Positions 1 through 56,543 of a stretch of 56,543 nt of DNA are shown one piece after another. The DNA comes from Paeniroseomonas aquatica (GTDB taxonomy: Bacteria > Pseudomonadota > Alphaproteobacteria > Acetobacterales > Acetobacteraceae). Under the pieces are notes generated by a model. The model made no database searches and was not told the origin of the DNA. It saw nothing but the letters and a program-made list of their open reading frames with translations. Location: NCBI RefSeq assembly GCF_030409335.1, contig NZ_JAUFPN010000313.1:1-56543 (forward strand), read 5' to 3'. Positions within the stretch are counted from its first letter, which is position 1. Each line of letters opens with the position of its first letter. The position numbers were made by a program, and so were the translations under genes.

Positions 1-1635
1 CAATGCAACTCTGCCCCTGCTGCTGCCGCGACGCTTACCGCGTCGCAGCCACTCGGCGAGGCTGCGACTAAGGAATTCATCCTCAATCACATCTTCCGCA
101 TAAGCCCCTACGTAATCCCTCGTCCTGAGGATTTCTGGCGAGAAGCTCTGCGTCTGCATTACCGCGGATCCGGTCTGCCAAAAATGCTTGCTGACCATGT
201 CGCCGGAATCCTGAGAGACAGCGCACTTGGAGAACTCCCCGTTTCTGAGCTGCTCTCCTCGAAGAGCTACATGGTGCGCATCGTGCAAGAATGCTGGGGG
301 CGATTTCTAGATCGGTTCGGCATTTGCAGCACTCGTGCTGCGGATACAGGATCTCCGGAGGCGCTCGGCGCGATCTCGATCCCGTTCGAGCATCCGGATG
401 TCAGGGTCATCGTCGATACTATGTTCCTTGAAGGTACGCTTCAGCCTGTCACCATCGAAGGCTCTCCCACGGGAATGCCGGCCTGGGTCAAAGTCGGATT
501 AGTTGAGGATCCCGGTACACTCGGCGACCTTGTCCGCGAGGGCATCAAGAAGATCGCTGAGGATCTTCCCGGCATGGATTCGTCCCACCGCAATTGGGCT
601 GACCTCGCGCGCCGTATGGGAGAGGTTAGCTTCCGGTTCCACGGTCTGAACGCAGCCATCGCAGCACCACTTCTACAACAGCTCCGGCAGCTGCAGCGCG
701 ACGCCGACGAGCGTTTGAAGGGCTGGCTTTTCGCTCATTTTGCCGATCTGCCGTCTCTCCCAGCCGCGAAGGGGCCAGTCATGGTTCATCACGTGCCTCG
801 GTTTCTTTCGTTGCGCCGCAACGCCGGGGAGGAGCGCATTGCGCTCCTCGTGTTCGACGGCCTCGCGATGGACCAGTGGATCCAGATCCGCGAGTACCTG
901 GCAGGACGCGTTCCTGGATTTGCAGTGGATGAGGGGGCGTGCTTTGCGTGGTTGCCCACACTCACGTCGGTCTCGCGGCAGGCATTGTTCTCTGGCCTTA
1001 AGCCGCGTGAATTCGCAAGTTCCATCGAGACCACCTCGCAGGAGGCATCACTGTGGGCGCGCTTTTGGCAAGACAACGGCCTGCGTAAATCGGAAGTCTT
1101 CTATCAGAAAAGCCTCAAGCGAACTGAGCAGTTGCCTGAGCTGGAGGCCGCCATTTCCAGGCCGACCACGAAAGTCGCCGGCATAGTCATCGACATGATC
1201 GACGAAATCGTCCACGGGGCGATGCTGGGCAAGAGAGGCATCACCGGTCAGATTGGCGCGTGGTGCGACACCGGCTTCGTCGAGACGCTACTCCTCCTGC
1301 TGGCTGAGCACGATTATAAGATCTATCTCACCGCCGATCATGGCAACGTCGAGGCCAAAGGGATCGGCCGGCTTAGCCAGGGAGTTATATCAGAGATCAG
1401 GGGCGAACGAGTACGAACGTATCGCAGCGAAGCCCTCGCGGCATCGGTGCCAGCAGAATTTGGGGCCTTTCGATTCGATATCCCTGGACTACCTCCCGAC
1501 TTCTTGCCGCTATACGCCCGCACCGGGGAGGCATTTGTTCCAAAGGATGATCAGATTGTTGCGCACGGCGGACTTTCGGTGGAGGAGCTGGTCGTCCCGT
1601 TCGTTAAAATAAATTTCACGCGAGATGCTTCATGA
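1..1635 (+). CDS. pglZ: PglZ-domain protein of a BREX-like defence locus (5' truncated by window edge)
   Basis: The frame is open from base 1 with no stop upstream of the first ATG (184), so the gene enters from outside the window and at least 544 residues are present. Alkaline-phosphatase-superfamily (PglZ) motifs are visible: LLVFDGLAMDQW (nt ~844-880), a Thr/Ser-rich nucleophile stretch TSVSRQALFSGLKP (nt ~964-1005) and the metal-binding TADHGN (nt ~1330-1350). PglZ proteins are core components of BREX phage-defence systems; PglZ with a small protein directly downstream fits BREX type 3, where pglZ is followed by brxA. Its stop overlaps the next start by 4 bp (ATGA), so the two are one operon. 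Base composition is lower in GC than the chromosome to the right. BREX typing is inference, since BrxC, PglX and the helicase would lie outside the window. Confidence 0.85.
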   Translation, partial: QCNSAPAAAATLTASQPLGEAATKEFILNHIFRISPYVIPRPEDFWREALRLHYRGSGLPKMLADHVAGILRDSALGELPVSELLSSKSYMVRIVQECWGRFLDRFGICSTRAADTGSPEALGAISIPFEHPDVRVIVDTMFLEGTLQPVTIEGSPTGMPAWVKVGLVEDPGTLGDLVREGIKKIAEDLPGMDSSHRNWADLARRMGEVSFRFHGLNAAIAAPLLQQLRQLQRDADERLKGWLFAHFADLPSLPAAKGPVMVHHVPRFLSLRRNAGEERIALLVFDGLAMDQWIQIREYLAGRVPGFAVDEGACFAWLPTLTSVSRQALFSGLKPREFASSIETTSQEASLWARFWQDNGLRKSEVFYQKSLKRTEQLPELEAAISRPTTKVAGIVIDMIDEIVHGAMLGKRGITGQIGAWCDTGFVETLLLLLAEHDYKIYLTADHGNVEAKGIGRLSQGVISEIRGERVRTYRSEALAASVPAEFGAFRFDIPGLPPDFLPLYARTGEAFVPKDDQIVAHGGLSVEELVVPFVKINFTRDAS

Positions 1636-2348
1636 GTCCATCTGTGAGTCAAATTGGATTTGACCGTTTCATTCAGTTGGACTGGGCCGCAGCCGCACTT
1701 CGCGTGAGGGCTGGCATTGCGACGCTCAATGACCTTACTGAGCTTCTAGATGCGTCGCATGTAGGTCTCGCTGCCAAAAAAAAGACCCGAACGGTGCTGA
1801 ATCGGTTGTGGCTAGAACCACGCCAGGACTTGGTTCAGTTCGCAGATCGAGGTGTACAAATCTATCGACAGGAACCCGACACTTCCATTCCCGCTCTCAC
1901 TTGGGGCATGGCCATCGCCACGTATCCTTTTTTCGGGAAAGTGGCTGAGATCGTAGGTCGGCTGACAGCGCTGCAGGGCGACTGCACGTCTGCAGAGGTT
2001 CACAGGCGGATGGCCGAAATCTATGGTGAGCGTGAAGGAACTCGTCGTATGACGAACATGGTTCTCCAGTCTCAGGCGGACTGGGGCGCGATCGAGAGAA
2101 TGAACCAGGGCAAGCGGATTGTTCGCAGCAATGAGATCGATCTGCACGGATCGGCGGTTGCTGCGTGGCTTGTTGAGGCGTGCCTGAGAAATGCCGGTCA
2201 TGCGATGAACGTCGCCAAATTCGACTCGGCTCCGATCATTTACCCGTTCGCGCTTGGCAGCTCGACCTCATACGTCCTGTCGATGTCTCGAGAGCTCGAA
2301 ATGCGGATGGATAGCACCGGCAACCGAGTCATCGGTCTGGCGAACTGA
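1632..2348 (+). CDS. BrxA-like protein, terminal gene of the BREX-like operon
   Basis: A 238-aa soluble protein translationally coupled to PglZ by a 4-bp overlap. It has no signal peptide or membrane segment. The centre is helical and basic, and a conserved-looking stretch (PALTWGMAIATYPFF, around residues 88-102) is followed by a segment rich in Arg and Glu. In BREX type 3 loci the gene after pglZ encodes BrxA, a small DNA-binding protein needed for defence. I make the call mainly from position, size and composition, because I cannot run a profile search. It could be another PglZ-partner family. There is no gene for about 1.3 kb downstream, so this is the 3' end of the defence operon. Confidence 0.55.
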   Translation: MSPSVSQIGFDRFIQLDWAAAALRVRAGIATLNDLTELLDASHVGLAAKKKTRTVLNRLWLEPRQDLVQFADRGVQIYRQEPDTSIPALTWGMAIATYPFFGKVAEIVGRLTALQGDCTSAEVHRRMAEIYGEREGTRRMTNMVLQSQADWGAIERMNQGKRIVRSNEIDLHGSAVAAWLVEACLRNAGHAMNVAKFDSAPIIYPFALGSSTSYVLSMSRELEMRMDSTGNRVIGLAN

Positions 2349-2708
2349 CTGAGCGGCCAGGCAAAAACCCGAACTGATTGCAGTGCCAGCATCACCTGGG
2401 TGTCGAGTGCAGATCGAATTCTCTGGTTGCAGCATACTACCAATGGCTTGTTATTCCAGGTTCTTCCGTGCTGTCGTTCCGGAGTTGGGACGCCCAACCA
2501 TCTGATTATATTAAGCAAATCGCTAATCTGGCGATCGTGGAAAGTGGCATAGCATCATTACGAAATAGGTGAGCTGCTTCCTGAGGCGCCTCAACCACTT
2601 ACCCATTTCCGTTGGGGGTCTGGGAGCACGGAAAGTGCGGGAGAACCTTATTCCAGGACATTTTCGCCCGTGTTAAACCGCCCAAGTCAGGAGGTTCGGA
2701 TAGAAAGG

Positions 2709-2728
2709 CGCTCCGGAGAGCGATTTTT
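2709..2728 (+). terminator. Possible rho-independent terminator downstream of the BREX-like operon
   Basis: CGCTC-cgga-GAGCG stem-loop followed by ATTTTT. It lies about 360 bp beyond the BrxA-like stop. The stem is only 5 bp, so the call is weak. Confidence 0.35.
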
Positions 2729-2833
2729 CCCCGTCTCCGCGGCAGGTCAGTCAACAGGTCTGCCCTGAAAACCCCACGAAACCTGCCACTCAGCGCGGCG
2801 GTTGGTGAGGCGGAGAGCCCGGCTCGTATGGGA

Positions 2834-2858
2834 ACTGGCGGAGCAGCAGCGATTCGAA
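2834..2858 (-). repeat. Degenerate copy of the tRNA-Ser 3'-end sequence
   Basis: This 25-bp stretch matches the same-length segment 3064-3088 at both ends (ACTGGCGGAG at the left, GATTCGAA at the right) and differs mainly in the middle 7 bases. The matching ends correspond to the acceptor and T-loop of tRNA-Ser on the minus strand. It may be an older, eroded attachment site or a chance match. Confidence 0.4.
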
Positions 2859-3065
2859 TCGACAGTACGCTTTCATGGCCGCCGCCTCCCGTCGGGTGCA
2901 CACCCCGTCCCGCGATTGCATCCACGGGCGCTCGAGCGCTGCCGGTCACGAGGTCGTCCGCTTCCAGACGCTGCCGACCGCGCGCTTGCGTTGGGACGAA
3001 CGTTGGGACGAAGCAGAGGGGACCATCCAGGAGTGTTGCTCTTCTGCGGCTTTCCTGCCGACTAC

Positions 3066-3088
3066 TGGCGGAGAGGGTGGGATTCGAA
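3066..3088 (-). other. tRNA-Ser 3'-end fragment, probable attachment-site remnant
   Basis: Read on the minus strand this is T-loop, T-stem, acceptor and CCA of a tRNA-Ser: TTCGAATCCCACC followed by CTCTCCGCCA. Similarity stops abruptly at the T-loop and no D-arm, anticodon arm or variable arm is found next to it, so it is not a functional tRNA. Integrases that target tRNA genes leave exactly such 3'-end duplications. Confidence 0.65.
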
Positions 3089-3264
3089 AATTGCGTAGGG
3101 ACGCCGCTGAGCCGATCCGCCAAATGTGACTCGCGCCAATCTGAATCTCCGGAGCTCACGATCCAAGCAAAATCAAGGTTAGCTCGAACGGTATATTAGG
3201 CGTTATCGCTGCGTCTGCGCGCGCAAACAGACTGATATTTCAGCGGCTTAACGGCCGAAGGCGG

Positions 3265-3283
3265 TTCCGCCCCTGGGCTCCAT
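3265..3283 (+). other. att-like core matching the tRNA-Phe 3' end (possible left end of the satellite)
   Basis: Nineteen bases, TTCCGCCCCTGGGCTCCAT, match 18 of 19 positions of the tRNA-Phe acceptor end at 10599-10617 (GGCACCAT there, GGCTCCAT here). No tRNA body lies upstream. Together with the longer copy at 10570-10617 it would delimit a ~7.3-kb element containing the integrase. Alternatively the true left end, with an intact tRNA-Phe, lies left of the window and this is a secondary site. Confidence 0.5.
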
Positions 3284-3313
3284 TTTGTTTTCATTGAACA
3301 ATTTGACTTGCAC

Positions 3314-3339
3314 GGCGCCTCGGAAAAGGCGCCATTTTT
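3314..3339 (+). terminator. Rho-independent terminator-like hairpin
   Basis: GGCGCC, 8-nt loop, GGCGCC, then ATTTTT. The site lies just inside the left att-like core and would stop transcription entering the element from the left. Confidence 0.55.
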
Positions 3340-3585
3340 GCGTCAGATTTTCTGTGCGGACTCATCCAGCCTGATTTGGCTGCCGCGGAATCTCATCATC
3401 AAAAATATCAAACCGAGGAATTGCTGGGAAAGCGCCACCCCACAGTCATGCGCTTCGGCCCCCCGTATCTGCCGAAGCCGCGGGGAGGACCCAATGGGGG
3501 CGGCTGGCGCAACCTGGGCTTGCAGCCTGAACCGGTTGCTGGGGTGCACTTAACCTGTTGCACCCTTCTGCAACGGCACCCACTA
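3340..3585. other. Intergenic stretch at the left end of the satellite
   Basis: No convincing gene. It contains several short GTTGC / GCAAC words (around 3510 and 3555-3574) that resemble the iteron core described at 3834-3945 but do not match it fully. Confidence 0.4.
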
Positions 3586-3647
3586 GCGAAGGCGCACGCC
3601 TTTGCCTGCCGTACCTCAGGAATAGCCGGAGGGACCCCAGCCCGACG
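3586..3647. repeat. Direct repeat copy 1 with internal palindrome; possible terminator of the replication operon
   Basis: About 60 bp that reappear, with roughly 80-85% identity by eye, at 8860-8921. Both copies start with the same 22 bases, built around AAGGCG-CA-CGCCTT, which can fold into a 9-10-bp hairpin, and both contain GCCGGAGGGACCC. This copy spans the stop codon (3616) of the last minus-strand gene, with the hairpin just downstream, so it could act as a terminator. Its pairing with copy 2 suggests a role tied to the element. Confidence 0.6.
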
Positions 3648-4005
3648 GGCGCCGCGATGCGCTCAGCAGGCCGGCGACCATCCGTCGTTGTTCCGCTTCC
3701 ATGCGTGCTGCCTCCACCGAACCCGGCGGCGGCAATAGCGGCTCCACCTGAATTGCCTCCCGCTCGGCGACCTCGACAGGATCGACACGATCCGCGTTGG
3801 CCTCGCCGCTGGTACAGAATGACACTTCGGCTTGGGCAACCTGGGCACCTTGAGCAATATTAGGTGCAAGACTCTGATATTGTGCAGGAATTTCTAGGCC
3901 TTGTCGGTTGCCCTCTGCCTCTCCCGCCTGGGCAACCGGGCAACCCGCGGCCAGCGCGCCCAACAGTGCCGCCGCCCAGGCTGCCGGCGGCACCGGCTCA
4001 CCCAT
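3616..4005 (-). CDS. Putative lipoprotein encoded at the end of the satellite replication operon
   Basis: A 129-aa frame with ATG at 4005 overlaps the end of the DUF927 gene by 8 bp. The N-terminus reads as a lipoprotein signal, WAAALLGALAAGC, with LAAG-C as lipobox at about residue 22. The mature part is acidic and Gln/Glu-rich and ends in a charged helix. Short repeats GCPVAQA and GAQVAQA are produced by iteron copies inside the coding sequence. No strong ribosome binding site is visible, so it probably relies on translational coupling. I do not recognise the family; small lipoproteins in mobile elements can act in entry exclusion, but that is speculation. It may instead be a non-coding iteron region that happens to stay open. 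Confidence 0.5.
   Translation of the reverse strand: MGEPVPPAAWAAALLGALAAGCPVAQAGEAEGNRQGLEIPAQYQSLAPNIAQGAQVAQAEVSFCTSGEANADRVDPVEVAEREAIQVEPLLPPPGSVEAARMEAEQRRMVAGLLSASRRPSGWGPSGYS
3834..3945. repeat. Iteron cluster A (four copies of GGTTGCCC)
   Basis: Exact copies of GGTTGCCC or its complement lie at 3834-3841 (minus), 3906-3913 (plus), 3930-3937 (minus) and 3938-3945 (minus, in tandem with the previous one); a near copy, GGGCACC, is at 3843-3849. The same word forms cluster B at 8927-9040. The clusters sit either side of the primase/helicase genes. In phage P4 the replicase binds short iterons at two separated sites, ori and crr, so a replication role is plausible. Confidence 0.6.
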
Positions 4006-6451
4006 CGGCGAAGATCGCTGGCAGGATGTGATAGGCGCGGGCACCCTTGGGCCGACCGGGCAGCGAACACCGGCAGGCGGGCTTGCCGTCGCCCGGATCG
4101 GCGCGGAGGTACCCCCGCGCCACCATCTCCCGCGCCAGCGCGCCGGCATCGAAGCCGGTGGCGACCTCGGCCTTCCATGTCTCGGGCAGGATGAAGAATT
4201 CAGTCCCGTCGCCGGATGGGGCAGGGCGCCGAAAGCCGGCTAGATAGACCCGCTCGGCCCCGGTTGCCGTCTCTCCAGCCTCATCGCTCCCCAGCAGCCG
4301 GAAGCGACCTTCAGCATTGCGTTCGAGGAAAGCCCGCACCTGGGCAATCCCGGCCTCGAACTCGGCCGGACCGTCACCACCCCGGCTGCGCCGCCAGTCG
4401 ACAAAGCATCGCGCCGCCGCCCACACGGCCTCGCTCTCGGGCCAGGGCAAGATGCCCAGCACCCGCGCCAACTCCCCGCCCGCGGCGATGATGGCGAAGC
4501 GACCGGCGACCCTGGCAACTTGGCCGTCCGCGCCCTTCGGCACATGGGCGGCGAGGAACACCCGGCGGAACTCCGCCACCGCCGCCGCCGCCGCGCCCGG
4601 ATCGGCCAGGATACGCCGCAGGAATTCCGGCCCGGCCGTGCCGTAGCAACGCCCCGCATCCGCCTTCATGCGATCCGCGAAGGCGCGGCCATCTGGCGCA
4701 TCGTGCAGCGCCTCGAACACGCCGATGCCGGCGCCGGCATCGGCGGGAAGATCGACCACGCGCACCGCCATGCCCGCTGCAGCGCGCAGCCGCGTGCCGG
4801 CCTCGGCCATCTTATCGGCAATGCCGACTTCACCGGAGGACAGGAACAACACCCGCCATTCCGCCGATCTTCGGCCGCCGCCGTCGCGCTGCGCCCGTGC
4901 CTTGCCGCTGCCATTCGCCAGCATGTAGGCGATGGCGCCCACCGCGCGCGGATCGACCTCGCCCATTTCGTCCAAGGTCAAAAGCATGTCGCAATGCGCT
5001 GCGGCCAGGGCTTCCAAGCCGTTGTCTGTAGCCCGCCAGCGTTGCAGCCAGCCACGAACCCCGCCGCCGCCCCATACGCTGCCCGCCGCCACCAACGCAG
5101 CGGACTTGCCCTTGCTGGATGCGCCCCGGAAATGGACGCCCCCACCCTCCGCCCCAATCAAGCCCAGCAGCGGCGCGGCGAAGGCAGCCGACACCGCCAG
5201 CACCAACCGGGAGTTTCCGGCGCTATGCGCGGCGACGCTCGCGCGCCAATCGTCCAGGGTTCCGGCCGCGGCGACCGGCGGCAGCACTTCGGGCCTTTCC
5301 GTTTGCAGCCGCACCGGCTCCGATCCGGCGAAGCCGATGGTTTCCCGCGGCAGGACGAATACCCGCCCCGCTGGCGTCTCAAGCCAGCCCAGCCGGGCGA
5401 CGATGCGGACCCGTGCCGCCGGGCGGGATCGCATGAGATAGGTCGCCAGCCCTTCCCTTGCCCGCCTGGCCGTAGAGATGAACAGCCCGCCGCGCAGCAG
5501 CCGCGCGCGGACCTCGGCGCAGTCACCGGCCAGCAGCGCGCGAGGCATCGCCCATTCATGGGTGCGGCCATCATCATCCCGCCAGCGCAGCAGCGCGCCC
5601 CAATCCTCGCCCTCCCCGTCGTGGGTGCCGGCGATGACTTCCAGCGGACCGCAGACATGCACTGGCGGCTTGTCCTCATCATCGGCGGCGAGGAACACCC
5701 CATCCCGCTGCATGGTGAAGCCGGGCGGCAGCGTCGGCGGCTTCACCGGCTCGGCTGCGGCAGCGGCGACCATGGCGCGCAGCCGATCAGCCGTCACGTC
5801 CGGCGGTGGTGCATCGGCCAGGTCCCACTTCGCCGGCCAACTCCCCGGCACGCCGACCACACCGACCCGCCGGGCACCGGCAGTCCGTGCCAGCCGCGCA
5901 ACCTCCGCGGCATAGGCCGCGCCTTCCGTGTCATTGTCAGGCCAGACGATGACAACCCGCCCGCGCAGCGCCGACCAGTCCGCCTTCGCTGCCGCCTTCG
6001 CGCCGCTCGGCGAAGTGATCGCCACATGCTCGGGAAACAGCGCCGCCGCCGCCTCCGCTGCCTTCTCCCCTTCCGTCACCACCACGGGCGCCGCTGGCCG
6101 CGCTGCCAACGCATCCAGACGGAATAGCGGGCGCAACACGGGCGGGGCAGCCCATTGCCAGCCCTCCCGCTTGCCGCGCCGCCCAAAGGTGAAGGGCAGC
6201 ACTTCCTTGCCGGCTTCCGTCTTGAATCGGCACACCGCAAACAGCAGGGCGCCGGCCGCATCGTGGTAACGCCACACCGCGGCCGGCTTGCCCAGCCGAT
6301 GATGCCGGATCGCGTCCGGCAGCGGTGCCGGCGCGGGAAGGATGGCGGCGAAGGCTTCCCCCCGGCCGGCGGGAGGATCGGCGGCCGTGGGGGGCTTCCC
6401 GCCGCCATCTTGGGCACCTGGCAGCGGCGCGAAGGGGTCCGCCTCATCCAT
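3998..6451 (-). CDS. TOPRIM / DUF927 replicative helicase-primase of the satellite
   Basis: 817 aa, ATG at 6451. Residues ~1-100 are a linker and primase-associated region; ~115-215 form a TOPRIM-like fold (VVVTEGEKAAEAAAALF, then VVIVWPDNDTEG with the acidic pair). From ~residue 290 onward is a DUF927-type helicase: Walker A GASSKGKSAA (around residue 440), then Walker B MLLTLDEMGE and an arginine-rich sensor region. DUF927 proteins are hexameric-helicase-like replication proteins of phages, satellites and integrative elements, often paired with TOPRIM primase domains. The start overlaps the preceding primase N-domain gene by 8 bp and the stop overlaps the putative lipoprotein gene, so it sits in a tightly coupled operon. 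It probably drives autonomous replication of the excised element, using the flanking iterons. Confidence 0.85.
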   Translation of the reverse strand: MDEADPFAPLPGAQDGGGKPPTAADPPAGRGEAFAAILPAPAPLPDAIRHHRLGKPAAVWRYHDAAGALLFAVCRFKTEAGKEVLPFTFGRRGKREGWQWAAPPVLRPLFRLDALAARPAAPVVVTEGEKAAEAAAALFPEHVAITSPSGAKAAAKADWSALRGRVVIVWPDNDTEGAAYAAEVARLARTAGARRVGVVGVPGSWPAKWDLADAPPPDVTADRLRAMVAAAAAEPVKPPTLPPGFTMQRDGVFLAADDEDKPPVHVCGPLEVIAGTHDGEGEDWGALLRWRDDDGRTHEWAMPRALLAGDCAEVRARLLRGGLFISTARRAREGLATYLMRSRPAARVRIVARLGWLETPAGRVFVLPRETIGFAGSEPVRLQTERPEVLPPVAAAGTLDDWRASVAAHSAGNSRLVLAVSAAFAAPLLGLIGAEGGGVHFRGASSKGKSAALVAAGSVWGGGGVRGWLQRWRATDNGLEALAAAHCDMLLTLDEMGEVDPRAVGAIAYMLANGSGKARAQRDGGGRRSAEWRVLFLSSGEVGIADKMAEAGTRLRAAAGMAVRVVDLPADAGAGIGVFEALHDAPDGRAFADRMKADAGRCYGTAGPEFLRRILADPGAAAAAVAEFRRVFLAAHVPKGADGQVARVAGRFAIIAAGGELARVLGILPWPESEAVWAAARCFVDWRRSRGGDGPAEFEAGIAQVRAFLERNAEGRFRLLGSDEAGETATGAERVYLAGFRRPAPSGDGTEFFILPETWKAEVATGFDAGALAREMVARGYLRADPGDGKPACRCSLPGRPKGARAYHILPAIFADG

Positions 6452-6764
6452 GGCCGCGATCCTCCACCGCGATGCCCAGCATGGCGGCGATGCGACGTGC
6501 CGCTTCGGCTTGCGGGATGCGGAAGATGGCGGCGGCGAGGCTCACCGGATCGCCGCCCTTCTCCCCCGTAGCGAAGTCCTGCCAGGCGCCGGCCCGCGCG
6601 CCGAACAGCCGGACGCCCAGGCTGCCGCCGGCCTCGCCGCCCAGGCTGCCGCAGCGCCATTCCGGGCCGATCCGCCGGCCGCCTGGCAGCCAGCGGGCGC
6701 AAAGGTGTTCGAGGTGCGGCAGCGCCGCGGCATTGATCGCGGTGAAGTCCAGGGGGGTGGGCAT
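6444..6764 (-). CDS. Primase N-terminal domain-like small protein
   Basis: 106 aa, ATG at 6764, one base overlapping the preceding stop (TGATG). The core reads W-C-G-S-L-G-G-E, then GGSLGVRLFGARAGAWQDFA followed by TGEKGGDPVSL. This matches the pattern seen at the N-terminus of many phage primase-helicases, upstream of TOPRIM, where DNA or zinc binding occurs. Only one Cys is present, so a canonical CHC2 zinc site is absent. Being a separate ORF ahead of the TOPRIM/DUF927 protein, it looks like a split primase. The frame is also open upstream to 7469, but codon use and the overlap with the neighbouring gene support the internal start. Confidence 0.7.
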   Translation of the reverse strand: MPTPLDFTAINAAALPHLEHLCARWLPGGRRIGPEWRCGSLGGEAGGSLGVRLFGARAGAWQDFATGEKGGDPVSLAAAIFRIPQAEAARRIAAMLGIAVEDRGHG

Positions 6765-7012
6765 CAGGCGCCGTCCTCCGAATCGCTCGGCACCACCACT
6801 GCCAGCAGGCGCGGCGGGAAGCGATCGGCGCCGGCCGCGCGGATCATGTCGGCGCCCAGGCGGGAACCGTAGGTCTCGAATACCGCCAGCAGGTCCGCGC
6901 CGGCCGGGTGGGTTTGGGCGACCTCCGCCACCGCCTCTGCGAAGGCACGAGCGCCCAACGCGTGCAGGCGCGCCGCCGCGCGGTGCCAGCGCATCTGCGA
7001 CAGCGCGTTCAT
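6764..7012 (-). CDS. Small helical protein of unknown function in the satellite operon
   Basis: 82 aa starting at ATG 7012, which overlaps the preceding stop by 4 bp (ATGA); an upstream start at 7057 would run deep into the previous gene. It is helical, Ala-rich and has no Cys cluster or membrane segment. I recognise no family. The overlap arrangement on both sides is the main evidence that it is real. Confidence 0.6.
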   Translation of the reverse strand: MNALSQMRWHRAAARLHALGARAFAEAVAEVAQTHPAGADLLAVFETYGSRLGADMIRAAGADRFPPRLLAVVVPSDSEDGA

Positions 7013-7281
7013 CGGGCGCCACCGTCGCGCATGGCGGGGGCGGCGATCGATTCCCACGCGCGGACATTCCCACGATACCGGCGCAACAGAGCGCCGGAAG
7101 CCATGCCGGCGAAGCGCAGCGCGTAGCCCTCCGCGGGGCTACGGTCGGGCGGGCAGTGCGGCGCGCGGTGCCCGGCCTCGGCGCTATGAACGTGCAGCCC
7201 GCCACAGAACGGGCAGGGCACCATCCAGCGCGCGGGATCACCGGGCACGCCGTCGGCGGCGAGGACCGGCGCGCTACGCAT
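7009..7281 (-). CDS. Small zinc-ribbon-like protein of the satellite operon
   Basis: 90 aa, ATG 7281, overlapping the AlpA-like gene by 8 bp. A metal-binding pattern CPFCGGLHVH...H..PHC (residues ~23-43) suggests one zinc site; the C-terminal half is basic and helical (GALLRRYRGNVRAWES). Such proteins often accompany primase genes in satellites, where they may help DNA binding, but the exact role is unknown. Confidence 0.6.
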   Translation of the reverse strand: MRSAPVLAADGVPGDPARWMVPCPFCGGLHVHSAEAGHRAPHCPPDRSPAEGYALRFAGMASGALLRRYRGNVRAWESIAAPAMRDGGAR

Positions 7282-7504
7282 CGGCGCTGCCCTTTACCGC
7301 CGCGGCCAACTCTGCCGCGCGGTGTGCGAAGGTGCGCCCGGCCGCCCAGGCTTCCACGTCCAGCCGCCGGTAGAGGATGCGCCGGGCACCCGCCCGGATG
7401 AAGGCGGGACCCGTGCCTTCGGCCCGCCACCGCTGCGCCGTGCGGGACTTCACCCGCAGCAGTCGGCACAACTCCGCCTCGTCGAGAAAAGCATCGTCAC
7501 TCAT
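7274..7504 (-). CDS. AlpA-family excisionase / transcriptional regulator
   Basis: 76 aa from ATG 7504. A compact MerR/AlpA-like winged helix covers the protein: LDEAELCRLLRVKSRTAQRW, followed by RAEGTGPAFIRAGARRILY and LDVEAWAAGRTF. This is the usual DNA-binding domain of AlpA/excisionase-type proteins of P4-like islands, which activate integrase or early operons and direct excision. An upstream ATG at 7657 is rejected because its N-terminal extension has no domain character. It is the first gene of the overlapping replication operon, 83 bp after the 356-aa gene. Confidence 0.8.
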   Translation of the reverse strand: MSDDAFLDEAELCRLLRVKSRTAQRWRAEGTGPAFIRAGARRILYRRLDVEAWAAGRTFAHRAAELAAAVKGSADA

Positions 7505-7587
7505 TGTCGGACCTCGCGTTGACGCGGCAAAAGTCGCCGCTGGGCGCAAGGTCAGGGCAGAGAGGACACGGAAATAGCCGACACGAT

Positions 7588-8658
7588 TTAATCGGCGCGG
7601 TGATTCGATTTCTTTCGGCCCGGCTTTTTCCAGGCATCGGGCGCCACGGCGCCCCAAGCCCGGTCGAACGCCCGATCCGACGCGCCAATGGGCATTGTCG
7701 CTGCCTCGTTCCGCAGGAGAGCCTTGGGCCGCGGTGGCGATTCGGGATGCTGCACCGCCAGGTCATGAATCCATTGGCGGCACCGTGTTTCAGCCGCTGC
7801 GGTGCCTACTGAAATGGATGGCGGCTTGCGGACCTCGATCATCGCGTAGTGCGGCAGCGGGCCAGGCGCCCCATCTTCCGGGCGAAGGGCGGCGCCGTAC
7901 CGTTCCCATTTCAGTAGGTAGCGCGGGTGACGCCATGCGCTGGGCAGTATGTCCACCCGTTGCGCCTCGGCAGTATCATCGCGCACGCCGGATGCAAGCC
8001 ATTCGCCGGATCGAAGCCGATCGAACATCGCACAAGCCAGCCGATCAACCTCACGCTGCCTCCACCACGCAAGCGCCCCGCGCTTGTTCCGATTGGGTGC
8101 ATCCTTCCAGTAGCTGCGCGGCTTGGTGCCAGCTTTCGTTTCCCATACCGCGACCGTCCACAACGCTACCGTCATATTGCCGACCAAGCTTGGCTTTGGC
8201 AGCGCGAAATTGCCATGCGGGCCATCGGTCGTGGCGTTGAAAGCCGCCACTTCGGGCGCGCAAAAGATCAGCTCACCAACGACGGTTTTGAACGGCCCGC
8301 CTGTCCAGTCCGCTGGCATGGCATGGAACACCGGATCGGGAGCAACCTGCTGCGGCGGTTTAGGCCAAGGCACACCCAACCCATAGGCGCGCATTATTGT
8401 GAGTGTCTCCGGGGAAACGGGCACAATCGTGCCAACCTCGAAAACGCGGCCATTGTTTCGCCAATCCGCGGTCACCAATACCTGCGGCGCCTCGGCCTCA
8501 GGCATTACCCATTGGTTCGGCCCATTGGCGCCGATGATCCGTGCCGCTTCATCATCTGGAAGGTCCAAAACCTCATCCAGCGAATAGCCACGCCTTCCAT
8601 GCGCGATCTCTCCGCGCGTCACAATGATCCGCACCGCCACCCCATCCGGCAGCCCCAT
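7588..8658 (-). CDS. Protein of unknown function unique to the mobile element
   Basis: 356 aa, ATG 8658, between the integrase and the AlpA-like gene. I do not recognise the family. The N-terminus holds two short beta-rich segments of similar plan, around residues 9-45 (ending in PDDEAARIIGANGP) and 60-95 (GRVFEVGTIVPVSPETLTIM). They resemble the small single-domain modules found in phage structural and morphogenesis regions. The C-terminus has a Trp-spaced basic tail (RAFDRAWGAVAPDAWKKPG), which looks like a DNA- or protein-binding motif. Local GC is lower than in neighbouring genes. It could be an accessory (cargo) gene for helper interference or defence; this is inference from position only. 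Confidence 0.7.
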   Translation of the reverse strand: MGLPDGVAVRIIVTRGEIAHGRRGYSLDEVLDLPDDEAARIIGANGPNQWVMPEAEAPQVLVTADWRNNGRVFEVGTIVPVSPETLTIMRAYGLGVPWPKPPQQVAPDPVFHAMPADWTGGPFKTVVGELIFCAPEVAAFNATTDGPHGNFALPKPSLVGNMTVALWTVAVWETKAGTKPRSYWKDAPNRNKRGALAWWRQREVDRLACAMFDRLRSGEWLASGVRDDTAEAQRVDILPSAWRHPRYLLKWERYGAALRPEDGAPGPLPHYAMIEVRKPPSISVGTAAAETRCRQWIHDLAVQHPESPPRPKALLRNEAATMPIGASDRAFDRAWGAVAPDAWKKPGRKKSNHRAD

Positions 8659-8859
8659 CCTACGGGCGGCGCCGCGGGCCAGGGATGGGGTCCCGGCGTT
8701 CGGTCGCGACTCCTAGCGGCGCCGCCGGCAGGCTAGCCCGGCGAGGCATGGCGGCGAAACAATCACGTTAGGCAGCACGCTGCGGCCACATTTGGACCCG
8801 CGGCCCGGCCAACGGTCACGCCGTCACACCCGTAACCCTGGCCCATGACGCCTACAATG
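8659..8859. other. Upstream region of the 356-aa gene
   Basis: About 200 bp without a convincing gene between the 356-aa gene start and repeat copy 2. It presumably carries the promoter of the leftward genes, but I cannot pick out a clear -35/-10 pair. Confidence 0.4.
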
Positions 8860-8921
8860 GCGAAGGCGCACGCCTTTGCCTCCCGTACTTCCCAATCAGC
8901 CGGAGGGACCCAAAGCCCGCT
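8860..8921. repeat. Direct repeat copy 2 with internal palindrome
   Basis: Second copy of the ~60-bp element at 3586-3647, in the same orientation, sharing the first 22 bases exactly. The hairpin-forming palindrome is at 8859-8880. In this copy it lies downstream of the integrase stop (9059, minus strand) and could end integrase transcription. Iteron cluster B starts 6 bp further right, mirroring the neighbourhood of copy 1. Confidence 0.6.
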
Positions 8922-8926
8922 CCGGC

Positions 8927-9040
8927 GGTTGCCCAGGTTGCCCGGCAGCTTCGCCCTCGGGCAACCGGCCGCTTCGCCCTTCAAGCCGCAGCGGGCCGCC
9001 ATCCGGCCGCCGATGGTTGCCCATATTGCCGAGGTTGCCC
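8927..9040. repeat. Iteron cluster B (five copies of GGTTGCCC)
   Basis: Exact copies at 8927-8934, 8936-8943, 9015-9022 and 9033-9040 on the plus strand and 8959-8966 on the minus strand. The first two are in tandem at 9-bp spacing. The cluster fills the gap between repeat copy 2 and the integrase stop codon. With cluster A it brackets all replication genes. Probable binding sites for the element's replicase or a regulator. Confidence 0.65.
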
Positions 9041-9058
9041 GCGCTGCCGGGCAGCCTG

Positions 9059-10375
9059 TCAGGCGCGCTTGCCGCGCCGTGCCCGATGCTCGGCCATGTC
9101 CGCCACCTTGGCCGCATCCTCCGCCGCCTTGGGCTTCGCCTCGGCGCAGCGCAGCAGATGCGCCGACCAGGCTTTCACAGCCTCGGCCTTCTCTCGCTCC
9201 CATCCGTGCCGCTGATACACGCCCACAATACCGGACCGGCTGCCGCTCACATGGTTCAACAGGGCTTCGGTCACTTCCAGCCGCACGCCCAACCGCTGCA
9301 AGCCGGTGGCGACCGTCCGGCGGATATCATGCAGCGTCCAGGCGGGCAGCTTCCGGCCGCCTTCCTTCGCCGCCTTCACCATGGCCGCATCCAGCCGCGC
9401 CTTCGTCTTGCCGAAGCCGCTCGGTACCGTCTCCCGCGCGCCCTCGAACACTAGCACCGCACCGCGCCGCCGCTTCACATCCAGCAGCAGCGCCACCGCC
9501 TCCGCTGGCAGCGGAACGCTATGCGGCTTGCCGTTCTTGGTCCGGTTGCCCGGCATCGCCCACATCGCCGCGTCAAGGTGCAACTCATCCCATTGCATCC
9601 CGGCGACCTCGCCGCGCCGCTGCCCGGTCAGCAGCAGCAGCCGCACAATGCTGGACATGGGCGCATCCAGCCCGGCCGCAGCCGTCCAAAGGGCGCCGAC
9701 CTCGGCATCGGATAATACCCGCTCGCGCGCCGTCTCCCGCGCCGGCCGCGGCGTTGCTTCCCAGGGGTTCGAGGCGAGCGCGCCGCGCTTCACTGCCCAT
9801 CCCCAGCAGGCCCGCGCCACGGCCCGCAGGCGGTTTGCGGCGATCGGCCCGCGTTCGGTCTTGATGGCATCCAGAGTCCGCACCGCATCCGCCTGGGTGA
9901 AACCATCGGCCGGTGCCTTCTTCCACTCGGCCAGCGCCCGGCGAAGCTCTGCCGGCACCCGGTTTGCATAGGAGTCCGATCGCTCGGCTAGATGGTCCGC
10001 TGCCCAATGGGTGATCATGGCGTCAACCGTGTAGGTCGCCGCGGCGCGCGCAGCCTTCTCCGCTGCCTCGGCCTTGGCGGCGGCGATCCTGACCGCGCGC
10101 CGTTCGGCGACCGGATCGCGCGCATCCCGCACCTGGCCGCGCAGCGATTCAGCCTTCTTTCGTGCCTGGGCGGTGGTCAATTCCGCCCCGAAGGTGCCCA
10201 GCACCATCCGCCGTACCTTCGCCTCGACCCGATACTGGAAGATGAAGGTCCGCGTCCCGCCGGATGTGACCCGCAGCCCGAAGCCGGGCAACGCGTCATC
10301 GAACAGCAGCACATCCTTGCGGCCCTCGGGGCAGCGGGCTGCGCTCACGCTCCGATCGGCCAGGTTCAACGCCAT
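9059..10375 (-). CDS. int: Tyrosine integrase, P4 type (DUF4102 N-terminal domain)
   Basis: 438 aa, ATG 10375. N-terminal arm-binding DUF4102-like domain (residues ~10-95, FDDALPGFGLRVTSGGTRTF), then a core-binding region, then the catalytic domain: Arg in LLTGQRRGEVAGM, Lys in RTKNGKPHSVPL, H-x-x-R in LHDIRRTVATG, the second His in ALLNHVSG and the nucleophile Tyr in VGVYQRHG. All catalytic residues are present, so the enzyme looks active. It catalyses site-specific recombination between the element and the 3' end of a tRNA gene. Its start lies ~195 bp from the 48-bp tRNA-Phe 3' copy, the usual layout for such islands. Confidence 0.95.
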   Translation of the reverse strand: MALNLADRSVSAARCPEGRKDVLLFDDALPGFGLRVTSGGTRTFIFQYRVEAKVRRMVLGTFGAELTTAQARKKAESLRGQVRDARDPVAERRAVRIAAAKAEAAEKAARAAATYTVDAMITHWAADHLAERSDSYANRVPAELRRALAEWKKAPADGFTQADAVRTLDAIKTERGPIAANRLRAVARACWGWAVKRGALASNPWEATPRPARETARERVLSDAEVGALWTAAAGLDAPMSSIVRLLLLTGQRRGEVAGMQWDELHLDAAMWAMPGNRTKNGKPHSVPLPAEAVALLLDVKRRRGAVLVFEGARETVPSGFGKTKARLDAAMVKAAKEGGRKLPAWTLHDIRRTVATGLQRLGVRLEVTEALLNHVSGSRSGIVGVYQRHGWEREKAEAVKAWSAHLLRCAEAKPKAAEDAAKVADMAEHRARRGKRA

Positions 10376-10441
10376 GAGTCCGCGGCTCCGTCACTGCGAT
10401 TGCGACCCTGCGACGAATCTTGCGGACTCACCGCGGACTCA
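10375..10441. repeat. Three copies of GCGGACTCA at the integrase start; candidate arm-type sites
   Basis: GCGGACTCA occurs at 10422-10430 and 10433-10441 in tandem, and inverted (TGAGTCCGC) at 10375-10383 over the integrase start codon. Short repeats between int and att are typical arm-type integrase or excisionase sites, and could also mediate autoregulation of int. Confidence 0.4.
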
Positions 10442-10569
10442 TCACACCGTCGCCTCCCGGCAATCGGTGGCGGGCAGTGTCGCAATGTCGGTAAGGCAAG
10501 TCAAGGATTGCCGCCGGTGATGGCGGTTTGCGGACACCTAAAGGCGCCTAATGTCAGGGCAATTTTCGT

Positions 10570-10617
10570 GACTGAAAATCGCAGTGTCGGTGGTTCGATT
10601 CCGCCCCTGGGCACCAT
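10570..10617 (+). other. attR: 48-bp duplicated 3' half of tRNA-Phe
   Basis: The sequence runs from the anticodon loop (GACTGAAAATC, containing GAA) through a T-arm GGTGG-TTCGATT-CCGCC and acceptor strand CCTGGGC to discriminator A and CCA. No acceptor 5' strand (GCCCAGG), D-arm or B-box-like start is present upstream, so this is not a complete tRNA. It is the duplicate left when an integrase inserts into the 3' end of tRNA-Phe. The intact tRNA gene should lie at the other end of the island, on the left. Confidence 0.85.
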
Positions 10618-10812
10618 TCCATCCTGGCAAGTGCCTTTAATCACTTCAGGATATGGCGGCAGTCACAAGATGCCCCGCAGCGTATCCCACGCGCACTTGT
10701 GCTACGGTGATCCGTCCTGAAGCCTGCTGGCGCGAGTCAGCCGAAATCGATCGGCGGCTAATGGACCGTGGAGCCGCCCAATAACCTTGGGTCAGCACCA
10801 TCGGTGTTACTA

Positions 10813-11220
10813 CTATTCGCGTCGACCGAGCCCCGAGCCGAACTGATGGTCGGCCGTGGCGGCGAGATGGGCGAAGCCCATCGAACTGGGCGTGTCTTGT
10901 CGCGTCGCAGGGCGATTCGGGCAAAGTCCTCGAGCCCGGAGAAGAAGTTCTCGACGGGTACCGCCGGGCATAGAGCACGGGATCCCATGCGAATGGATCG
11001 ACCATGCCTCGCTTGGGTCAGGTGTGGACAATGCAGCCTCGGCGGCGAAGGCCGCACGCAGCGGCATCGAGGCGTAACCGCAGTCAAACGCCGCGTCGCA
11101 GGCCGGGACGCCCGGGGCCAGCGCTGCCGCATAGCGCAGGTCCGAGTGGTGTCCGGGGCTGGCGATCAGCCGCAGCATGCGGCTGATCGCCATCGGCGCC
11201 GGCATGCAATGTGCGACTTC
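10813..11220 (-). pseudogene. Remnant of an IS5-like transposase gene
   Basis: In one frame (11205 downward) the text reads LRLIASPGHHSDLRYAAALA and then FDCGYASMPLRAAFAA, which fits the central part of an IS5-type DDE transposase (TPGQ..D.., ..DKGYD...LR). The typical C-terminal motif VENFFSGLEDFARIALRRDK lies in a different frame (~10900-10957), and the following GFAHLAATA returns to the first frame. So at least two frameshifts separate parts of one ancestral protein. The N-terminal half and the catalytic first Asp are missing. No clear terminal inverted repeats were seen. Confidence 0.6.
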
Positions 11221-11649
11221 GTGGCTGCGCAGGCCGGCGCTGACGGTGCTTGCAGGCGAAGCCTGCGCCGGTCGCGAGTCATCGCTGACGGATGCGCCCG
11301 CGGCTGACGCCGATACCGCTCCAGGTCAGGAGAAGCTCCATCCCGGGTAGGCCTGGGCGTCACCCCGCCCTCGGCCCCAGCCTCTCCAGCACGGTGAGCG
11401 GCCACGCGGCATTCCGCGGGCGGGCCATGCTGCCGCGGCAGGTCCCGCGCGCGGATTGTCTCGCGCTGCGACGGATCGAGACGCTGTGCACAGCCCTGGA
11501 ACATCCTGCGAATTGCTGCTCCCCCGTACCAACGCATAGGGTCGTATCGCTACCGGTCGGCCCGACTGCAATGTGCTCCGGAGCTTGGCGCCGCGCTGGC
11601 GCTGAAGCGTGGCCGATGCGGCACCATGCAGGCAGGACAGGAGAGTTGG
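11221..11649. other. Intergenic region upstream of the Rap1a-like gene
   Basis: No convincing gene; overlapping ORFs on both strands have no recognisable content. It presumably holds the promoter for the 11650-14097 gene group, and may include further eroded IS sequence. Confidence 0.4.
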
Positions 11650-12048
11650 ATGCGCAAAGTCTTGTTCGCAGCCGCCGGGGCGGCAGCCCTTCTCATCGGC
11701 CAGCCGGTGGCGGCCCAGACGCAGACCCGCGGAATCACCACCGCAACCCTCGCCGAGGCCTGCGCCAGCGAGACCCGCGAGGCAGCCGGCGCCATCGCCG
11801 TCGGCTTCTGCCGCGGCTTCATGGCCGGCGCCGGCCAGTACCACCGGGAGATGTCGACCGACCGGCCGGTGATCTTCTGCCTGCCCACCCCGTCGCCGAG
11901 CTTCGAGGCCGCGCAGGCCTCCTTCGTCGCCTGGGCCCGCGGCAATCCGCAGCTGGGCGGCGAGCAGGCGGTGGACGGCATGCTGCGCTGGGCCGCCGCC
12001 GCCTATCCCTGCCCGGCCGCGCCCGCCCCGCGCAGCACCCGCCGCTGA
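11650..12048 (+). CDS. Exported Rap1a/Tai-like protein
   Basis: 132 aa. ATG 11650 is chosen over 11626 because AGGAGAG (11638-11644) is properly placed. A cleavable signal peptide ends near VAAQTQT (~residue 24). The mature part, LAEACASETREAAGAIAVGF then CRGFMAGAGQY with two or three Cys, matches the Rap1a/Tai immunity-protein fold found in many proteobacteria. In type VI systems such proteins neutralise Tae amidase effectors in the periplasm. No effector gene is adjacent, so its role here may be different. It is followed 15 bp later by a small lipoprotein gene, probably co-transcribed. Confidence 0.7.
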   Translation: MRKVLFAAAGAAALLIGQPVAAQTQTRGITTATLAEACASETREAAGAIAVGFCRGFMAGAGQYHREMSTDRPVIFCLPTPSPSFEAAQASFVAWARGNPQLGGEQAVDGMLRWAAAAYPCPAAPAPRSTRR

Positions 12049-12063
12049 ACCGGAGGATCCACA

Positions 12064-12345
12064 GTGACGCAGCGTCTCCTGAACGCCGGCCTTCTCGCCG
12101 TCTGCCTCGCGCTTCCGGCCTGCGCCGACCTCGACCCCACCACCCAGCGCACCATGACCGGCGCGGCCGGCGGCGCCGCCGGCGGCGCGCTGATCGGCGC
12201 CCTGGCGGGCAATGCCGGGCTCGGCGCCGCCATCGGTGCCGGCGTCGGCGGCGCCGGCGGCTTCGCCTGGGACCGCCACCAGCAGAGCCGGGAACGGTCC
12301 TTCCAGCAGGGCGTCACCGCCGGCCGCGCCTCCACGCCGCGCTGA
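12064..12345 (+). CDS. Glycine-zipper outer-membrane lipoprotein
   Basis: 93 aa with a GTG start preceded by GGAGG. Lipoprotein signal LLAVCLALPAC, lipobox Cys at about residue 20. The mature part is a Gly/Ala-rich zipper (AAGGAAGGALIGALAGNAGL, then GAAIGAGVGGAGG, residues ~33-67) followed by a charged tail. Glycine-zipper lipoproteins of the SlyB/Pcp-like type insert in or near the outer membrane and are often stress related. Confidence 0.75.
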   Translation: MTQRLLNAGLLAVCLALPACADLDPTTQRTMTGAAGGAAGGALIGALAGNAGLGAAIGAGVGGAGGFAWDRHQQSRERSFQQGVTAGRASTPR

Positions 12346-12363
12346 GGCGGTACGGGCCCGCGC

Positions 12364-14097
12364 ATGCCGTCCGGTACCCGCAGCGCCCGGACCCTGTGCC
12401 TCGGCGTCCTCGCCTCGCTCGCCGGCATGATGCCGCCTGCCCAGGCTCAAACCATGGCCCAGGCGCCGGCGGGCGACGCGGCCACGATCGCGGAGCTGCG
12501 CCGCCAGCTCGAGGACATGCGCAGGCGGCTCGAGCAGCTCGAGACCCGCTCCGCCCGCCGTCCGCCGGCGGTCGCCGCGGTGCCTGCGCCGCCCCGCCCC
12601 GCCCCTGCCCCTGCCCCTGGCCCTGGCCCTGCCCCTGCGGCCGAGGCGCGGGCCGCCCGGGACGCCGCCCGCGAGGCCCGCACCGCTGCCGACCAGGCGC
12701 GCGTGGCACAACAGGACGCGGAGCAGGCCCGCCAGGCCGCCGCCGCCGTCACCGCCCCGGTCCAGGGTCTCGACCCGCCGGAGCCCATGGGCCGCCAGAA
12801 CTTCGCCGGCGAGGGCGGCGATGCCCTGCGCGCCGACCTGCCCGGCATCGCCTTTCGCGTCCCCGGCGCCGCCACCGAGGTGCGGCTCTATGGCTTCGCC
12901 AAGCTAACCGCCTTCACCGATGCCAATGGCCGCAACCAGACCGACGCCCCCGCGCCCGCCCTGATCCCGCTGACCGGCAGCGCGGCCGACCGGCAGGGCG
13001 GCGAATTCGGCATGGGCGCCCGGTTCAGCCGCTTCGGCGTGGACACCCGCACCCTCACCGGCTGGGGCACGCTGGAGACGCGGATCGAAGGCGATTTCGG
13101 CGGCGGCGCCCCGACCTCCCCGAATGCCGTCTTCCGCCTGCGCCAGGCCTGGGCGGAGCTCGGCACGCCGGCGTTCCGCGTGCTCGTCGGCCAGGCGAAC
13201 AGCCTGTGGAACGAAGGGCTGTTCGAGACCATCATCGACGCGACCAACCTGAACCAGTCCTTCGTCCGCCAGGCCCAGCTGCGCATCACCGGCCGGCTGG
13301 CGCCGGGGCTGACCGGCCAGGCCTCGCTGGAGGCGCCGGAGACCAGCTACGTCTCCGGCACCGGCCTGTTCACCCCGGGCAGCTCGCTGAACAACGGGGC
13401 GAGCCCCGCCTTCAATGCCTGGCCGGATCTGCTGGGGCGCCTGACCTATGCCGATGCGGGCTGGGAATTCGGCCTGCGCGGCCTGCTGCGCAACCTGCGG
13501 GTCGAGACCGCCGGCACCGCCGCCACCGGTGGCCGCCGCGACGCCACGGCCTGGGGCTTCGCCGGGCATGTCCGGATGCCGCTGCGCATCCTCTCGCCGG
13601 CCTTCGGGTCGGACGAACTGGTCGGCATGGCCTTCTACGGCGAAGGGATCGGGCGCTACTTCTTCGGCGGCACCGGCGGGCAGGATGCCACCTCCAACAT
13701 CGGCCTGGCCTCGGCCGGGCTGGGGCTGCGGCTGGACCCGCTGCCCGCCTGGGGCATGACCGCCGCCTGGCGCCGGTTCTGGCTGCCGCCGCTGCGCAGC
13801 AGCTTCGCCTATTCCTACGCGCGGCAGGACTACCCGGGCTATGCGCTGGAATTCGCCCCTGGCTCCACCGCCGCCCTGTCGCTGAACCGGGAGCTGCACC
13901 AGGCCTTCGCCAACCTGATCTGGAGCCCCTTCGCCGAGGCGCGCAACGGCAGCGTCTCGACCGGTTGGCTCGATATCGGGCTGGAATACCTGTTCACGCG
14001 GCGCGACCTCTTCGGCGCCGCCGCCGCTGGGGGTCCGGGCGGCGTCGGGCATGGCATCGCCAATCGCGTCCTGGTCGGCGCCATCGCCCGTTTCTAG
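12364..14097 (+). CDS. DcaP-like outer-membrane porin
   Basis: 577 aa. Signal peptide to about residue 29 (PPAQAQT). A coiled coil at residues ~38-60 (IAELRRQLEDMRRRLEQLE) is followed by a Pro/Ala linker encoded by a low-complexity tract (12590-12650), a second charged helix and then a beta-barrel from about residue 165. The barrel has the DcaP-family start VRLYGFAKLTAFTDANG and RFSRFGVDTRT, and ends in a C-terminal Phe (IARF), as expected for BAM-assembled porins. DcaP porins are trimeric channels for small anionic solutes such as dicarboxylates. The neighbouring exported genes on the same strand suggest a shared envelope role. Confidence 0.8.
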   Translation: MPSGTRSARTLCLGVLASLAGMMPPAQAQTMAQAPAGDAATIAELRRQLEDMRRRLEQLETRSARRPPAVAAVPAPPRPAPAPAPGPGPAPAAEARAARDAAREARTAADQARVAQQDAEQARQAAAAVTAPVQGLDPPEPMGRQNFAGEGGDALRADLPGIAFRVPGAATEVRLYGFAKLTAFTDANGRNQTDAPAPALIPLTGSAADRQGGEFGMGARFSRFGVDTRTLTGWGTLETRIEGDFGGGAPTSPNAVFRLRQAWAELGTPAFRVLVGQANSLWNEGLFETIIDATNLNQSFVRQAQLRITGRLAPGLTGQASLEAPETSYVSGTGLFTPGSSLNNGASPAFNAWPDLLGRLTYADAGWEFGLRGLLRNLRVETAGTAATGGRRDATAWGFAGHVRMPLRILSPAFGSDELVGMAFYGEGIGRYFFGGTGGQDATSNIGLASAGLGLRLDPLPAWGMTAAWRRFWLPPLRSSFAYSYARQDYPGYALEFAPGSTAALSLNRELHQAFANLIWSPFAEARNGSVSTGWLDIGLEYLFTRRDLFGAAAAGGPGGVGHGIANRVLVGAIARF

Positions 14098-14139
14098 GCC
14101 GCCGGCGATACGCCGACCCCTGAAAGGATCTGGCCCGGA

Positions 14140-15372
14140 ATGCTGAAGCTGCACCGTCGCCTCGCCTCCGGGCTGCGCGGGTCGGCGCTCATCCTGCTGA
14201 TGGGGCTGGCCGGCTGCGCCAGCATCCTTCGCCTCGAGGCGCCGCCGACCGAGGCGACGGTGGATCTGCCGATCCTCGGCATCCCCAATGCCCGCTTCTG
14301 GCCCGACGGCGCGCCGGAGGCCCTGCGACGCGAGGCGGCGACGATGCTGCAGCGGCAGCGCGCCAGGACGCCCGGCGCCTTGCCGCCGGCCAATTTCCTG
14401 GCACTGTCGGGCGGCGGCGACAACGGCGCCTACGGCGCCGGCCTGCTGACCGGCTGGACCGCCGTGGGCTCCCGCCCGGAATTCGATGTCGTCACCGGCA
14501 TCTCCGCCGGCGCGCTGATCGCGCCCTTCGCCTTCCTCGGGCCGGGCTACGATCCGCACCTGCGGGAGGTCTTCACCGAGCTCGCGCCACGCGACGTGCT
14601 GCTGCTGCGCCGGATTCCCTTCGCGCTGCTGTTCAACCTGGCCCTGGCCGATACCTCGCCGCTCTACCGGCTGATCGAGCAGCAGGTCGATGCGGCGATG
14701 CTGGCCGCCATCGCGCGGGAATACGCGCGCGGCCGGCTGCTGCTGATCGGGACGACGAACCTCGACCTGCAGCGCCCGGTGGTCTGGAACATCGGCGCCA
14801 TCGCGGCCAGCGGCCATCCCTCGGCGCTGGTGCTGTTCCGCCGCATCCTGCTCGCCTCAGCCTCCATCCCCGGCGCCTTTCCGCCCGTGCTGATCGATGT
14901 CGAGCACGCCAGCCGGCCCCATCAGGAAATGCACGTGGACGGCGGCGCGGCGACGCAGGTCTTCTTCTACCCGCCGGCACTGGATGCGCGCAGCCTGATG
15001 GGCGCGGCGGCCGTGCCCCGGCCGCGCACCGTCTGGGTCGTCCGCAACGGCCGCATGGATGTGGAGGGGGCGAATGTCGACCGGGGCCTGGTCAGCATCG
15101 CCAGCCGCTCGCTTGCGACCCTGCTGCACTTCAGCGGCGTCGGCGACATCAGCCGCATCTTCCTGACCGCGCAGCGCGACGGGATGGAATTCCGCTTGAG
15201 CTTCATCGGATCCAATTTCCGGATGGAACGGCGGGAGCCTTTCGACCGGCCCTACATGCGCGCCCTGTTCGACTATGGCGCGCGCAAGATGACGGATGGC
15301 GAAGCCTGGGCGACGGAGCCGCCCGCAGTCGCCACGCTGGGCGGGACGGCGGATCGCCCGGCAGCCCGGTAG
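14140..15372 (+). CDS. Patatin-like phospholipase lipoprotein
   Basis: 410 aa, lipoprotein signal ILLMGLAGC with lipobox Cys at about residue 27. Patatin motifs: oxyanion loop SGGGDNGAYGAG (residues ~90-101), nucleophile elbow GISAG (GxSxG) and catalytic Asp in HVDGG (around residue 265). All are intact, so it should be an active lipid acyl hydrolase anchored in the membrane. It lies 42 bp after the DcaP porin gene. A close paralogue at 46785-48020 is interrupted by an amber codon. The substrate is unknown; lipid remodelling of the outer membrane is likely. Confidence 0.9.
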   Translation: MLKLHRRLASGLRGSALILLMGLAGCASILRLEAPPTEATVDLPILGIPNARFWPDGAPEALRREAATMLQRQRARTPGALPPANFLALSGGGDNGAYGAGLLTGWTAVGSRPEFDVVTGISAGALIAPFAFLGPGYDPHLREVFTELAPRDVLLLRRIPFALLFNLALADTSPLYRLIEQQVDAAMLAAIAREYARGRLLLIGTTNLDLQRPVVWNIGAIAASGHPSALVLFRRILLASASIPGAFPPVLIDVEHASRPHQEMHVDGGAATQVFFYPPALDARSLMGAAAVPRPRTVWVVRNGRMDVEGANVDRGLVSIASRSLATLLHFSGVGDISRIFLTAQRDGMEFRLSFIGSNFRMERREPFDRPYMRALFDYGARKMTDGEAWATEPPAVATLGGTADRPAAR

Positions 15373-15552
15373 AGCGGGGTGCCCGCGGCACCTGGGACGG
15401 GACGCACAGCCTCGGCATCCTCCGCTCATGCGGGCCCGTGCCCCCCGACCTATCCTGCCCTGTGCCGCACGCCGCCTGCCGGACCGGCAGCAGGATGCAG
15501 GAGGAAACGACCGCGATGCGCCATGTCTCCACCACCGGGGAAGGGTCGCTCC

Positions 15553-16935
15553 ATGAGCAGGCTTGACGACGTCCTCGCGCGGATCGACGGCGATCTGGAG
15601 CCTGCGCTGGAACGGCTATTCGCCCTGCTGCGCATCCGCTCCATCTCCACCGACCCGGCCTATGCCGGGGAGTGCCGGGCCTGCGCCGCCTGGCATGCGG
15701 CGGATCTGGCCGGCATCGGCTTCGACGCCACGCTGCGCGACACGCCCGGCCACCCGATGGTGGTCGCCCACGACCGGACCGCCAGCGGACCCTCCGCGCT
15801 GTTCTACGGCCATTACGACGTGCAGCCGGTGGATCCGCTGGAGCTCTGGGACCACGATCCCTTCGAGCCGCAAATCGCCACGCGGGCCGACGGCACGCGG
15901 GTCATCAAGGGCCGCGGCGCGTCCGACGACAAGGGCCAGGTGATGGTCTTCATCGAGGCCTGCCGCGCCTGGAAGGCCGTCACCGGCAGCCTCCCCATCC
16001 CCGTCACCATCCTGCTGGAGGGCGAGGAGGAATCCGGCGGCGTCAACCTGCCGTCCTTCCTGGAGCGGAACAAGTCGGAGCTGCAGGCCGACATAGGCCT
16101 GATCTGCGATACCAACATGTGGGATGCGCGCACACCGGCCATCCAGACCATGCTGCGCGGCCTCTGCGGCGAGGAGGTCTTCATCCATGCCGCCGACCGC
16201 GACCTGCATTCCGGCTTCTACGGCTCGGCCGCGGCCAATCCGAACCGGGTCCTGGCCCGCATCCTGGCCGAGCTGCATGATTCCGCCGGCCGCGTGACGC
16301 TGCATGGCTTCTACGACGGCGTGCCGGAACTGCCGCCGTCGCTGAAGGCGCAATGGGATTCGCTCGGCTTCGACCCGCGGGCCTTCCTCGGCGAGGTCGG
16401 CCTCTCCGTGCCGGCCGGTGAGGCGGGACGCAGCGCGCTCGAGATGGTCTGGTCACGTCCGACCGCCGAGATCAACGGCATGGGCGGCGGCTACCAGGGC
16501 GAAGGCTTCAAGACCGTCATTCCCGCGACCGCCTCGGCCAAGGTCTCCTTCCGCCTGGTCTTCGACCAGGACCCGCATGCCGTCCGCCGCGCGTTCCGCG
16601 CGCATGTGCAGGCCCGCCTGCCGGCCGACTGCCGGGCCGAGTTCCGGGAGCACGGCTCGGGCACCGCCATCCGCTTCCCGGTGGATGATCCCGCCTTTGG
16701 CAAGGCACGGCAGGCGCTCAGCGACGAATGGGGCAAGCCCGCGGTCTTCATCGGCGGCGGCGGGTCGATCCCGGTGACCGCGGAATTGAAGAAGGCGCTC
16801 GGGATGGATGTGATCCTCGCCGGCTTCGCGCTGGAGGACGACCGCATCCACAGCCCGAACGAGAAATACGACGTGACCAGCTTCCATAAGGGGATGCGCT
16901 CCTGGGCGCGCATCCTGGACGCGTTGGCGCGGTAG
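15553..16935 (+). CDS. M20 family metallopeptidase / dipeptidase
   Basis: 460 aa from ATG 15553; an upstream frame extension to 15379 has no domain. Metal ligands of M20 enzymes are in place: FYGHYDVQP (His), GRGASDDKGQ (bridging Asp), LEGEEESGG (Glu general base and ligand), DTNMWD (Asp) and a late His in DDRIHSPNEKYD. The dimerisation domain is inserted at about residues 185-350. The sequence resembles the CNDP-type dipeptidases of the family. The AbgT-type transporter gene follows 46 bp downstream, so it probably hydrolyses what that transporter imports, such as p-aminobenzoyl-glutamate or small dipeptides. No signal peptide; cytoplasmic. Confidence 0.88.
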   Translation: MSRLDDVLARIDGDLEPALERLFALLRIRSISTDPAYAGECRACAAWHAADLAGIGFDATLRDTPGHPMVVAHDRTASGPSALFYGHYDVQPVDPLELWDHDPFEPQIATRADGTRVIKGRGASDDKGQVMVFIEACRAWKAVTGSLPIPVTILLEGEEESGGVNLPSFLERNKSELQADIGLICDTNMWDARTPAIQTMLRGLCGEEVFIHAADRDLHSGFYGSAAANPNRVLARILAELHDSAGRVTLHGFYDGVPELPPSLKAQWDSLGFDPRAFLGEVGLSVPAGEAGRSALEMVWSRPTAEINGMGGGYQGEGFKTVIPATASAKVSFRLVFDQDPHAVRRAFRAHVQARLPADCRAEFREHGSGTAIRFPVDDPAFGKARQALSDEWGKPAVFIGGGGSIPVTAELKKALGMDVILAGFALEDDRIHSPNEKYDVTSFHKGMRSWARILDALAR

Positions 16936-16981
16936 CCTGGTCGGTTCGGCCGCCAGTCGTGGCCGCGTGGAGGCAGCAGCA

Positions 16982-18532
16982 ATGGATACGGGGCAGGCCG
17001 TCGTGCCGGATGGAACGCCGGCGACGTTGATGCAACGGATACTGGACGCGATCGAACGGGTAGGCAACCGCGTGCCCCATCCGGTGATGATCTTCGTCTA
17101 CCTGATCCTCGCGGTGGTCGTCCTCTCGCACCTCCTCTACGCCTTCCGGCTGGGCGTCACCTACCAGGTGATCGACCCGGTGACGGACGAGCTGCAGACG
17201 CTGACCGCATTGGCGAACAGCCTGCTGACGATGGACGGCATCCGCTTCATGTTCACCGGCGTCGTCCAGAACCTGATGTCCTTCAACGCGGTCGGCGTCA
17301 TCATCGTCGCCATGCTGGGCGTCGGCATCGCGGAGGAATCCGGGCTGGTGCGGGCGCTGATCAAGAAGCTGGTCGCCGCGGCGCCGGCCGGCGCGCTGAC
17401 CTATATCCTGGCCTTCGTCGGCATCGTCTCCTCGATCGCGGCGGATGCCGGCTACCTCGTGCTGATCCCGCTGGCCGCCGCCGCCTATGTCAGCATCGGC
17501 CGGCATCCCCTGGCCGGGCTGGCGCTGGGCTTCGCCTCGGTCGCCTCGGCCTTCCTCGTCAATGTCATGATCGTGCCGACCGATGCGATCCTGACCGAGA
17601 TCACCAATGACGCCATCCATCTGCTGGATCCCAACCGGTCCATCGACCTTGCCGCGAACCTCTGGTTCTCCATCGGGTCGGTCGCCCTGCTGGTGCTGCT
17701 GATCGGCCTGGTGAACGACCGCGTGGTGGAACCGCGGCTCGGCGTCTATGCGGGCGAGCGGCCGGACGCGACCGAGGGCGTGCTGAGCCCGGCGGAATCG
17801 CGGGGCCTGCGCTTCGCGCTCTATGCCATGCTGGCGGTGCTGGGCTTCATCGCGCTGCTGACCCTGCCGCCCGGCGCGCCGCTGCGCCATCCGGAGACGG
17901 GGGCCATCATCGGGGCCTCGCCCTTCATGGGCAGCCTGATCGTCTCCATCGCGCTGATCTTCGGTGTCTCCGGCGCCGCCTTCGGCATCGGCTCGGGCAA
18001 GCTGCAGGGCGCCAACGGCATCATCGGCGCGATGCAAAAGGCGATCGGCAGCCTGGCGGGGCTCATCCTGCTGCTCTTCGTCATCGCGCAGTTCCTCGCC
18101 TTCTTCAACTACAGCAACATGGCGACCCTGGCCGCCGTCGGCCTCGCCGGCGTGCTGAAGGATGCCAATCTGGGGGCGCTCTGGCTGCTGATCGGCTTCA
18201 TCCTGGTGACCCTCGTCATCGACCTGATCATCACCGGTGCCGTCGCCAAATGGGCGCTCTTCGCCCCCATCTTCATCCCGCTGCTGATGAAGCTGAACGT
18301 CGATCCCGAAGTGGTGCTGGCGGCCTACCGCGTCGGCGACAGCCCGATGAATTCCATCACGCCGCTGAACGCCTATTTCGCGCTGATCGTCACCTTCGCG
18401 CAACGCTACCAGAAGGAGGCCGGGGTCGGCACGGTGATCGCGCTGATGCTGCCGCATGTGGCGGTCATGTGCGTCGCCTGGACGCTGTTCTTCGTCGTCT
18501 GGTTCGTCGCCGGCCTGCCCTGGGGCCTTTGA
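16982..18532 (+). CDS. AbgT family transporter
   Basis: 516 aa from ATG 16982, which has GGAGG at 16969-16973; the GTG at 16967 is too close to that site. About 12 hydrophobic segments. AbgT-type features include RVGNRVPHPVMIFVYLILAV near the N-terminus, the first hairpin region VSSIAADAGYLVLIPLAA and the late motif YRVGDSPMNSITPLNAYF. Members import p-aminobenzoyl-glutamate or export sulfonamides using the proton gradient. The adjacent M20 peptidase favours import of a glutamate conjugate for hydrolysis. Confidence 0.9.
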   Translation: MDTGQAVVPDGTPATLMQRILDAIERVGNRVPHPVMIFVYLILAVVVLSHLLYAFRLGVTYQVIDPVTDELQTLTALANSLLTMDGIRFMFTGVVQNLMSFNAVGVIIVAMLGVGIAEESGLVRALIKKLVAAAPAGALTYILAFVGIVSSIAADAGYLVLIPLAAAAYVSIGRHPLAGLALGFASVASAFLVNVMIVPTDAILTEITNDAIHLLDPNRSIDLAANLWFSIGSVALLVLLIGLVNDRVVEPRLGVYAGERPDATEGVLSPAESRGLRFALYAMLAVLGFIALLTLPPGAPLRHPETGAIIGASPFMGSLIVSIALIFGVSGAAFGIGSGKLQGANGIIGAMQKAIGSLAGLILLLFVIAQFLAFFNYSNMATLAAVGLAGVLKDANLGALWLLIGFILVTLVIDLIITGAVAKWALFAPIFIPLLMKLNVDPEVVLAAYRVGDSPMNSITPLNAYFALIVTFAQRYQKEAGVGTVIALMLPHVAVMCVAWTLFFVVWFVAGLPWGL

Positions 18533-18625
18533 GGATGTGCTGCATCACCGCAGGCGCCCGTGCCGGCTCGGGCGCGCGGGTCCGACCTGTCCCGGCACCA
18601 GCGCGGCCACACCGGGGGAGACTGC

Positions 18626-19099
18626 ATGACCATGCGCAACCGCCTGGCCGCCCTGGCCGCTGTCTGCACCCTTCTCCTGCCCGGCGCCCGCCCGGTCCGC
18701 GGGCAGCCGCGCCCGTCGTCACGGCCGGACCCGAACCCGGACGCCTCGATCGAGATCCAGCAGGTCCGCATCGGCATCCTGGCGGTCGGGGCCGCCGTCG
18801 GCGGCGGCCGGCTGCGCTTCCGCGGCGAGGAACTGTCCTTCTCCGTCCGCGGGCTGGAGTTCGGCAGCCTCGGCGTCGCCACCCTTGCCGCGAGCGGGGA
18901 GGTCTTCAACCTGCGCCGGTTAGAGGACTTCCCGGGCCGCTACCAGGAACGCATCGCGCCACGCCCGCCGGGCGGCGGGAACGGCCCGGAAACCCGCTTC
19001 CTGCGCAACGAGACCGGGGTCGAGCTGCGGCTGCGCGCCGACCGCGCCGGCGGCCAACTGCGCTTCGCCCAGGGCAGCGTCACCATCGAGCTGCGCTGA
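18626..19099 (+). CDS. Exported protein of unknown function (paralogue of 28049-28537)
   Basis: 157 aa. ATG 18626 follows GGGGGAG at 18614-18620; earlier in-frame starts lack this. Signal peptide LAALAAVCTLLLPGARPVRG (~residues 7-27). The mature part is beta-rich: RFRGEELSFSVRGLEFGSLG, then GEVFNLRRLEDFPGRYQERI, then LRNETGVELRLRADRAG. The same three-block plan is found in the gene at 28049-28537. I cannot name the family. It sits between AbgT and MarC on the same strand. Confidence 0.7.
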   Translation: MTMRNRLAALAAVCTLLLPGARPVRGQPRPSSRPDPNPDASIEIQQVRIGILAVGAAVGGGRLRFRGEELSFSVRGLEFGSLGVATLAASGEVFNLRRLEDFPGRYQERIAPRPPGGGNGPETRFLRNETGVELRLRADRAGGQLRFAQGSVTIELR

Positions 19100-19136
19100 G
19101 TCCTGCCGAGCGCGCGACGCCCGGCCAGGCCCGGCG

Positions 19137-19826
19137 ATGATCGACGGCTTCCTCGTCGCCAGGCTGCTCTCGGACTGGCTGTTCGGCTATTCCGCCCTGA
19201 TCAGCATCATCAACCCGCTGGGCGGCGCGCTGGTCTTCCACGGCATGACCCAGTGGCTGACGACGCAGCAGCGGGCGCGCCTGGCGCGCGCCATCGCCTT
19301 GAACAGCTTCGCCGTGCTGGTCGTGGCGCTCTTCCTCGGCTCCCGCGTGCTCGGCTTCTTCGGCGTGTCGCTCGAGGCCCTGCGCATCGCCGGCGGCCTC
19401 GCCGTCGCCGTCTCCGGCTGGCGCATGCTGGACGAGGAGCCGGAGGGGCGCCGCCGGGAGGACCGGGCGCCGGCCGCGCTCGACACCGCGCCGGTGGAGC
19501 GCATGGCCTTCTTCCCGCTCACCTTGCCGCTGACCACCGGGCCCGGCTCCATCGCCGCCTCCGTCGCCCTGGGCGCGGAAAGGGGCGCGGCCGGCCTCAG
19601 CGACCTGCTGGTCAGCGCCGTCGCCGCCGTGCTCGTCGCCGCCGCGGTCGCCGCTTCGGTCTGGCTCGCCTACGCCTATGCCGCGGCGCTGGTGCGGCGG
19701 CTCGGGCCGCAGGGCACGCTGGTCGCCTCCAAGCTCGCCGCCTTCCTGCTGCTGTGCATCGGGGCCGAGATCATGCTGACCGGCATGGCCGGGGTGCTCC
19801 GATCGGTGCCGGAACTCCGCGGCTGA
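19137..19826 (+). CDS. MarC family (UPF0056) integral membrane protein
   Basis: 229 aa with six predicted membrane helices. Family hallmarks: ISIINPLGGALVFHGMT (residues ~21-37), then FFGVSLEALRIAGGLAVAVS, and FFPLTLPLTTGPGSIAASVA in the middle. MarC proteins lie in the inner membrane; their transport activity is still undefined and the old link to multiple antibiotic resistance was not confirmed. The SLC13-type permease follows 43 bp downstream. Confidence 0.88.
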   Translation: MIDGFLVARLLSDWLFGYSALISIINPLGGALVFHGMTQWLTTQQRARLARAIALNSFAVLVVALFLGSRVLGFFGVSLEALRIAGGLAVAVSGWRMLDEEPEGRRREDRAPAALDTAPVERMAFFPLTLPLTTGPGSIAASVALGAERGAAGLSDLLVSAVAAVLVAAAVAASVWLAYAYAAALVRRLGPQGTLVASKLAAFLLLCIGAEIMLTGMAGVLRSVPELRG

Positions 19827-19869
19827 TGGCCGCGGCCCGCTATCCTCGATCCGGCCGGAGGGCCCCGCG

Positions 19870-21702
19870 ATGACCACCGATCTGCTCCTCGTGCTGCTGC
19901 TGCTCGCCGCGGCCATCGCGATGTTCGTCATCAACCGGCCACGCATGGATGCGGTCGCGCTGATCATGATCGTGCTGCTGCCCTTCACCGGCGCGGTGAC
20001 GGTGCAGGAGGCGCTGGCCGGCTTCAGCGACCCGAACATCGTGCTGATCGCGGCACTCTTCGTCATCGGGGAGGGGCTGGTGCGGACCGGCGTCGCCCGG
20101 CGGGTCGGCGACTGGCTGGGCGAGACGGCGGGCAGCAGCGAGACGCGGCTGCTGGTCCTGCTCATGCTGGTCGCCGCCGGCCTGGGCGCGGTGATGAGCA
20201 GCACCGCCGTGGTGGCGATCTTCATCCCGATCGTGCTGCGGCTCTGCCAGCGGACCGGGGCCTCGCCCCGCATGCTGATGATGCCGCTCTCGGTCGCGGC
20301 GCTGCTCAGCGGCATGCTGACCCTGGTCGCCACCGCGCCCAACCTGGTGGTAAATGCCGAATTGCAGCGCCAGGGGATCGAGGGCTTCGGCTTCTTCGCC
20401 GTCACCCCGTTCGGCCTGCCGCTGCTGCTGGCCGGGGTCGGCTACATGCTGTTCGCGCGCCGCCTGCTGGCCGGGGGGGCGGCCCCCGCGCCCCCGGCCC
20501 GCCGCGCGCGCCTGGCCGACTGGGTCGAGCTCTATGCCCTGCCGGACCGCGAGTACCGCCTCCTGGTACCCGAGGATTCAGCGCTGGCCGGCCGGACGCT
20601 GGACACCCTGTCGCTCCGGGCGGAGGGCATGAACATCCTCGCCGTGGAGCGGCGGCGGCGCTTCGGCCACGACCTGCTGCACCCCTCGGCCACCCTGGCG
20701 TTGCAGGGCGGCGACGTCCTGCTGGCCGATGTGCAGGAAACCCGGGTGGAACACGCCGAACTCTTTGCCCGGCACGGCCTGCAGCCCCTGCCCCTGGGCG
20801 ACGAGACCCGCTACTTCGCCAGCCGGGCGCAGGAGGTCGGCATGGTGGAGGCGCTGGTGCCGGCGGAGTCGAGCCTGGTCGGCCAGACGCTGCTGCAGGC
20901 CCGGCTGCGCTCCGAGGATGGGCTCACCGCCGTCGGGCTCAGGCGGGGTCGCGCCATCGTCGGCCCGGATCTGCTGCGGCAGAAATTGCAGGTTGGCGAC
21001 ACGCTGCTGCTGTTCGGATTCTGGTCGGATATCGCCGAGCTGCGGGGCAGCAACGGCGACCTCGTGCTGCTGAACCTGCCGGCGGAATTCGACGAGGTGC
21101 TGCCGGCACCGAGCCGGGCGCTGGCGGCGGTGGCGGCGCTGCTGGTCACCGTGGGGCTGATGGTGGGCGGCGTGCTGCCCAATGCCCATGCCGCGCTGAT
21201 CGGCTGCCTGCTGATGGGCCTGGCCGGCTGCGTCGACCTGGCCAGCGCCTATCGCGCCATCAGCTGGAAGAGCCTGGTGCTGATCGTCGGCATGCTGCCC
21301 TTCTCGGTGGCGCTGCAGCGGACCGGCGGCGTCGACCTCGCGGCGGAGGGCGTGCTGGCGGTGGCGGGCAATGCCGCGCCGCACCTTTTGCTCGGCATCA
21401 TCTTCGTCGTCACCGCCGGGCTCGGGATGTTCATCTCGAACACGGCGACGGCGGTGCTGATGGCACCCGTCGCGCTGGCGGTCGCCACGGATATCGGCGC
21501 CTCCCCCTATCCCTTCGCCATGATCGTCGCCCTCGCCGCCTCCTCCGCCTTCATGACGCCGGTCTCCTCGCCGGTGAACACGCTGGTGGTGGCGCCCGGC
21601 GGCTATGGCTTCGGCGACTTCGTCAAGCTGGGCGTGCCCTTCACCCTGGTGGTGATGGCGATCAGCCTGCTGCTCGTGCCCTGGCTGCTGCCGCTGCGCT
21701 GA
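19870..21702 (+). CDS. SLC13-type permease with two TrkA-C (RCK_C) domains
   Basis: 610 aa, ATG 19870 with GGAGGG just upstream. N-terminal membrane domain (residues ~1-215) with the motif GFSDPNIVLIAALFVIGEGL and VMSSTAVVAIFIPIVL. Two cytoplasmic RCK_C modules follow at about 215-395 (EDSALAGRTLDTLSL and AESSLVGQTLLQARL). The second membrane half (~405-610) contains FISNTATAVLMAPVALAVAT and SSAFMTPVSSPVNTLVV, the paired hairpin signature. Members import di- and tricarboxylates or sulfate with Na+. The RCK_C domains suggest regulation by a small ligand. Substrate unknown. Confidence 0.9.
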   Translation: MTTDLLLVLLLLAAAIAMFVINRPRMDAVALIMIVLLPFTGAVTVQEALAGFSDPNIVLIAALFVIGEGLVRTGVARRVGDWLGETAGSSETRLLVLLMLVAAGLGAVMSSTAVVAIFIPIVLRLCQRTGASPRMLMMPLSVAALLSGMLTLVATAPNLVVNAELQRQGIEGFGFFAVTPFGLPLLLAGVGYMLFARRLLAGGAAPAPPARRARLADWVELYALPDREYRLLVPEDSALAGRTLDTLSLRAEGMNILAVERRRRFGHDLLHPSATLALQGGDVLLADVQETRVEHAELFARHGLQPLPLGDETRYFASRAQEVGMVEALVPAESSLVGQTLLQARLRSEDGLTAVGLRRGRAIVGPDLLRQKLQVGDTLLLFGFWSDIAELRGSNGDLVLLNLPAEFDEVLPAPSRALAAVAALLVTVGLMVGGVLPNAHAALIGCLLMGLAGCVDLASAYRAISWKSLVLIVGMLPFSVALQRTGGVDLAAEGVLAVAGNAAPHLLLGIIFVVTAGLGMFISNTATAVLMAPVALAVATDIGASPYPFAMIVALAASSAFMTPVSSPVNTLVVAPGGYGFGDFVKLGVPFTLVVMAISLLLVPWLLPLR

Positions 21703-21707
21703 CCGGC

Positions 21708-21723
21708 CCGGGGCAGCCCCCGG
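21708..21723. terminator. GC hairpin between convergent genes
   Basis: CCGGGG-cagc-CCCCGG lies in the 54-bp gap between the convergent SLC13 and AraC genes. There is no T-tract, so it is a tentative bidirectional terminator. Confidence 0.35.
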
Positions 21724-21756
21724 ATGGGGTCGGGCGACGCTTCATCCCCCGCCGGT

Positions 21757-22878
21757 TCACGGCCGCAGCTGCAGTTGCAGCAGGTCCGTGAGACTGGCCA
21801 CCGCGACCGCCCCGCGCGGCCGCGGCGACCGCTGCGGCGAGGCATCGCTCAAACCTGCGACGGCCGCGGAGCGCACCTCGCTCGGCGTGCAGCCGTACTC
21901 CCGGCGGAAGATCCGGCTGAATGCCGAAGCGTCGAAGAAGCCCAGATCCTCCGCGACCTCGTGGATGCCGCGCTGGTTGTCCGGATTGGCGAGCGCGCGA
22001 TGCGCTTCGCGCAGGCGCTCCGCCTGGATATAGCGGGCGACGCCGCCGATGGGCTCGAACAGCCGGTAGAGCTGCGAACGCGACATGCCGACCAGCCGGC
22101 AAATCCGCTTCGGCGTCAGCGTGGGCGAGCGCAGGTTATGCCGGATGGCCTGGCGCACCCGCTCCATCCTGGTATGGTTGAGCAGCGGCGCCGCGGCCTC
22201 CCGGATGCCCGGCGCCGGGGCGATGCAGGCCGCGACCATGGCCCGCGTCGCCGCAACCAGGCGCGGCAGCTCCGCCTCCGTCATGGTGCCGAGCTGTGCG
22301 TTGATCATCTCGAGATAGCAACCGAGCAGCAGGCCGAGGCTGCCGTCGAGCCCGACGTGCAGGCTGCGGTCGATGGTCGGGGCGATGCTGGGAAACAGGT
22401 CGCGCGGCACCACGAGGCTGACCCAGTCGAGGTCGGACCTTTCGCCGTCGAAGGCGCTGCCGAGCGACATGATGCAGGGGATACCCGGCGCCATAACGGC
22501 CGCGCCGGTTTCGTTCCACAGGCTTTGCGTGCCGCGGCGTGCCATCCGGATGACCCAATGATCGATGGCGTCACGCCGTATCTGCGCCGGCGTGCGACGA
22601 TAGCGCGCCGCCGCGGCGGACACGCTCGTCAGCGCGAAGGGGCCGAGCTTCCAGGCGGTGCAATGCGCGCGATACCCGAAGGCCGGTCCGGGCGGCGCGC
22701 CGAGGTCGAGCACGGGACCGCATTGCGCCTGCCAGGCGTCGAACTGCCGCGCCGGCGGCACCGATGCCGTCGAGAAGACATGCACCGGCCGCAGCCTCGA
22801 ATCCAGCGTGGCATGCTCGAACCCGGGCTGCGGGAGAAACCGGGCGTCATGGACGCGGGCAAGACCTGAGGTCTGCAT
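21757..22878 (-). CDS. AraC family transcriptional regulator
   Basis: 373 aa from ATG 22878, which has GGGAGGCACCAGGA upstream; the longer frame to 22959 lacks a site. The N-terminal half is an AraC-binding-like-2 sensor domain (RRDAIDHWVIRMARRGTQSL). The C-terminal AraC domain has both helix-turn-helix units: KRICRLVGMSRSQLYRLFEP and GIHEVAEDLGFFDASAFSRI followed by FRREYGCTPSEVR. It diverges from the exported 122-aa gene and the glutaminase cluster, so it may control them. A paralogue of the same design is at 44464-45600. The effector is unknown. Confidence 0.9.
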   Translation of the reverse strand: MQTSGLARVHDARFLPQPGFEHATLDSRLRPVHVFSTASVPPARQFDAWQAQCGPVLDLGAPPGPAFGYRAHCTAWKLGPFALTSVSAAAARYRRTPAQIRRDAIDHWVIRMARRGTQSLWNETGAAVMAPGIPCIMSLGSAFDGERSDLDWVSLVVPRDLFPSIAPTIDRSLHVGLDGSLGLLLGCYLEMINAQLGTMTEAELPRLVAATRAMVAACIAPAPGIREAAAPLLNHTRMERVRQAIRHNLRSPTLTPKRICRLVGMSRSQLYRLFEPIGGVARYIQAERLREAHRALANPDNQRGIHEVAEDLGFFDASAFSRIFRREYGCTPSEVRSAAVAGLSDASPQRSPRPRGAVAVASLTDLLQLQLRP

Positions 22879-23159
22879 TCCTGGTGCCTCCCATGCGGTT
22901 GCTGCCCGCGGCGGCAGACCCCCTTCGGTGGGCGCGCGCCTCAGCAGAACCCGACCCATGCACGGAAACCGTTTCGGCAGCCCACGGCAAGCAATGCGGA
23001 TCCATTTGGGACAGCAGGTTCAAACCGGGGATGCCAGGCCAATCCTTTCGCTGGCCTCGGGGGCTAGCGTCGGCACCGCACGCCATGGCGCCGGTCTTCC
23101 GCAGTCCAGCGAAGGTCCCGGGGAACCGCGTCGCGGCAGCCAGCAGGAGAAGAGATACG

Positions 23160-23528
23160 ATGTCGTTCCGTCGTTCCAGGATCGCCTCGCCGGCTCTGGC
23201 CGGCCTCGTGGTCGCGGCCTTCGCGCTGCCGGCCGCGGCGCAGTCCAGCATGGGGTCGCGCGAATTCCAGGCTGCCGAACTCAACGAGCTGGCACCCGAC
23301 CTCCGGGCCGAGGTGATGCGCCGCGCAGGCGAGGGCAATACCCCACGCGGGGTGCTCGAGGTCATGCTGCTGAACGCGATGCAGACCCGTTTCCCGGCCA
23401 GCAGGATCGTGGCGGTCGACATGGGGCGCGGCGTCGCCGTCATCCAGACACCCGAGAAGCAGCTGAAGGCGCTGACCTTCAACAAGCAGCAGGGGCTGCA
23501 GCTCGTCGGCGAGGTCACCCTCCAGTAG
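23160..23528 (+). CDS. Small exported protein of unknown function
   Basis: 122 aa from ATG 23160 with AGGAGA at 23145-23150. A clear signal peptide (LAGLVVAAFALPAAAQ, ~residues 13-28). The mature part has a helical segment (LAPDLRAEVMRRAGEGNTPR) and a beta-like end (RIVAVDMGRGVAVIQTPEK). No family recognised. It lies 29 bp ahead of the glutaminase gene and is probably in its operon, perhaps as a periplasmic accessory. Confidence 0.7.
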   Translation: MSFRRSRIASPALAGLVVAAFALPAAAQSSMGSREFQAAELNELAPDLRAEVMRRAGEGNTPRGVLEVMLLNAMQTRFPASRIVAVDMGRGVAVIQTPEKQLKALTFNKQQGLQLVGEVTLQ

Positions 23529-23557
23529 CCACCCGGAACCGGCCGGAGACAGCGCGC

Positions 23558-24565
23558 ATGCATCGCCTTCTGCACCTGGAGGAAGCGGCCGGCCCCACGG
23601 CCGTCTCCACCGGCCAGCTGCCCGGGGCGGCAGCGGTCGAGGGCCTGGTCCGCGCCGCCTGGGAACGCTATGCCCCGGTCACCGACGGCAAGGTTGCCGA
23701 CTATATCCCGGTCCTCGCCGCGGCCAGGCCGGACTGGTTCGGGCTATGCGTCGCCGCGGTGGACGGGACGCTGCATGCGGCGGGAGAGGCGGACCGCGCC
23801 TTCTCGATCCAGAGCATCTCCAAGCCCTTCGTCTTCGCCCTGGTCTGCCAGGCGCTGGGCGGCGGGCGGGCGCGGGAGTGCATCGGCGTCAATGCGACCG
23901 GCCTGCCGTTCAACTCGGTCATGGCGATCGAGCTGAACCGCGACCGCACCATGAACCCCATGGTGAATGCGGGTGCCATCGCCACCACCAGCCTGGTCCC
24001 GGGTCGGACCCATGCCGAGAAGTGGCGCTTCCTGCTGGAGGGCCTGTCCCGCTTCGCCGGGCGCGACCTGGCGATGGATGCGGCCGTCTATGCCTCGGAG
24101 GCGGCGACCAACCAGCGCAACCAGGGCATCGCGCGGCTGCTGCAGGGCTATGGCCGGATGTACTGCGACCCGGATGAGGCGACCGACCTCTATACCCGGC
24201 AATGCGCCGTCAACGTCACGGCCCGCGACCTGGCGGTGATGGGCGCCACGCTGGCCGATGGCGGCGTGAACCCGGTGACGCGGGATCGGGTGCTGGATGC
24301 CGACCGCTGCCAGCGCGTGCTGGCCGTGATGGCCACCGCCGGGCTCTACGAGCAATCCGGCGATTGGCTCTACGAGGTCGGCCTGCCCGGCAAGAGCGGT
24401 GTCGCCGGCGGCCTCGTCACCATCGCGCCGGGCAAGGGCGGCCTCGGCACCTTCTCGCCGCCATTGGACGAGGCCGGCAACAGCGTCCGTGGCCAGCTGG
24501 CGACCCGGTTCCTGTCGGAGCAGCTGGGGCTGAACCTCTTCGCCTCCGCGGCCGGTCCAGGCTGA
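23558..24565 (+). CDS. glsA: Glutaminase
   Basis: 335 aa from ATG 23558. Beta-lactamase-fold serine-dependent glutaminase. Motifs: GKVADYIPVLAAARPDWFG near residue 48, the nucleophile SISKPFVFAL (Ser-x-x-Lys, around residue 88), GLPFNSVMAIEL, MNPMVNAGAIATTSLV, the Tyr of MYCDPDEATDLYTRQC and GLPGKSGVAGG near the C-terminus. It converts L-glutamine to glutamate and ammonia in the cytosol. The frame is open well upstream, but the in-family start is here. The next genes encode an MFS transporter and an asparaginase, so the cluster appears devoted to amide amino acids. Confidence 0.93.
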   Translation: MHRLLHLEEAAGPTAVSTGQLPGAAAVEGLVRAAWERYAPVTDGKVADYIPVLAAARPDWFGLCVAAVDGTLHAAGEADRAFSIQSISKPFVFALVCQALGGGRARECIGVNATGLPFNSVMAIELNRDRTMNPMVNAGAIATTSLVPGRTHAEKWRFLLEGLSRFAGRDLAMDAAVYASEAATNQRNQGIARLLQGYGRMYCDPDEATDLYTRQCAVNVTARDLAVMGATLADGGVNPVTRDRVLDADRCQRVLAVMATAGLYEQSGDWLYEVGLPGKSGVAGGLVTIAPGKGGLGTFSPPLDEAGNSVRGQLATRFLSEQLGLNLFASAAGPG

Positions 24566-24593
24566 GCGGAACCGCAGGGAAGGAAACCCGTCC

Positions 24594-26330
24594 ATGAACG
24601 TCCAGGCCACTCCGCCGGCACCGCCGCCCGCCGGCACGGCACCCGAGAGCTGGGTCCCGATGATCGCCATCGCACTCGGCCAGGCGATCATGTCCTTCAA
24701 CGTGGCCGCGCTGCCGGTATCGCTGTCGGGGATGGTGGCGAGCTTCGGCGTCCCGCCCACCACCATCGCGACCGGCATCGTGATGTATTCCCTCGCGGTG
24801 GCGGGCTTCGTGATGCTGGGCGCGAAGCTGGTGCAGCGCTTCGGCGCCACCACCGTCTTCCGCTACGTGGTGCTGGCCTTCGGCGCGGCGCAGGTGCTGA
24901 TGACCTTCGCGCCCGCGGCGCCGGTGATGCTCGCCGCGCAATTGCTGGCCGGCCTCGCCGCGGCGGTGAACGTGCCGGCCCTGGTGGCGCTGATCGCCCA
25001 TCACTACCGCGGGGCGCAGCAGGCGACCGCGGTGGGGGCGCTGGGCTCGGCCCGCGCCGGTGCCGGCGTCGCCGCCTTTCTCATCGGCGGCATGCTCGGC
25101 ACCTTCATCGGCTGGCGGCCGGTCTTCGGCCTGCTCATCCTGGTCTGCGCCCTGGTCTTCGTGCTCAGCTCCCGGCTGAAGCCGCAGGCCGGGCGGCCGG
25201 AGGTGCGGATCGACCTGGTCGGCGTGGTGCTGGCCGCGGCGGCCATCATCCTGACCGTCTTCGGCGTCAACAACCTGAACCGCTGGGGCCTCGGCACCGC
25301 CCGTCCCGGCGCGCCCTTCGACGTGCTGGGCATGTCGCCGGCGCCGCTGATGATCGTCACCGGCCTGGCGCTGCTGCAGCTTTTCGTCGCCTGGTGCCGG
25401 CGGGTGCAGGCGCGGGGCGGCACCCCGCTGCTGGACCTGCGGGTCATCACCTCGAACCAGGAGCGCGCGGCGGTGATCGCCATGTTCAGCGTGGTGGCGC
25501 TGGAGGCGATGCTGAACTTCGCCGTGCCGCTCTATATCCAGATCGTCCAGGGCCGGACGCCGATCGAGACGGCGATCGCCATGATGCCCTTCAACCTGAC
25601 GGTCTTCTTCACCGCCATGCTGGTGGTCAGGCTCTATCGCCGGTTCACCCCGCGGGTGATCGGCATGGTCGGCTTCGCCCTGTGCACGCTGGCGCTGCTC
25701 TGGCTTGCATTCGTCATCCGCAACGACTGGGGCGCGCCGGTGGTGATGACCGGGCTGATCCTTTTCGGCATTGGCCAGGGGGCTTTGGTCACGCTGGTGT
25801 TCAACGTGCTGGTCAGCGCCGCGCCGAAGGAGCTGGCCGGCGATGTCGGCTCGCTGCGCGGCACGGCGCAGAACCTGGCCGCCGGCGTCGGCACCGCGGT
25901 GGCGGGCGCGCTGCTGGTCGGCCTGCTCAGCGCCAATGTGCTGCGCGCCGTCGCCGAGAATCCGCGCCTGCCGCCGGAGATCCAGTCCCAGCTCGATCTC
26001 GACAGCATCAACTTCGTCTCCAACGATCGGCTGCGCGACGTCATGGCCCGCACGACGGCCTCGCCCGAGCAGGTGGCGGCGGCGGTCGAGGTCAATACCG
26101 CGGCCCGGCTGCGGGCGCTGAAGATCGGGCTGCTGATCATGGCCTGCGTATCCCTGCTGACCATCCTGCCCGCCAGCCGGCTGCCGGGCTACAAGCCGGA
26201 CGAGATCCCGGACGGGGTCCCCGATGAGGCTCCCGGCGGGGTCCAGCATGATATCCCGGACGAGGCGGCACTCGGCCCGACCTTCGCGCGGCCGGTGCGG
26301 GCGGGGGTGCGGGCGGGGGGGCCGGCGTGA
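24594..26330 (+). CDS. MFS transporter, 14-helix DHA2-like
   Basis: 578 aa, ATG 24594 with AAGGAAA upstream. Around 13-14 hydrophobic helices. Start region WVPMIAIALGQAIMSFNVAA, then a motif-A-like loop GAKLVQRFGATTVFRYVV and GSARAGAGVAAFLIGGMLG. The C-terminal ~45 residues are a hydrophilic Asp/Pro-rich tail (KPDEIPDGVPDEAPGG), unusual for the family. Its stop overlaps the asparaginase ATG (TGATG). Although DHA2 members are usually drug exporters, the position between glutaminase and asparaginase genes suggests transport of an amide amino acid or its product. Confidence 0.85.
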   Translation: MNVQATPPAPPPAGTAPESWVPMIAIALGQAIMSFNVAALPVSLSGMVASFGVPPTTIATGIVMYSLAVAGFVMLGAKLVQRFGATTVFRYVVLAFGAAQVLMTFAPAAPVMLAAQLLAGLAAAVNVPALVALIAHHYRGAQQATAVGALGSARAGAGVAAFLIGGMLGTFIGWRPVFGLLILVCALVFVLSSRLKPQAGRPEVRIDLVGVVLAAAAIILTVFGVNNLNRWGLGTARPGAPFDVLGMSPAPLMIVTGLALLQLFVAWCRRVQARGGTPLLDLRVITSNQERAAVIAMFSVVALEAMLNFAVPLYIQIVQGRTPIETAIAMMPFNLTVFFTAMLVVRLYRRFTPRVIGMVGFALCTLALLWLAFVIRNDWGAPVVMTGLILFGIGQGALVTLVFNVLVSAAPKELAGDVGSLRGTAQNLAAGVGTAVAGALLVGLLSANVLRAVAENPRLPPEIQSQLDLDSINFVSNDRLRDVMARTTASPEQVAAAVEVNTAARLRALKIGLLIMACVSLLTILPASRLPGYKPDEIPDGVPDEAPGGVQHDIPDEAALGPTFARPVRAGVRAGGPA

Positions 26331-27313
26331 TGGCTCGGCCGCGCATCCTCGTCCTCTCGCTCGGGGGCACCATCACCATGCTGCCGGGCGAGGCCGGCGG
26401 CATCGCGCCGCGGCTCGGCGCCGAGGACCTCGTCGCGGCCGTCCCGGCGCTGGCCGATATCGCGGAGGTGGTGGCGCAATCGCCCTTCCGCCTGCCGAGC
26501 CCCTCCCTCTCGCCGGCCAACCTGCTCGAGGTCGCGCAGCGGATCGAGAAGGCCTTCGCCCAGGACTTCACCGGGGCGGTGGTGGTGCAGGGTACCGACA
26601 CCATCGAGGAATCCGCTTTCCTGCTCGATTTGCTGTTGGGCGGCGACCAGCCGGTGGTGGTCACCGGGGCGATGCGCGGCGCCGATGCGCCGGGTGCCGA
26701 CGGGCCGGCGAACCTCCTCGCCGCGGTCCGCACCGCGGCATCGGCCGAGGCGCGCGGCCTCGGCACGCTGGTGGTGCTGAACTACGAGATCCACGCCGCG
26801 CGCTTCGTGCGCAAGGCGCATACCGCGCTGCCTTCGGCTTTCGCCTCGCCGCTCGCCGGACCGATCGGCGTGGTGGCGGAAGGCCGTCCCCGCATTCATG
26901 CCCGGCCGCCGCGGCTGCCCGGCCTGCCCAGCTACGGCGGCCCGCCCAGTCGTGTCGCGCTGCTGCACTGGGGCATGGGCGAGGACGGGCGGCTGCTCGA
27001 GGTGCTGCTGCAGCTCGGCTATGCCGGCGCCGTCATCGAGGGCATGGGGGCGGGCCATGTCCCGGCCGAGGCGGCGCCGCTGCTCGGCGAACTCGCGACA
27101 GCCATGCCGGTCGTCCTCGCCAGCCGTTGCCTGGCCGGCCCGGTCTTCACCGGCACCTATGGCTATGCCGGCGGCGAGATCGACCTGCTCGGCCGGGGCC
27201 TCATCCCGGCCGGCATCCTCTCCGGCCTCAAGGCGCGGCTGCTGCTGGGCCTCGCGCTCCGCAACCGCCGCGGCCTGGCCTGCGCCGCCGCGGCCTTCGC
27301 GCCTTACCAGTAA
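26330..27313 (+). CDS. L-asparaginase (type I/II family)
   Basis: 327 aa from ATG 26330; a GTG three bases earlier is possible. The catalytic threonine is in LSLGGTITM (residues ~9-17) and the second catalytic Thr in VVQGTDTIEESAF. GAMRGADAPGADGPANLL and NYEIHAARFVRKAHT are family-typical. There is no signal peptide, so it acts in the cytosol, hydrolysing asparagine to aspartate and ammonia. It is translationally coupled to the MFS gene. Together with glutaminase it suggests use of Gln and Asn as nitrogen or carbon sources. Confidence 0.9.
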   Translation: MARPRILVLSLGGTITMLPGEAGGIAPRLGAEDLVAAVPALADIAEVVAQSPFRLPSPSLSPANLLEVAQRIEKAFAQDFTGAVVVQGTDTIEESAFLLDLLLGGDQPVVVTGAMRGADAPGADGPANLLAAVRTAASAEARGLGTLVVLNYEIHAARFVRKAHTALPSAFASPLAGPIGVVAEGRPRIHARPPRLPGLPSYGGPPSRVALLHWGMGEDGRLLEVLLQLGYAGAVIEGMGAGHVPAEAAPLLGELATAMPVVLASRCLAGPVFTGTYGYAGGEIDLLGRGLIPAGILSGLKARLLLGLALRNRRGLACAAAAFAPYQ

Positions 27314-27340
27314 CCCACAGCGCCCAGGAATGGACCGATC

Positions 27341-27847
27341 ATGGCCGATCTCCTCGTCATCGCCTATCCGACCGAGCCCCAGGCCGAGCAGGTGCGCAGC
27401 CGCCTCCTTGGCATGCAGAAGGAATACCTCATCGAACTCGGCGATGCCGTCGTCGCGGTGAAGCAGCCGGACGGGCAGGTGAAGCTGAACCAGCTGTTCT
27501 CCCCGGCTGCGGCCGGCGCCGCGTCCGGTGCGCTCTGGGGCTCGCTGCTCGGGCTGATCATCCTCTCGCCCCTGCTCGGGGCCGCGATCGGCGCGGCCTC
27601 GGGCGCGCTCGGCGGCAAGCTTGCCGATGTCGGCATCAACGACAAGTTCATGCTCGATGTCGCCAAGAGCCTCGAGGCCGGCCATGCCGCCCTGTTCCTG
27701 CTGATACGCAAGATGACGGCCGACAAGGTCATGGCCGAGTTGCAGGGCTCCGGCGGCAGCATCATGCGCAGCTCCTTCGACGAGACCAAGGAGGAAGCGC
27801 TCCGCGAGGCGCTGGCGGGGGCGCAGGCCGTCGCCACCGCCGCCTGA
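27341..27847 (+). CDS. DUF1269 family protein
   Basis: 168 aa. N-terminal ferredoxin-like stretch LLVIAYPTEPQAEQVRSRLL, then KEYLIELGDAVVAVKQPDG. A Gly/Ala-rich hydrophobic hairpin (residues ~58-92: AAAGAASGALWGSLLGLIIL, then LLGAAIGAASGALGG) is followed by a C-terminal domain with LIRKMTADKVMAELQ. DUF1269 proteins are membrane-associated and of unknown function. It lies 27 bp after the asparaginase gene and probably ends that operon. Confidence 0.85.
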   Translation: MADLLVIAYPTEPQAEQVRSRLLGMQKEYLIELGDAVVAVKQPDGQVKLNQLFSPAAAGAASGALWGSLLGLIILSPLLGAAIGAASGALGGKLADVGINDKFMLDVAKSLEAGHAALFLLIRKMTADKVMAELQGSGGSIMRSSFDETKEEALREALAGAQAVATAA

Positions 27848-28048
27848 GCCGTGGCTGCCGGGCATCCGCTGTCGGCGCCGGAGGTTGTCCGATGCCGGCA
27901 CGAAGCCCGGCGGGGATCCCGGCCGCCGGACACCCGGCACAGGCATCGGACGCTGCACCCATGCGTGCCCGCTGGCGCCGCGCCGCATCCGTACCCAGCG
28001 CTGCCGCGGGCAATCCTCGCCACCTCCCAGTCACCAGGAGTACCACCC

Positions 28049-28537
28049 ATGCGCCGCCCATCCCGCCGCCGCCTGCTGCTGCATCACGGGCCCCTGCTGG
28101 GGGCAGCGGCGCTGCTCAACGCCTGCGCCCGAAGCGGTGCGGTCGGACCCGCCGTGATCCGCGACCAGGCACCCGACGCCACGGTGACGATGCGGCTCGT
28201 GCAGGCCGGCTTCCTCGGCAGCGGGGGCGGGGGCAGCGGCGTCCTCAGCATCCGTGGGCAGGAGGTGCCCTTCGGCGTGCTCGGCCTCGGGGTCGGCGGC
28301 ATCGGCGCCTCGACGGTGGATGCCGACGGCGAGGTGTACAATCTCAGTGACCCATCACGCTTCGGCGGGACCTACGCCCGGGCGCGGCTCGGCGCCGTCG
28401 CCGGCACCCAGAGCATCGGCGAGATGTGGCTGCAGAACCAGGCGGGGGTGATCATGCGGCTGCGGACGCGCCGCACCGGGCTGATGCTGGCGCTCGGAGG
28501 CGATGTCGTAAGGATCACGCTGCGCGAGGCCGGCTGA
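28049..28537 (+). CDS. Exported protein of unknown function (paralogue of 18626-19099)
   Basis: 162 aa from ATG 28049, with AGGAG at 28036-28040. The N-terminus RRPSRRRLLLHHG, then AALLNAC, could be a Tat-like or lipoprotein signal with Cys at about residue 26. The mature domain has the blocks SIRGQEVPFGVLGLGVGGIG, GEVYNLSDPSRFGGTYARAR and QNQAGVIMRLRTRRTG, matching the protein encoded at 18626-19099. Family not recognised. It is the last plus-strand gene before the large minus-strand Mrp/RND operon, which converges on it. Confidence 0.7.
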   Translation: MRRPSRRRLLLHHGPLLGAAALLNACARSGAVGPAVIRDQAPDATVTMRLVQAGFLGSGGGGSGVLSIRGQEVPFGVLGLGVGGIGASTVDADGEVYNLSDPSRFGGTYARARLGAVAGTQSIGEMWLQNQAGVIMRLRTRRTGLMLALGGDVVRITLREAG

Positions 28538-28640
28538 GCCCGCCCGGGCACAGCGGGGAGGACCTGCGCCGGCGGATCTCCGCGCCGTCATCCGCGGCTG
28601 GGGGTGGCTGCCGCCGCCCTCGGCATCGGGTGCGGCGGTG

Positions 28641-30278
28641 TCAGCGTGCCGCGGCCAGCATCGTGCCGAACAAGGCCAGGATCAGGGCCAGGAGCGCCAT
28701 CCCCGCCACCGGCCAGGCGCGCAACGCCGCCTCCAGCCGCGCGACCGCCGCGCCGATGGCCTCGCCAAGGCCTCCGGCCCGGCCGGTGAGCACCAGCAGG
28801 TCGCCCTCCGGCACGCGCGGCAACCGCCCGCCCCAGCGGGCCAGCGCTATGGCGAGCAACGCCCCCGCCAGCACCGGCCAGAGCGCCATGGCGAGGTCCT
28901 TGCCCAGGACGTCCCAGGGATTGCCGAGGCCCAGCGGCCGGTACAATGCCCAGGGCAGCAGCAGGGCCGCCGCAGCCATGCCCAGCCAGGCCGCCAGCAG
29001 GACCGGCGCCAGGATTGGCACGGACCGCGCCGCCGCCGGCCGCACGGCCGCGAGGCGCCGCGTGAAATGCAGCATCAGCAGCGTCGAGCCCATGGCCGAG
29101 AGCGCCGCGAGCAGGCCGGGCAGCCCGTCGCCGAGCTGCGGCTTCACCGCCGCCTTGGCCAGCGCCCCGCCCGTGCCCGGCATGCCGCCGAAGCCCAGGG
29201 CCAGCACCAGCGCCGGCAGCAGCACCAGCGTCCGGCGGCGGGCGCCACCCAGGACGGCGCCCACCCCCACGGCGAGGAACAGGGCCCCCTTCGCCAGCAC
29301 ATGATGGGCGGCATAGAAGGCGACGGCCATGGCGGTGCCGGGGACTGCCAGCGCCAGGCCCATGCCCAGCGCGGCGACGGTGACGCCCATCTGGCTGACG
29401 GTGGAATAGGCCAGCACCGTCTTCGGGTTGTCCTGGGTGATGCCGCAGCCGACCCCCCAGAAGGCGGTCGCCAGCCCGAGCCCGGCCAGCACCCCGCCCC
29501 AGTCCGCCGCATCCGGCGGCAGGAAGCGCAGCAGGCCGATGATGCCGGCCTTGACGATGGCGCCGCTGAGCACCGCCGAGGCCGGCATCGGCGCCGCCGG
29601 ATGCGCCAGCGGCAGCCAGACATGCAGCGGGACCAGCCCGGCCTTGAGGCCGAAGCCGGCGACCAGCAGCCCCACCACCATGCTCCGCGCCGGGCTGTCC
29701 GGCAGCGCCGCCAGCGCATCGGCGATGGCAAGGCTCGGCCCGGGCACCGCATCGCCCAGCAGCGCGAAGCCGAGCAGCAGCGCGACCTCGCCGAGCACCG
29801 CCAGCAGCAGCGTCACCTCGCCGGCCCGCCGGGCGCGCGGCGTGCCGTCCTGCACGATCAGCCCGAAGGCGGGCAGGCTGACCAGGGCGAAGGCCAGGTA
29901 GAAGCTGACGAGATCCGCCGCGACGAAGACGCCGAGGCTGCCGGACAAGGTGACCAGCCACCACAGGGCGAAGCGCCGCGCCCCCGGCTTGCCGCCGAGA
30001 TAGCCATGCGCATAGGCGCCCGCCGCGCTCCACAGCAGCGCCACCGCGCCGAGCAGCAGCGCCGAAGGCGCGTCCAGCGCCAGGGTGAAGCGCAGCCTGG
30101 CGGGATCGAGGACCAGCGGCGGGCCGTCCGCCGCCAGCAGCGCCGCGGCCAGCGCGGGCAGCGGCGCCAGCCAGAGCAACCCGGGCAGGCGCCGCCGCGG
30201 CGCCTCCCACAGGCAGGCAATCAGCAGGCCGAGCGGAGCGCCGAAGCTGGCCAGCAGCAGGTACTGGGACCCGGTCAC
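28641..30278 (-). CDS. Second MrpD/NuoM-like antiporter subunit, terminal gene of the RND-Mrp operon
   Basis: 545 aa with GTG start at 30278, overlapping the preceding stop by 4 bp (GTGA). About 14 membrane helices. The NuoM/N-type core motifs GFGLKAGLVPLHVWLPLAHP and SAVLSGAIVKAGIIGLLR keep both proton-channel lysines. The position of the helix-5 glutamate, present as VALEMLTF in the partner subunit, reads LAFALVSL here, so that key acidic residue is replaced by Ala. This argues for an altered or lost ion channel, or a mainly structural role. Homologues occur as the extra antiporter-like subunit of Mrp and Mbh/Mbx-type complexes. Confidence 0.85.
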   Translation of the reverse strand: MTGSQYLLLASFGAPLGLLIACLWEAPRRRLPGLLWLAPLPALAAALLAADGPPLVLDPARLRFTLALDAPSALLLGAVALLWSAAGAYAHGYLGGKPGARRFALWWLVTLSGSLGVFVAADLVSFYLAFALVSLPAFGLIVQDGTPRARRAGEVTLLLAVLGEVALLLGFALLGDAVPGPSLAIADALAALPDSPARSMVVGLLVAGFGLKAGLVPLHVWLPLAHPAAPMPASAVLSGAIVKAGIIGLLRFLPPDAADWGGVLAGLGLATAFWGVGCGITQDNPKTVLAYSTVSQMGVTVAALGMGLALAVPGTAMAVAFYAAHHVLAKGALFLAVGVGAVLGGARRRTLVLLPALVLALGFGGMPGTGGALAKAAVKPQLGDGLPGLLAALSAMGSTLLMLHFTRRLAAVRPAAARSVPILAPVLLAAWLGMAAAALLLPWALYRPLGLGNPWDVLGKDLAMALWPVLAGALLAIALARWGGRLPRVPEGDLLVLTGRAGGLGEAIGAAVARLEAALRAWPVAGMALLALILALFGTMLAAAR

Positions 30279-31786
30279 GGCGCGGCCCCCAGCCGCCCCA
30301 CCTGCACCAGCCCGAAGGAGGCGAGCGGCAGCAGGCCCAGCCCGACCGAGACCAGCGCCAGCGCCAGCGCCACCAGCTGCGGCCCGCGCGACGCCGCTGC
30401 CGGCAGCGGCGCATCGCCAATTGGCGCATCGGTCACGGGCGGCGCCGTCAGCGACCCGGCCAGCACCCGGTAGACATAGCCGCCGGTCAGCACGCCGCCG
30501 CCGACGATCACCAGCGCCCACCACCACTGGCCGGTGGCGACGGCTGAGGTCAGCAGCAGCCATTTCGCGGTGAAGCCGCCGCTCGGCGGGATGCCCATCA
30601 GCGACAGGCCGGCCAGCCCGAAGGCGACGACGCAGACCGGCACCGCCCGTCCCGCCCCGCCCAGCGCCGCGATGCGGTCGTGCCCGAGCGCGCCGGCGAT
30701 CAGCCCGGCCGCGAGGAACATCGCCGCCTTGGCGAAGGCATGCGAGGACGCCTGCAGGATGCCGCCCAGCCAGGCACGGGCGGCGACCTCGGCATCGCCG
30801 GCCAGGGCCAGCGGGAACATCAGGAAGAGGTAGCCGATCTGCGCGACGGTCGAGTAGGCGACCAGCAGCTTCAGCCGCGCCTGCCGCAGCGCCACCAGGC
30901 TGCCGGCCAGGATCGCCGCGGCGCCCAGCGCCGCCAGCAGCGGTGCCGCGGCCGCGGCGGCGAGCGGCGGCATCACCCAGAACCACAGCCGCAGCAGCAG
31001 CACGAAGGACGCCTTGACCACCAGCCCCGACAGCACCGCCGAGGCCGCCGGCGGCGCCCCGGCATGCGCCGGCGGCAGCCAGAGATGCAGCGGGAACAGC
31101 GCCATCTTGGCCGCCAGCCCGGCCGTCATCAGCGCCGCCGCCAGCAGGGTCGGCGCATCCGCCCGCGCCCGGCCGGCCAGCAGGGCGATGTCCAGCGTGC
31201 CGTAGCCGCCGTAGAGCAGCACGGTGCCGAGCAGGTAGAGCACCGAGCCGATCAGCGCGAAGAGCAGGTAGCGCAGCTCGGAGCGGAACTGGCTCGGCTT
31301 GCCCTCGAGGCAGGCGAGGGCGAGCGCCGCGAAGGTCAGCATCTCCAGCGCGACGAAGAGATTGAACAGGTCGCCGCCCAGGAAGGCCGCGGCGAGCGCG
31401 GCCGAGAGTGCCAGCAGGAAGCACCAGAAGGCGAAGGGTGCCCGGGCCTCGGCGAGGCCGGGCGGCGTCGCATGGCCGGTCCGGCCGAACAGCGCGACGG
31501 CGAGGAGGACGAGGGCCGCGGTGAGCAGCATCGCCGCCGTCACGCCATCGGCGCGCAGGGCGAGGCCGAGCGGCGGGGCCCAGCCGCCGACCGCATAGGC
31601 CAGCGGCGCCCCGGCCCGGTACACCGCCGCGGCGACCAGCATGGCCAGCAGGGCGCCGAGGCCGAGCGCGGCGAGCGCCAGGCGCTCCGCCGCCCGGCCG
31701 CCGAGGACGAAGGCGACCAGCATGGCGGCGACCGGCAGGATCAGCGCCAGCACCAGCAGGCTGCCGCCGGGCGTCGCCGGGCTCAT
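30275..31786 (-). CDS. mnhD: Mrp-type Na+/H+ antiporter subunit D
   Basis: 503 aa, about 14 helices. Typical NuoM/MrpD motifs: LFVALEMLTFAALALACLEG with the essential helix-5 Glu, GLAAKMALFPLHLWLPPAHA with the helix-7 Lys, and SAVLSGLVVKASFVLLLR. It is one of the ion-translocating subunits of the multi-subunit cation/proton antiporter in the inner membrane. The start overlaps the MrpC stop and the stop overlaps the next GTG start, both by 4 bp. Two D-like subunits in one operon, without a full-length MrpA, point to a split-MrpA arrangement. Confidence 0.9.
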   Translation of the reverse strand: MSPATPGGSLLVLALILPVAAMLVAFVLGGRAAERLALAALGLGALLAMLVAAAVYRAGAPLAYAVGGWAPPLGLALRADGVTAAMLLTAALVLLAVALFGRTGHATPPGLAEARAPFAFWCFLLALSAALAAAFLGGDLFNLFVALEMLTFAALALACLEGKPSQFRSELRYLLFALIGSVLYLLGTVLLYGGYGTLDIALLAGRARADAPTLLAAALMTAGLAAKMALFPLHLWLPPAHAGAPPAASAVLSGLVVKASFVLLLRLWFWVMPPLAAAAAAPLLAALGAAAILAGSLVALRQARLKLLVAYSTVAQIGYLFLMFPLALAGDAEVAARAWLGGILQASSHAFAKAAMFLAAGLIAGALGHDRIAALGGAGRAVPVCVVAFGLAGLSLMGIPPSGGFTAKWLLLTSAVATGQWWWALVIVGGGVLTGGYVYRVLAGSLTAPPVTDAPIGDAPLPAAASRGPQLVALALALVSVGLGLLPLASFGLVQVGRLGAAP

Positions 31787-32121
31787 GCCGCGTCCGACCC
31801 GCCGGGCTCCGCGCCGTCGGATTCCGAGATCGTCGCCGCGCCGGTGATCTGGTGCATGCGCAGCGCCACGACCACGGCCAGCGCGGTCGCGGCGAAGGCG
31901 ACCACCAGGCCGGTGATGACCATGGCCTGCGGCACCGCATCCGCGCCGCCGCCCGCGGTGCCGCCGCGCTGCGCCACCACGCCGAACAGCAGGAAGACGC
32001 CGGCGCCCAGCAGGTTGAAGGCGAGGATCTTCCGCAGCACCGCCGCCTGCACCAGGAGGCCGAACAGCCCGAGGCCGACCAGCGCCGCTCCGGTGAGGCC
32101 GAAGATCGGCGCGCCGCTCAT
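31783..32121 (-). CDS. mnhC: Mrp-type antiporter subunit C (NuoK-like)
   Basis: 112 aa from ATG 32121; a longer frame upstream is only shadow. Three membrane helices in the NuoK pattern: FGLTGAALVGLGLFGLLVQA, then LRKILAFNLLGAGVFLLFGV, then PQAMVITGLVVAFAATALAV. The motif PQAMVITGLVV is typical of MnhC. The protein ends in a short hydrophilic tail. Overlaps both neighbours by 4 bp. Confidence 0.9.
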   Translation of the reverse strand: MSGAPIFGLTGAALVGLGLFGLLVQAAVLRKILAFNLLGAGVFLLFGVVAQRGGTAGGGADAVPQAMVITGLVVAFAATALAVVVALRMHQITGAATISESDGAEPGGSDAA

Positions 32122-33083
32122 GTCACGCGTTCCGGGGGGTGTTCCGGCGGGCCGGCGATCAGCAGGGCCAGGGCGGCGGCGACCGAGAGGGTCATCGCCG
32201 CCTCGATCACCAGGATCAGCGGCTTGGCCAGCGCCGGCGGATAGGCGAGGAAGCCGTCGGCGATGCCGAAGCCGGCGAGCCCGACCAGGACGAAGACCAG
32301 CGGCCCCGCCACCAGCATCAGCCGCACCCGGCGGTCGGCGACGGAGGGCGCCTGCACCAGCCCCGCCGCCCAGGCCACCACCCACATGGCGGCCAGGATG
32401 GTGCCGCCCTGGAATTTCCCACCCGGCGCGTCGGTGCCGACCCAGGCGATGTAGATGCCGATGACGAGGCCGACCGGCGGCAGCAGCCGGGCCAGCAGCG
32501 CCAGCGGTCCGTCGTCCTGCCGCGGGAATTCCGGCCCCGGCCGGCCGCCCCAGTGCCGGTCCGGCGCCATGGACCAGACGGCCAGCACGGTGAAGACCAG
32601 CACCACCGATTCGAGCAGCGTGTCGAGGCCGCGGAAGACCATCAGCACCGCCGCCACCGGGTTGCCGAGGCCGAGCGGGGCGGTGCGCGCCGCCGCCTCC
32701 GCCGCCAGCCCGGGCGCGGGGTCCGGCAGCGCCAGCACGGCCAGCGCCAGGGCCAGGCCGACCGCACCGGCCAGCAGCCCGGCGGCCAGGACCAGCGCGC
32801 GGCCGGGCGTGGCGGCCGAGACTTCCTCCTCCCCGCCGCGCAGCCGCACCACCGCCAGCAGCAGGATGACGCCGGTGGCGCCGGTGCCGATCGCCGCCTC
32901 GGTCAGGGCGACGTCCGGTGCACCCAGCCGCACCCAGGCCAGCGTCAGCAGCAGGCCGAAGCCGACGAAGCCGATGGTGGCGGGGAAGGCGGCAGGCGCC
33001 GCCAGGGTCCAGCCGGCGGCCGCCAGCACCAGCGCGGCCAGGAGACCGTCAAGCACCCCGGCCAGCACCCCATCCAGGGTCAT
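32118..33083 (-). CDS. MbhD/MbhE-MnhB fusion subunit of the Mrp-type antiporter
   Basis: 321 aa from ATG 33083. Residues ~1-80 match the DUF4040/MbhD module (GFGLLLTLAWVRLGAPDVAL followed by TEAAIGTGATGVILLLAV). About 95-185 fit an MbhE-like module (FRGLDTLLESVVLVFTVLAV). About 195-321 are an MnhB domain (LLPPVGLVIGIYIAWVGTDA, then PGGKFQGGTILAAMWVVAW). In classical Mrp the first two modules form the C-terminal end of MrpA; here they are fused to MnhB while MrpA itself is absent. This split design is known from Mbh/Mbx-like and some archaeal Mrp complexes. Confidence 0.85.
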   Translation of the reverse strand: MTLDGVLAGVLDGLLAALVLAAAGWTLAAPAAFPATIGFVGFGLLLTLAWVRLGAPDVALTEAAIGTGATGVILLLAVVRLRGGEEEVSAATPGRALVLAAGLLAGAVGLALALAVLALPDPAPGLAAEAAARTAPLGLGNPVAAVLMVFRGLDTLLESVVLVFTVLAVWSMAPDRHWGGRPGPEFPRQDDGPLALLARLLPPVGLVIGIYIAWVGTDAPGGKFQGGTILAAMWVVAWAAGLVQAPSVADRRVRLMLVAGPLVFVLVGLAGFGIADGFLAYPPALAKPLILVIEAAMTLSVAAALALLIAGPPEHPPERVT

Positions 33084-33373
33084 GCGGGCGGCTCCGGCCC
33101 GCGCACCCGCTCGGCGATCAGCTGCGCCGCGGTGGCGCCGGACAGCAGGACCAGGGCCCAGACCAGCAGGAGCTTCAGCGCGAAGAACCAGCCGGGCACG
33201 AAGGGCAGCAGCCCCAGCACCACCAGGCCGAGGCCGAGGTTGTCCGCCTTGGTCAGGGCGTGCAGGCGGCTCGGCGTATCCGGGAAGCGGATCACCCCGG
33301 CGGTGCCGGCCACGAAGAAGCCGGCGCCGGCGGCGACCGCCAGCAGGCCGAGGAACGCCAGGACGGCGCTCAT
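33080..33373 (-). CDS. mnhG: Mrp-type antiporter subunit G
   Basis: 97 aa from ATG 33373. Three helices with the MnhG hallmark GVIRFPDTPSRLHALTKADN (residues ~27-46), followed by LGLGLVVLGLLPF. Small scaffold subunit of the antiporter complex. Overlaps the MnhF gene and the fusion gene by 4 bp each. Confidence 0.92.
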   Translation of the reverse strand: MSAVLAFLGLLAVAAGAGFFVAGTAGVIRFPDTPSRLHALTKADNLGLGLVVLGLLPFVPGWFFALKLLLVWALVLLSGATAAQLIAERVRGPEPPA

Positions 33374-33648
33374 CGGGAGCCGACCAGCCGCGACGCCAGC
33401 ACGAAGGCAACCGAGGCGAAGGCGCCGAGCAGCGCCAGCACCAGCGCCACGTCCAGCAGCGCCGGCTGCCGCGTCGCCGCGCCCAGCAGCAGCAGGACGG
33501 CGATGCCGCCGGTGCCGAGCAGCTGGGTCGCCATCAGCCGGTCCGCCGGATCGGGCCCGCGCAGCACCCGCCACAGCCCGCCGGCGACCGAGGCGAGGAT
33601 GACCAGGGCCGCCAGGATCAGGGCGACCAGGACCGGCGCCTCAGCCAT
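33370..33648 (-). CDS. mnhF: Mrp-type antiporter subunit F
   Basis: 92 aa from ATG 33648. Three helices; family motif RVLRGPDPADRLMATQLLG at about residues 27-45. It overlaps the MnhE gene by 8 bp, the only junction in the operon that is not a 4-bp overlap. Confidence 0.92.
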   Translation of the reverse strand: MAEAPVLVALILAALVILASVAGGLWRVLRGPDPADRLMATQLLGTGGIAVLLLLGAATRQPALLDVALVLALLGAFASVAFVLASRLVGSR

Positions 33649-34126
33649 GCCGCACCGCCTGGCCCGCGGCGGCGGCAAACAGCGCCTCCGCCGCGTGCAT
33701 CTCCGCCGCCACCGGCAGGCCGGTATCGAGGGCATGGACCAGCAGCCGCCCCGCCCCGTCCAGGCCGCAGGGCAGCGTGCCCGGCTGCAGGCTGGCCAGC
33801 AGCCGGAAGCCGTCGCGCGCCGGGCCGGGCGGCATGCCGAGGGGCACCGCGACCACGCCGGGCCGGACGCCGCGGCGCGGGTCGAGCGCGCGCCGGGCGA
33901 TGTCGATGCCGGCGCCGACCGAGGCCTGCAGCACCGCCGCGCCCAGGCGGAGCGCCGGCCGCAGCCGCGGCGCCCGGCCCGAGGCGGGTAGCAGGCGGAG
34001 GCTCATCCCGGCGGCAAGCGCCGCGGCCGGCAGGCCGAAGGCCAGCCCGGACGGGTCCGGCCCGGCCAGCACCAGCCAGAGGCCGAGGAAGGGCAGGCCG
34101 CGCCGGACCACTGCCGCCATGCTCAT
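33641..34126 (-). CDS. mnhE: Mrp-type antiporter subunit E
   Basis: 161 aa from ATG 34126 (second ATG at 34120). Two N-terminal membrane helices (FLGLWLVLAGPDPSGLAFGL), then a cytoplasmic domain with VGAGIDIARRALDPR and VVAVPLGMPPGPARDGFRLL. SLQPGTLPCGLD is the usual MnhE SxTPGT region in modified form. Its ATG overlaps the stop of the RND permease gene (ATGA), so antiporter translation is tied to efflux-pump translation. Confidence 0.88.
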   Translation of the reverse strand: MSMAAVVRRGLPFLGLWLVLAGPDPSGLAFGLPAAALAAGMSLRLLPASGRAPRLRPALRLGAAVLQASVGAGIDIARRALDPRRGVRPGVVAVPLGMPPGPARDGFRLLASLQPGTLPCGLDGAGRLLVHALDTGLPVAAEMHAAEALFAAAAGQAVRHG

Positions 34127-37100
34127 TCGGCCACCACCCCGGCCGGCGCCCGTGCCGTGGCGTGGCTGCGGTCCGGCGCCCGGGCGCGGAACAGGGTGAC
34201 ATAGAGCACCGGCAGCACCACCAGCGTCAGCAGCGTCGCCACCAGCAGCCCGCCCATGATGGCGAAGGCCATCGGCCCCCAGAAGACCGTCGGCGCGATC
34301 GGGATCATCCCCAGCACGGTGGACAGCGCGGTCAGGGTCAGCGGCCGGAAGCGGGAATTGCTGGCCGCCACCACCGCGTCCCAGACCGACAGGCCGGCCT
34401 CGCGGTCGGCCTCGATCTGCACCAGCAGGATGACGCCGTTCTTGGCGATCATGCCGAGCAGCGCGAGGATGCCGAGGATGGCGACGAAGCCGAGCGGCTG
34501 GCGGAACAGCAGCAGCGCGCCGACCACGCCGATCAGGCCGAGCGGCAGGGTCGCCACCACCAGGGCCAGCCGCTGGAAGCCCTGGAGCTGGAACATCAGC
34601 ACGGTGACCATGATGGCCAGCATCAGCGGCACGACCGCCAGCACCGAGCCGCGCGACGCCGCGCTCTCCTCGGCGATGCCGCCGAGCTCGACGCGGTAGC
34701 CCGGCGGCAGGCCGGCGGCGATGGCGGCGATGGCCGGCTCGAGCCGCGCCACCGCCGCTTCCGGCAGGTTGCCCGGCACCACATCCGCCCGCACCGTCAG
34801 CGTCGGGACCCGGTCGCGGCGCCAGATCAGCGGGAATTCCTGCTCGTAGCCGAAGCTGGCGAAGGTGCCGAGCGCGACCGTCCGCCCGCCCGGCACCGAG
34901 ACCTGCAGGCTGCGCAGTGCATCGAGCGACAACCGCTGTTCGGGCAGGGCGCGGGCCACCACCTCGATCAGGTAGATGTCGTCGCGCAGCTGGGTCACGG
35001 TGGTGCCGGTGATGGCGGCATGCAGCGTGGCGGCGAGGCCCGCCGAGCTCAGTCCGAGCTGGCGCGCCTGGTCCTGGTCGATCCGCACGCGGAGCTGCCG
35101 GGCCGGCTCCATCCAGTCGAAATTCACCCCGCGCGCGTCGCTGTCCGCGGCCACCGCGCCGGCGACGCGGAAGGCGATCTCGCGCACCCTGTCCACCTCC
35201 GGCCCGGTGACGCGGTACTGCAGCGGCCAGCCGACCGGCGGGCCGAGCTCGAGCGGATAGACCCGAGCGACGGCCTGCGGGAATTCCTCGGCCAGCAGCA
35301 CTTCCAGCCGGCGGTGGAGGCCCTCCCGCGCCGCCAGATCCTTCGCCACGACGACGACCTGGGCGAAGAAGGGGTTGGGCAGCTGCGCGTTCAGCGGGAG
35401 GTAGAAGCGGATGGCGCCGCGGCCGACGTAGGCGCTCCAGCGCTCCACCTCCGGATCCCGCTCCAGCACCGCATCCAGCCGCTGCACCGCGGCCTCGCTG
35501 GCATGGATGGAGCTGCTCTGCGGTAGGGTCAGGTCCACCAGCAGTTCCGGCCGGTCCGAGGCCGGGAAGAATTGCTGCGGCACGAAGCGGACGGCCCATA
35601 GCGAGAGCAGGAACATCCCGACCGCGAGGGCGAGCGTCAGCCAGCGCGCCCGCATGGCACCGAGCAGCAGCGCGTTGTACAGCCGCAGCGTCAGGCCCGG
35701 CGGCTTCGGCGCCTCCCCCTCCGGCCGGTCCGGCCGCTTGAGGATCGCCATGCCGAGCACCGGCGCGAAGAGCACGGCGCTGACCCAGGACACCATCTGG
35801 GTGACGGCGACGACGGCGAAGATGCCGAAGGTGTATTCGCCGGCCGAGCTGGCGGCGAAGCCGATCGGGATGAAGCCGGCGATGGTGACCAGCGAGCCGG
35901 TCATCATCGGCGCCGCCAGCGTGCGATAGGCATAGGTCGCCGCCTGCTGCTTGGTGTCGCCGGCGGCCAGCCGCCGGATCATGGCGTCGATCGCGGTCAT
36001 CGCGTCGTCGACCAGCAAGGCCAGCGAGATGATCAGCGCGCCGAGCGAGACCCGGTCGAGGTCGATGCCCCAGAGCCCCATGAGCGGGAAGGAGATGGCC
36101 AGGGTCAGCGGGATGGACAGCGCGACCACCGAGCCGGGACGGAGGCCGAGCGACACGAAGCTGGCCACCAGGGTGATCAGGATCGCCTGCCACAGCGATT
36201 CCATGAACTCGCCGATGGCGTCGTCCACCGTGCGGGCCTGGTCCGCCACCAGCACCGGCTCGATGCCGATGGGCAGCTCCGCGGTGATCGCCGCCATCTC
36301 CCGCAGCACGGCCTTGCCCAGGGTCAGGATGTCGCCGCCCGCCCGCATCGCCACCGCCAGGCCGATCGCCGGCTGCCCGTTCACCCGGAACAGCGGCTGC
36401 GGCGGGTCGGCGGTGCCGCGGCGGATCTCGGCGATGTCGCCCAGCCGGACCATCCGGCCATCGGCGACGAAATTCACCGCCAGCAGGTCCTGCTCCGTCC
36501 CGAAGGCCCCGGAGACACGGATCGACAGGCGCTCGTCGCCGGTCTGCACCAGCCCCGCCGGCCGCACCAGGTTCTGCGCCTGCAGCGCCGCGGCCAGCGC
36601 CTGCAGGTCGAGCCCGAGGCCGGCCAGGCGCTCGGTCGAGAATTCCAGGAAGATGCGCTCGTCCTGCGCGCCCAGGATCTCGACCTTCGCCACATCGGGC
36701 ACGCCGAGCAGGCGGGAGCGCACCGCCTCGACCTGGTCGCGCAGCTCCCGGTGGGTGAAGCCGTCGGCGGTGAAGCCGTAGATGATGCCGAAGGTATCGC
36801 CGAAATCATCGTCGAAACCCGGGCCGATCACGCCCTGCGGCAGGGTGTGGCGCATGTCGCCGACCCGCTTGCGCACCTGGTACCACATGTCCGGCACCAC
36901 GGCCGGCCTGGTCGAGCCCTTGAGGTCGACGAAGATCGTGGTCTGGCCGGGCACGGTGTAGCTGCGCAGCGTGTCGAGGTTCGGCACCTCCTGCAGCGTG
37001 CGCTCCAGCCGCTCGGTCACCTGCAGCAGCGTCTCCTCGATCGAGGCGCCGGGCCAGGCCGCCTGCACGACCATGGTGCGGAAGGTGAAGGCCGGGTCCT

Positions 37101-37215
37101 CGTTGCGGCCGAGCCGGAAGAAGGAAAGGCTGCCGGCCACCACGGCCACGATCATCAGGTAGATGGTGACCGACCGGCGGCTGACCGCGACGGCCGAGAG
37201 ATTGGGGCCGATCAT
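34123..37215 (-). CDS. RND efflux permease (HAE1/AcrB type)
   Basis: 1030 aa from ATG 37215. Twelve-helix RND plan with two large periplasmic loops. N-terminal helix VTIYLMIVAVVAGSLSFFRL followed by NEDPAFTFRTMVVQAAWPGA. The proton-relay acidic pair is in helix 4 (SLALLVDDAMTAIDAM, around residue 410). GFVAILGILALLGMIAKNGV marks the second half. It uses the proton gradient to export hydrophobic or amphiphilic compounds with the adaptor encoded just upstream. No outer-membrane factor gene is present here. The stop overlaps the MnhE start; joining a proton-consuming pump to a proton-importing antiporter is unusual. Confidence 0.93.
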   Translation of the reverse strand: MIGPNLSAVAVSRRSVTIYLMIVAVVAGSLSFFRLGRNEDPAFTFRTMVVQAAWPGASIEETLLQVTERLERTLQEVPNLDTLRSYTVPGQTTIFVDLKGSTRPAVVPDMWYQVRKRVGDMRHTLPQGVIGPGFDDDFGDTFGIIYGFTADGFTHRELRDQVEAVRSRLLGVPDVAKVEILGAQDERIFLEFSTERLAGLGLDLQALAAALQAQNLVRPAGLVQTGDERLSIRVSGAFGTEQDLLAVNFVADGRMVRLGDIAEIRRGTADPPQPLFRVNGQPAIGLAVAMRAGGDILTLGKAVLREMAAITAELPIGIEPVLVADQARTVDDAIGEFMESLWQAILITLVASFVSLGLRPGSVVALSIPLTLAISFPLMGLWGIDLDRVSLGALIISLALLVDDAMTAIDAMIRRLAAGDTKQQAATYAYRTLAAPMMTGSLVTIAGFIPIGFAASSAGEYTFGIFAVVAVTQMVSWVSAVLFAPVLGMAILKRPDRPEGEAPKPPGLTLRLYNALLLGAMRARWLTLALAVGMFLLSLWAVRFVPQQFFPASDRPELLVDLTLPQSSSIHASEAAVQRLDAVLERDPEVERWSAYVGRGAIRFYLPLNAQLPNPFFAQVVVVAKDLAAREGLHRRLEVLLAEEFPQAVARVYPLELGPPVGWPLQYRVTGPEVDRVREIAFRVAGAVAADSDARGVNFDWMEPARQLRVRIDQDQARQLGLSSAGLAATLHAAITGTTVTQLRDDIYLIEVVARALPEQRLSLDALRSLQVSVPGGRTVALGTFASFGYEQEFPLIWRRDRVPTLTVRADVVPGNLPEAAVARLEPAIAAIAAGLPPGYRVELGGIAEESAASRGSVLAVVPLMLAIMVTVLMFQLQGFQRLALVVATLPLGLIGVVGALLLFRQPLGFVAILGILALLGMIAKNGVILLVQIEADREAGLSVWDAVVAASNSRFRPLTLTALSTVLGMIPIAPTVFWGPMAFAIMGGLLVATLLTLVVLPVLYVTLFRARAPDRSHATARAPAGVVAE

Positions 37216-38333
37216 CGCGCCGCGGCCTGCTGCCCCAGCAGCCGCACCTTCTGGCCCGGCCGCAGCGCCTGCACCCCGGCGGTGACCACGGTCTCGCCAC
37301 TCTCGAGCCCCTGGCCGACCAGCACGCGGGCGGGGTCGAAGCGCACCACCTCGATCACCCTGAGCGACACCGTCTGCGTCGCCGGATCCACCACCCAGAC
37401 CGCCGGCTGCGCCTGCGACCGGGTCAGCGCCCCGGCGGGGATCTCGATCAGCGCGCTGCCGCCGATCTCCATCCGGCCGCTGACGGTGGAGCCGAGCCGC
37501 ATGGCCGGCGGCGGGGCGTCCAGCCCGACGCGGACGCGGAAGGTGCCGGTCATCGGATCGGCCCGCGGCGAGACCTCCCGCACCCGGCCCGTGGCCCGCA
37601 CCGTGGGGTCCATGGTCAGCATCACCTCGATGATCGGGTCGGCCGGGGCCTGGTCCTTCATCGCCGGCGGCACGTCGAAGACCGCGTCGCGACCCTCCTC
37701 CCGCGCGATCTGGACGATCATGCGGCCGGGCTGCACGACCTCCCCCGGCTCGGCGCCGCGGGCGGTGACCGTGCCGCCCGCATCGGCGTGCAGCTCGGTA
37801 TAGCCGAGCCGGTTCTCGGCGATGTTGACCTGGGCCTGGGCGGCGTCGAGCCCGGACTCGGCCCCGCGCAGGGTGCGCGTCGCCTCGTCGTAGCGGACGC
37901 GGGTGGTGAAGCCGGTCTGCAGCAGGTCGCGTTGGCGCTGGTAGTTGTTGCGCGCCTCGGTCAGCTGGGCGCGGGCGGCGGAGGCCTGGGCGCGGGCGGC
38001 GCGCAGCGAATTCTCCTCGTTCTGCCGGTCCAGCCGGGCGACGAGCTGGCCGGCGGTGACGCGGTCGCCGACATTGACCAGGCGTTCGACCATGCGGCCG
38101 TCGATCCGGAAGGCGAGGTTGACCTCGGTCTCCGCCGCCACGGTGCCGGTGATCGAGACGCTGTCGCCGCCGCTGCGCGGGGCGACGGTCACGACCCGCA
38201 CCGGCCGGATTTCCGGCGCCGGCGGCGGCGCCGGGTCGTCGCAGGCGGCCAGCAGCATCGGCAGCAGCAGCGCGGGCAGGGCACGCGGCCGCTTGCGGAA
38301 GGGGATGTTCGCCGTGCGGCCCGGGCGGCGCAT
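37212..38333 (-). CDS. RND periplasmic adaptor lipoprotein (MFP/HlyD family)
   Basis: 373 aa from ATG 38333, with GAGGG about 10 bp upstream; the in-frame ATG at 38363 lacks a site. Lipoprotein signal ALLLPMLLAAC (Cys at about residue 31). Lipoyl half-motifs FRIDGRMVERLVNVGDRVTA and ADAGGTVTARGAEPGEVV flank an alpha-helical hairpin (residues ~105-175, RAARAQASAARAQLTEARNN). Beta-barrel and membrane-proximal domains follow. It links the inner-membrane permease to an outer-membrane channel. First gene of the nine-gene operon; the promoter should lie in 38334-38486. Confidence 0.92.
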   Translation of the reverse strand: MRRPGRTANIPFRKRPRALPALLLPMLLAACDDPAPPPAPEIRPVRVVTVAPRSGGDSVSITGTVAAETEVNLAFRIDGRMVERLVNVGDRVTAGQLVARLDRQNEENSLRAARAQASAARAQLTEARNNYQRQRDLLQTGFTTRVRYDEATRTLRGAESGLDAAQAQVNIAENRLGYTELHADAGGTVTARGAEPGEVVQPGRMIVQIAREEGRDAVFDVPPAMKDQAPADPIIEVMLTMDPTVRATGRVREVSPRADPMTGTFRVRVGLDAPPPAMRLGSTVSGRMEIGGSALIEIPAGALTRSQAQPAVWVVDPATQTVSLRVIEVVRFDPARVLVGQGLESGETVVTAGVQALRPGQKVRLLGQQAAAR

Positions 38334-38486
38334 GTGGTGTCCCTCATCCCGGTCTGCACGCAAGTCGGGGCAGCGCCGGGCCGCCGCCGGGATGCAGGCT
38401 AATGACCCGGCCAGGGGGTTGGGATCAGCCCGGCGTCCCGGCCCTGCCCCATGCGTCCCAAAGCGCCCCGCCGCGGGCCGGCCGCA

Positions 38487-39959
38487 TCAGCGGGCCGGCG
38501 CCAGCCCCTCGTCGATCCGTGCCAGCAGGTAGGGAAAGAAGGGGTTGGAGGAGAGTCGCGTCACCGCCTCGGGGCTGACCGTCAGCACCCCGCGCTCGCC
38601 GCGCACCGCGAGGGCGCCGAGCCGCACCCCGAGGTCGTCGGCCGGGTCGGGGTCCAGGCCGTAGAGCCCGTCGCTGACGGGAAAGGGCAGCGCGACATGC
38701 GAGAGGGAGAAGATGTCGCGCGGCCAGGCGAGGCCGATCGGCCGGACCCGTTCCGCCGTGGACCCGGCTTCGGTCACGCGCTCCACCGCCTCGGCCTGGT
38801 CAGGCCCGGCATTGGCGATGATGGTCGTGCGATAGGCCCGCGCCCCCGGCGGCAGCAGCCGGTCGAGCGCCGCGGTGGTGGCCGGCGTCAGCAGCGGGCC
38901 GAGCCGGGCATTGCGGTTGATGTCGAACAGCACCAGCTCGCTGCCCTTCGCCGGCAGCTGGTCGTAGAGCGCGGTCACCACCGCCCGGGTGCTGACGGTG
39001 AAGTCGACCACCGACTGGAAGGTGAGGATGGGCGGCAGCTGCGCCAGCCGCCCATCCGCCGCCTGCCGCAGCACCTGCGCCTGCAGCGCCGCGGTGAGCC
39101 GATGCGACTGCCAGGCGCCGTTCACCGGGAAGGAGTTGTACTTGAAGGGGATGAACTCCGGCACGATGCCGAGCCAGGCGGTCTTGGCGAAGCGCGGGAA
39201 ATAGGCGGGCAGCGCGGCCAGGCCGACGAAGCGGGCGAAGGCGGTGATACCGACCATGGGGGAGACGAGCACCAGCCGCTCCGCCCGTGGCAGGCCCGGG
39301 TCCTCGGCCGCGTCCAGCGCGTATTTCATGGCCAGCGCCCCGCCGTTGGAAAACCCGACGATGTGCAGCGGCCGGCCCGGCCCGGCCCGCCGGCGGGCCT
39401 CCCGCATCGCCAGGCGGGTCGCCGCCTGCCAGTCCTCCCAGGTCACGTCGGTCAGCGCGGCCGGCACCGTGCCATGCCCGGGCAGGCGAAGCCCGATGAC
39501 GGCCCAGCCGCGGTCCCGGTAGCGCGCGCCGATATGGCGCAGGCTGAAGGGCGCGTCGGTCAGCCCGTGCAGCAGCACCACCGCGCCCCGCGCCTCGCCC
39601 CCATCCCCGCCGGGCTCGAGCACGAAGGAGCGATTCCAGTCCTGCGCGAAATGCGCGGGATGCAGCGGGCTGCCGGCGAAGTAGCGGTTGGCCGGGATCT
39701 GGTCCTGCGGCTCCAGCGCCTCGGTCACCTTGCGGCGCACCGTGGCGAAGGCCTCGTCCTCGGCAGCGAGGTAGCCTGGCCAGTCCGCGGCATCGAGCGC
39801 CTTGGCGCCCAATTCCTCCGGCACCACAAGATGCCAGGGCGAGAGCGGCGGGCCGCGCTGGCTGTCCCAGATGCGCAGCACCAGCAGCGCGACGACGAGC
39901 ATCGCGGCCCCGAGGGCAAGGCGGCGCGCCAGGCGCCGGATCCAGGCAGGCATGCGCAT
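38487..39959 (-). CDS. Membrane-anchored alpha/beta hydrolase
   Basis: 490 aa from ATG 39959, with AAAGGGGAC upstream. One N-terminal membrane anchor (LALGAAMLVVALLVLRIW, ~residues 12-29). The hydrolase core starts near residue 120 (GAVVLLHGLTDAPFSLRHIG), with the nucleophile elbow HIVGFSNGGALAMKYAL (GFSNG) and late acid/base candidates in FDINRNARLG and FSLSHVALPF. Probably a serine esterase or lipase exposed to the periplasm. It is 154 bp upstream of the RND adaptor gene on the same strand, so it may be a separate unit or a leader of the operon. Confidence 0.85.
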   Translation of the reverse strand: MRMPAWIRRLARRLALGAAMLVVALLVLRIWDSQRGPPLSPWHLVVPEELGAKALDAADWPGYLAAEDEAFATVRRKVTEALEPQDQIPANRYFAGSPLHPAHFAQDWNRSFVLEPGGDGGEARGAVVLLHGLTDAPFSLRHIGARYRDRGWAVIGLRLPGHGTVPAALTDVTWEDWQAATRLAMREARRRAGPGRPLHIVGFSNGGALAMKYALDAAEDPGLPRAERLVLVSPMVGITAFARFVGLAALPAYFPRFAKTAWLGIVPEFIPFKYNSFPVNGAWQSHRLTAALQAQVLRQAADGRLAQLPPILTFQSVVDFTVSTRAVVTALYDQLPAKGSELVLFDINRNARLGPLLTPATTAALDRLLPPGARAYRTTIIANAGPDQAEAVERVTEAGSTAERVRPIGLAWPRDIFSLSHVALPFPVSDGLYGLDPDPADDLGVRLGALAVRGERGVLTVSPEAVTRLSSNPFFPYLLARIDEGLAPAR

Positions 39960-40068
39960 CACGTCCCCTTTGCGGTCCTTCCGTCCCAGCCGCCGCGGAT
40001 TCCGGGACGCCCAGCTTGCGCCCTCGCACCGGCTGCACAAGCCTGTCCGGAATGGAAAGGCGGGTGGG

Positions 40069-41115
40069 ATGCCGGATCATGCTTCACGCTGGATGCTCGG
40101 CCTCTGCACCGGCATCCTCGTCGCCGTGGCGCTCCACCTCGCCGAGGCGGTGCTGGCGCCGGTCGCCTTCGCCCTGTTCGCCATCGCGCTGGCCTGGCCG
40201 GTGCAGCGGGCGATGCAGTCGCGGGCGCCGCAGCTGGTGGCGCTGCTCGCCGCGGTGCTCGTCACGCTGGTCGTGCTGGTGCTGCTCGCGCTCGCCATCG
40301 GCTGGGGCTTCGGGCGCGTCGCCCGCTGGGTGATCGCCAATGCGGCGCAGCTCCAGGCGCTGTACGCGGCCAAGCTCGACTGGCTGGAGGCGCGGGGCAT
40401 CGGCGCCGCGGCCGCGCTCGCCGGCGAATTCGACATGCGCCAGCTGGTCCGCATCGCCCAGGCGGTGATCCTGCAGTTGCAGGGCGTCCTCGGCTTCCTC
40501 GGCCTCACGCTGGTCTTTGTCATCCTCGGCCTGCTGGAGGTCGCCGTCGCGGGGCGGCAGCTGGCGCGGCTCGGGCGGCACAGCGCGGCCGCGGCCGGGG
40601 TGCTGCGGGCGCTGACGCGGACCGCCGCCAGGCTGCGGGCCTACATGCTGGTGCGCACGGTGATGAGCATCGCCACCGGCATCGCGGTCTGGGGCTTCGC
40701 CCGCCTGATGGGGCTGGAGCTGGCGGCGGAATGGGGCGTGATCGCCTTCGTGCTGAACTACATCCCCTTCATCGGCCCGCTGCTGGCCATCCTGTTCCCG
40801 ACCTTCTTCGCCGCCCTGCAGTTCGGCAGCTGGCAGGCGGCGCTGACCGTCTTCGTCGTGCTGCAGGCGATCCAGTTCCTGTCGGGCAGCACCCTGGAGC
40901 CGCGGCTGGCAGGGGCGCGGCTGGCGCTCTCGCCCTTCATGGTGCTGGTCGCGGTCTTCCTCGGGGCGCTGCTCTGGGGCATCCCCGGCGCCTTCATCGG
41001 CGTGCCGGCGCTGATCCTGGCGCTGGCCCTGTGCCAGGAGTTCCCGGGCAGCCGCTGGGTGGCGGAGCTGCTGTCGGGCCGGGTGCCGGCCGAGGGCGCG
41101 CCGCCGCCCGGCTGA
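40069..41115 (+). CDS. AI-2E family (PerM-like) membrane protein
   Basis: 348 aa from ATG 40069; the upstream open frame overlaps the divergent hydrolase gene and is not credible. Typical eight-helix layout: three N-terminal helices, a soluble segment (AAQLQALYAAKLDWLEARGI), then the conserved block GVIAFVLNYIPFIGPLLAIL and LEPRLAGARLALSPFMVLVA followed by GIPGAFIGVPALILALAL. The family includes TqsA-like exporters and Na+/H+ antiporters; the substrate is unknown. Confidence 0.88.
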   Translation: MPDHASRWMLGLCTGILVAVALHLAEAVLAPVAFALFAIALAWPVQRAMQSRAPQLVALLAAVLVTLVVLVLLALAIGWGFGRVARWVIANAAQLQALYAAKLDWLEARGIGAAAALAGEFDMRQLVRIAQAVILQLQGVLGFLGLTLVFVILGLLEVAVAGRQLARLGRHSAAAAGVLRALTRTAARLRAYMLVRTVMSIATGIAVWGFARLMGLELAAEWGVIAFVLNYIPFIGPLLAILFPTFFAALQFGSWQAALTVFVVLQAIQFLSGSTLEPRLAGARLALSPFMVLVAVFLGALLWGIPGAFIGVPALILALALCQEFPGSRWVAELLSGRVPAEGAPPPG

Positions 41116-41144
41116 CCGCATCCGGCACCTGGCCCCGCGCCGGG

Positions 41145-42599
41145 TCAGAAGGACCCCACCAGCCCGCCGAGGAGGATCACCGCCGCCAGCGCCGCGACGG
41201 AGCTCACGATCGCCACCATGACGATGTCGAGGTAGCTCTCCTTGTGGGTGCAGCCGCAGACCGCCAGCAGGGTGATCACCGCGCCGTTGTGCGGCAGGAT
41301 GTCGAGCGTGCCGGCGCCGATCACCGCGATCCGGTGCAGCAGGCCGGGATCGATACCCTGCGCCGCCGCGATCGCCATGTAGGTCGGGCCCAGCGCCTCG
41401 AGCGCGATGGTCAGGCCGCCGGACGCCGAGCCGGTCAGCGCCGCCAGCAGGTTGGTGGCGACGGCCAGCGACACCAGCGGCCCGCCGCCGATGCCGAGCA
41501 CCCAGTCCCGCACCGCCTCGAAGGCCGGCATGGCGGCGACCACCGCGCCGAAGCCGACCAGGCTGGCGACGCTGAGCACCGGCAGGACGGAGGCATTGGC
41601 GCCGGCATCGACCGAGGCGCGCAGCTCGGGGATGCGCCGCCCGCCGGTCGCCAGCAGCGTCAGGATGCCGGCCAGCAAGGCGGTTGCCACCGCCCAGACC
41701 CCGCCGACGGCCGCGAGCGTGATGCCGCCCCAGCGCGGCCCCTTCAAGAAGGCGGTGTCGAGATTGGGCAGTACCAGGAAGGACATCGCCAGGTTGGTCA
41801 GCACCACCACCAGCAACGGCAGGAAGGCGAGGGCCGGCGGCGGGCCGCTCGGCGCCTGCGCGCCGTGGCGGATCTCGGCCGGGTCGAATTCCCGTGCCGC
41901 GACGGCGCGCTCGCGCACCAGCGGATCGGCCGCCGCGGCCTCCGCCGCGCCGGGCCGGTCGTCGCCGAAGCCCTCGCCGCGGACGCGGGCCTGCGCCTCC
42001 GCCCGCCGCAGCCACCACAGGCCGATCGCCAGCATGATGGCGGAGGCGACGATGCCGAGGCCGGGCGCGGCGAAAGGTGTGGTGCCGAAGAAGGGCATCG
42101 GGATGGTGTTGGGGATGGCGGGCGTGCCCGGCAGCGCCGACATGGTGAAGGTCGAGCTGCCGACCATGATGGCGGCCGGCATCAACCGGCGCGGAATGTC
42201 GGCGGCGCGGAACAAGGCCATCGCCATGGGCCCGAGGACAAAATAGGCGACGAAGAGGCTGACGCCGCCATAGGTGACGATCGCCCCGGCCAGCACCACC
42301 GCCAGCACCGCCCGCCGCATCCCGAGCCGGGCGGTCATGAATTCGGCGATGGCGCCTACCGCGCCGCTGTCCTCCATCAGCTTCCCGAACAGGGCGCCGA
42401 GGAGAAAGATCGGGAAGAACTGCGCGACGAAGCGCGCCGCCGCCCCCATGAAGGTCTCGGTCCAATGCGCCAGCAGCGGCTCCGCCGCGAAGGCCGCCGC
42501 GACCATCGCCGCAGCCGGCGCCAGCAGCAGCACGCTCCAGCCGCGATAGGCCAGCCAGACCAGAAGGCCCAGGCCCAGCAGGATGCCGAACAGCCCCAC
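41145..42599 (-). CDS. GntP family permease
   Basis: 484 aa from a GTG start at 42599, 4 bases after the stop of the patatin gene; upstream in-frame ATGs lie inside that gene. About 12 helices. Markers: FLLGALFGKLMEDSGAVGAI, SLFVAYFVLGPMAMALFRAA, SALPGTPAIPNTIPMPFFGT and near the end LDILPHNGAVITLLAVCGCT. GntP transporters take up gluconate or other hydroxy acids with protons. The unusual coupling to a patatin suggests a substrate released by lipid hydrolysis, but this is only inference. Confidence 0.9.
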   Translation of the reverse strand: MGLFGILLGLGLLVWLAYRGWSVLLLAPAAAMVAAAFAAEPLLAHWTETFMGAAARFVAQFFPIFLLGALFGKLMEDSGAVGAIAEFMTARLGMRRAVLAVVLAGAIVTYGGVSLFVAYFVLGPMAMALFRAADIPRRLMPAAIMVGSSTFTMSALPGTPAIPNTIPMPFFGTTPFAAPGLGIVASAIMLAIGLWWLRRAEAQARVRGEGFGDDRPGAAEAAAADPLVRERAVAAREFDPAEIRHGAQAPSGPPPALAFLPLLVVVLTNLAMSFLVLPNLDTAFLKGPRWGGITLAAVGGVWAVATALLAGILTLLATGGRRIPELRASVDAGANASVLPVLSVASLVGFGAVVAAMPAFEAVRDWVLGIGGGPLVSLAVATNLLAALTGSASGGLTIALEALGPTYMAIAAAQGIDPGLLHRIAVIGAGTLDILPHNGAVITLLAVCGCTHKESYLDIVMVAIVSSVAALAAVILLGGLVGSF

Positions 42600-42603
42600 C
42601 GCC

Positions 42604-43644
42604 TCAGACCCCGGCCAGCAGGCGGTCGAAGTCCACGGTGGAGCGCTGGCCGATCGCGGCCCCGTGCTCGTCCAGGAAGAGGCCGGCCGCCTTGCGGCCC
42701 TCATCCCGCAGCATCGCCAGGAAGTCCCATTCCGCGTTCAGCTTCGAGGAAGCACCGAGCTCCACCATCACGTCGTTGCGCACCATGTGCATGCGCATCC
42801 TGGCCCAGCCCTGCCCCTCGCCGCCGCCGGCATCGGCCACCTGGCGCAGCAGGGCCAGCATCTTCAGCTCCTTCAGGGCGACGGCGTTGAAGGAGATCTC
42901 GTTCACCCGGTCGAGGATGTCGCGCGCGCTGCGGGGCGTGCCGGGCCGCTCGATGGGGTTGATCGGGATCAGGATGGTGTCGTCCGACTCCAGCTCGGTG
43001 ATCAGGGGCACCAGGGTCGGGTTGCCGGCGAAGCCGCCGTCCCAGTAGGATTCGCCGTCGATCTCGATGGCCTGGAACATCTGCGGCAGGCAGGCCGAGG
43101 CCATCAGCGCCGCCGGCGTGATCTCGGCGTTGCGGAAGATCCGCCCGCGGCCGGTACGCACGTTGGTCGCGGTGACGAAGACCTTGATCGGTCCCTCGGC
43201 CAGCGCCTGGAAGTCCACGCTTTCGCGCAGCACCTGCTCCAGCGGGTTGCCGCCGAAGCTTGGCATGTCATAGGGCGAGATCAGCCGCGCCAGCAGGTCC
43301 ACCATGAGGTAGGCCGGCGAATTATCGAGCGTCCAGCGGCCCAGCATCCGGTCGAGCGGCCCGCGCTGGAAGGGGCTGTAGCGCGCGGCGTCGGCGACGC
43401 GCTTCCAGAAGGCCTCCAGGTCCGCCAGCGCCCCGGCCGCACCGCCCTTGGCATAGCCGCTGGCCAGCACCGCCGCATTCATCGCGCCGGCGGAGGTGCC
43501 GGAGATCCCCTCGATCTCCAGCCGTTCCTCCTGCAGCAGCCGGTTGACGACGCCCCAGGTGAAGGCGCCATGGGACCCGCCGCCCTGCAGCGCGAGGTCC
43601 ACCAGCACGCGGCCGCGCGATGCCTGGGCCGGGGATTTCGCCAT
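42604..43644 (-). CDS. Cytoplasmic patatin-like phospholipase
   Basis: 346 aa from ATG 43644, with GGAGGG 7 bases upstream. Motifs: oxyanion loop LALQGGGSHGAFTWG (residues ~18-32), nucleophile elbow GTSAGAMNAAVL and catalytic Asp in YWDGGFAGNP. No signal peptide, unlike the patatin lipoprotein at 14140. DUF3734-like features toward the C-terminus (RSARDILDRVNEISFNAVAL, KELK) match patatins linked to polyhydroxyalkanoate or lipid metabolism. It forms an operon with the GntP permease downstream. Confidence 0.9.
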   Translation of the reverse strand: MAKSPAQASRGRVLVDLALQGGGSHGAFTWGVVNRLLQEERLEIEGISGTSAGAMNAAVLASGYAKGGAAGALADLEAFWKRVADAARYSPFQRGPLDRMLGRWTLDNSPAYLMVDLLARLISPYDMPSFGGNPLEQVLRESVDFQALAEGPIKVFVTATNVRTGRGRIFRNAEITPAALMASACLPQMFQAIEIDGESYWDGGFAGNPTLVPLITELESDDTILIPINPIERPGTPRSARDILDRVNEISFNAVALKELKMLALLRQVADAGGGEGQGWARMRMHMVRNDVMVELGASSKLNAEWDFLAMLRDEGRKAAGLFLDEHGAAIGQRSTVDFDRLLAGV

Positions 43645-43670
43645 GGGGTGCCCTCCGTGCTTCGGTCTGG

Positions 43671-44189
43671 TCAACCACGCGCGTCGCGCCGGGCCTGGGC
43701 GTTGCGGCCGGCCTGCGAGACGCTGCCGATCCGCGCGCCATGGATGGTCGGGCGTGGCTTCCGGCTGGGCTTCGGCTGGGCCTCGCCCTGCCCACCATGG
43801 CCCGCCGCCGGATGATTTGGCGCCTGGGCCTGCCGGCGGGCGAGCGCGCCGCGCAGGCGCTCGGTGTCGCGGGCGCGCTTCTCCGCCGCTAGCAACGCGT
43901 CCAGGCGGGCATTCACGCGCCGCAGGCCATGGGCGAAGACCTGCTTCTTCGCGGCGAGGCCGCGGTCGGCATCCGCGATGGGCGTTGCCGCGGCGGACTT
44001 GCCGCGCTTGGCGCGGCGGTGGTCGGACATCAGGTCGCGCGCGCGGTTGCGGCGGGCGCGCAGCCAGCGTGCCAGTTCCAGCAGCGCCTCGCGCGGCAGC
44101 TCCTCGAGCAGCGGGAAATGGCTGCGCCGGATCGGCTCCAGCTCCTCCTCCGAGAGCAGGCGGATTTCCGTGGCGAAGGTCATGCTCAT
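43671..44189 (-). CDS. Hypothetical helical protein
   Basis: 172 aa from ATG 44189 (MSMTFATEIRLLSEEELEPI). The middle is strongly charged and helical (ALLELARWLRARRNRARDLM, then LDALLAAEKRARDTERLRGA) with a basic Pro/Gly-rich tail ending near RPTIHGARIGSVSQAGRNAQ. No membrane segment or Cys. The basic tail suggests nucleic-acid binding. It lies 26 bp upstream of the patatin gene and may be the first gene of that operon. Family not recognised. Confidence 0.7.
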   Translation of the reverse strand: MSMTFATEIRLLSEEELEPIRRSHFPLLEELPREALLELARWLRARRNRARDLMSDHRRAKRGKSAAATPIADADRGLAAKKQVFAHGLRRVNARLDALLAAEKRARDTERLRGALARRQAQAPNHPAAGHGGQGEAQPKPSRKPRPTIHGARIGSVSQAGRNAQARRDARG

Positions 44190-44463
44190 CGGCCAATGCT
44201 CCCTGCGATCCTGCAACTGAGACGGCGATCGCCGCCCCGACGGGGAGCGACAGGAAGCGCGGACACCATGGCCGGCCCCTTGGGGCGGGACGGCACGGCC
44301 CGCTGCACCGGCGAGATGCCCGGGGCGCCAGCGCCGCGCATCCGTCGACCGGCATGCGGCGGCGCCCGCGATACCGCGGCACCATAAAAGCCGGTCCCGG
44401 GAGCGGAAACCGGCGATCCGTCCCGCGACTGGTCCGTGCGTCCCAGAACGAGTCGGCGGAGTG

Positions 44464-45600
44464 TCAGTCCTGGGGACGGATGGCGCCCGTTGCCGCACCC
44501 AGGCGACGGAGGATGCCCGCGAAATCGGCGGCGTGCAGGATGTCGTTGCAGAGGGGCGCTTCGGGCAACCACCTGCCGAAGGTGGCGCGGGCTTCGCTCG
44601 GCGTGTAGCCGAACTCCTGGCGGAAGGCGCGGCTGAAGGCGGAGGCATCGAAATGCCCGACCCGTTCGGCGATGGCGGCGACGGTCAGCCGGCACTCCGG
44701 ATCGCCCAGCATGGCATGCGCGAGCCGCAGCCGCTGCGCCTGGATGTAGCGCGCGACGCCGCCATGTGGCTCGAACAGGCGGTAGAGCTGCGAGCGCGAG
44801 ACGCCTCCCAGACGGGACAGCTTTTCCGGGGCGAGGGTCGGCGAGGCGATGTTCCGGCGGATGACCTGGCGGAGCCGTCCAAGCCGCGTCACCTCCACGT
44901 CGTGCCGCGCCATGGCGCTTCCGCCTGCCTCATTGAGCAGGCAGGCGGAGACCATGGCCCTTGTCGCCTCCGCGAGGGATGGCAGCTCGGCCAGCGTGAC
45001 GCCCGGCATCCGGCGTTCGAGCATGGTCATGTAGTCGACCAGCAGGCCCGTCCCGGGACCATCGAGGATACGGCTGCCCAGGCGGTCGAGCCCGGCCGCC
45101 AAGTCGGGGAAGCTGTCACGCGGGACATAAAGCGAGATCCAATCCGCCATTGAACGGTCACCCTCATGCGGCAGGCCGAGCGTGAACAGGATCGGCTGCA
45201 GGCGCCCGGTGCGGATCACCGCATCGCCGATGCGCAGGCGAAACTGCCCGCTGCGCGCCACACGGATGACCCAGTGATCGACGCAGTCGCGGCGGATCTG
45301 CCGCAGGCTGCGTTCGAAGGCCACGGCGGGTGCCAGGTTGCGCATCAGCGCCAGCTGGCCGAGGGACCAGATCTCGTTGCAGGCCTTGAATTCATCGGCC
45401 ACCCGCGTCAATGGCCGGAGCGTATTGAAGGAACTGTACTTGCTGTTCCAGACATCAAATTGATGCTGCTTCTCGACGTCGCCTGTCGAGAACACCATCG
45501 GCAGCAGCCTGCCGGCACCACCGGCTGCTGCGTCCGGCAGGGCAGGAATGTCAGGCATCCGAGCGGTTGGCCGGACATCGGCCAGGGACACTGTCGACAT
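44464..45600 (-). CDS. AraC family transcriptional regulator (paralogue of 21757-22878)
   Basis: 378 aa. ATG 45600 is preferred: GGGAGG lies 12 bases upstream, while the TTG four codons earlier abuts that site. Same plan as the regulator at 21757-22878: RRDCVDHWVIRVARSGQFRL in the sensor half and SRSQLYRLFEPHGGVARYIQ plus DASAFSRAFRQEFGYTPSEA in the AraC domain. The two are clearly paralogous. No obvious target besides the nearby patatin-GntP operon. Confidence 0.9.
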   Translation of the reverse strand: MSTVSLADVRPTARMPDIPALPDAAAGGAGRLLPMVFSTGDVEKQHQFDVWNSKYSSFNTLRPLTRVADEFKACNEIWSLGQLALMRNLAPAVAFERSLRQIRRDCVDHWVIRVARSGQFRLRIGDAVIRTGRLQPILFTLGLPHEGDRSMADWISLYVPRDSFPDLAAGLDRLGSRILDGPGTGLLVDYMTMLERRMPGVTLAELPSLAEATRAMVSACLLNEAGGSAMARHDVEVTRLGRLRQVIRRNIASPTLAPEKLSRLGGVSRSQLYRLFEPHGGVARYIQAQRLRLAHAMLGDPECRLTVAAIAERVGHFDASAFSRAFRQEFGYTPSEARATFGRWLPEAPLCNDILHAADFAGILRRLGAATGAIRPQD

Positions 45601-46784
45601 CGCGCTAGGCAACCTCCCGGTCGCATGGCATCGGAATGCACTTCCGGAGATGCCGATGGCATTAACTTGGTCGCGAGCAGATTTGGAATAATTCCGAAAC
45701 CGCGCATTGCGTGGGCGATACGGCTATGCCGGATGCCTTGACGTGGTCACGCGATGATCCATTCCCGCGCGCCACCATCGCCGGGTATCGCGGTGCGATC
45801 CATAAGCGCCGCCATCGTGACATGCCGGCTGTTATGGACCAGCACAGTCCGGTTGCCTGACCGGACCATGGAGAGCGACCGTCCACCGGCCCTGCTGCCC
45901 GGCGCTGGAGACCGGCACCGCAATGCACCTGCGGATGTCGCCATGCATTTGTCCCCGCGTGCTGCGGGCCACCCGACACCGGGCACTCGCCTGTGCCAAA
46001 AACGGATAGCGATTGCGCACGGAAGGCCGGGGCCGATTGGGCTAGATCATCCGCTGCTAAACAGCATCCCGTGCGGCGAGAGCGGATGGAGCGCGCCGCT
46101 GCGTCAGGACCATGGGTGCACGCACATCCCAGAACTCAACACGGATGATGGGCAGAAGCGTGCATCGGCGGGGCCGGCGTGTCACGCGGGTGGCCGGCCA
46201 TCAGGGGCAGCGGCGCGCACCGCTTACCGGACAGTTGCCATCGCGTGCTCCACCCTTCTGGCCACGGCGTGCAGTCTCGGCAGCGACCCTGCTACCGTCC
46301 AACCACGCAGTCTGGTACCCACCCCCCCGGCCTTTCAGGGCCACCGCTGCTCGACCCTTTCGTCCCCCCCCGCGAAACAATCATCGCGTGGGTTTAAAGG
46401 AGGCGAGCGGCCTGCATATTCCGGTGCCCCTGGTCTGCTCGGCGTGAATGGCGCTGAAGCCTTGCGCCTGACGCAGGCCGCCCGGCATGATCGAGCGACG
46501 TGGCGCTGCAATCCGGAGCCGAAGGCTATCGACGATCAGCGCACCAGAGGGCATCGCTGCAACGTTTGGTCGATTTACGCATTTTTGCGGCTACTTAAAT
46601 TACCTATCGCAATGCACCAATGAAGGGAGCCTCGAGCGGCATGCCCTGACAGATGCCGAATTTGGATACGGATTGCGATTCATCGGATCACACGATACCC
46701 CATTGAACTCCAAGAGTTGCCAGTTCGGTTCCACGCCGGATGGGATTGACCCGACTACAAATGCTCCGTGTCGGGAGGTCGCCG
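45601..46784. other. 1.2-kb gene-poor region
   Basis: No ORF with convincing coding character. One plus-strand frame (within 45754-46623) contains a lipobox-like stretch (CSTLLATACSLGSDP near 46240-46290) followed by a Pro-rich tail, perhaps a decayed lipoprotein. A C-rich homopolymer lies near 46321 and AT-rich sequence at 46570-46640 may hold the promoter of the interrupted patatin gene. Confidence 0.4.
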
Positions 46785-48020
46785 ATGTCCCAATTCCGTC
46801 CAGCCCGGCCGGCAGTCCTGCCATCCCGACGATTCCTGTTGGCCCTGGTCGCCGGAGGAGGGCTGGCCACCAGCCTGCCCGCCTGCTCCCTCCCGACCCG
46901 GCTCGCCGCCGTGCCGCGCGGCGGCGCCAGCACCGCGACGGTGCTCGGCTTGCCGGATGAGCGGTTCTTCCCGACCGAGGCGGCAGGCCAGACTGCGCTG
47001 CAGCGGGAGTTCGTCGCCGCCCTCGAGCGCCAGCTGGCGGCGCGTGGCCTGCCTTCCTCCGCGCCCTTGCCGGAGTCGGACCTGCTCGGCATCTCGGGCG
47101 GCGGGGAGAACGGTGCCTTCGGCGCAGGGCTGTTGAACGGTTGGACGGAGCGCGGTGGCCGTCCCGGCTTCTTCCTGGTAACCGGCATCAGCACCGGCGC
47201 GCTGAGCGCTCCCTTCGCCTTCCTCGGCAGCGCCTGGGATGCCAAGCTGAAGGACGTCCATACCAACATCACCCTTGCCGACATGCTGGTGCAGCGCAAC
47301 TTCACCGCTGCGGTGTGGGACGACGGCATGGCGGACAACAGCCCGCTCTTCAGCACCATCTCCCGCTACATCGACGAGGCGCTGCTGGCCGAGATCGCCC
47401 CCGCCTACGACGATGGGCGGTTGCTGCTGATTGGCACCTCGAACCTCGATGCCCAAATGCCGGTGATATGGCGAATCGGCGCCATCGCGCGGAGCGGGCA
47501 CCCGAAGGCGCTGGACACGATTCGACGCATCCTGCTGGCCTCCTCCGCCATTCCCGGCGCCTTCGCACCGGTGCTGGTCGACGTGACGCTGGACGGCAAG
47601 CCCTTATAGGAATTGCATGTCGATGGCGGCGCCTTCGCCCAGGTCTTCCTCTACCCCAACAGCGTATCGCAGTTTCGCCGGAAGCGGCGGGTGAAGCGTC
47701 TGCCGGTGGCGCCGGCCCGGGCCTGGGTCATCCGCAACGGCCGTCTCGATCCTGAATGGGCCTCGGTGGACCGGCGAACGATGAGCATTGCCGGCCGCGC
47801 GGTCGCTTCGATGATTGCCTCCGCGGGGTATAACGACGTATGGCGGATCTATTCCGCCACGGAACGCGACGGCGTCGACTACAACCTGGCCTTCATCGGG
47901 CGGGATTTCACCTTGGTCTACGACAAGCCCTTCGCGCAGTCCTATATGCGCCCGCTGTACGAGTATGGCCGGCAGCGGGCATTGGCGGGTAACACCTGGG
48001 TGGCGCGGCCTCCGATCTAG
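46785..48020 (+). pseudogene. Patatin-like lipoprotein gene interrupted by an in-frame amber codon
   Basis: ATG 46785 has GGGAGG upstream. N-terminus SRRFLLALVAGGGLATSLPAC looks like a Tat/lipoprotein signal. Oxyanion loop SGGGENGAFGAG and nucleophile elbow GISTG are intact. At 47607-47609 the frame hits TAG directly before E-L-HVDGG, the catalytic Asp motif, and then continues in the same frame to 48020. Homologues, including the paralogue at 14140, read through here (QEMHVDGG). So either the gene is a recent pseudogene, translated as a truncated inactive protein, or the amber is suppressed. Downstream sequence shows no further damage. Confidence 0.85.
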
Positions 48021-48150
48021 GGGGAAGCCGCTATCGCAGTGATGCCGGACAAACGCCGCGCGTACTGCTTCCCTGTTGCGACACCTCAATTCCCGTAAGC
48101 CGCAACTCTGCAGCCTGATCCCCGTCGACGGCGATCAGGGCTATCGCATG

Positions 48151-48324
48151 TCACGTTGACGCGCTGCCGGTCAGTGCGGCGATCCTGTTGGTCGGCAAGG
48201 CGATCACGGCCGCCATGGGGACCAGCAGCCAGAGCAGGAATGCCAGGGCGAACAGCGCAAGATCCAACTTGAGCCGCCAGCCGACTGCGTCAGGCCGCGT
48301 CTCAGCCGCAGGTCCGTGCGCCAT
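48151..48324 (-). CDS. Small membrane protein
   Basis: 57 aa from ATG 48324, with GGAGG 8 bases upstream. One or two membrane helices (LALFALAFLLWLLVPMAAVI). Unknown function. Evidence is the ribosome binding site and hydrophobicity only. Confidence 0.5.
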   Translation of the reverse strand: MAHGPAAETRPDAVGWRLKLDLALFALAFLLWLLVPMAAVIALPTNRIAALTGSAST

Positions 48325-48451
48325 CGGCCGGTCCTCCACGCGCCGTCGTGGTCACTGCGCCCCATCAAGGATGGAGTGCTGCCCGCAGGTAGAAGCTGGC
48401 AGCCAATCCCCGGGAAGCGAAGGGGCAGGTCCTACGCGGCCCCGGAGGTCT

Positions 48452-49021
48452 TCAGCGTGGCGCGGGTTCGACACTGATTGCGACAGCTTCGGTGAAGGTA
48501 ACATCGACTTCGTCACCGATTTTCAAGGTGCGCAACAACTCCTGCATCGCGGGCTGCCGGACCGTCACGGTGCGCGGTACGCGATCTGGACCAATAAAGG
48601 CTACCGTGTTGTTGACGGTGTTCACCCCCTCAACGGTCACCCGCATGCGTTCGCGGTCGATGATGACGCCCGCCGGTCTTTCGCCGGGATTGGCCCTTGC
48701 CATGGAGGTGGTTGATTCTGCCTGCGGCTCGCCCGGCCGCACGATTTGCGCGGCGATTGCCTCGGCGTAGCGAATCACCACCCGGTCGCCAGACTTGACC
48801 TGCGCAAGGTTCCGCACTTCCGGGCCCGCATGAATGGTGAGGAGGGCGCCTGTGGGACCACGCAGCAGGACCATGCGCTTCTGCTGATCGACCGTTTCGA
48901 TAATGGCCCTTACCTCGTTCGTGCCGATAAGGGCGGATGACTGAGCGGCCGCGCCGTTGAACAGTGCCGATGCGCCAACCAGAACAAGTCCGGCGGCACT
49001 CCGCAAGAATGTCGAACGCAT
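48452..49021 (-). CDS. Exported beta-rich protein of unknown function
   Basis: 189 aa, ATG 49021 with GGGAGGAG upstream. Signal peptide to about residue 26 (ALFNGAAAQ). Two similar beta modules: residues ~35-90 (RAIIETVDQQKRMVLLRGPT, then LAQVKSGDRVVIRYAEA) and ~125-185 (VTVEGVNTVNNTVAFIGPDR, then LRTLKIGDEVDVTFTEA). The repeated pattern, ending in GD-V---Y/F-EA, suggests an internal duplication. Periplasmic; role unknown. Confidence 0.75.
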   Translation of the reverse strand: MRSTFLRSAAGLVLVGASALFNGAAAQSSALIGTNEVRAIIETVDQQKRMVLLRGPTGALLTIHAGPEVRNLAQVKSGDRVVIRYAEAIAAQIVRPGEPQAESTTSMARANPGERPAGVIIDRERMRVTVEGVNTVNNTVAFIGPDRVPRTVTVRQPAMQELLRTLKIGDEVDVTFTEAVAISVEPAPR

Positions 49022-50061
49022 CCTGTGTCTCCTCCCGACATGATGGCCACCGATTGAGGTGGGATGCGCATTGCCTCGATGTGCCCATGTGGAGGCAGTC
49101 CGGCATCGGGTCGAAGGCTGCTACCGGTTTGACCGCCTTCGCAATCCGACCATCGGCCTTGTAGTCGAATGCCGTGCCGTGCCTGTTCGCTAGGAGGCAG
49201 GCTCGTTGGCACATGGTGGCAGCAGCGCCAGCCAAGGTGCCGCTGTGGGATACTCTCATCCCCATCCGCACGTCACGCCAACCGGGTCTCGCTTGAATAG
49301 GCGCGATGACAGGCCCGAGGTTCAGCCAAGCCCGCTTGTTCCCCATGATCGACTTCTTCGTACAGGCTGCCCGTTCACGCCGTCAGCCGCGTCGGCTCCC
49401 TGTGCGATCGATGTCGGGTCCATGACCACACCTGCCAAAGCGCCAACCATCACGGCCGAGCCCACCGTCCGGATCGGAGTTGGCGTTGATTCCGGCCGCA
49501 TCCTGATCGGGATCAGCCTACGCCTGGCCCGGTGCGAGCGTGACCACCAACGATATCCATTTTCGGCAATGGACCGCCCCGCATCGGACGTCTTCCGCAG
49601 GCGGCGGTGTCAGGTCGGGCGGGTCGCCGCCTGACCGCATGCCGATTGCGCCGCCCTTCACCAAGGGCCGGTCACGCATCCAGGCTCCACTCACTTCTGT
49701 CGGGTGCAGTGCCCCTTAACCGCGGCCACAAAGATCGTTGTGGATCCTGGGCGCGTTCGGGCGGCCTGCTCGAGCTTGATGCCTATCAAGGTGACGAGGG
49801 GCAGATCGGCGAGGGTGCCGGTGTGCCTTCGATGGTCCTGCGCTCGACGCCGCGGCGGCAGCACGCAGCCATTTGTGGCTTCGGGCAGTTTCGCCACGTG
49901 CGGTGCGACGCCATGCGCTTCTGCCACGCCATCGGCCTTCTGGCCGATGTCTCCCGCTGGCTGCAGCCCGCCGCTGCCCAGATCCCATGCGGAGTCGCGG
50001 CCAGAGCCCCCTCATCGTCGGACACTCCGAAGAGGTATGGTCTTCAGGCGCCCCAACCTCA
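49022..50061. other. 1-kb gene-poor region
   Basis: Only short overlapping ORFs on both strands without recognisable content. A minus-strand frame (49691-49927) has a transposase-like flavour (VTLIGIKLEQAARTRPGS) but no diagnostic motif, so no gene is called. Confidence 0.4.
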
Positions 50062-50215
50062 TCGTTATTTATTCGAACAATCATAACGTTATAGTTTTGT
50101 CATGATCACATTTAGTCGGAAAACCCGTTCATAAAGTGATTATCAAGAAATGAAATTCCCGCATCAGGTTATTTTGTGGATTTGTAAGTACCGGCTTCAA
50201 ATAATGACTCCTTGT
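50062..50215. promoter_or_regulatory. AT-rich upstream region of the AraC-type gene
   Basis: About 150 bp with far more A+T than anything else on this side of the window (for example TATTTATTCGAACAATC and CATAACGTTATAG). It lies directly ahead of the regulator at 50260 and probably contains its promoter; such AT-rich islands in GC-rich genomes are also typical silencer (MucR/H-NS-like) targets. No single -35/-10 pair is unambiguous. Confidence 0.35.
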
Positions 50216-50259
50216 ACTCAGCTGCACGGTGCTACACGCACAAGCAACGAACTCGGCGA

Positions 50260-51264
50260 ATGGGCGCTGCAATGTCGGCTCCGGCTCCAGGACAGAAGGC
50301 GGGATACGCGCAGTCACTGCATTTCGACGACATGGACGCGATGGCCTTTGCGCTGAACGGCGACATTCTCCAGTTCATCCCGATTGGGACTGGACGGTTT
50401 CAGGGTCGGGTTGCACGGCTCAAGCTCGATGGTGTCGATATCAGGCGGGTGGTTCATGCGCCATTCCTGGTCCATGGGGAGGTACCATCCGATCAGGTCG
50501 CACTGAACCTGCAAGTAAGCCCCAGCGAAGGCCTGACCCTCAATGGCGATACCTTCGAGTTGCCGACGCTCGCGGTCCTGCCGGAAGGTGCGGCGATCCA
50601 GGCGGTTTGCCCGACCGAACAGGATCGCATTGCCCTGGTATTTCGCGCGGAGGAATTCGATCGATTGATCGAGGTATGCGGCATCCAGGCCTTCCCGCGG
50701 GGGCGGCACCACATGCTTCGCCTCGGCGAGGAGCAGTCCGGCCGACTGGTGCGTACCGTCACGGCGATGACCGACCTCGCCGAAACCACGCCAAGCCTGT
50801 TCGCCGTCCCTGGCCTCGACGCCGCACTGGCCGAGGAATGCCACCGCGTGTTCGCGGACGCCCTGCTTGGCAGCGAGCACCATTCCGGATGCGCCCGGAA
50901 AACCGGGGACATGCTCCGGCAGGTACGGGAGGCTGACGACTTCCTGCACGCCAACATCGACCGCCCGATCTACACGCGCGAGCTCTGTGCGGCCCTCCAG
51001 GTCTCGGCCCGTACGTTGCACCAAAGCTTCTCCGCAGTGTACGGGATGAGTCCGCAGGCCTATCTCAAACGGCGACGATTGGTTCTGGTCCACCGGGCGC
51101 TGCGCTCGGCCCGACAGAGCAGGGCGATGGTCAAGTCGATCGTGCTGGCCCATGGTTTTTTTCATCTTGGACGCTTCGCACAGGAATACATGGCCATGTT
51201 CGGAGAGATGCCGTCCGAAACGCTCGCCAGGTATCACGACCGGACAGCACCGGTCATGGCGTGA
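50260..51264 (+). CDS. AraC family transcriptional regulator (EutR-like N-terminus)
   Basis: 334 aa from ATG 50260; ATG 50272 is an alternative, and the ribosome binding site is weak for both. The N-terminal ~200 residues form a cupin-like sensor (GRFQGRVARLKLDGVDIRRV and LAVLPEGAAIQAVCPTEQ). The C-terminal AraC domain has YTRELCAALQVSARTLHQSF and SAVYGMSPQAYLKRRRL, followed by AHGFFHLGRFAQEYMAMFGE (-MPSETL). The design is that of EutR/AdpA-like activators and differs from the two AraC paralogues elsewhere in the window. Effector and targets unknown. Confidence 0.85.
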   Translation: MGAAMSAPAPGQKAGYAQSLHFDDMDAMAFALNGDILQFIPIGTGRFQGRVARLKLDGVDIRRVVHAPFLVHGEVPSDQVALNLQVSPSEGLTLNGDTFELPTLAVLPEGAAIQAVCPTEQDRIALVFRAEEFDRLIEVCGIQAFPRGRHHMLRLGEEQSGRLVRTVTAMTDLAETTPSLFAVPGLDAALAEECHRVFADALLGSEHHSGCARKTGDMLRQVREADDFLHANIDRPIYTRELCAALQVSARTLHQSFSAVYGMSPQAYLKRRRLVLVHRALRSARQSRAMVKSIVLAHGFFHLGRFAQEYMAMFGEMPSETLARYHDRTAPVMA

Positions 51265-51529
51265 CCTGCGGATCCCCGCGCAAGCGGATGCCATCTCTTT
51301 GCGATTCTGCCACGGATCGGCGCCTGGCTTCCTGCCGCAGTGCCGCTGCGATGTCGAGCAATGCGTGAACCAAGGCATGCGGCAGACAAGGATCGCGGAT
51401 GACCAGAGCCTCGCAATCATAGGCAAGGTCGGAAAGGATTGGAGGCTGCTTCACCGAAGCCGGCCTCTGGTCGTCCGGTTCCGGCTGAAGCGTGGCAGGA
51501 TCGATCACAGTGGGGCGGGGGCGGCTCAT
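51254..51529 (-). CDS. Small hypothetical protein convergent with the AraC gene
   Basis: 91 aa from ATG 51529; a much longer open frame upstream is not credible. Composition is protein-like (RPRPTVIDPATLQPEPDDQR, then LSDLAYDCEALVIRDPCLP and a Leu/Ala helix HALVHALLDIAAALRQEARR). Its last 11 bases overlap the end of the convergent regulator gene. No family recognised. Confidence 0.45.
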   Translation of the reverse strand: MSRPRPTVIDPATLQPEPDDQRPASVKQPPILSDLAYDCEALVIRDPCLPHALVHALLDIAAALRQEARRRSVAESQRDGIRLRGDPQVTP

Positions 51530-51937
51530 GCAGGGTTCCGATCCTCTTGGCGACGGCTCGGTCAGCAACGCATGTGACGCGGCACCGTTGTCGTTCGCCG
51601 CGCCATCCGTCCACTTGGCAGGCGTCCCGCTCGCGCCAGCGCGGTCTCGCTTGCACAGGAGCGGGCTTCCGGTTGATCCTCTGGCGCAGCGGCCATCACC
51701 GGTCGGATATGGCGTTGCTGCGAGCCTTCCACCGGGCAACGCCGCACGGCATCCAAGATCGATATCCTGTCGGCGGGCGCCACTTCGCCAACGCGCCTCC
51801 AAGACGGTATGGCTTGCACGTTCGAATGCCAAATTTGGATAGCGTTTCGATGCGCCGGACGCGGCCTTCCGCGCCATGATCTCCAGCCTCCAGCGAGCGT
51901 CTTTCCCCGGGGCCCTAGTCTGACGAAAGGATACGTC
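51530..51937. other. Intergenic region ahead of the small lipoprotein
   Basis: No convincing gene. Presumably contains divergent promoters for the 91-aa ORF and the lipoprotein. Confidence 0.4.
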
Positions 51938-52300
51938 ATGCAGTTCATACGCAGGCTTAGGGGCGTTGCCCTCATGTCGGCCCTCGTCGCTGGCTGCAGT
52001 TCGGTTACCCCGGCGCAGAATACCGGCCCGGTTGCACTCACGCCGGGCACGGTCGAGTACCAGCTCCGGCAGCAACAACTGCAGAACGCGCAGTCCGGCG
52101 TTAACACCGGCATGCAGAATCCGGTGGTGACCAATGTGAACCCGGGTGCGGGCGGCATCGAGCGTGCGACGGTCGGCGGCGCCGGCAGCTCCGGCGGCAA
52201 TCTTGGCGGCCTGCGCACCGACGGCACAGTCGAGCGTCCAGGCGCGGGAGCGCCTGCGACACAGAGCGTGCCGACGCCGCGGCGACGCGCCGGAAGCTGA
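51938..52300 (+). CDS. Small Gln/Gly-rich lipoprotein
   Basis: 120 aa from ATG 51938, with AAAGGA about 8 bases upstream. Lipoprotein signal VALMSALVAGC (Cys at about residue 20). The mature part is low complexity: TVEYQLRQQQLQNAQSGVN, then a Gly/Ser-rich stretch (GGAGSSGGNLGGL) and an Arg-rich end. Possibly a surface or outer-membrane lipoprotein; function unknown. Confidence 0.7.
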   Translation: MQFIRRLRGVALMSALVAGCSSVTPAQNTGPVALTPGTVEYQLRQQQLQNAQSGVNTGMQNPVVTNVNPGAGGIERATVGGAGSSGGNLGGLRTDGTVERPGAGAPATQSVPTPRRRAGS

Positions 52301-53777
52301 GCCATCGATCGTCCGGCGATCCCGCGCGAACTCCATACTATCGCGAAGCGCGTCGGGCCGCATGGCCGGTGTTCTTCACCCTTGCCTGGGCTCGCATGCA
52401 GAAGTCCGGCCGGGCATCATTGTCCGATGGTGACTGCGGATCGAAGGCTATCCTGGGGATGGCCGTCGGTGGCGCGGTCGTCACCTCAAACCACCGGCGG
52501 CACCTTTTGCCACGAGGCGTGATCCGGGGCCTCCCGGATCACGCGCGATGCCTCGCACGGCGCCAGGCCAGCACAGCGGCCAGAGCACCGCCTCGGCGAA
52601 GCGGTTCAGCGCGGTCCGCGGCCCGTGCCGACGCTGCGGGCATGCACCATCATGTTCAGCCCGTCGGCATCACGCACGGTGTCGTTCACCGGACAGACCG
52701 GCTCGCAGGGCGCCCTGCCGCTGGCCGACATGGTCGATGCCGGAAATCGCAGACGGTCGCGGCTTCTTTGACTTATCAGCCCTGAGTGGTTCGGAGTGGA
52801 CTGAATGCCGGGAAACCGGCGCCCCGTGCGCCGCCGCCAGATCCGGCGCGGCGCGCCGGGTGCCGTGCTTGCCCGCCAGCACCGCCGCAAAGGCCTGATC
52901 CGCCGTGGTGAAGTCACCGCTGCGCGCGCCTGCTACAAGCTCGCCAGCGCCTCGCGGATGCGGGCGAAGTCTTTGGCCAGGGGCGAGGTCGGGGCGATCG
53001 GCTTGGCCGAGGCCACCTCGCCCAGGTGCGCCACCGCCTCCTCGATCAGCATGCCCCGCGCCGCGGCATCGCCGCGGGTGATGCCGTTCAGCCGGCGCCG
53101 GCAGGCCTCGTTCGTAGCCTCCCCGGACTTGGGCTGGGCGCCAGGGCGCGGCCGGTCGGCCCTCGGCGCCTGGGCCAGCCGGCGCGCCGCCGCGCCCCGC
53201 AGGGTGTCCGCTCGGCCACGCTGAGGGGCGATACATTCGGGTCCATCAGGGCATGGGTGACTTCGTGGAGGGCGCGCGAGGTCATCAGCGCCGGATCGGT
53301 GTAAATCGCAATGCGGATCAGCCCCTCAGCGATTCCGCCTCGGCCGCGCAACCCTCGATGGCGTCCACCACCTGCACCGCCACGCCGGCCGGCAGGCGCA
53401 GGGCGTGGGCCCTGAATATGCTGGGGGCGAAAATGCGGACCGATGCCTTGGCTGCGATCATCCCCGCTTGGAGAATTCCTCGCCTCCCTGGTCTTTCAGA
53501 TGGGTCGCGCGCACGCGCGGATGAGAGACTCGAAATTACTATTCGGGTCTTTACGGGGACAGGCCAATGGCGCCCGCTCGATCCGGGCCATCCGCGCTCC
53601 GGCGCCGGCCGCATGTGCAACGGCGACAGCTGAACGCTCGGCCAACCGATCACGGCGGCTTAAGTGATCCCCTATTTAGTTATGAGTGCGCATTCTTCCG
53701 CCCCTGAATGGACCCCCGGTTGTAGCGCCAGGCGGCAGCGGCGTCAGCCAGGGCGAACCAAGCCTTGGAGGGGATGC
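52301..53777 (-). pseudogene. Decayed mobile-element genes (metallopeptidase-like polyprotein fragments)
   Basis: Coherent peptides occur on the minus strand but in different frames. One reads LRLPAGVAVQVVDAIEGCAA (~53345-53400), followed in another frame by LIRIAIYTDPALMTSRALHE and VTHALMD (HEVTH motif, ~53260-53320), and then NGITRGDAAARGMLIEEAVA plus HLGEVASAKPIAPTSPLAKD (~52945-53085). A zinc-metallopeptidase-like segment preceded by such text is typical of large polyvalent proteins of phages and integrative elements. Several frameshifts and stops make this a relic. No intact gene exists between 52301 and 53777. Confidence 0.5.
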
Positions 53778-55881
53778 ATGGCTCAGTGGTCCCGTTGCGT
53801 CTCCGCCATGGCCCTGGCGGAGGCGGGCGGCGTCCCGGCCGACCGGCTGCCCTACCTCACCCGCAGCTTCACGCCCGAGGCGCTGCGCCGCGGCAGCGGC
53901 CGCGCCGACCTGCCCGGCGCGCTGGAACGCGAACTCGGCGCGGTCTCGGTGAACGAGGCGCAGTCCAATCCCTTCCAGCCGGACCTCCAGCTGCGCGGCT
54001 TCACCGCCTCGCCGCTGCTCGGCACGCCGCAGGGCCTGGCGGTCTACCAGGATGGCGTGCGCATCAACGAGGCCTTCGGCGACGCCCTGCACTGGGACAT
54101 GATCCCGGAGAATGCCGTCCGGGAGGTCGACCTCGTCGGCTCGAACCCGGCTTTCGGGTTGAACGCGCTGGGCGGCGCCATCGCCCTGCGCATGAAGGAC
54201 GGCTTCACCGCGCCTGGGGCGCGGCTGCAGGCCCTCGGCGGGTCTTTCGGCCGGCGGTCCTTCAGCGGCGAATACGGCGTGCAGGCCGGCAACGCCGCCG
54301 CCTATCTCGCGGCCGAGGGCCTGGACGAGGATGGCTGGCACAACCGCTCGCCCTCGCGCCTGCGTCGCCGCTACGGCGATATCGGCCTGCGCGGCCGGAC
54401 CGGGGAGTTGCACCTCAGCCTGACCGCCGGGCACAGCCGGCTGGTCGGCAACGGGCTGCTCCCGGTCGAGTTGCTGGCGGCCGACCGGCACGCCGTCTTC
54501 ACCCACCCCGACCGCACGGTGAACGACCTCGTCATGCTGAGCCCGCGCGGCACGACCGAGCTCACCGAGGCGGTGTCGCTGCAGGCCGTCGGCTATGTCC
54601 GCAGCTTCCGGCAATCGACCTTCAATGCCGACATCGCCGAGTTCGCCGCCTGCGACGACGGGGCGGGCGCCCTTTGCACCGAGGACGGCGCCCGGGTGAC
54701 CGGCCGCGGCTCCGGCCAGCCGATCCCGGCGGCGGTGCTGGGCGGCGCCCCGGCCGGCGTGCTCAACCGGACCAGCACGCACAGCACCAGCACCGGCGGC
54801 ACGGCGCAGGTGACGGTCGCCGCGCCGGTGCTCGGCCGCGGCAACAGGCTGGCCGTCGGCCTGGCGCTGGACCACGCCGCCAGCGACTTCGCCGCCAGCA
54901 CCGAGCTCGGCGCGCTGACCGCCGGCCGCAGCGTGTTCGGCCTCGGCGAGGACATCGCCCAGCCCGACGGCTCCATCGCGCCGGTGCGGCTGCGCAGCAC
55001 GACCACCACCTGGGGAGTCTATGCGACCGATACGCTGGAGGTGTCGGACCGCCTGGCGGTGACGGCGGCGGCGCGGTTCAACAGCACGGAGCTGGCCCTG
55101 CGCGACCGGCTCGGCACGGCGCTCGACGGCACCCACCGCTTCAGCCGCACCAACCTGTCCGGCGGGGCGAGCTACCGGCTGGCGGAAGGGCTGGCGGCCT
55201 TTGCCAATTATGCCGAGGCGAGCCGGACTCCGACGCCGGCCGAACTGTCCTGCGCCGACCCGGCGCGGCCCTGCGCCCTCGGTGCCTCCTTTTTGTCGGA
55301 TCCGGCGTTGCGCCAGGTGGTGAGCCGCACGGTCGAGGCCGGCCTGCGCGGCAGCCTGCCGGGGCCGGGCGGCGAAGGCCGGCTGCGCTGGCATCTCGGG
55401 GCGTTCCGGGCCGATCTCGAGAACGACATCCTGAACCTGGCCAGCGACATCCAGGAGCGTGGCTTCTTCCGCGATGCCGGCGGCACGCGGCGGCAGGGGA
55501 TCAAGGCCGGGGCGGCGACACCTTGCCCGGCGTTCCCCGCCATCGGCTGGGCCTCAGTGCCGATGTTGCCGCCACGGCATGGTGACGCCTTGGCGGCACC
55601 CTGTCCTGGACCAGCGCCAATACCTGCGCGGCGACGAGGCGAACCGGCTGCCGAAGCTGCCCGGCTACACCCTGGTCGGGCTGCAGACCAGCCTGCAGGT
55701 GGGGCCGGGGGGCGAGTTCCGGGGCGTCGCCGGCAACCTGCTGAACCAGCGTACCGCGAGTTTCGGCACCCTGTTCGACCGCGACACCGCCAATGCCGCC
55801 GGGCTCGGGCTGGGCGATCCCCGCATGGCCTCGCCGGGCGCGCCGCGCGCGGTCTTCGGCGGGCTCCGTATCAGCTTCTGA
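53778..55881 (+). pseudogene. TonB-dependent receptor, disrupted
   Basis: ATG 53778 follows GGAGGGG. The plug is recognisable (NPFQPDLQLRGFTASPLLGT, QGLAVYQDGVRINEAFGD, NPAFGLNALGGAIALRMKDG) and most of the barrel follows, but the N-terminus lacks a usable signal peptide and TonB box, as if bases were lost there. After QGIKAG (~55505) the barrel text moves to a second frame (GDTLPGVPRHRLGLSADVAA, ~55509-55580). It then moves through further shifts to QYLRGDEANRLPKLPGYTL (~55615-55680) and the C-terminal FGGLRISF ending at 55881. A stretch of about 100 residues seems missing near the first break. It was probably a receptor for a metal or small organic ligand. Confidence 0.85.
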
Positions 55882-55971
55882 CGCCGATGCCGGTGCGGGG
55901 GCCGGCGCCCGGGCGGATTTGCCGGCGCAGACGAAGCGACCCTAGCATGGCGCCCAGGGGAGAACGTCATC

Positions 55972-56016
55972 ATGAGGGTTCGCCGCACGCCGGCATCGGT
56001 CGGCACCGATGCCTGA
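55972..56016 (+). CDS. Possible 14-codon leader peptide ahead of the NuoE/HoxF-like gene
   Basis: ATG 55972 has GGGGAGA about 9 bases upstream, a better site than that of the larger gene. It encodes MRVRRTPASVGTDA and stops at 56016, overlapping the NuoE-like ATG (56009) by 8 bp in another frame. This could couple translation of the downstream gene. It might also be chance, with a sequencing or annotation ambiguity in the true start. Confidence 0.3.
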   Translation: MRVRRTPASVGTDA

Positions 56017-56543
56017 CGACAGGCTCGGGGAATTGCCGCCGCGCCGGAAGGGCCGGCCGGGGCCCCGCGGGGCGCCGCTCGATCCGGTCGCCCTGGCCGA
56101 GGTGCAGGCGGCGCTCGGCGATGCGCCACGGCGCGCCGACCTGCTCATCGAGCACCTGCACGCGATCCAGGACCGCCATGGCGGCCTGCGCCAGCGCCAC
56201 CTGCGGGCGCTGGCGGCGGAGATGCGGCTGCCGGATGTCGTACCCTTCGAGGTCGCCAGCTTCTACGCGCATTTCGACCTGCTGGCGGATGATGCGCCGC
56301 CGCTGCCGGCGCTGACGCTGCGGGTCTGCGAGGGGCTGCCCTGCGCCATGGCCGGCGGGCATGAGCTGCTGGCCGCGCTGCGCGCCGCGCCGCCCGGCGG
56401 CGCCCGCGTCCTCGCCGCGCCCTGCATGGGCGCCTGCCACTGGGCGCCGGCCTGCGCGGGCGGCGAGGCGATGGTGGAGCTGGCGACCCCGGCCCGCGTG
56501 GCGGAGCTGGTGGCGGCGGGCGCGCCGCCGGCCCGCGACCCGC
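56009..56543 (+). CDS. NuoE/HoxF-like [2Fe-2S] subunit (3' truncated by window edge)
   Basis: 178 residues present, no stop before the window end. A NuoE-type domain: helical start (DLLIEHLHAIQDRHGGLRQR), FYAHFDLL, then the thioredoxin-fold iron-sulfur site with Cys in LRVCEGLPCAMAGG and LAAPCMGACHWAPAC. In formate dehydrogenase FdsG/FdsB and hydrogenase HoxF or HoxE homologues, this domain is either free-standing or fused to a NuoF-type flavoprotein. The reading frame stays open after a short Ala-rich linker, so a fusion is likely. Probably part of an NAD-linked formate dehydrogenase; the evidence is the family resemblance only. Confidence 0.75.
   Translation, partial: MPDDRLGELPPRRKGRPGPRGAPLDPVALAEVQAALGDAPRRADLLIEHLHAIQDRHGGLRQRHLRALAAEMRLPDVVPFEVASFYAHFDLLADDAPPLPALTLRVCEGLPCAMAGGHELLAALRAAPPGGARVLAAPCMGACHWAPACAGGEAMVELATPARVAELVAAGAPPARDP

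Follow-up and report, generated by a model that had tools for sequence, protein, structure and literature searches.

The origin of the SaPI/PICI Rep-ori replicon is already known, from its published descriptions as far as they were consulted, to lie directly after the initiator gene, and two iteron sets flank an AT-rich stretch there (PMC7581432; PMC6092414). By these descriptions there is one origin per island, whereas the island studied here carries two arrays. The PLE of V. cholerae, a satellite, likewise has an initiator and iterons of its own. In the consulted part of its account, however, the initiator is of the RepA_N type rather than a DUF927 Rep, and one repeat, repeat 3, is necessary and bound (PMC7145576). 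In the record of phage P4 (X51522), the same 8-bp type 1 repeats are annotated at ori and at crr; crr, which is annotated as a cis required region for replication, ends some 45 bp beyond the alpha gene.

In this study, we analysed a window of 56,543 nucleotides of contig NZ_JAUFPN010000313.1 from Paeniroseomonas aquatica, which is related to the acetic-acid bacteria; in this window two clusters of a repeated word flank an operon ending in a DUF927 rep gene. Their proposed role is compared below with these systems.

Island ends and gene content

The clusters lie in a 7.4-kb island, both ends of which are att cores related to tRNA-Phe. The right end, attR (10570..10619, plus strand; 50 bp), is 100% identical to positions 38144-38193 of contig C114, comprising the 3' part and edge of the intact tRNA-Phe at 38115-38190 of that contig. 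The left end, the attL core GGTTCCGCCCCTGGGCTCCATT (3263..3284, plus strand), resembles the 3' end of tRNA-Phe in degenerate form, as judged by eye against attR and the intact gene, and has 1 mismatch across the 20 bp shared with the right core. A tRNA gene search of the whole window found none, so it is likely that the island sits at a secondary insertion site. It has an integrase gene and att repeats derived from a tRNA 3' end, as expected of an integrative element of tRNA genes.

The island encodes an integrase, an AlpA-like protein and a DUF927 Rep; all features of this paragraph are on the minus strand. The tyrosine integrase (438 aa; 9059..10375) matches PF00589 (2.9e-16) and Arm-DNA-bind_3 (2.3e-15). 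The AlpA/excisionase-like helix-turn-helix protein (7274..7504) matches HTH_17 (2.4e-10; longer frame 7274-7657) and PHROG 66 (1e-9), which is annotated as excisionase and transcriptional regulator. No family in Pfam, NCBIfam or PHROGs was matched by the 356-aa protein of the first gene after block B (7588..8658), a 107-aa ORF overlapping the rep start (6444..6765) or two small ORFs (6764..7057 and 7009..7281). In the same collections, none of the seven island ORFs matched a terminase, packaging, capsid or interference family. One partial relative was found in a viral sequence collection. The island is a putative satellite. A candidate int-alpA RNA (RF02996; 8655..8723) scored 25.4 bits (E 0.16), below the gathering score of 35.8, which is exceeded in two of the eight relatives scanned (L122 and L125). 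A 57-bp direct repeat, box D1, is present between block A and attL (3581..3637) and adjoining block B (8855..8911) with 84% identity; its function as a terminator was considered and rejected, as no support was found.

Iteron word and structure of the two blocks

The word GGTTGCCC occurs in 13 exact copies in the window, and nine of them lie within two blocks of about 112 bp. In 100 dinucleotide shuffles of the window the mean count was 3.14 (sd 1.85) with a maximum of 8, and none reached 13. All nine copies are where the preliminary description had placed them, in blocks of about 110 bp at 3834-3945 and 8927-9040: four in block A (3834, 3906, 3930 and 3938) and five in block B (8927, 8936, 8959, 9015 and 9033). 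The isolated copies that it listed at 9544, 34767 and 44563 are also correct, but a further one at 950 was absent from its list. Across the 6.5-Mb genome, the word forms same-strand pairs separated by 0-12 bp at only four sites, of which three are in this island and the fourth belongs to a decayed sister island of contig C114. In a crude test of the commonest 8-mer within 450 bp after rep, block A is unexceptional and is equalled by 32 of 364 control windows; it is the spacing, the matching of the two blocks and the related loci that make the case for arrays strong.

Both blocks share a six-slot layout, > 9 > 23 < G > 9 > 9 > (arrowheads, orientation; numbers, bp; G, gap), and run in opposite directions. 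Block A (3834..3945, minus strand) starts 52 bp past the rep stop, 550 bp from the att core. Its slots 1-3 and 6 are exact copies, slot 4 agrees at 5/8 and slot 5 at 6/8 positions; it scores 35/40 by hand but fails the slot-4 minimum of the scan described below and is therefore uncalled. Block B (8927..9040, plus strand), the inverted module, lies 18 bp past the int stop, 1.5 kb from the att core. Its slots 1-4 and 6 are exact and slot 5 is degenerate, and it was called by the scan with 37/40. The gap of block A has an AT fraction of 0.57 versus 0.31 for the island. The gap of block B is GC-rich in this island (AT 0.23), so melting at block B is unlikely. A sigma-70 scan near block B found no promoter; since the host may use other promoters, an operator is thereby neither supported nor excluded.

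Rep protein

Rep (817 aa; 3998..6451, minus strand) is composed of a TOPRIM-like domain, a DUF927 MCM-like helicase and a C-terminal winged-helix-like domain (residues ~694-817), as judged by profile, sequence and fold matches. It matches PF06048 at 5.6e-82 and Toprim at 0.00015, just short of the cut-off of the latter. phmmer matched it to 8tch (3.4e-10) and 5dgk, and its AF2 model (pLDDT 87.8) was matched by Foldseek to 5dgk (4e-25) and 8tch (2.8e-18). SaPIbov1 Rep and Cch of SCCmec, both MCM-like helicases, are homologues of the island Rep, which thus qualifies as a Rep of the SaPI/PICI kind. For the C-terminal domain alone, the best Foldseek match was 8tch (TMq 0.64, E 0.016), with none at E 0.001. 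A DNA-binding domain common with P4 was unsupported, the P4 alpha C-terminal domain 1ka8 being absent among the 50 of 136 Foldseek matches listed.

Among 23 dereplicated elements, once the helicase is accounted for, iteron similarity still tracks the Rep C-terminal domain (partial r 0.19, p 0.0035). The converse, iterons against the helicase beyond the C-terminal domain, gave a partial r of 0.02 (p 0.38).

Layout in related loci

The preliminary description proposed to look for the word around homologous DUF927 operons. Clusters do recur there, but in other words: GGTTGCCC itself is unclustered in the relatives, with at most one copy per 250 bp in 75 loci and any copy in 38 of the 75. A pattern search found close pairs of it in 57 of 397 family genomes, and outside genome G000 none of the listed pair places is within 100 kb of a listed rep match. 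Conservation of the exact word was therefore rejected; it is the layout that recurs.

The layout was sought by a word-blind scan, which accepts any iteron word, in 119 sequences (1.73 Mb) with a threshold of at least 34/40. It called 55 modules, which are not independent of one another, and none in one order-3 Markov shuffle of each sequence. At a score of at least 32 there were 57 matches, of which two at 32 (L140 and L175) have GC-rich words and were left out of the count. A reversed-sequence control of a first, looser scan gave 71 matches versus 71 real ones. This control is invalid because a both-strand search of a reversed sequence amounts to a search of the complement, which keeps the layout, and Markov shuffles were used instead. 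The locus set comprised 94 loci, after removal of those with the rep end missing, frameshifted or duplicated and of L166, which has a short end.

A module is present in 33 of 64 family loci (L078 lay outside the scan) and in none of 30 other DUF927 loci, mostly gammaproteobacterial. Upstream modules were found in 16 of the 64; all 16 are inverted, eight are just after int, and in 15 the next mechanical ORF (at least 80 aa) begins 4 to 268 bp past the module. Downstream modules number 28 in the M orientation and 9 inverted; this orientation count, upstream and downstream, also took in L041 and L058. In eight loci an inverted pair of modules stands together after rep, 30-31 bp apart from start to start in L129, L132, L133, L134, L136 and L142 and 21-22 bp apart in L135 and L138. 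Within the searched range of 30-58, G is 31-35 in 20 modules, 46 in one and 52-56 in 34; about two helical turns separate the main classes. With an AT fraction of 0.47 versus 0.36 for the locus, the gap is AT-rich (Wilcoxon p 6e-9), and at most block B sites of relatives it is richer in AT than its own locus.

The iteron word varies between islands, but the two sites within an island tend to share it. The word repeated after rep clusters at least 3-fold elsewhere in its own locus in 10 of 33 loci with such a word, compared with 7 of 693 tests of foreign words. A same-word double-cluster test without the layout, which is weak in GC-rich loci, was positive in 24 of 94 loci versus 35 of 470 shuffles. 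No module was found in the close relatives L123, L126 and L127 (48-53% identity), and L144 and L147 have a single module each, with no second site seen. The array after rep in L130 departs from the layout, and L151, L152, L154, L161, L165 and L170 have repeated words that do not conform to it.

Discussion

Of the known systems, the SaPI/PICI Rep-ori replicon, represented by SaPIbov1 Rep and the origins of Gram-negative PICIs, comes closest, rather than P4. Both have a DUF927 MCM-like Rep, homologous in sequence and fold to SaPIbov1 Rep, and in its sequence layout block A follows rep immediately on the 3' side and has an AT-rich region between two iteron sets. The island differs in the TOPRIM-like domain of Rep, the six-slot iteron layout and the second, inverted array after int. 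With the SaPI/PICI origin already known at this place relative to its initiator gene, block A is what one would expect, and it is block B that stands out. SCCmec Cch, compared at the helicase only, belongs to the same helicase family and shares the fold (5dgk).

The two-site P4 model invoked by the preliminary description fits in topology. As in P4, 8-bp iterons are found in two places apart from each other, shortly past the replicase gene (about 45 bp in P4) and upstream of its operon. However, the replicase family differs, as had been foreseen, and P4 crr is doubled and has a layout other than the six-slot one. The AT-rich site of P4, ori, is the upstream one, whereas here AT-rich block A is downstream of rep. 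P4 alpha belongs to another helicase family (Zn_Ribbon_Prim, Toprim_3, D5_N, DUF5906, Pox_D5); the Toprim_3, D5_N and Pox_D5 domains of alpha-type replicases were not found in the island Rep, and BLASTP of P4 alpha against it detected no similarity. P4 ori itself reads > 10 > 11 > 22 < 43 > 10 > with a gap AT of 0.83. It differs in having 3+1+2 copies and a 10-11 bp pitch, and it went uncalled in the scan; with a length of 43, its gap is intermediate between the two classes of the island family and about one turn from either. P4 ori resembles the island modules in its order of elements: a direct set, then after 22-23 bp an inverted copy, followed by an AT-rich gap whose length is helically phased and by another direct set.

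The recurrence of one layout in different words across islands suggests that each island has a pair of landing sites for its own replication helicase. We therefore favour, with a probability of roughly 55%, the reading that the island's own Rep binds both blocks as its cognate arrays, block A being the origin and block B a second, inverted array in a looped pair of hexamers. The Rep C-terminal domain would read the iterons of block A, and the MCM-like helicase would open the AT-rich gap between its two iteron sets. One Rep hexamer may be seated per module of six iterons. Block B would serve as the second Rep site, the two arrays acting as a pair of opposite polarity joined by DNA looping, and this split pair may do the job of the neighbouring inverted pair seen in some relatives. 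Firing of one fork per site would not copy the whole circle, so looping or a bidirectional block A would be needed. This explanation is weakened because block A fails the slot rule of the scan and L130 departs from the layout.

The main rival for block B is an operator at which Rep represses or times the operon ending in rep, with block A as a PICI/SaPI-type origin. Iteron plasmids are autoregulated via iteron-like operators, and block B lies between int and the operon, has a GC-rich gap here and has, in 15 of the 16 upstream cases, a counterpart shortly followed by an ORF start. An operator, however, needs few sites, whereas block B has five exact copies in a six-slot layout; moreover, the gap is AT-richer than the locus at most such sites of relatives, the inverted module adjoins the direct one after rep in eight other loci, and no sigma-70-like promoter was found, although others may be used. 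We consider an operator rather unlikely. That both sites are independent origins, each starting replication alone, would agree with their common layout and with the AT-enriched gap at most block B sites of relatives; it is improbable, as the gap is AT-rich only at block A in this island (0.57 vs 0.23) and P4 requires both sites in cis.

Block B could also be a non-functional relic of a duplicated origin, as some islands have no second site and one slot is degenerate here. A relic would drift, yet paired sites tend to share an island-specific word and the orientation is the same in all 16 upstream modules, which makes this very improbable. Repeat arrays occur also at centromeres and near att sites, but a role in partition, packaging or accessory recombination instead of replication is still harder to credit: the seven island ORFs match neither partition nor packaging families, the blocks are 550 bp and 1.5 kb from the att cores, and variation in the word goes along with that in the Rep C-terminal domain. 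Integrase arm sites were rejected on this distance and on the link of the word to Rep.

Returning to the paired Rep arrays, we propose more tentatively, as a doubtful extension, that they form a split bidirectional origin. It would have two inverted six-iteron modules with one MCM-like Rep hexamer each, which are neighbours after rep elsewhere but here are separated by the operon and rejoined by a loop. Because the array grammar resembles P4 ori despite the unrelated helicase family of P4, the DNA architecture would be older than the enzyme or would have converged independently of it.

The Rep helicases of the SaPI type, which are related to the eukaryotic MCM helicase, are thought to self-load at the origin. 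The island family, with one candidate origin layout, many iteron words, and joined and split forms, would lend itself to testing how such a helicase recognizes DNA, how many subunits an array takes and whether two opposed rings are needed. The word-blind layout may also provide a route to candidate origins of uncharacterised islands from sequence alone.

Results

In the whole window, 13 exact copies of GGTTGCCC were found on both strands, where 3.1 were expected and where none of 100 shuffles reached this count. The preliminary description had placed nine copies in two blocks, and 9 of the 13 indeed fall inside block A, the iteron array 3' of rep (3834-3945, minus strand), and block B, the array 3' of the integrase gene int (8927-9040, plus strand). 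Across the 6.5-Mb genome, two copies on the same strand and 0-12 bp apart occur at four places, of which three are in this island and the fourth is on host contig C114.

From right to left, the island is composed of attR (10570-10619; a 50-bp exact match to the 3' part of tRNA-Phe), the integrase, block B, box D1, an int-alpA-like RNA, a 356-aa ORF, an AlpA-like protein, three small ORFs, Rep, block A, a further box D1 and attL (3263-3284), and all its genes are on the minus strand. In the window, for which this was checked, both iteron sites lie between the att cores. Since no tRNA gene was found anywhere in the window, the island probably sits in a secondary insertion site; alongside this reading we noted that the attL core, where there is no tRNA, departs from tRNA-Phe. 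The two D1 copies (3581-3637 and 8855-8911) form a 57-bp direct repeat of 84% identity, one beside each block. The repeat includes an imperfect dyad, which reads GGCGAAGGCGCACGCCTTTGCC in the second copy, and both copies share one orientation, whereas the iteron modules at the two sites are mutually inverted. The RNA (RF02996, 8655-8723, between block B and the operon) was below threshold in the window and above threshold in L122 and L125, two of the eight relatives scanned. A 107-aa ORF without family match (6444-6765) overlaps the rep start and looks like a protein of the detached primase zinc-domain type. Immediately left of the island is a PglZ-domain protein (184-1635; PF08665, 5.5e-21), and the PglZ domain is known from BREX defence loci.

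A decayed sister island (C114:38115-39616; locus L058, C114:28000-47000 of host genome G000) adjoins the intact host tRNA-Phe (C114:38115-38190) directly 3'. It has its own att repeats, keeps only the end of the rep gene (82-85% protein identity) and bears the same iteron module with a score of 38/40. A diverged D1 form was seen by eye near C114 38430-38485, and what reads like a further integrase gene comes next after the sister island.

Related Rep proteins were found in 44 named loci; of 397 family genomes sampled, 93 also have one (E 1e-60 or better), and wider surrounding stretches were taken for 60 of the rep matches from family genomes. In 33 of 94 loci, the 450 bp 3' of rep hold four or more copies of one 8-mer. 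Clusters recur around homologous DUF927 operons, with a word that varies between islands (TGGAACAC, TGCCCGAC, GTGTAACC, TGTCCCCG, TGTGCCAC and others). In 10 of these 33 loci the own word formed a further cluster of three or more copies elsewhere in the locus, and in 13 one of two or more; words borrowed from other islands reached three or more in 7 of 693 tests and two or more in 11. Judged from the words, some of these foreign matches are the own word shifted; others, for example in L128 and L129, look like further arrays nearby.

Mapping of word copies, with one mismatch allowed, in the 39 loci with a candidate word suggested a six-slot layout, > 9 > 23 < G > 9 > 9 > (bp, start-to-start; each slot an 8-bp iteron, G the gap between iteron sets). 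A later scan, which used the layout alone and was blind to the word (G 30-58; 119 sequences, 1,726,538 bp), gave 55 modules of at least 34/40 in 37 loci, including 30 of the 39 mapped ones; shuffles of the same sequences gave no match of 32 or more. Within the searched range, G fell at 31-35 (20 modules), 46 (1) and 52-56 (34), and the gap AT content was 0.47 versus 0.36 for the locus (p 6e-9). The module is carried by 33 of 64 Acetobacteraceae loci (25/32 with a full-length Rep match, 8/32 with a shorter one), where L078, omitted from the scan, counts as a miss although the layout is present there by hand. It was called in none of the 30 loci outside the Acetobacteraceae set and in two (L186, L188) of 12 loci of other alphaproteobacterial families. 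The loci are not independent: when the 31 module-bearing elements are dereplicated at 90% helicase identity, 23 are left. No module was called in L123, L126 and L127, whose Rep proteins are close relatives (48-53%). L151, L152, L154, L161, L165 and L170 have repeated words near rep arranged outside the six-slot layout, and these arrays are possibly other origin types.

Block B was called by the scan (37/40; every slot but 5 exact). Block A was missed because slot 4 matches at 5/8 and the required minimum is 6; by hand it scores 35/40, with four exact slots (1-3 and 6) and a 6/8 match in slot 5. The gap AT content is 0.57 in block A, 0.23 in block B and 0.31 in the island. Since the gap of block A is AT-rich and that of block B is not, block A is the likelier melting site of the two.

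Two arrangements were found. An inverted and a direct module are joined 3' of rep in L129, L132, L133, L134, L136 and L142 (neighbouring iterons 30-31 bp apart, start-to-start) and in L135 and L138 (21-22 bp). In the split form, an array lies 3' of rep and an inverted array upstream (the window, L013, L015, L122, L124, L125, L128, L139, L141, L148 and L149); the downstream array of L139 is 2.3 kb past rep. L132 has a joined pair and an upstream module, and L130 has an upstream module and an off-layout array 2.45 kb past rep. Upstream modules of at least 34 were all inverted (16/16), and downstream ones were direct in 28 cases and inverted in 9 (L041 and L058 included). Eight of the 16 upstream modules begin 18-97 bp after the integrase stop and two at 423 and 557 bp; for the other six, an integrase profile search detected no integrase before the module. 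The upstream array of L149, outside the called modules, begins 28 bp after int, and L155 has the reversed order, array then integrase. The upstream module at L129:17296 has the word TGGAACAC versus TGCCCGAC in the downstream pair, and is possibly part of another island.

Rep (817 aa) has a strong DUF927 match and a TOPRIM match slightly below the Pfam cut-off. Its two solved relatives by phmmer are SaPIbov1 Rep (8tch) and SCCmec Cch (5dgk). An AlphaFold2 model built on 34 sequences (mean pLDDT 87.8) matched 5dgk (E 4e-25) and 8tch (3e-18), followed far more weakly by MCM proteins and DnaG-type primases. When modelled on its own (pLDDT 92.3), the C-terminal domain had no structural match reaching E 0.001; its top match was again 8tch (probability 1.00, TM 0.64 by query, E 0.016) and the next a plasmid relaxosome accessory protein, an oriT binder. 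Among 23 elements, iteron similarity was correlated with C-terminal domain identity when the helicase was allowed for (partial r 0.19, p 0.0035), and was not correlated with helicase identity when the C-terminal domain was allowed for (0.02, p 0.38). The top word-associated Rep columns, uncorrected for the many columns, include 789-791, 794 and tail residues 815 and 817. These comparisons give modest, correlational support to Rep as the reader of the iteron word.

Discussion

Origins of Gram-negative PICIs are described, in the part of the source consulted, as lying 3' of the initiator gene with an AT-rich region between two iteron sets (PMC6092414). Block A is thus of a known kind. The parts of the literature consulted do not describe a second, inverted array 3' of int, the alternation of joined and split arrangements or the six-slot grammar, and no title or abstract opening describing them was found in a search largely of open-access literature, so novelty is unproven.

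The analogy with the two-site satellite phage P4 holds in part. Type 1 repeats are annotated at P4 ori (9310-9413) and within crr (4291-4590), which in the annotated record ends about 45 bp past the alpha gene. The ori layout, > 10 > 11 > 22 < 43 > 10 > with a gap of 83% AT, has parts like those of the island module; however, its three and two copies are at opposite ends and the pitch is longer. Its gap falls between the two G classes, and the module scan did not call it. The layout of crr is different again, and alpha belongs to a protein family different from Rep.

Rep would most likely seat on blocks A and B via its C-terminal domain. The number of iterons in a module, six, suggests that each module would take one Rep hexamer, and the inverted orientation of the two modules suggests a pair of rings that face in opposite directions. 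The chief rival explanation is that block B is an operator. If a single fork started from each split site, the forks would meet either near att or within the operon, leaving the other part uncopied. Because one fork per split site would have this consequence, we favour the idea that Rep bridges blocks A and B into the joined geometry, and that opening would occur at block A.
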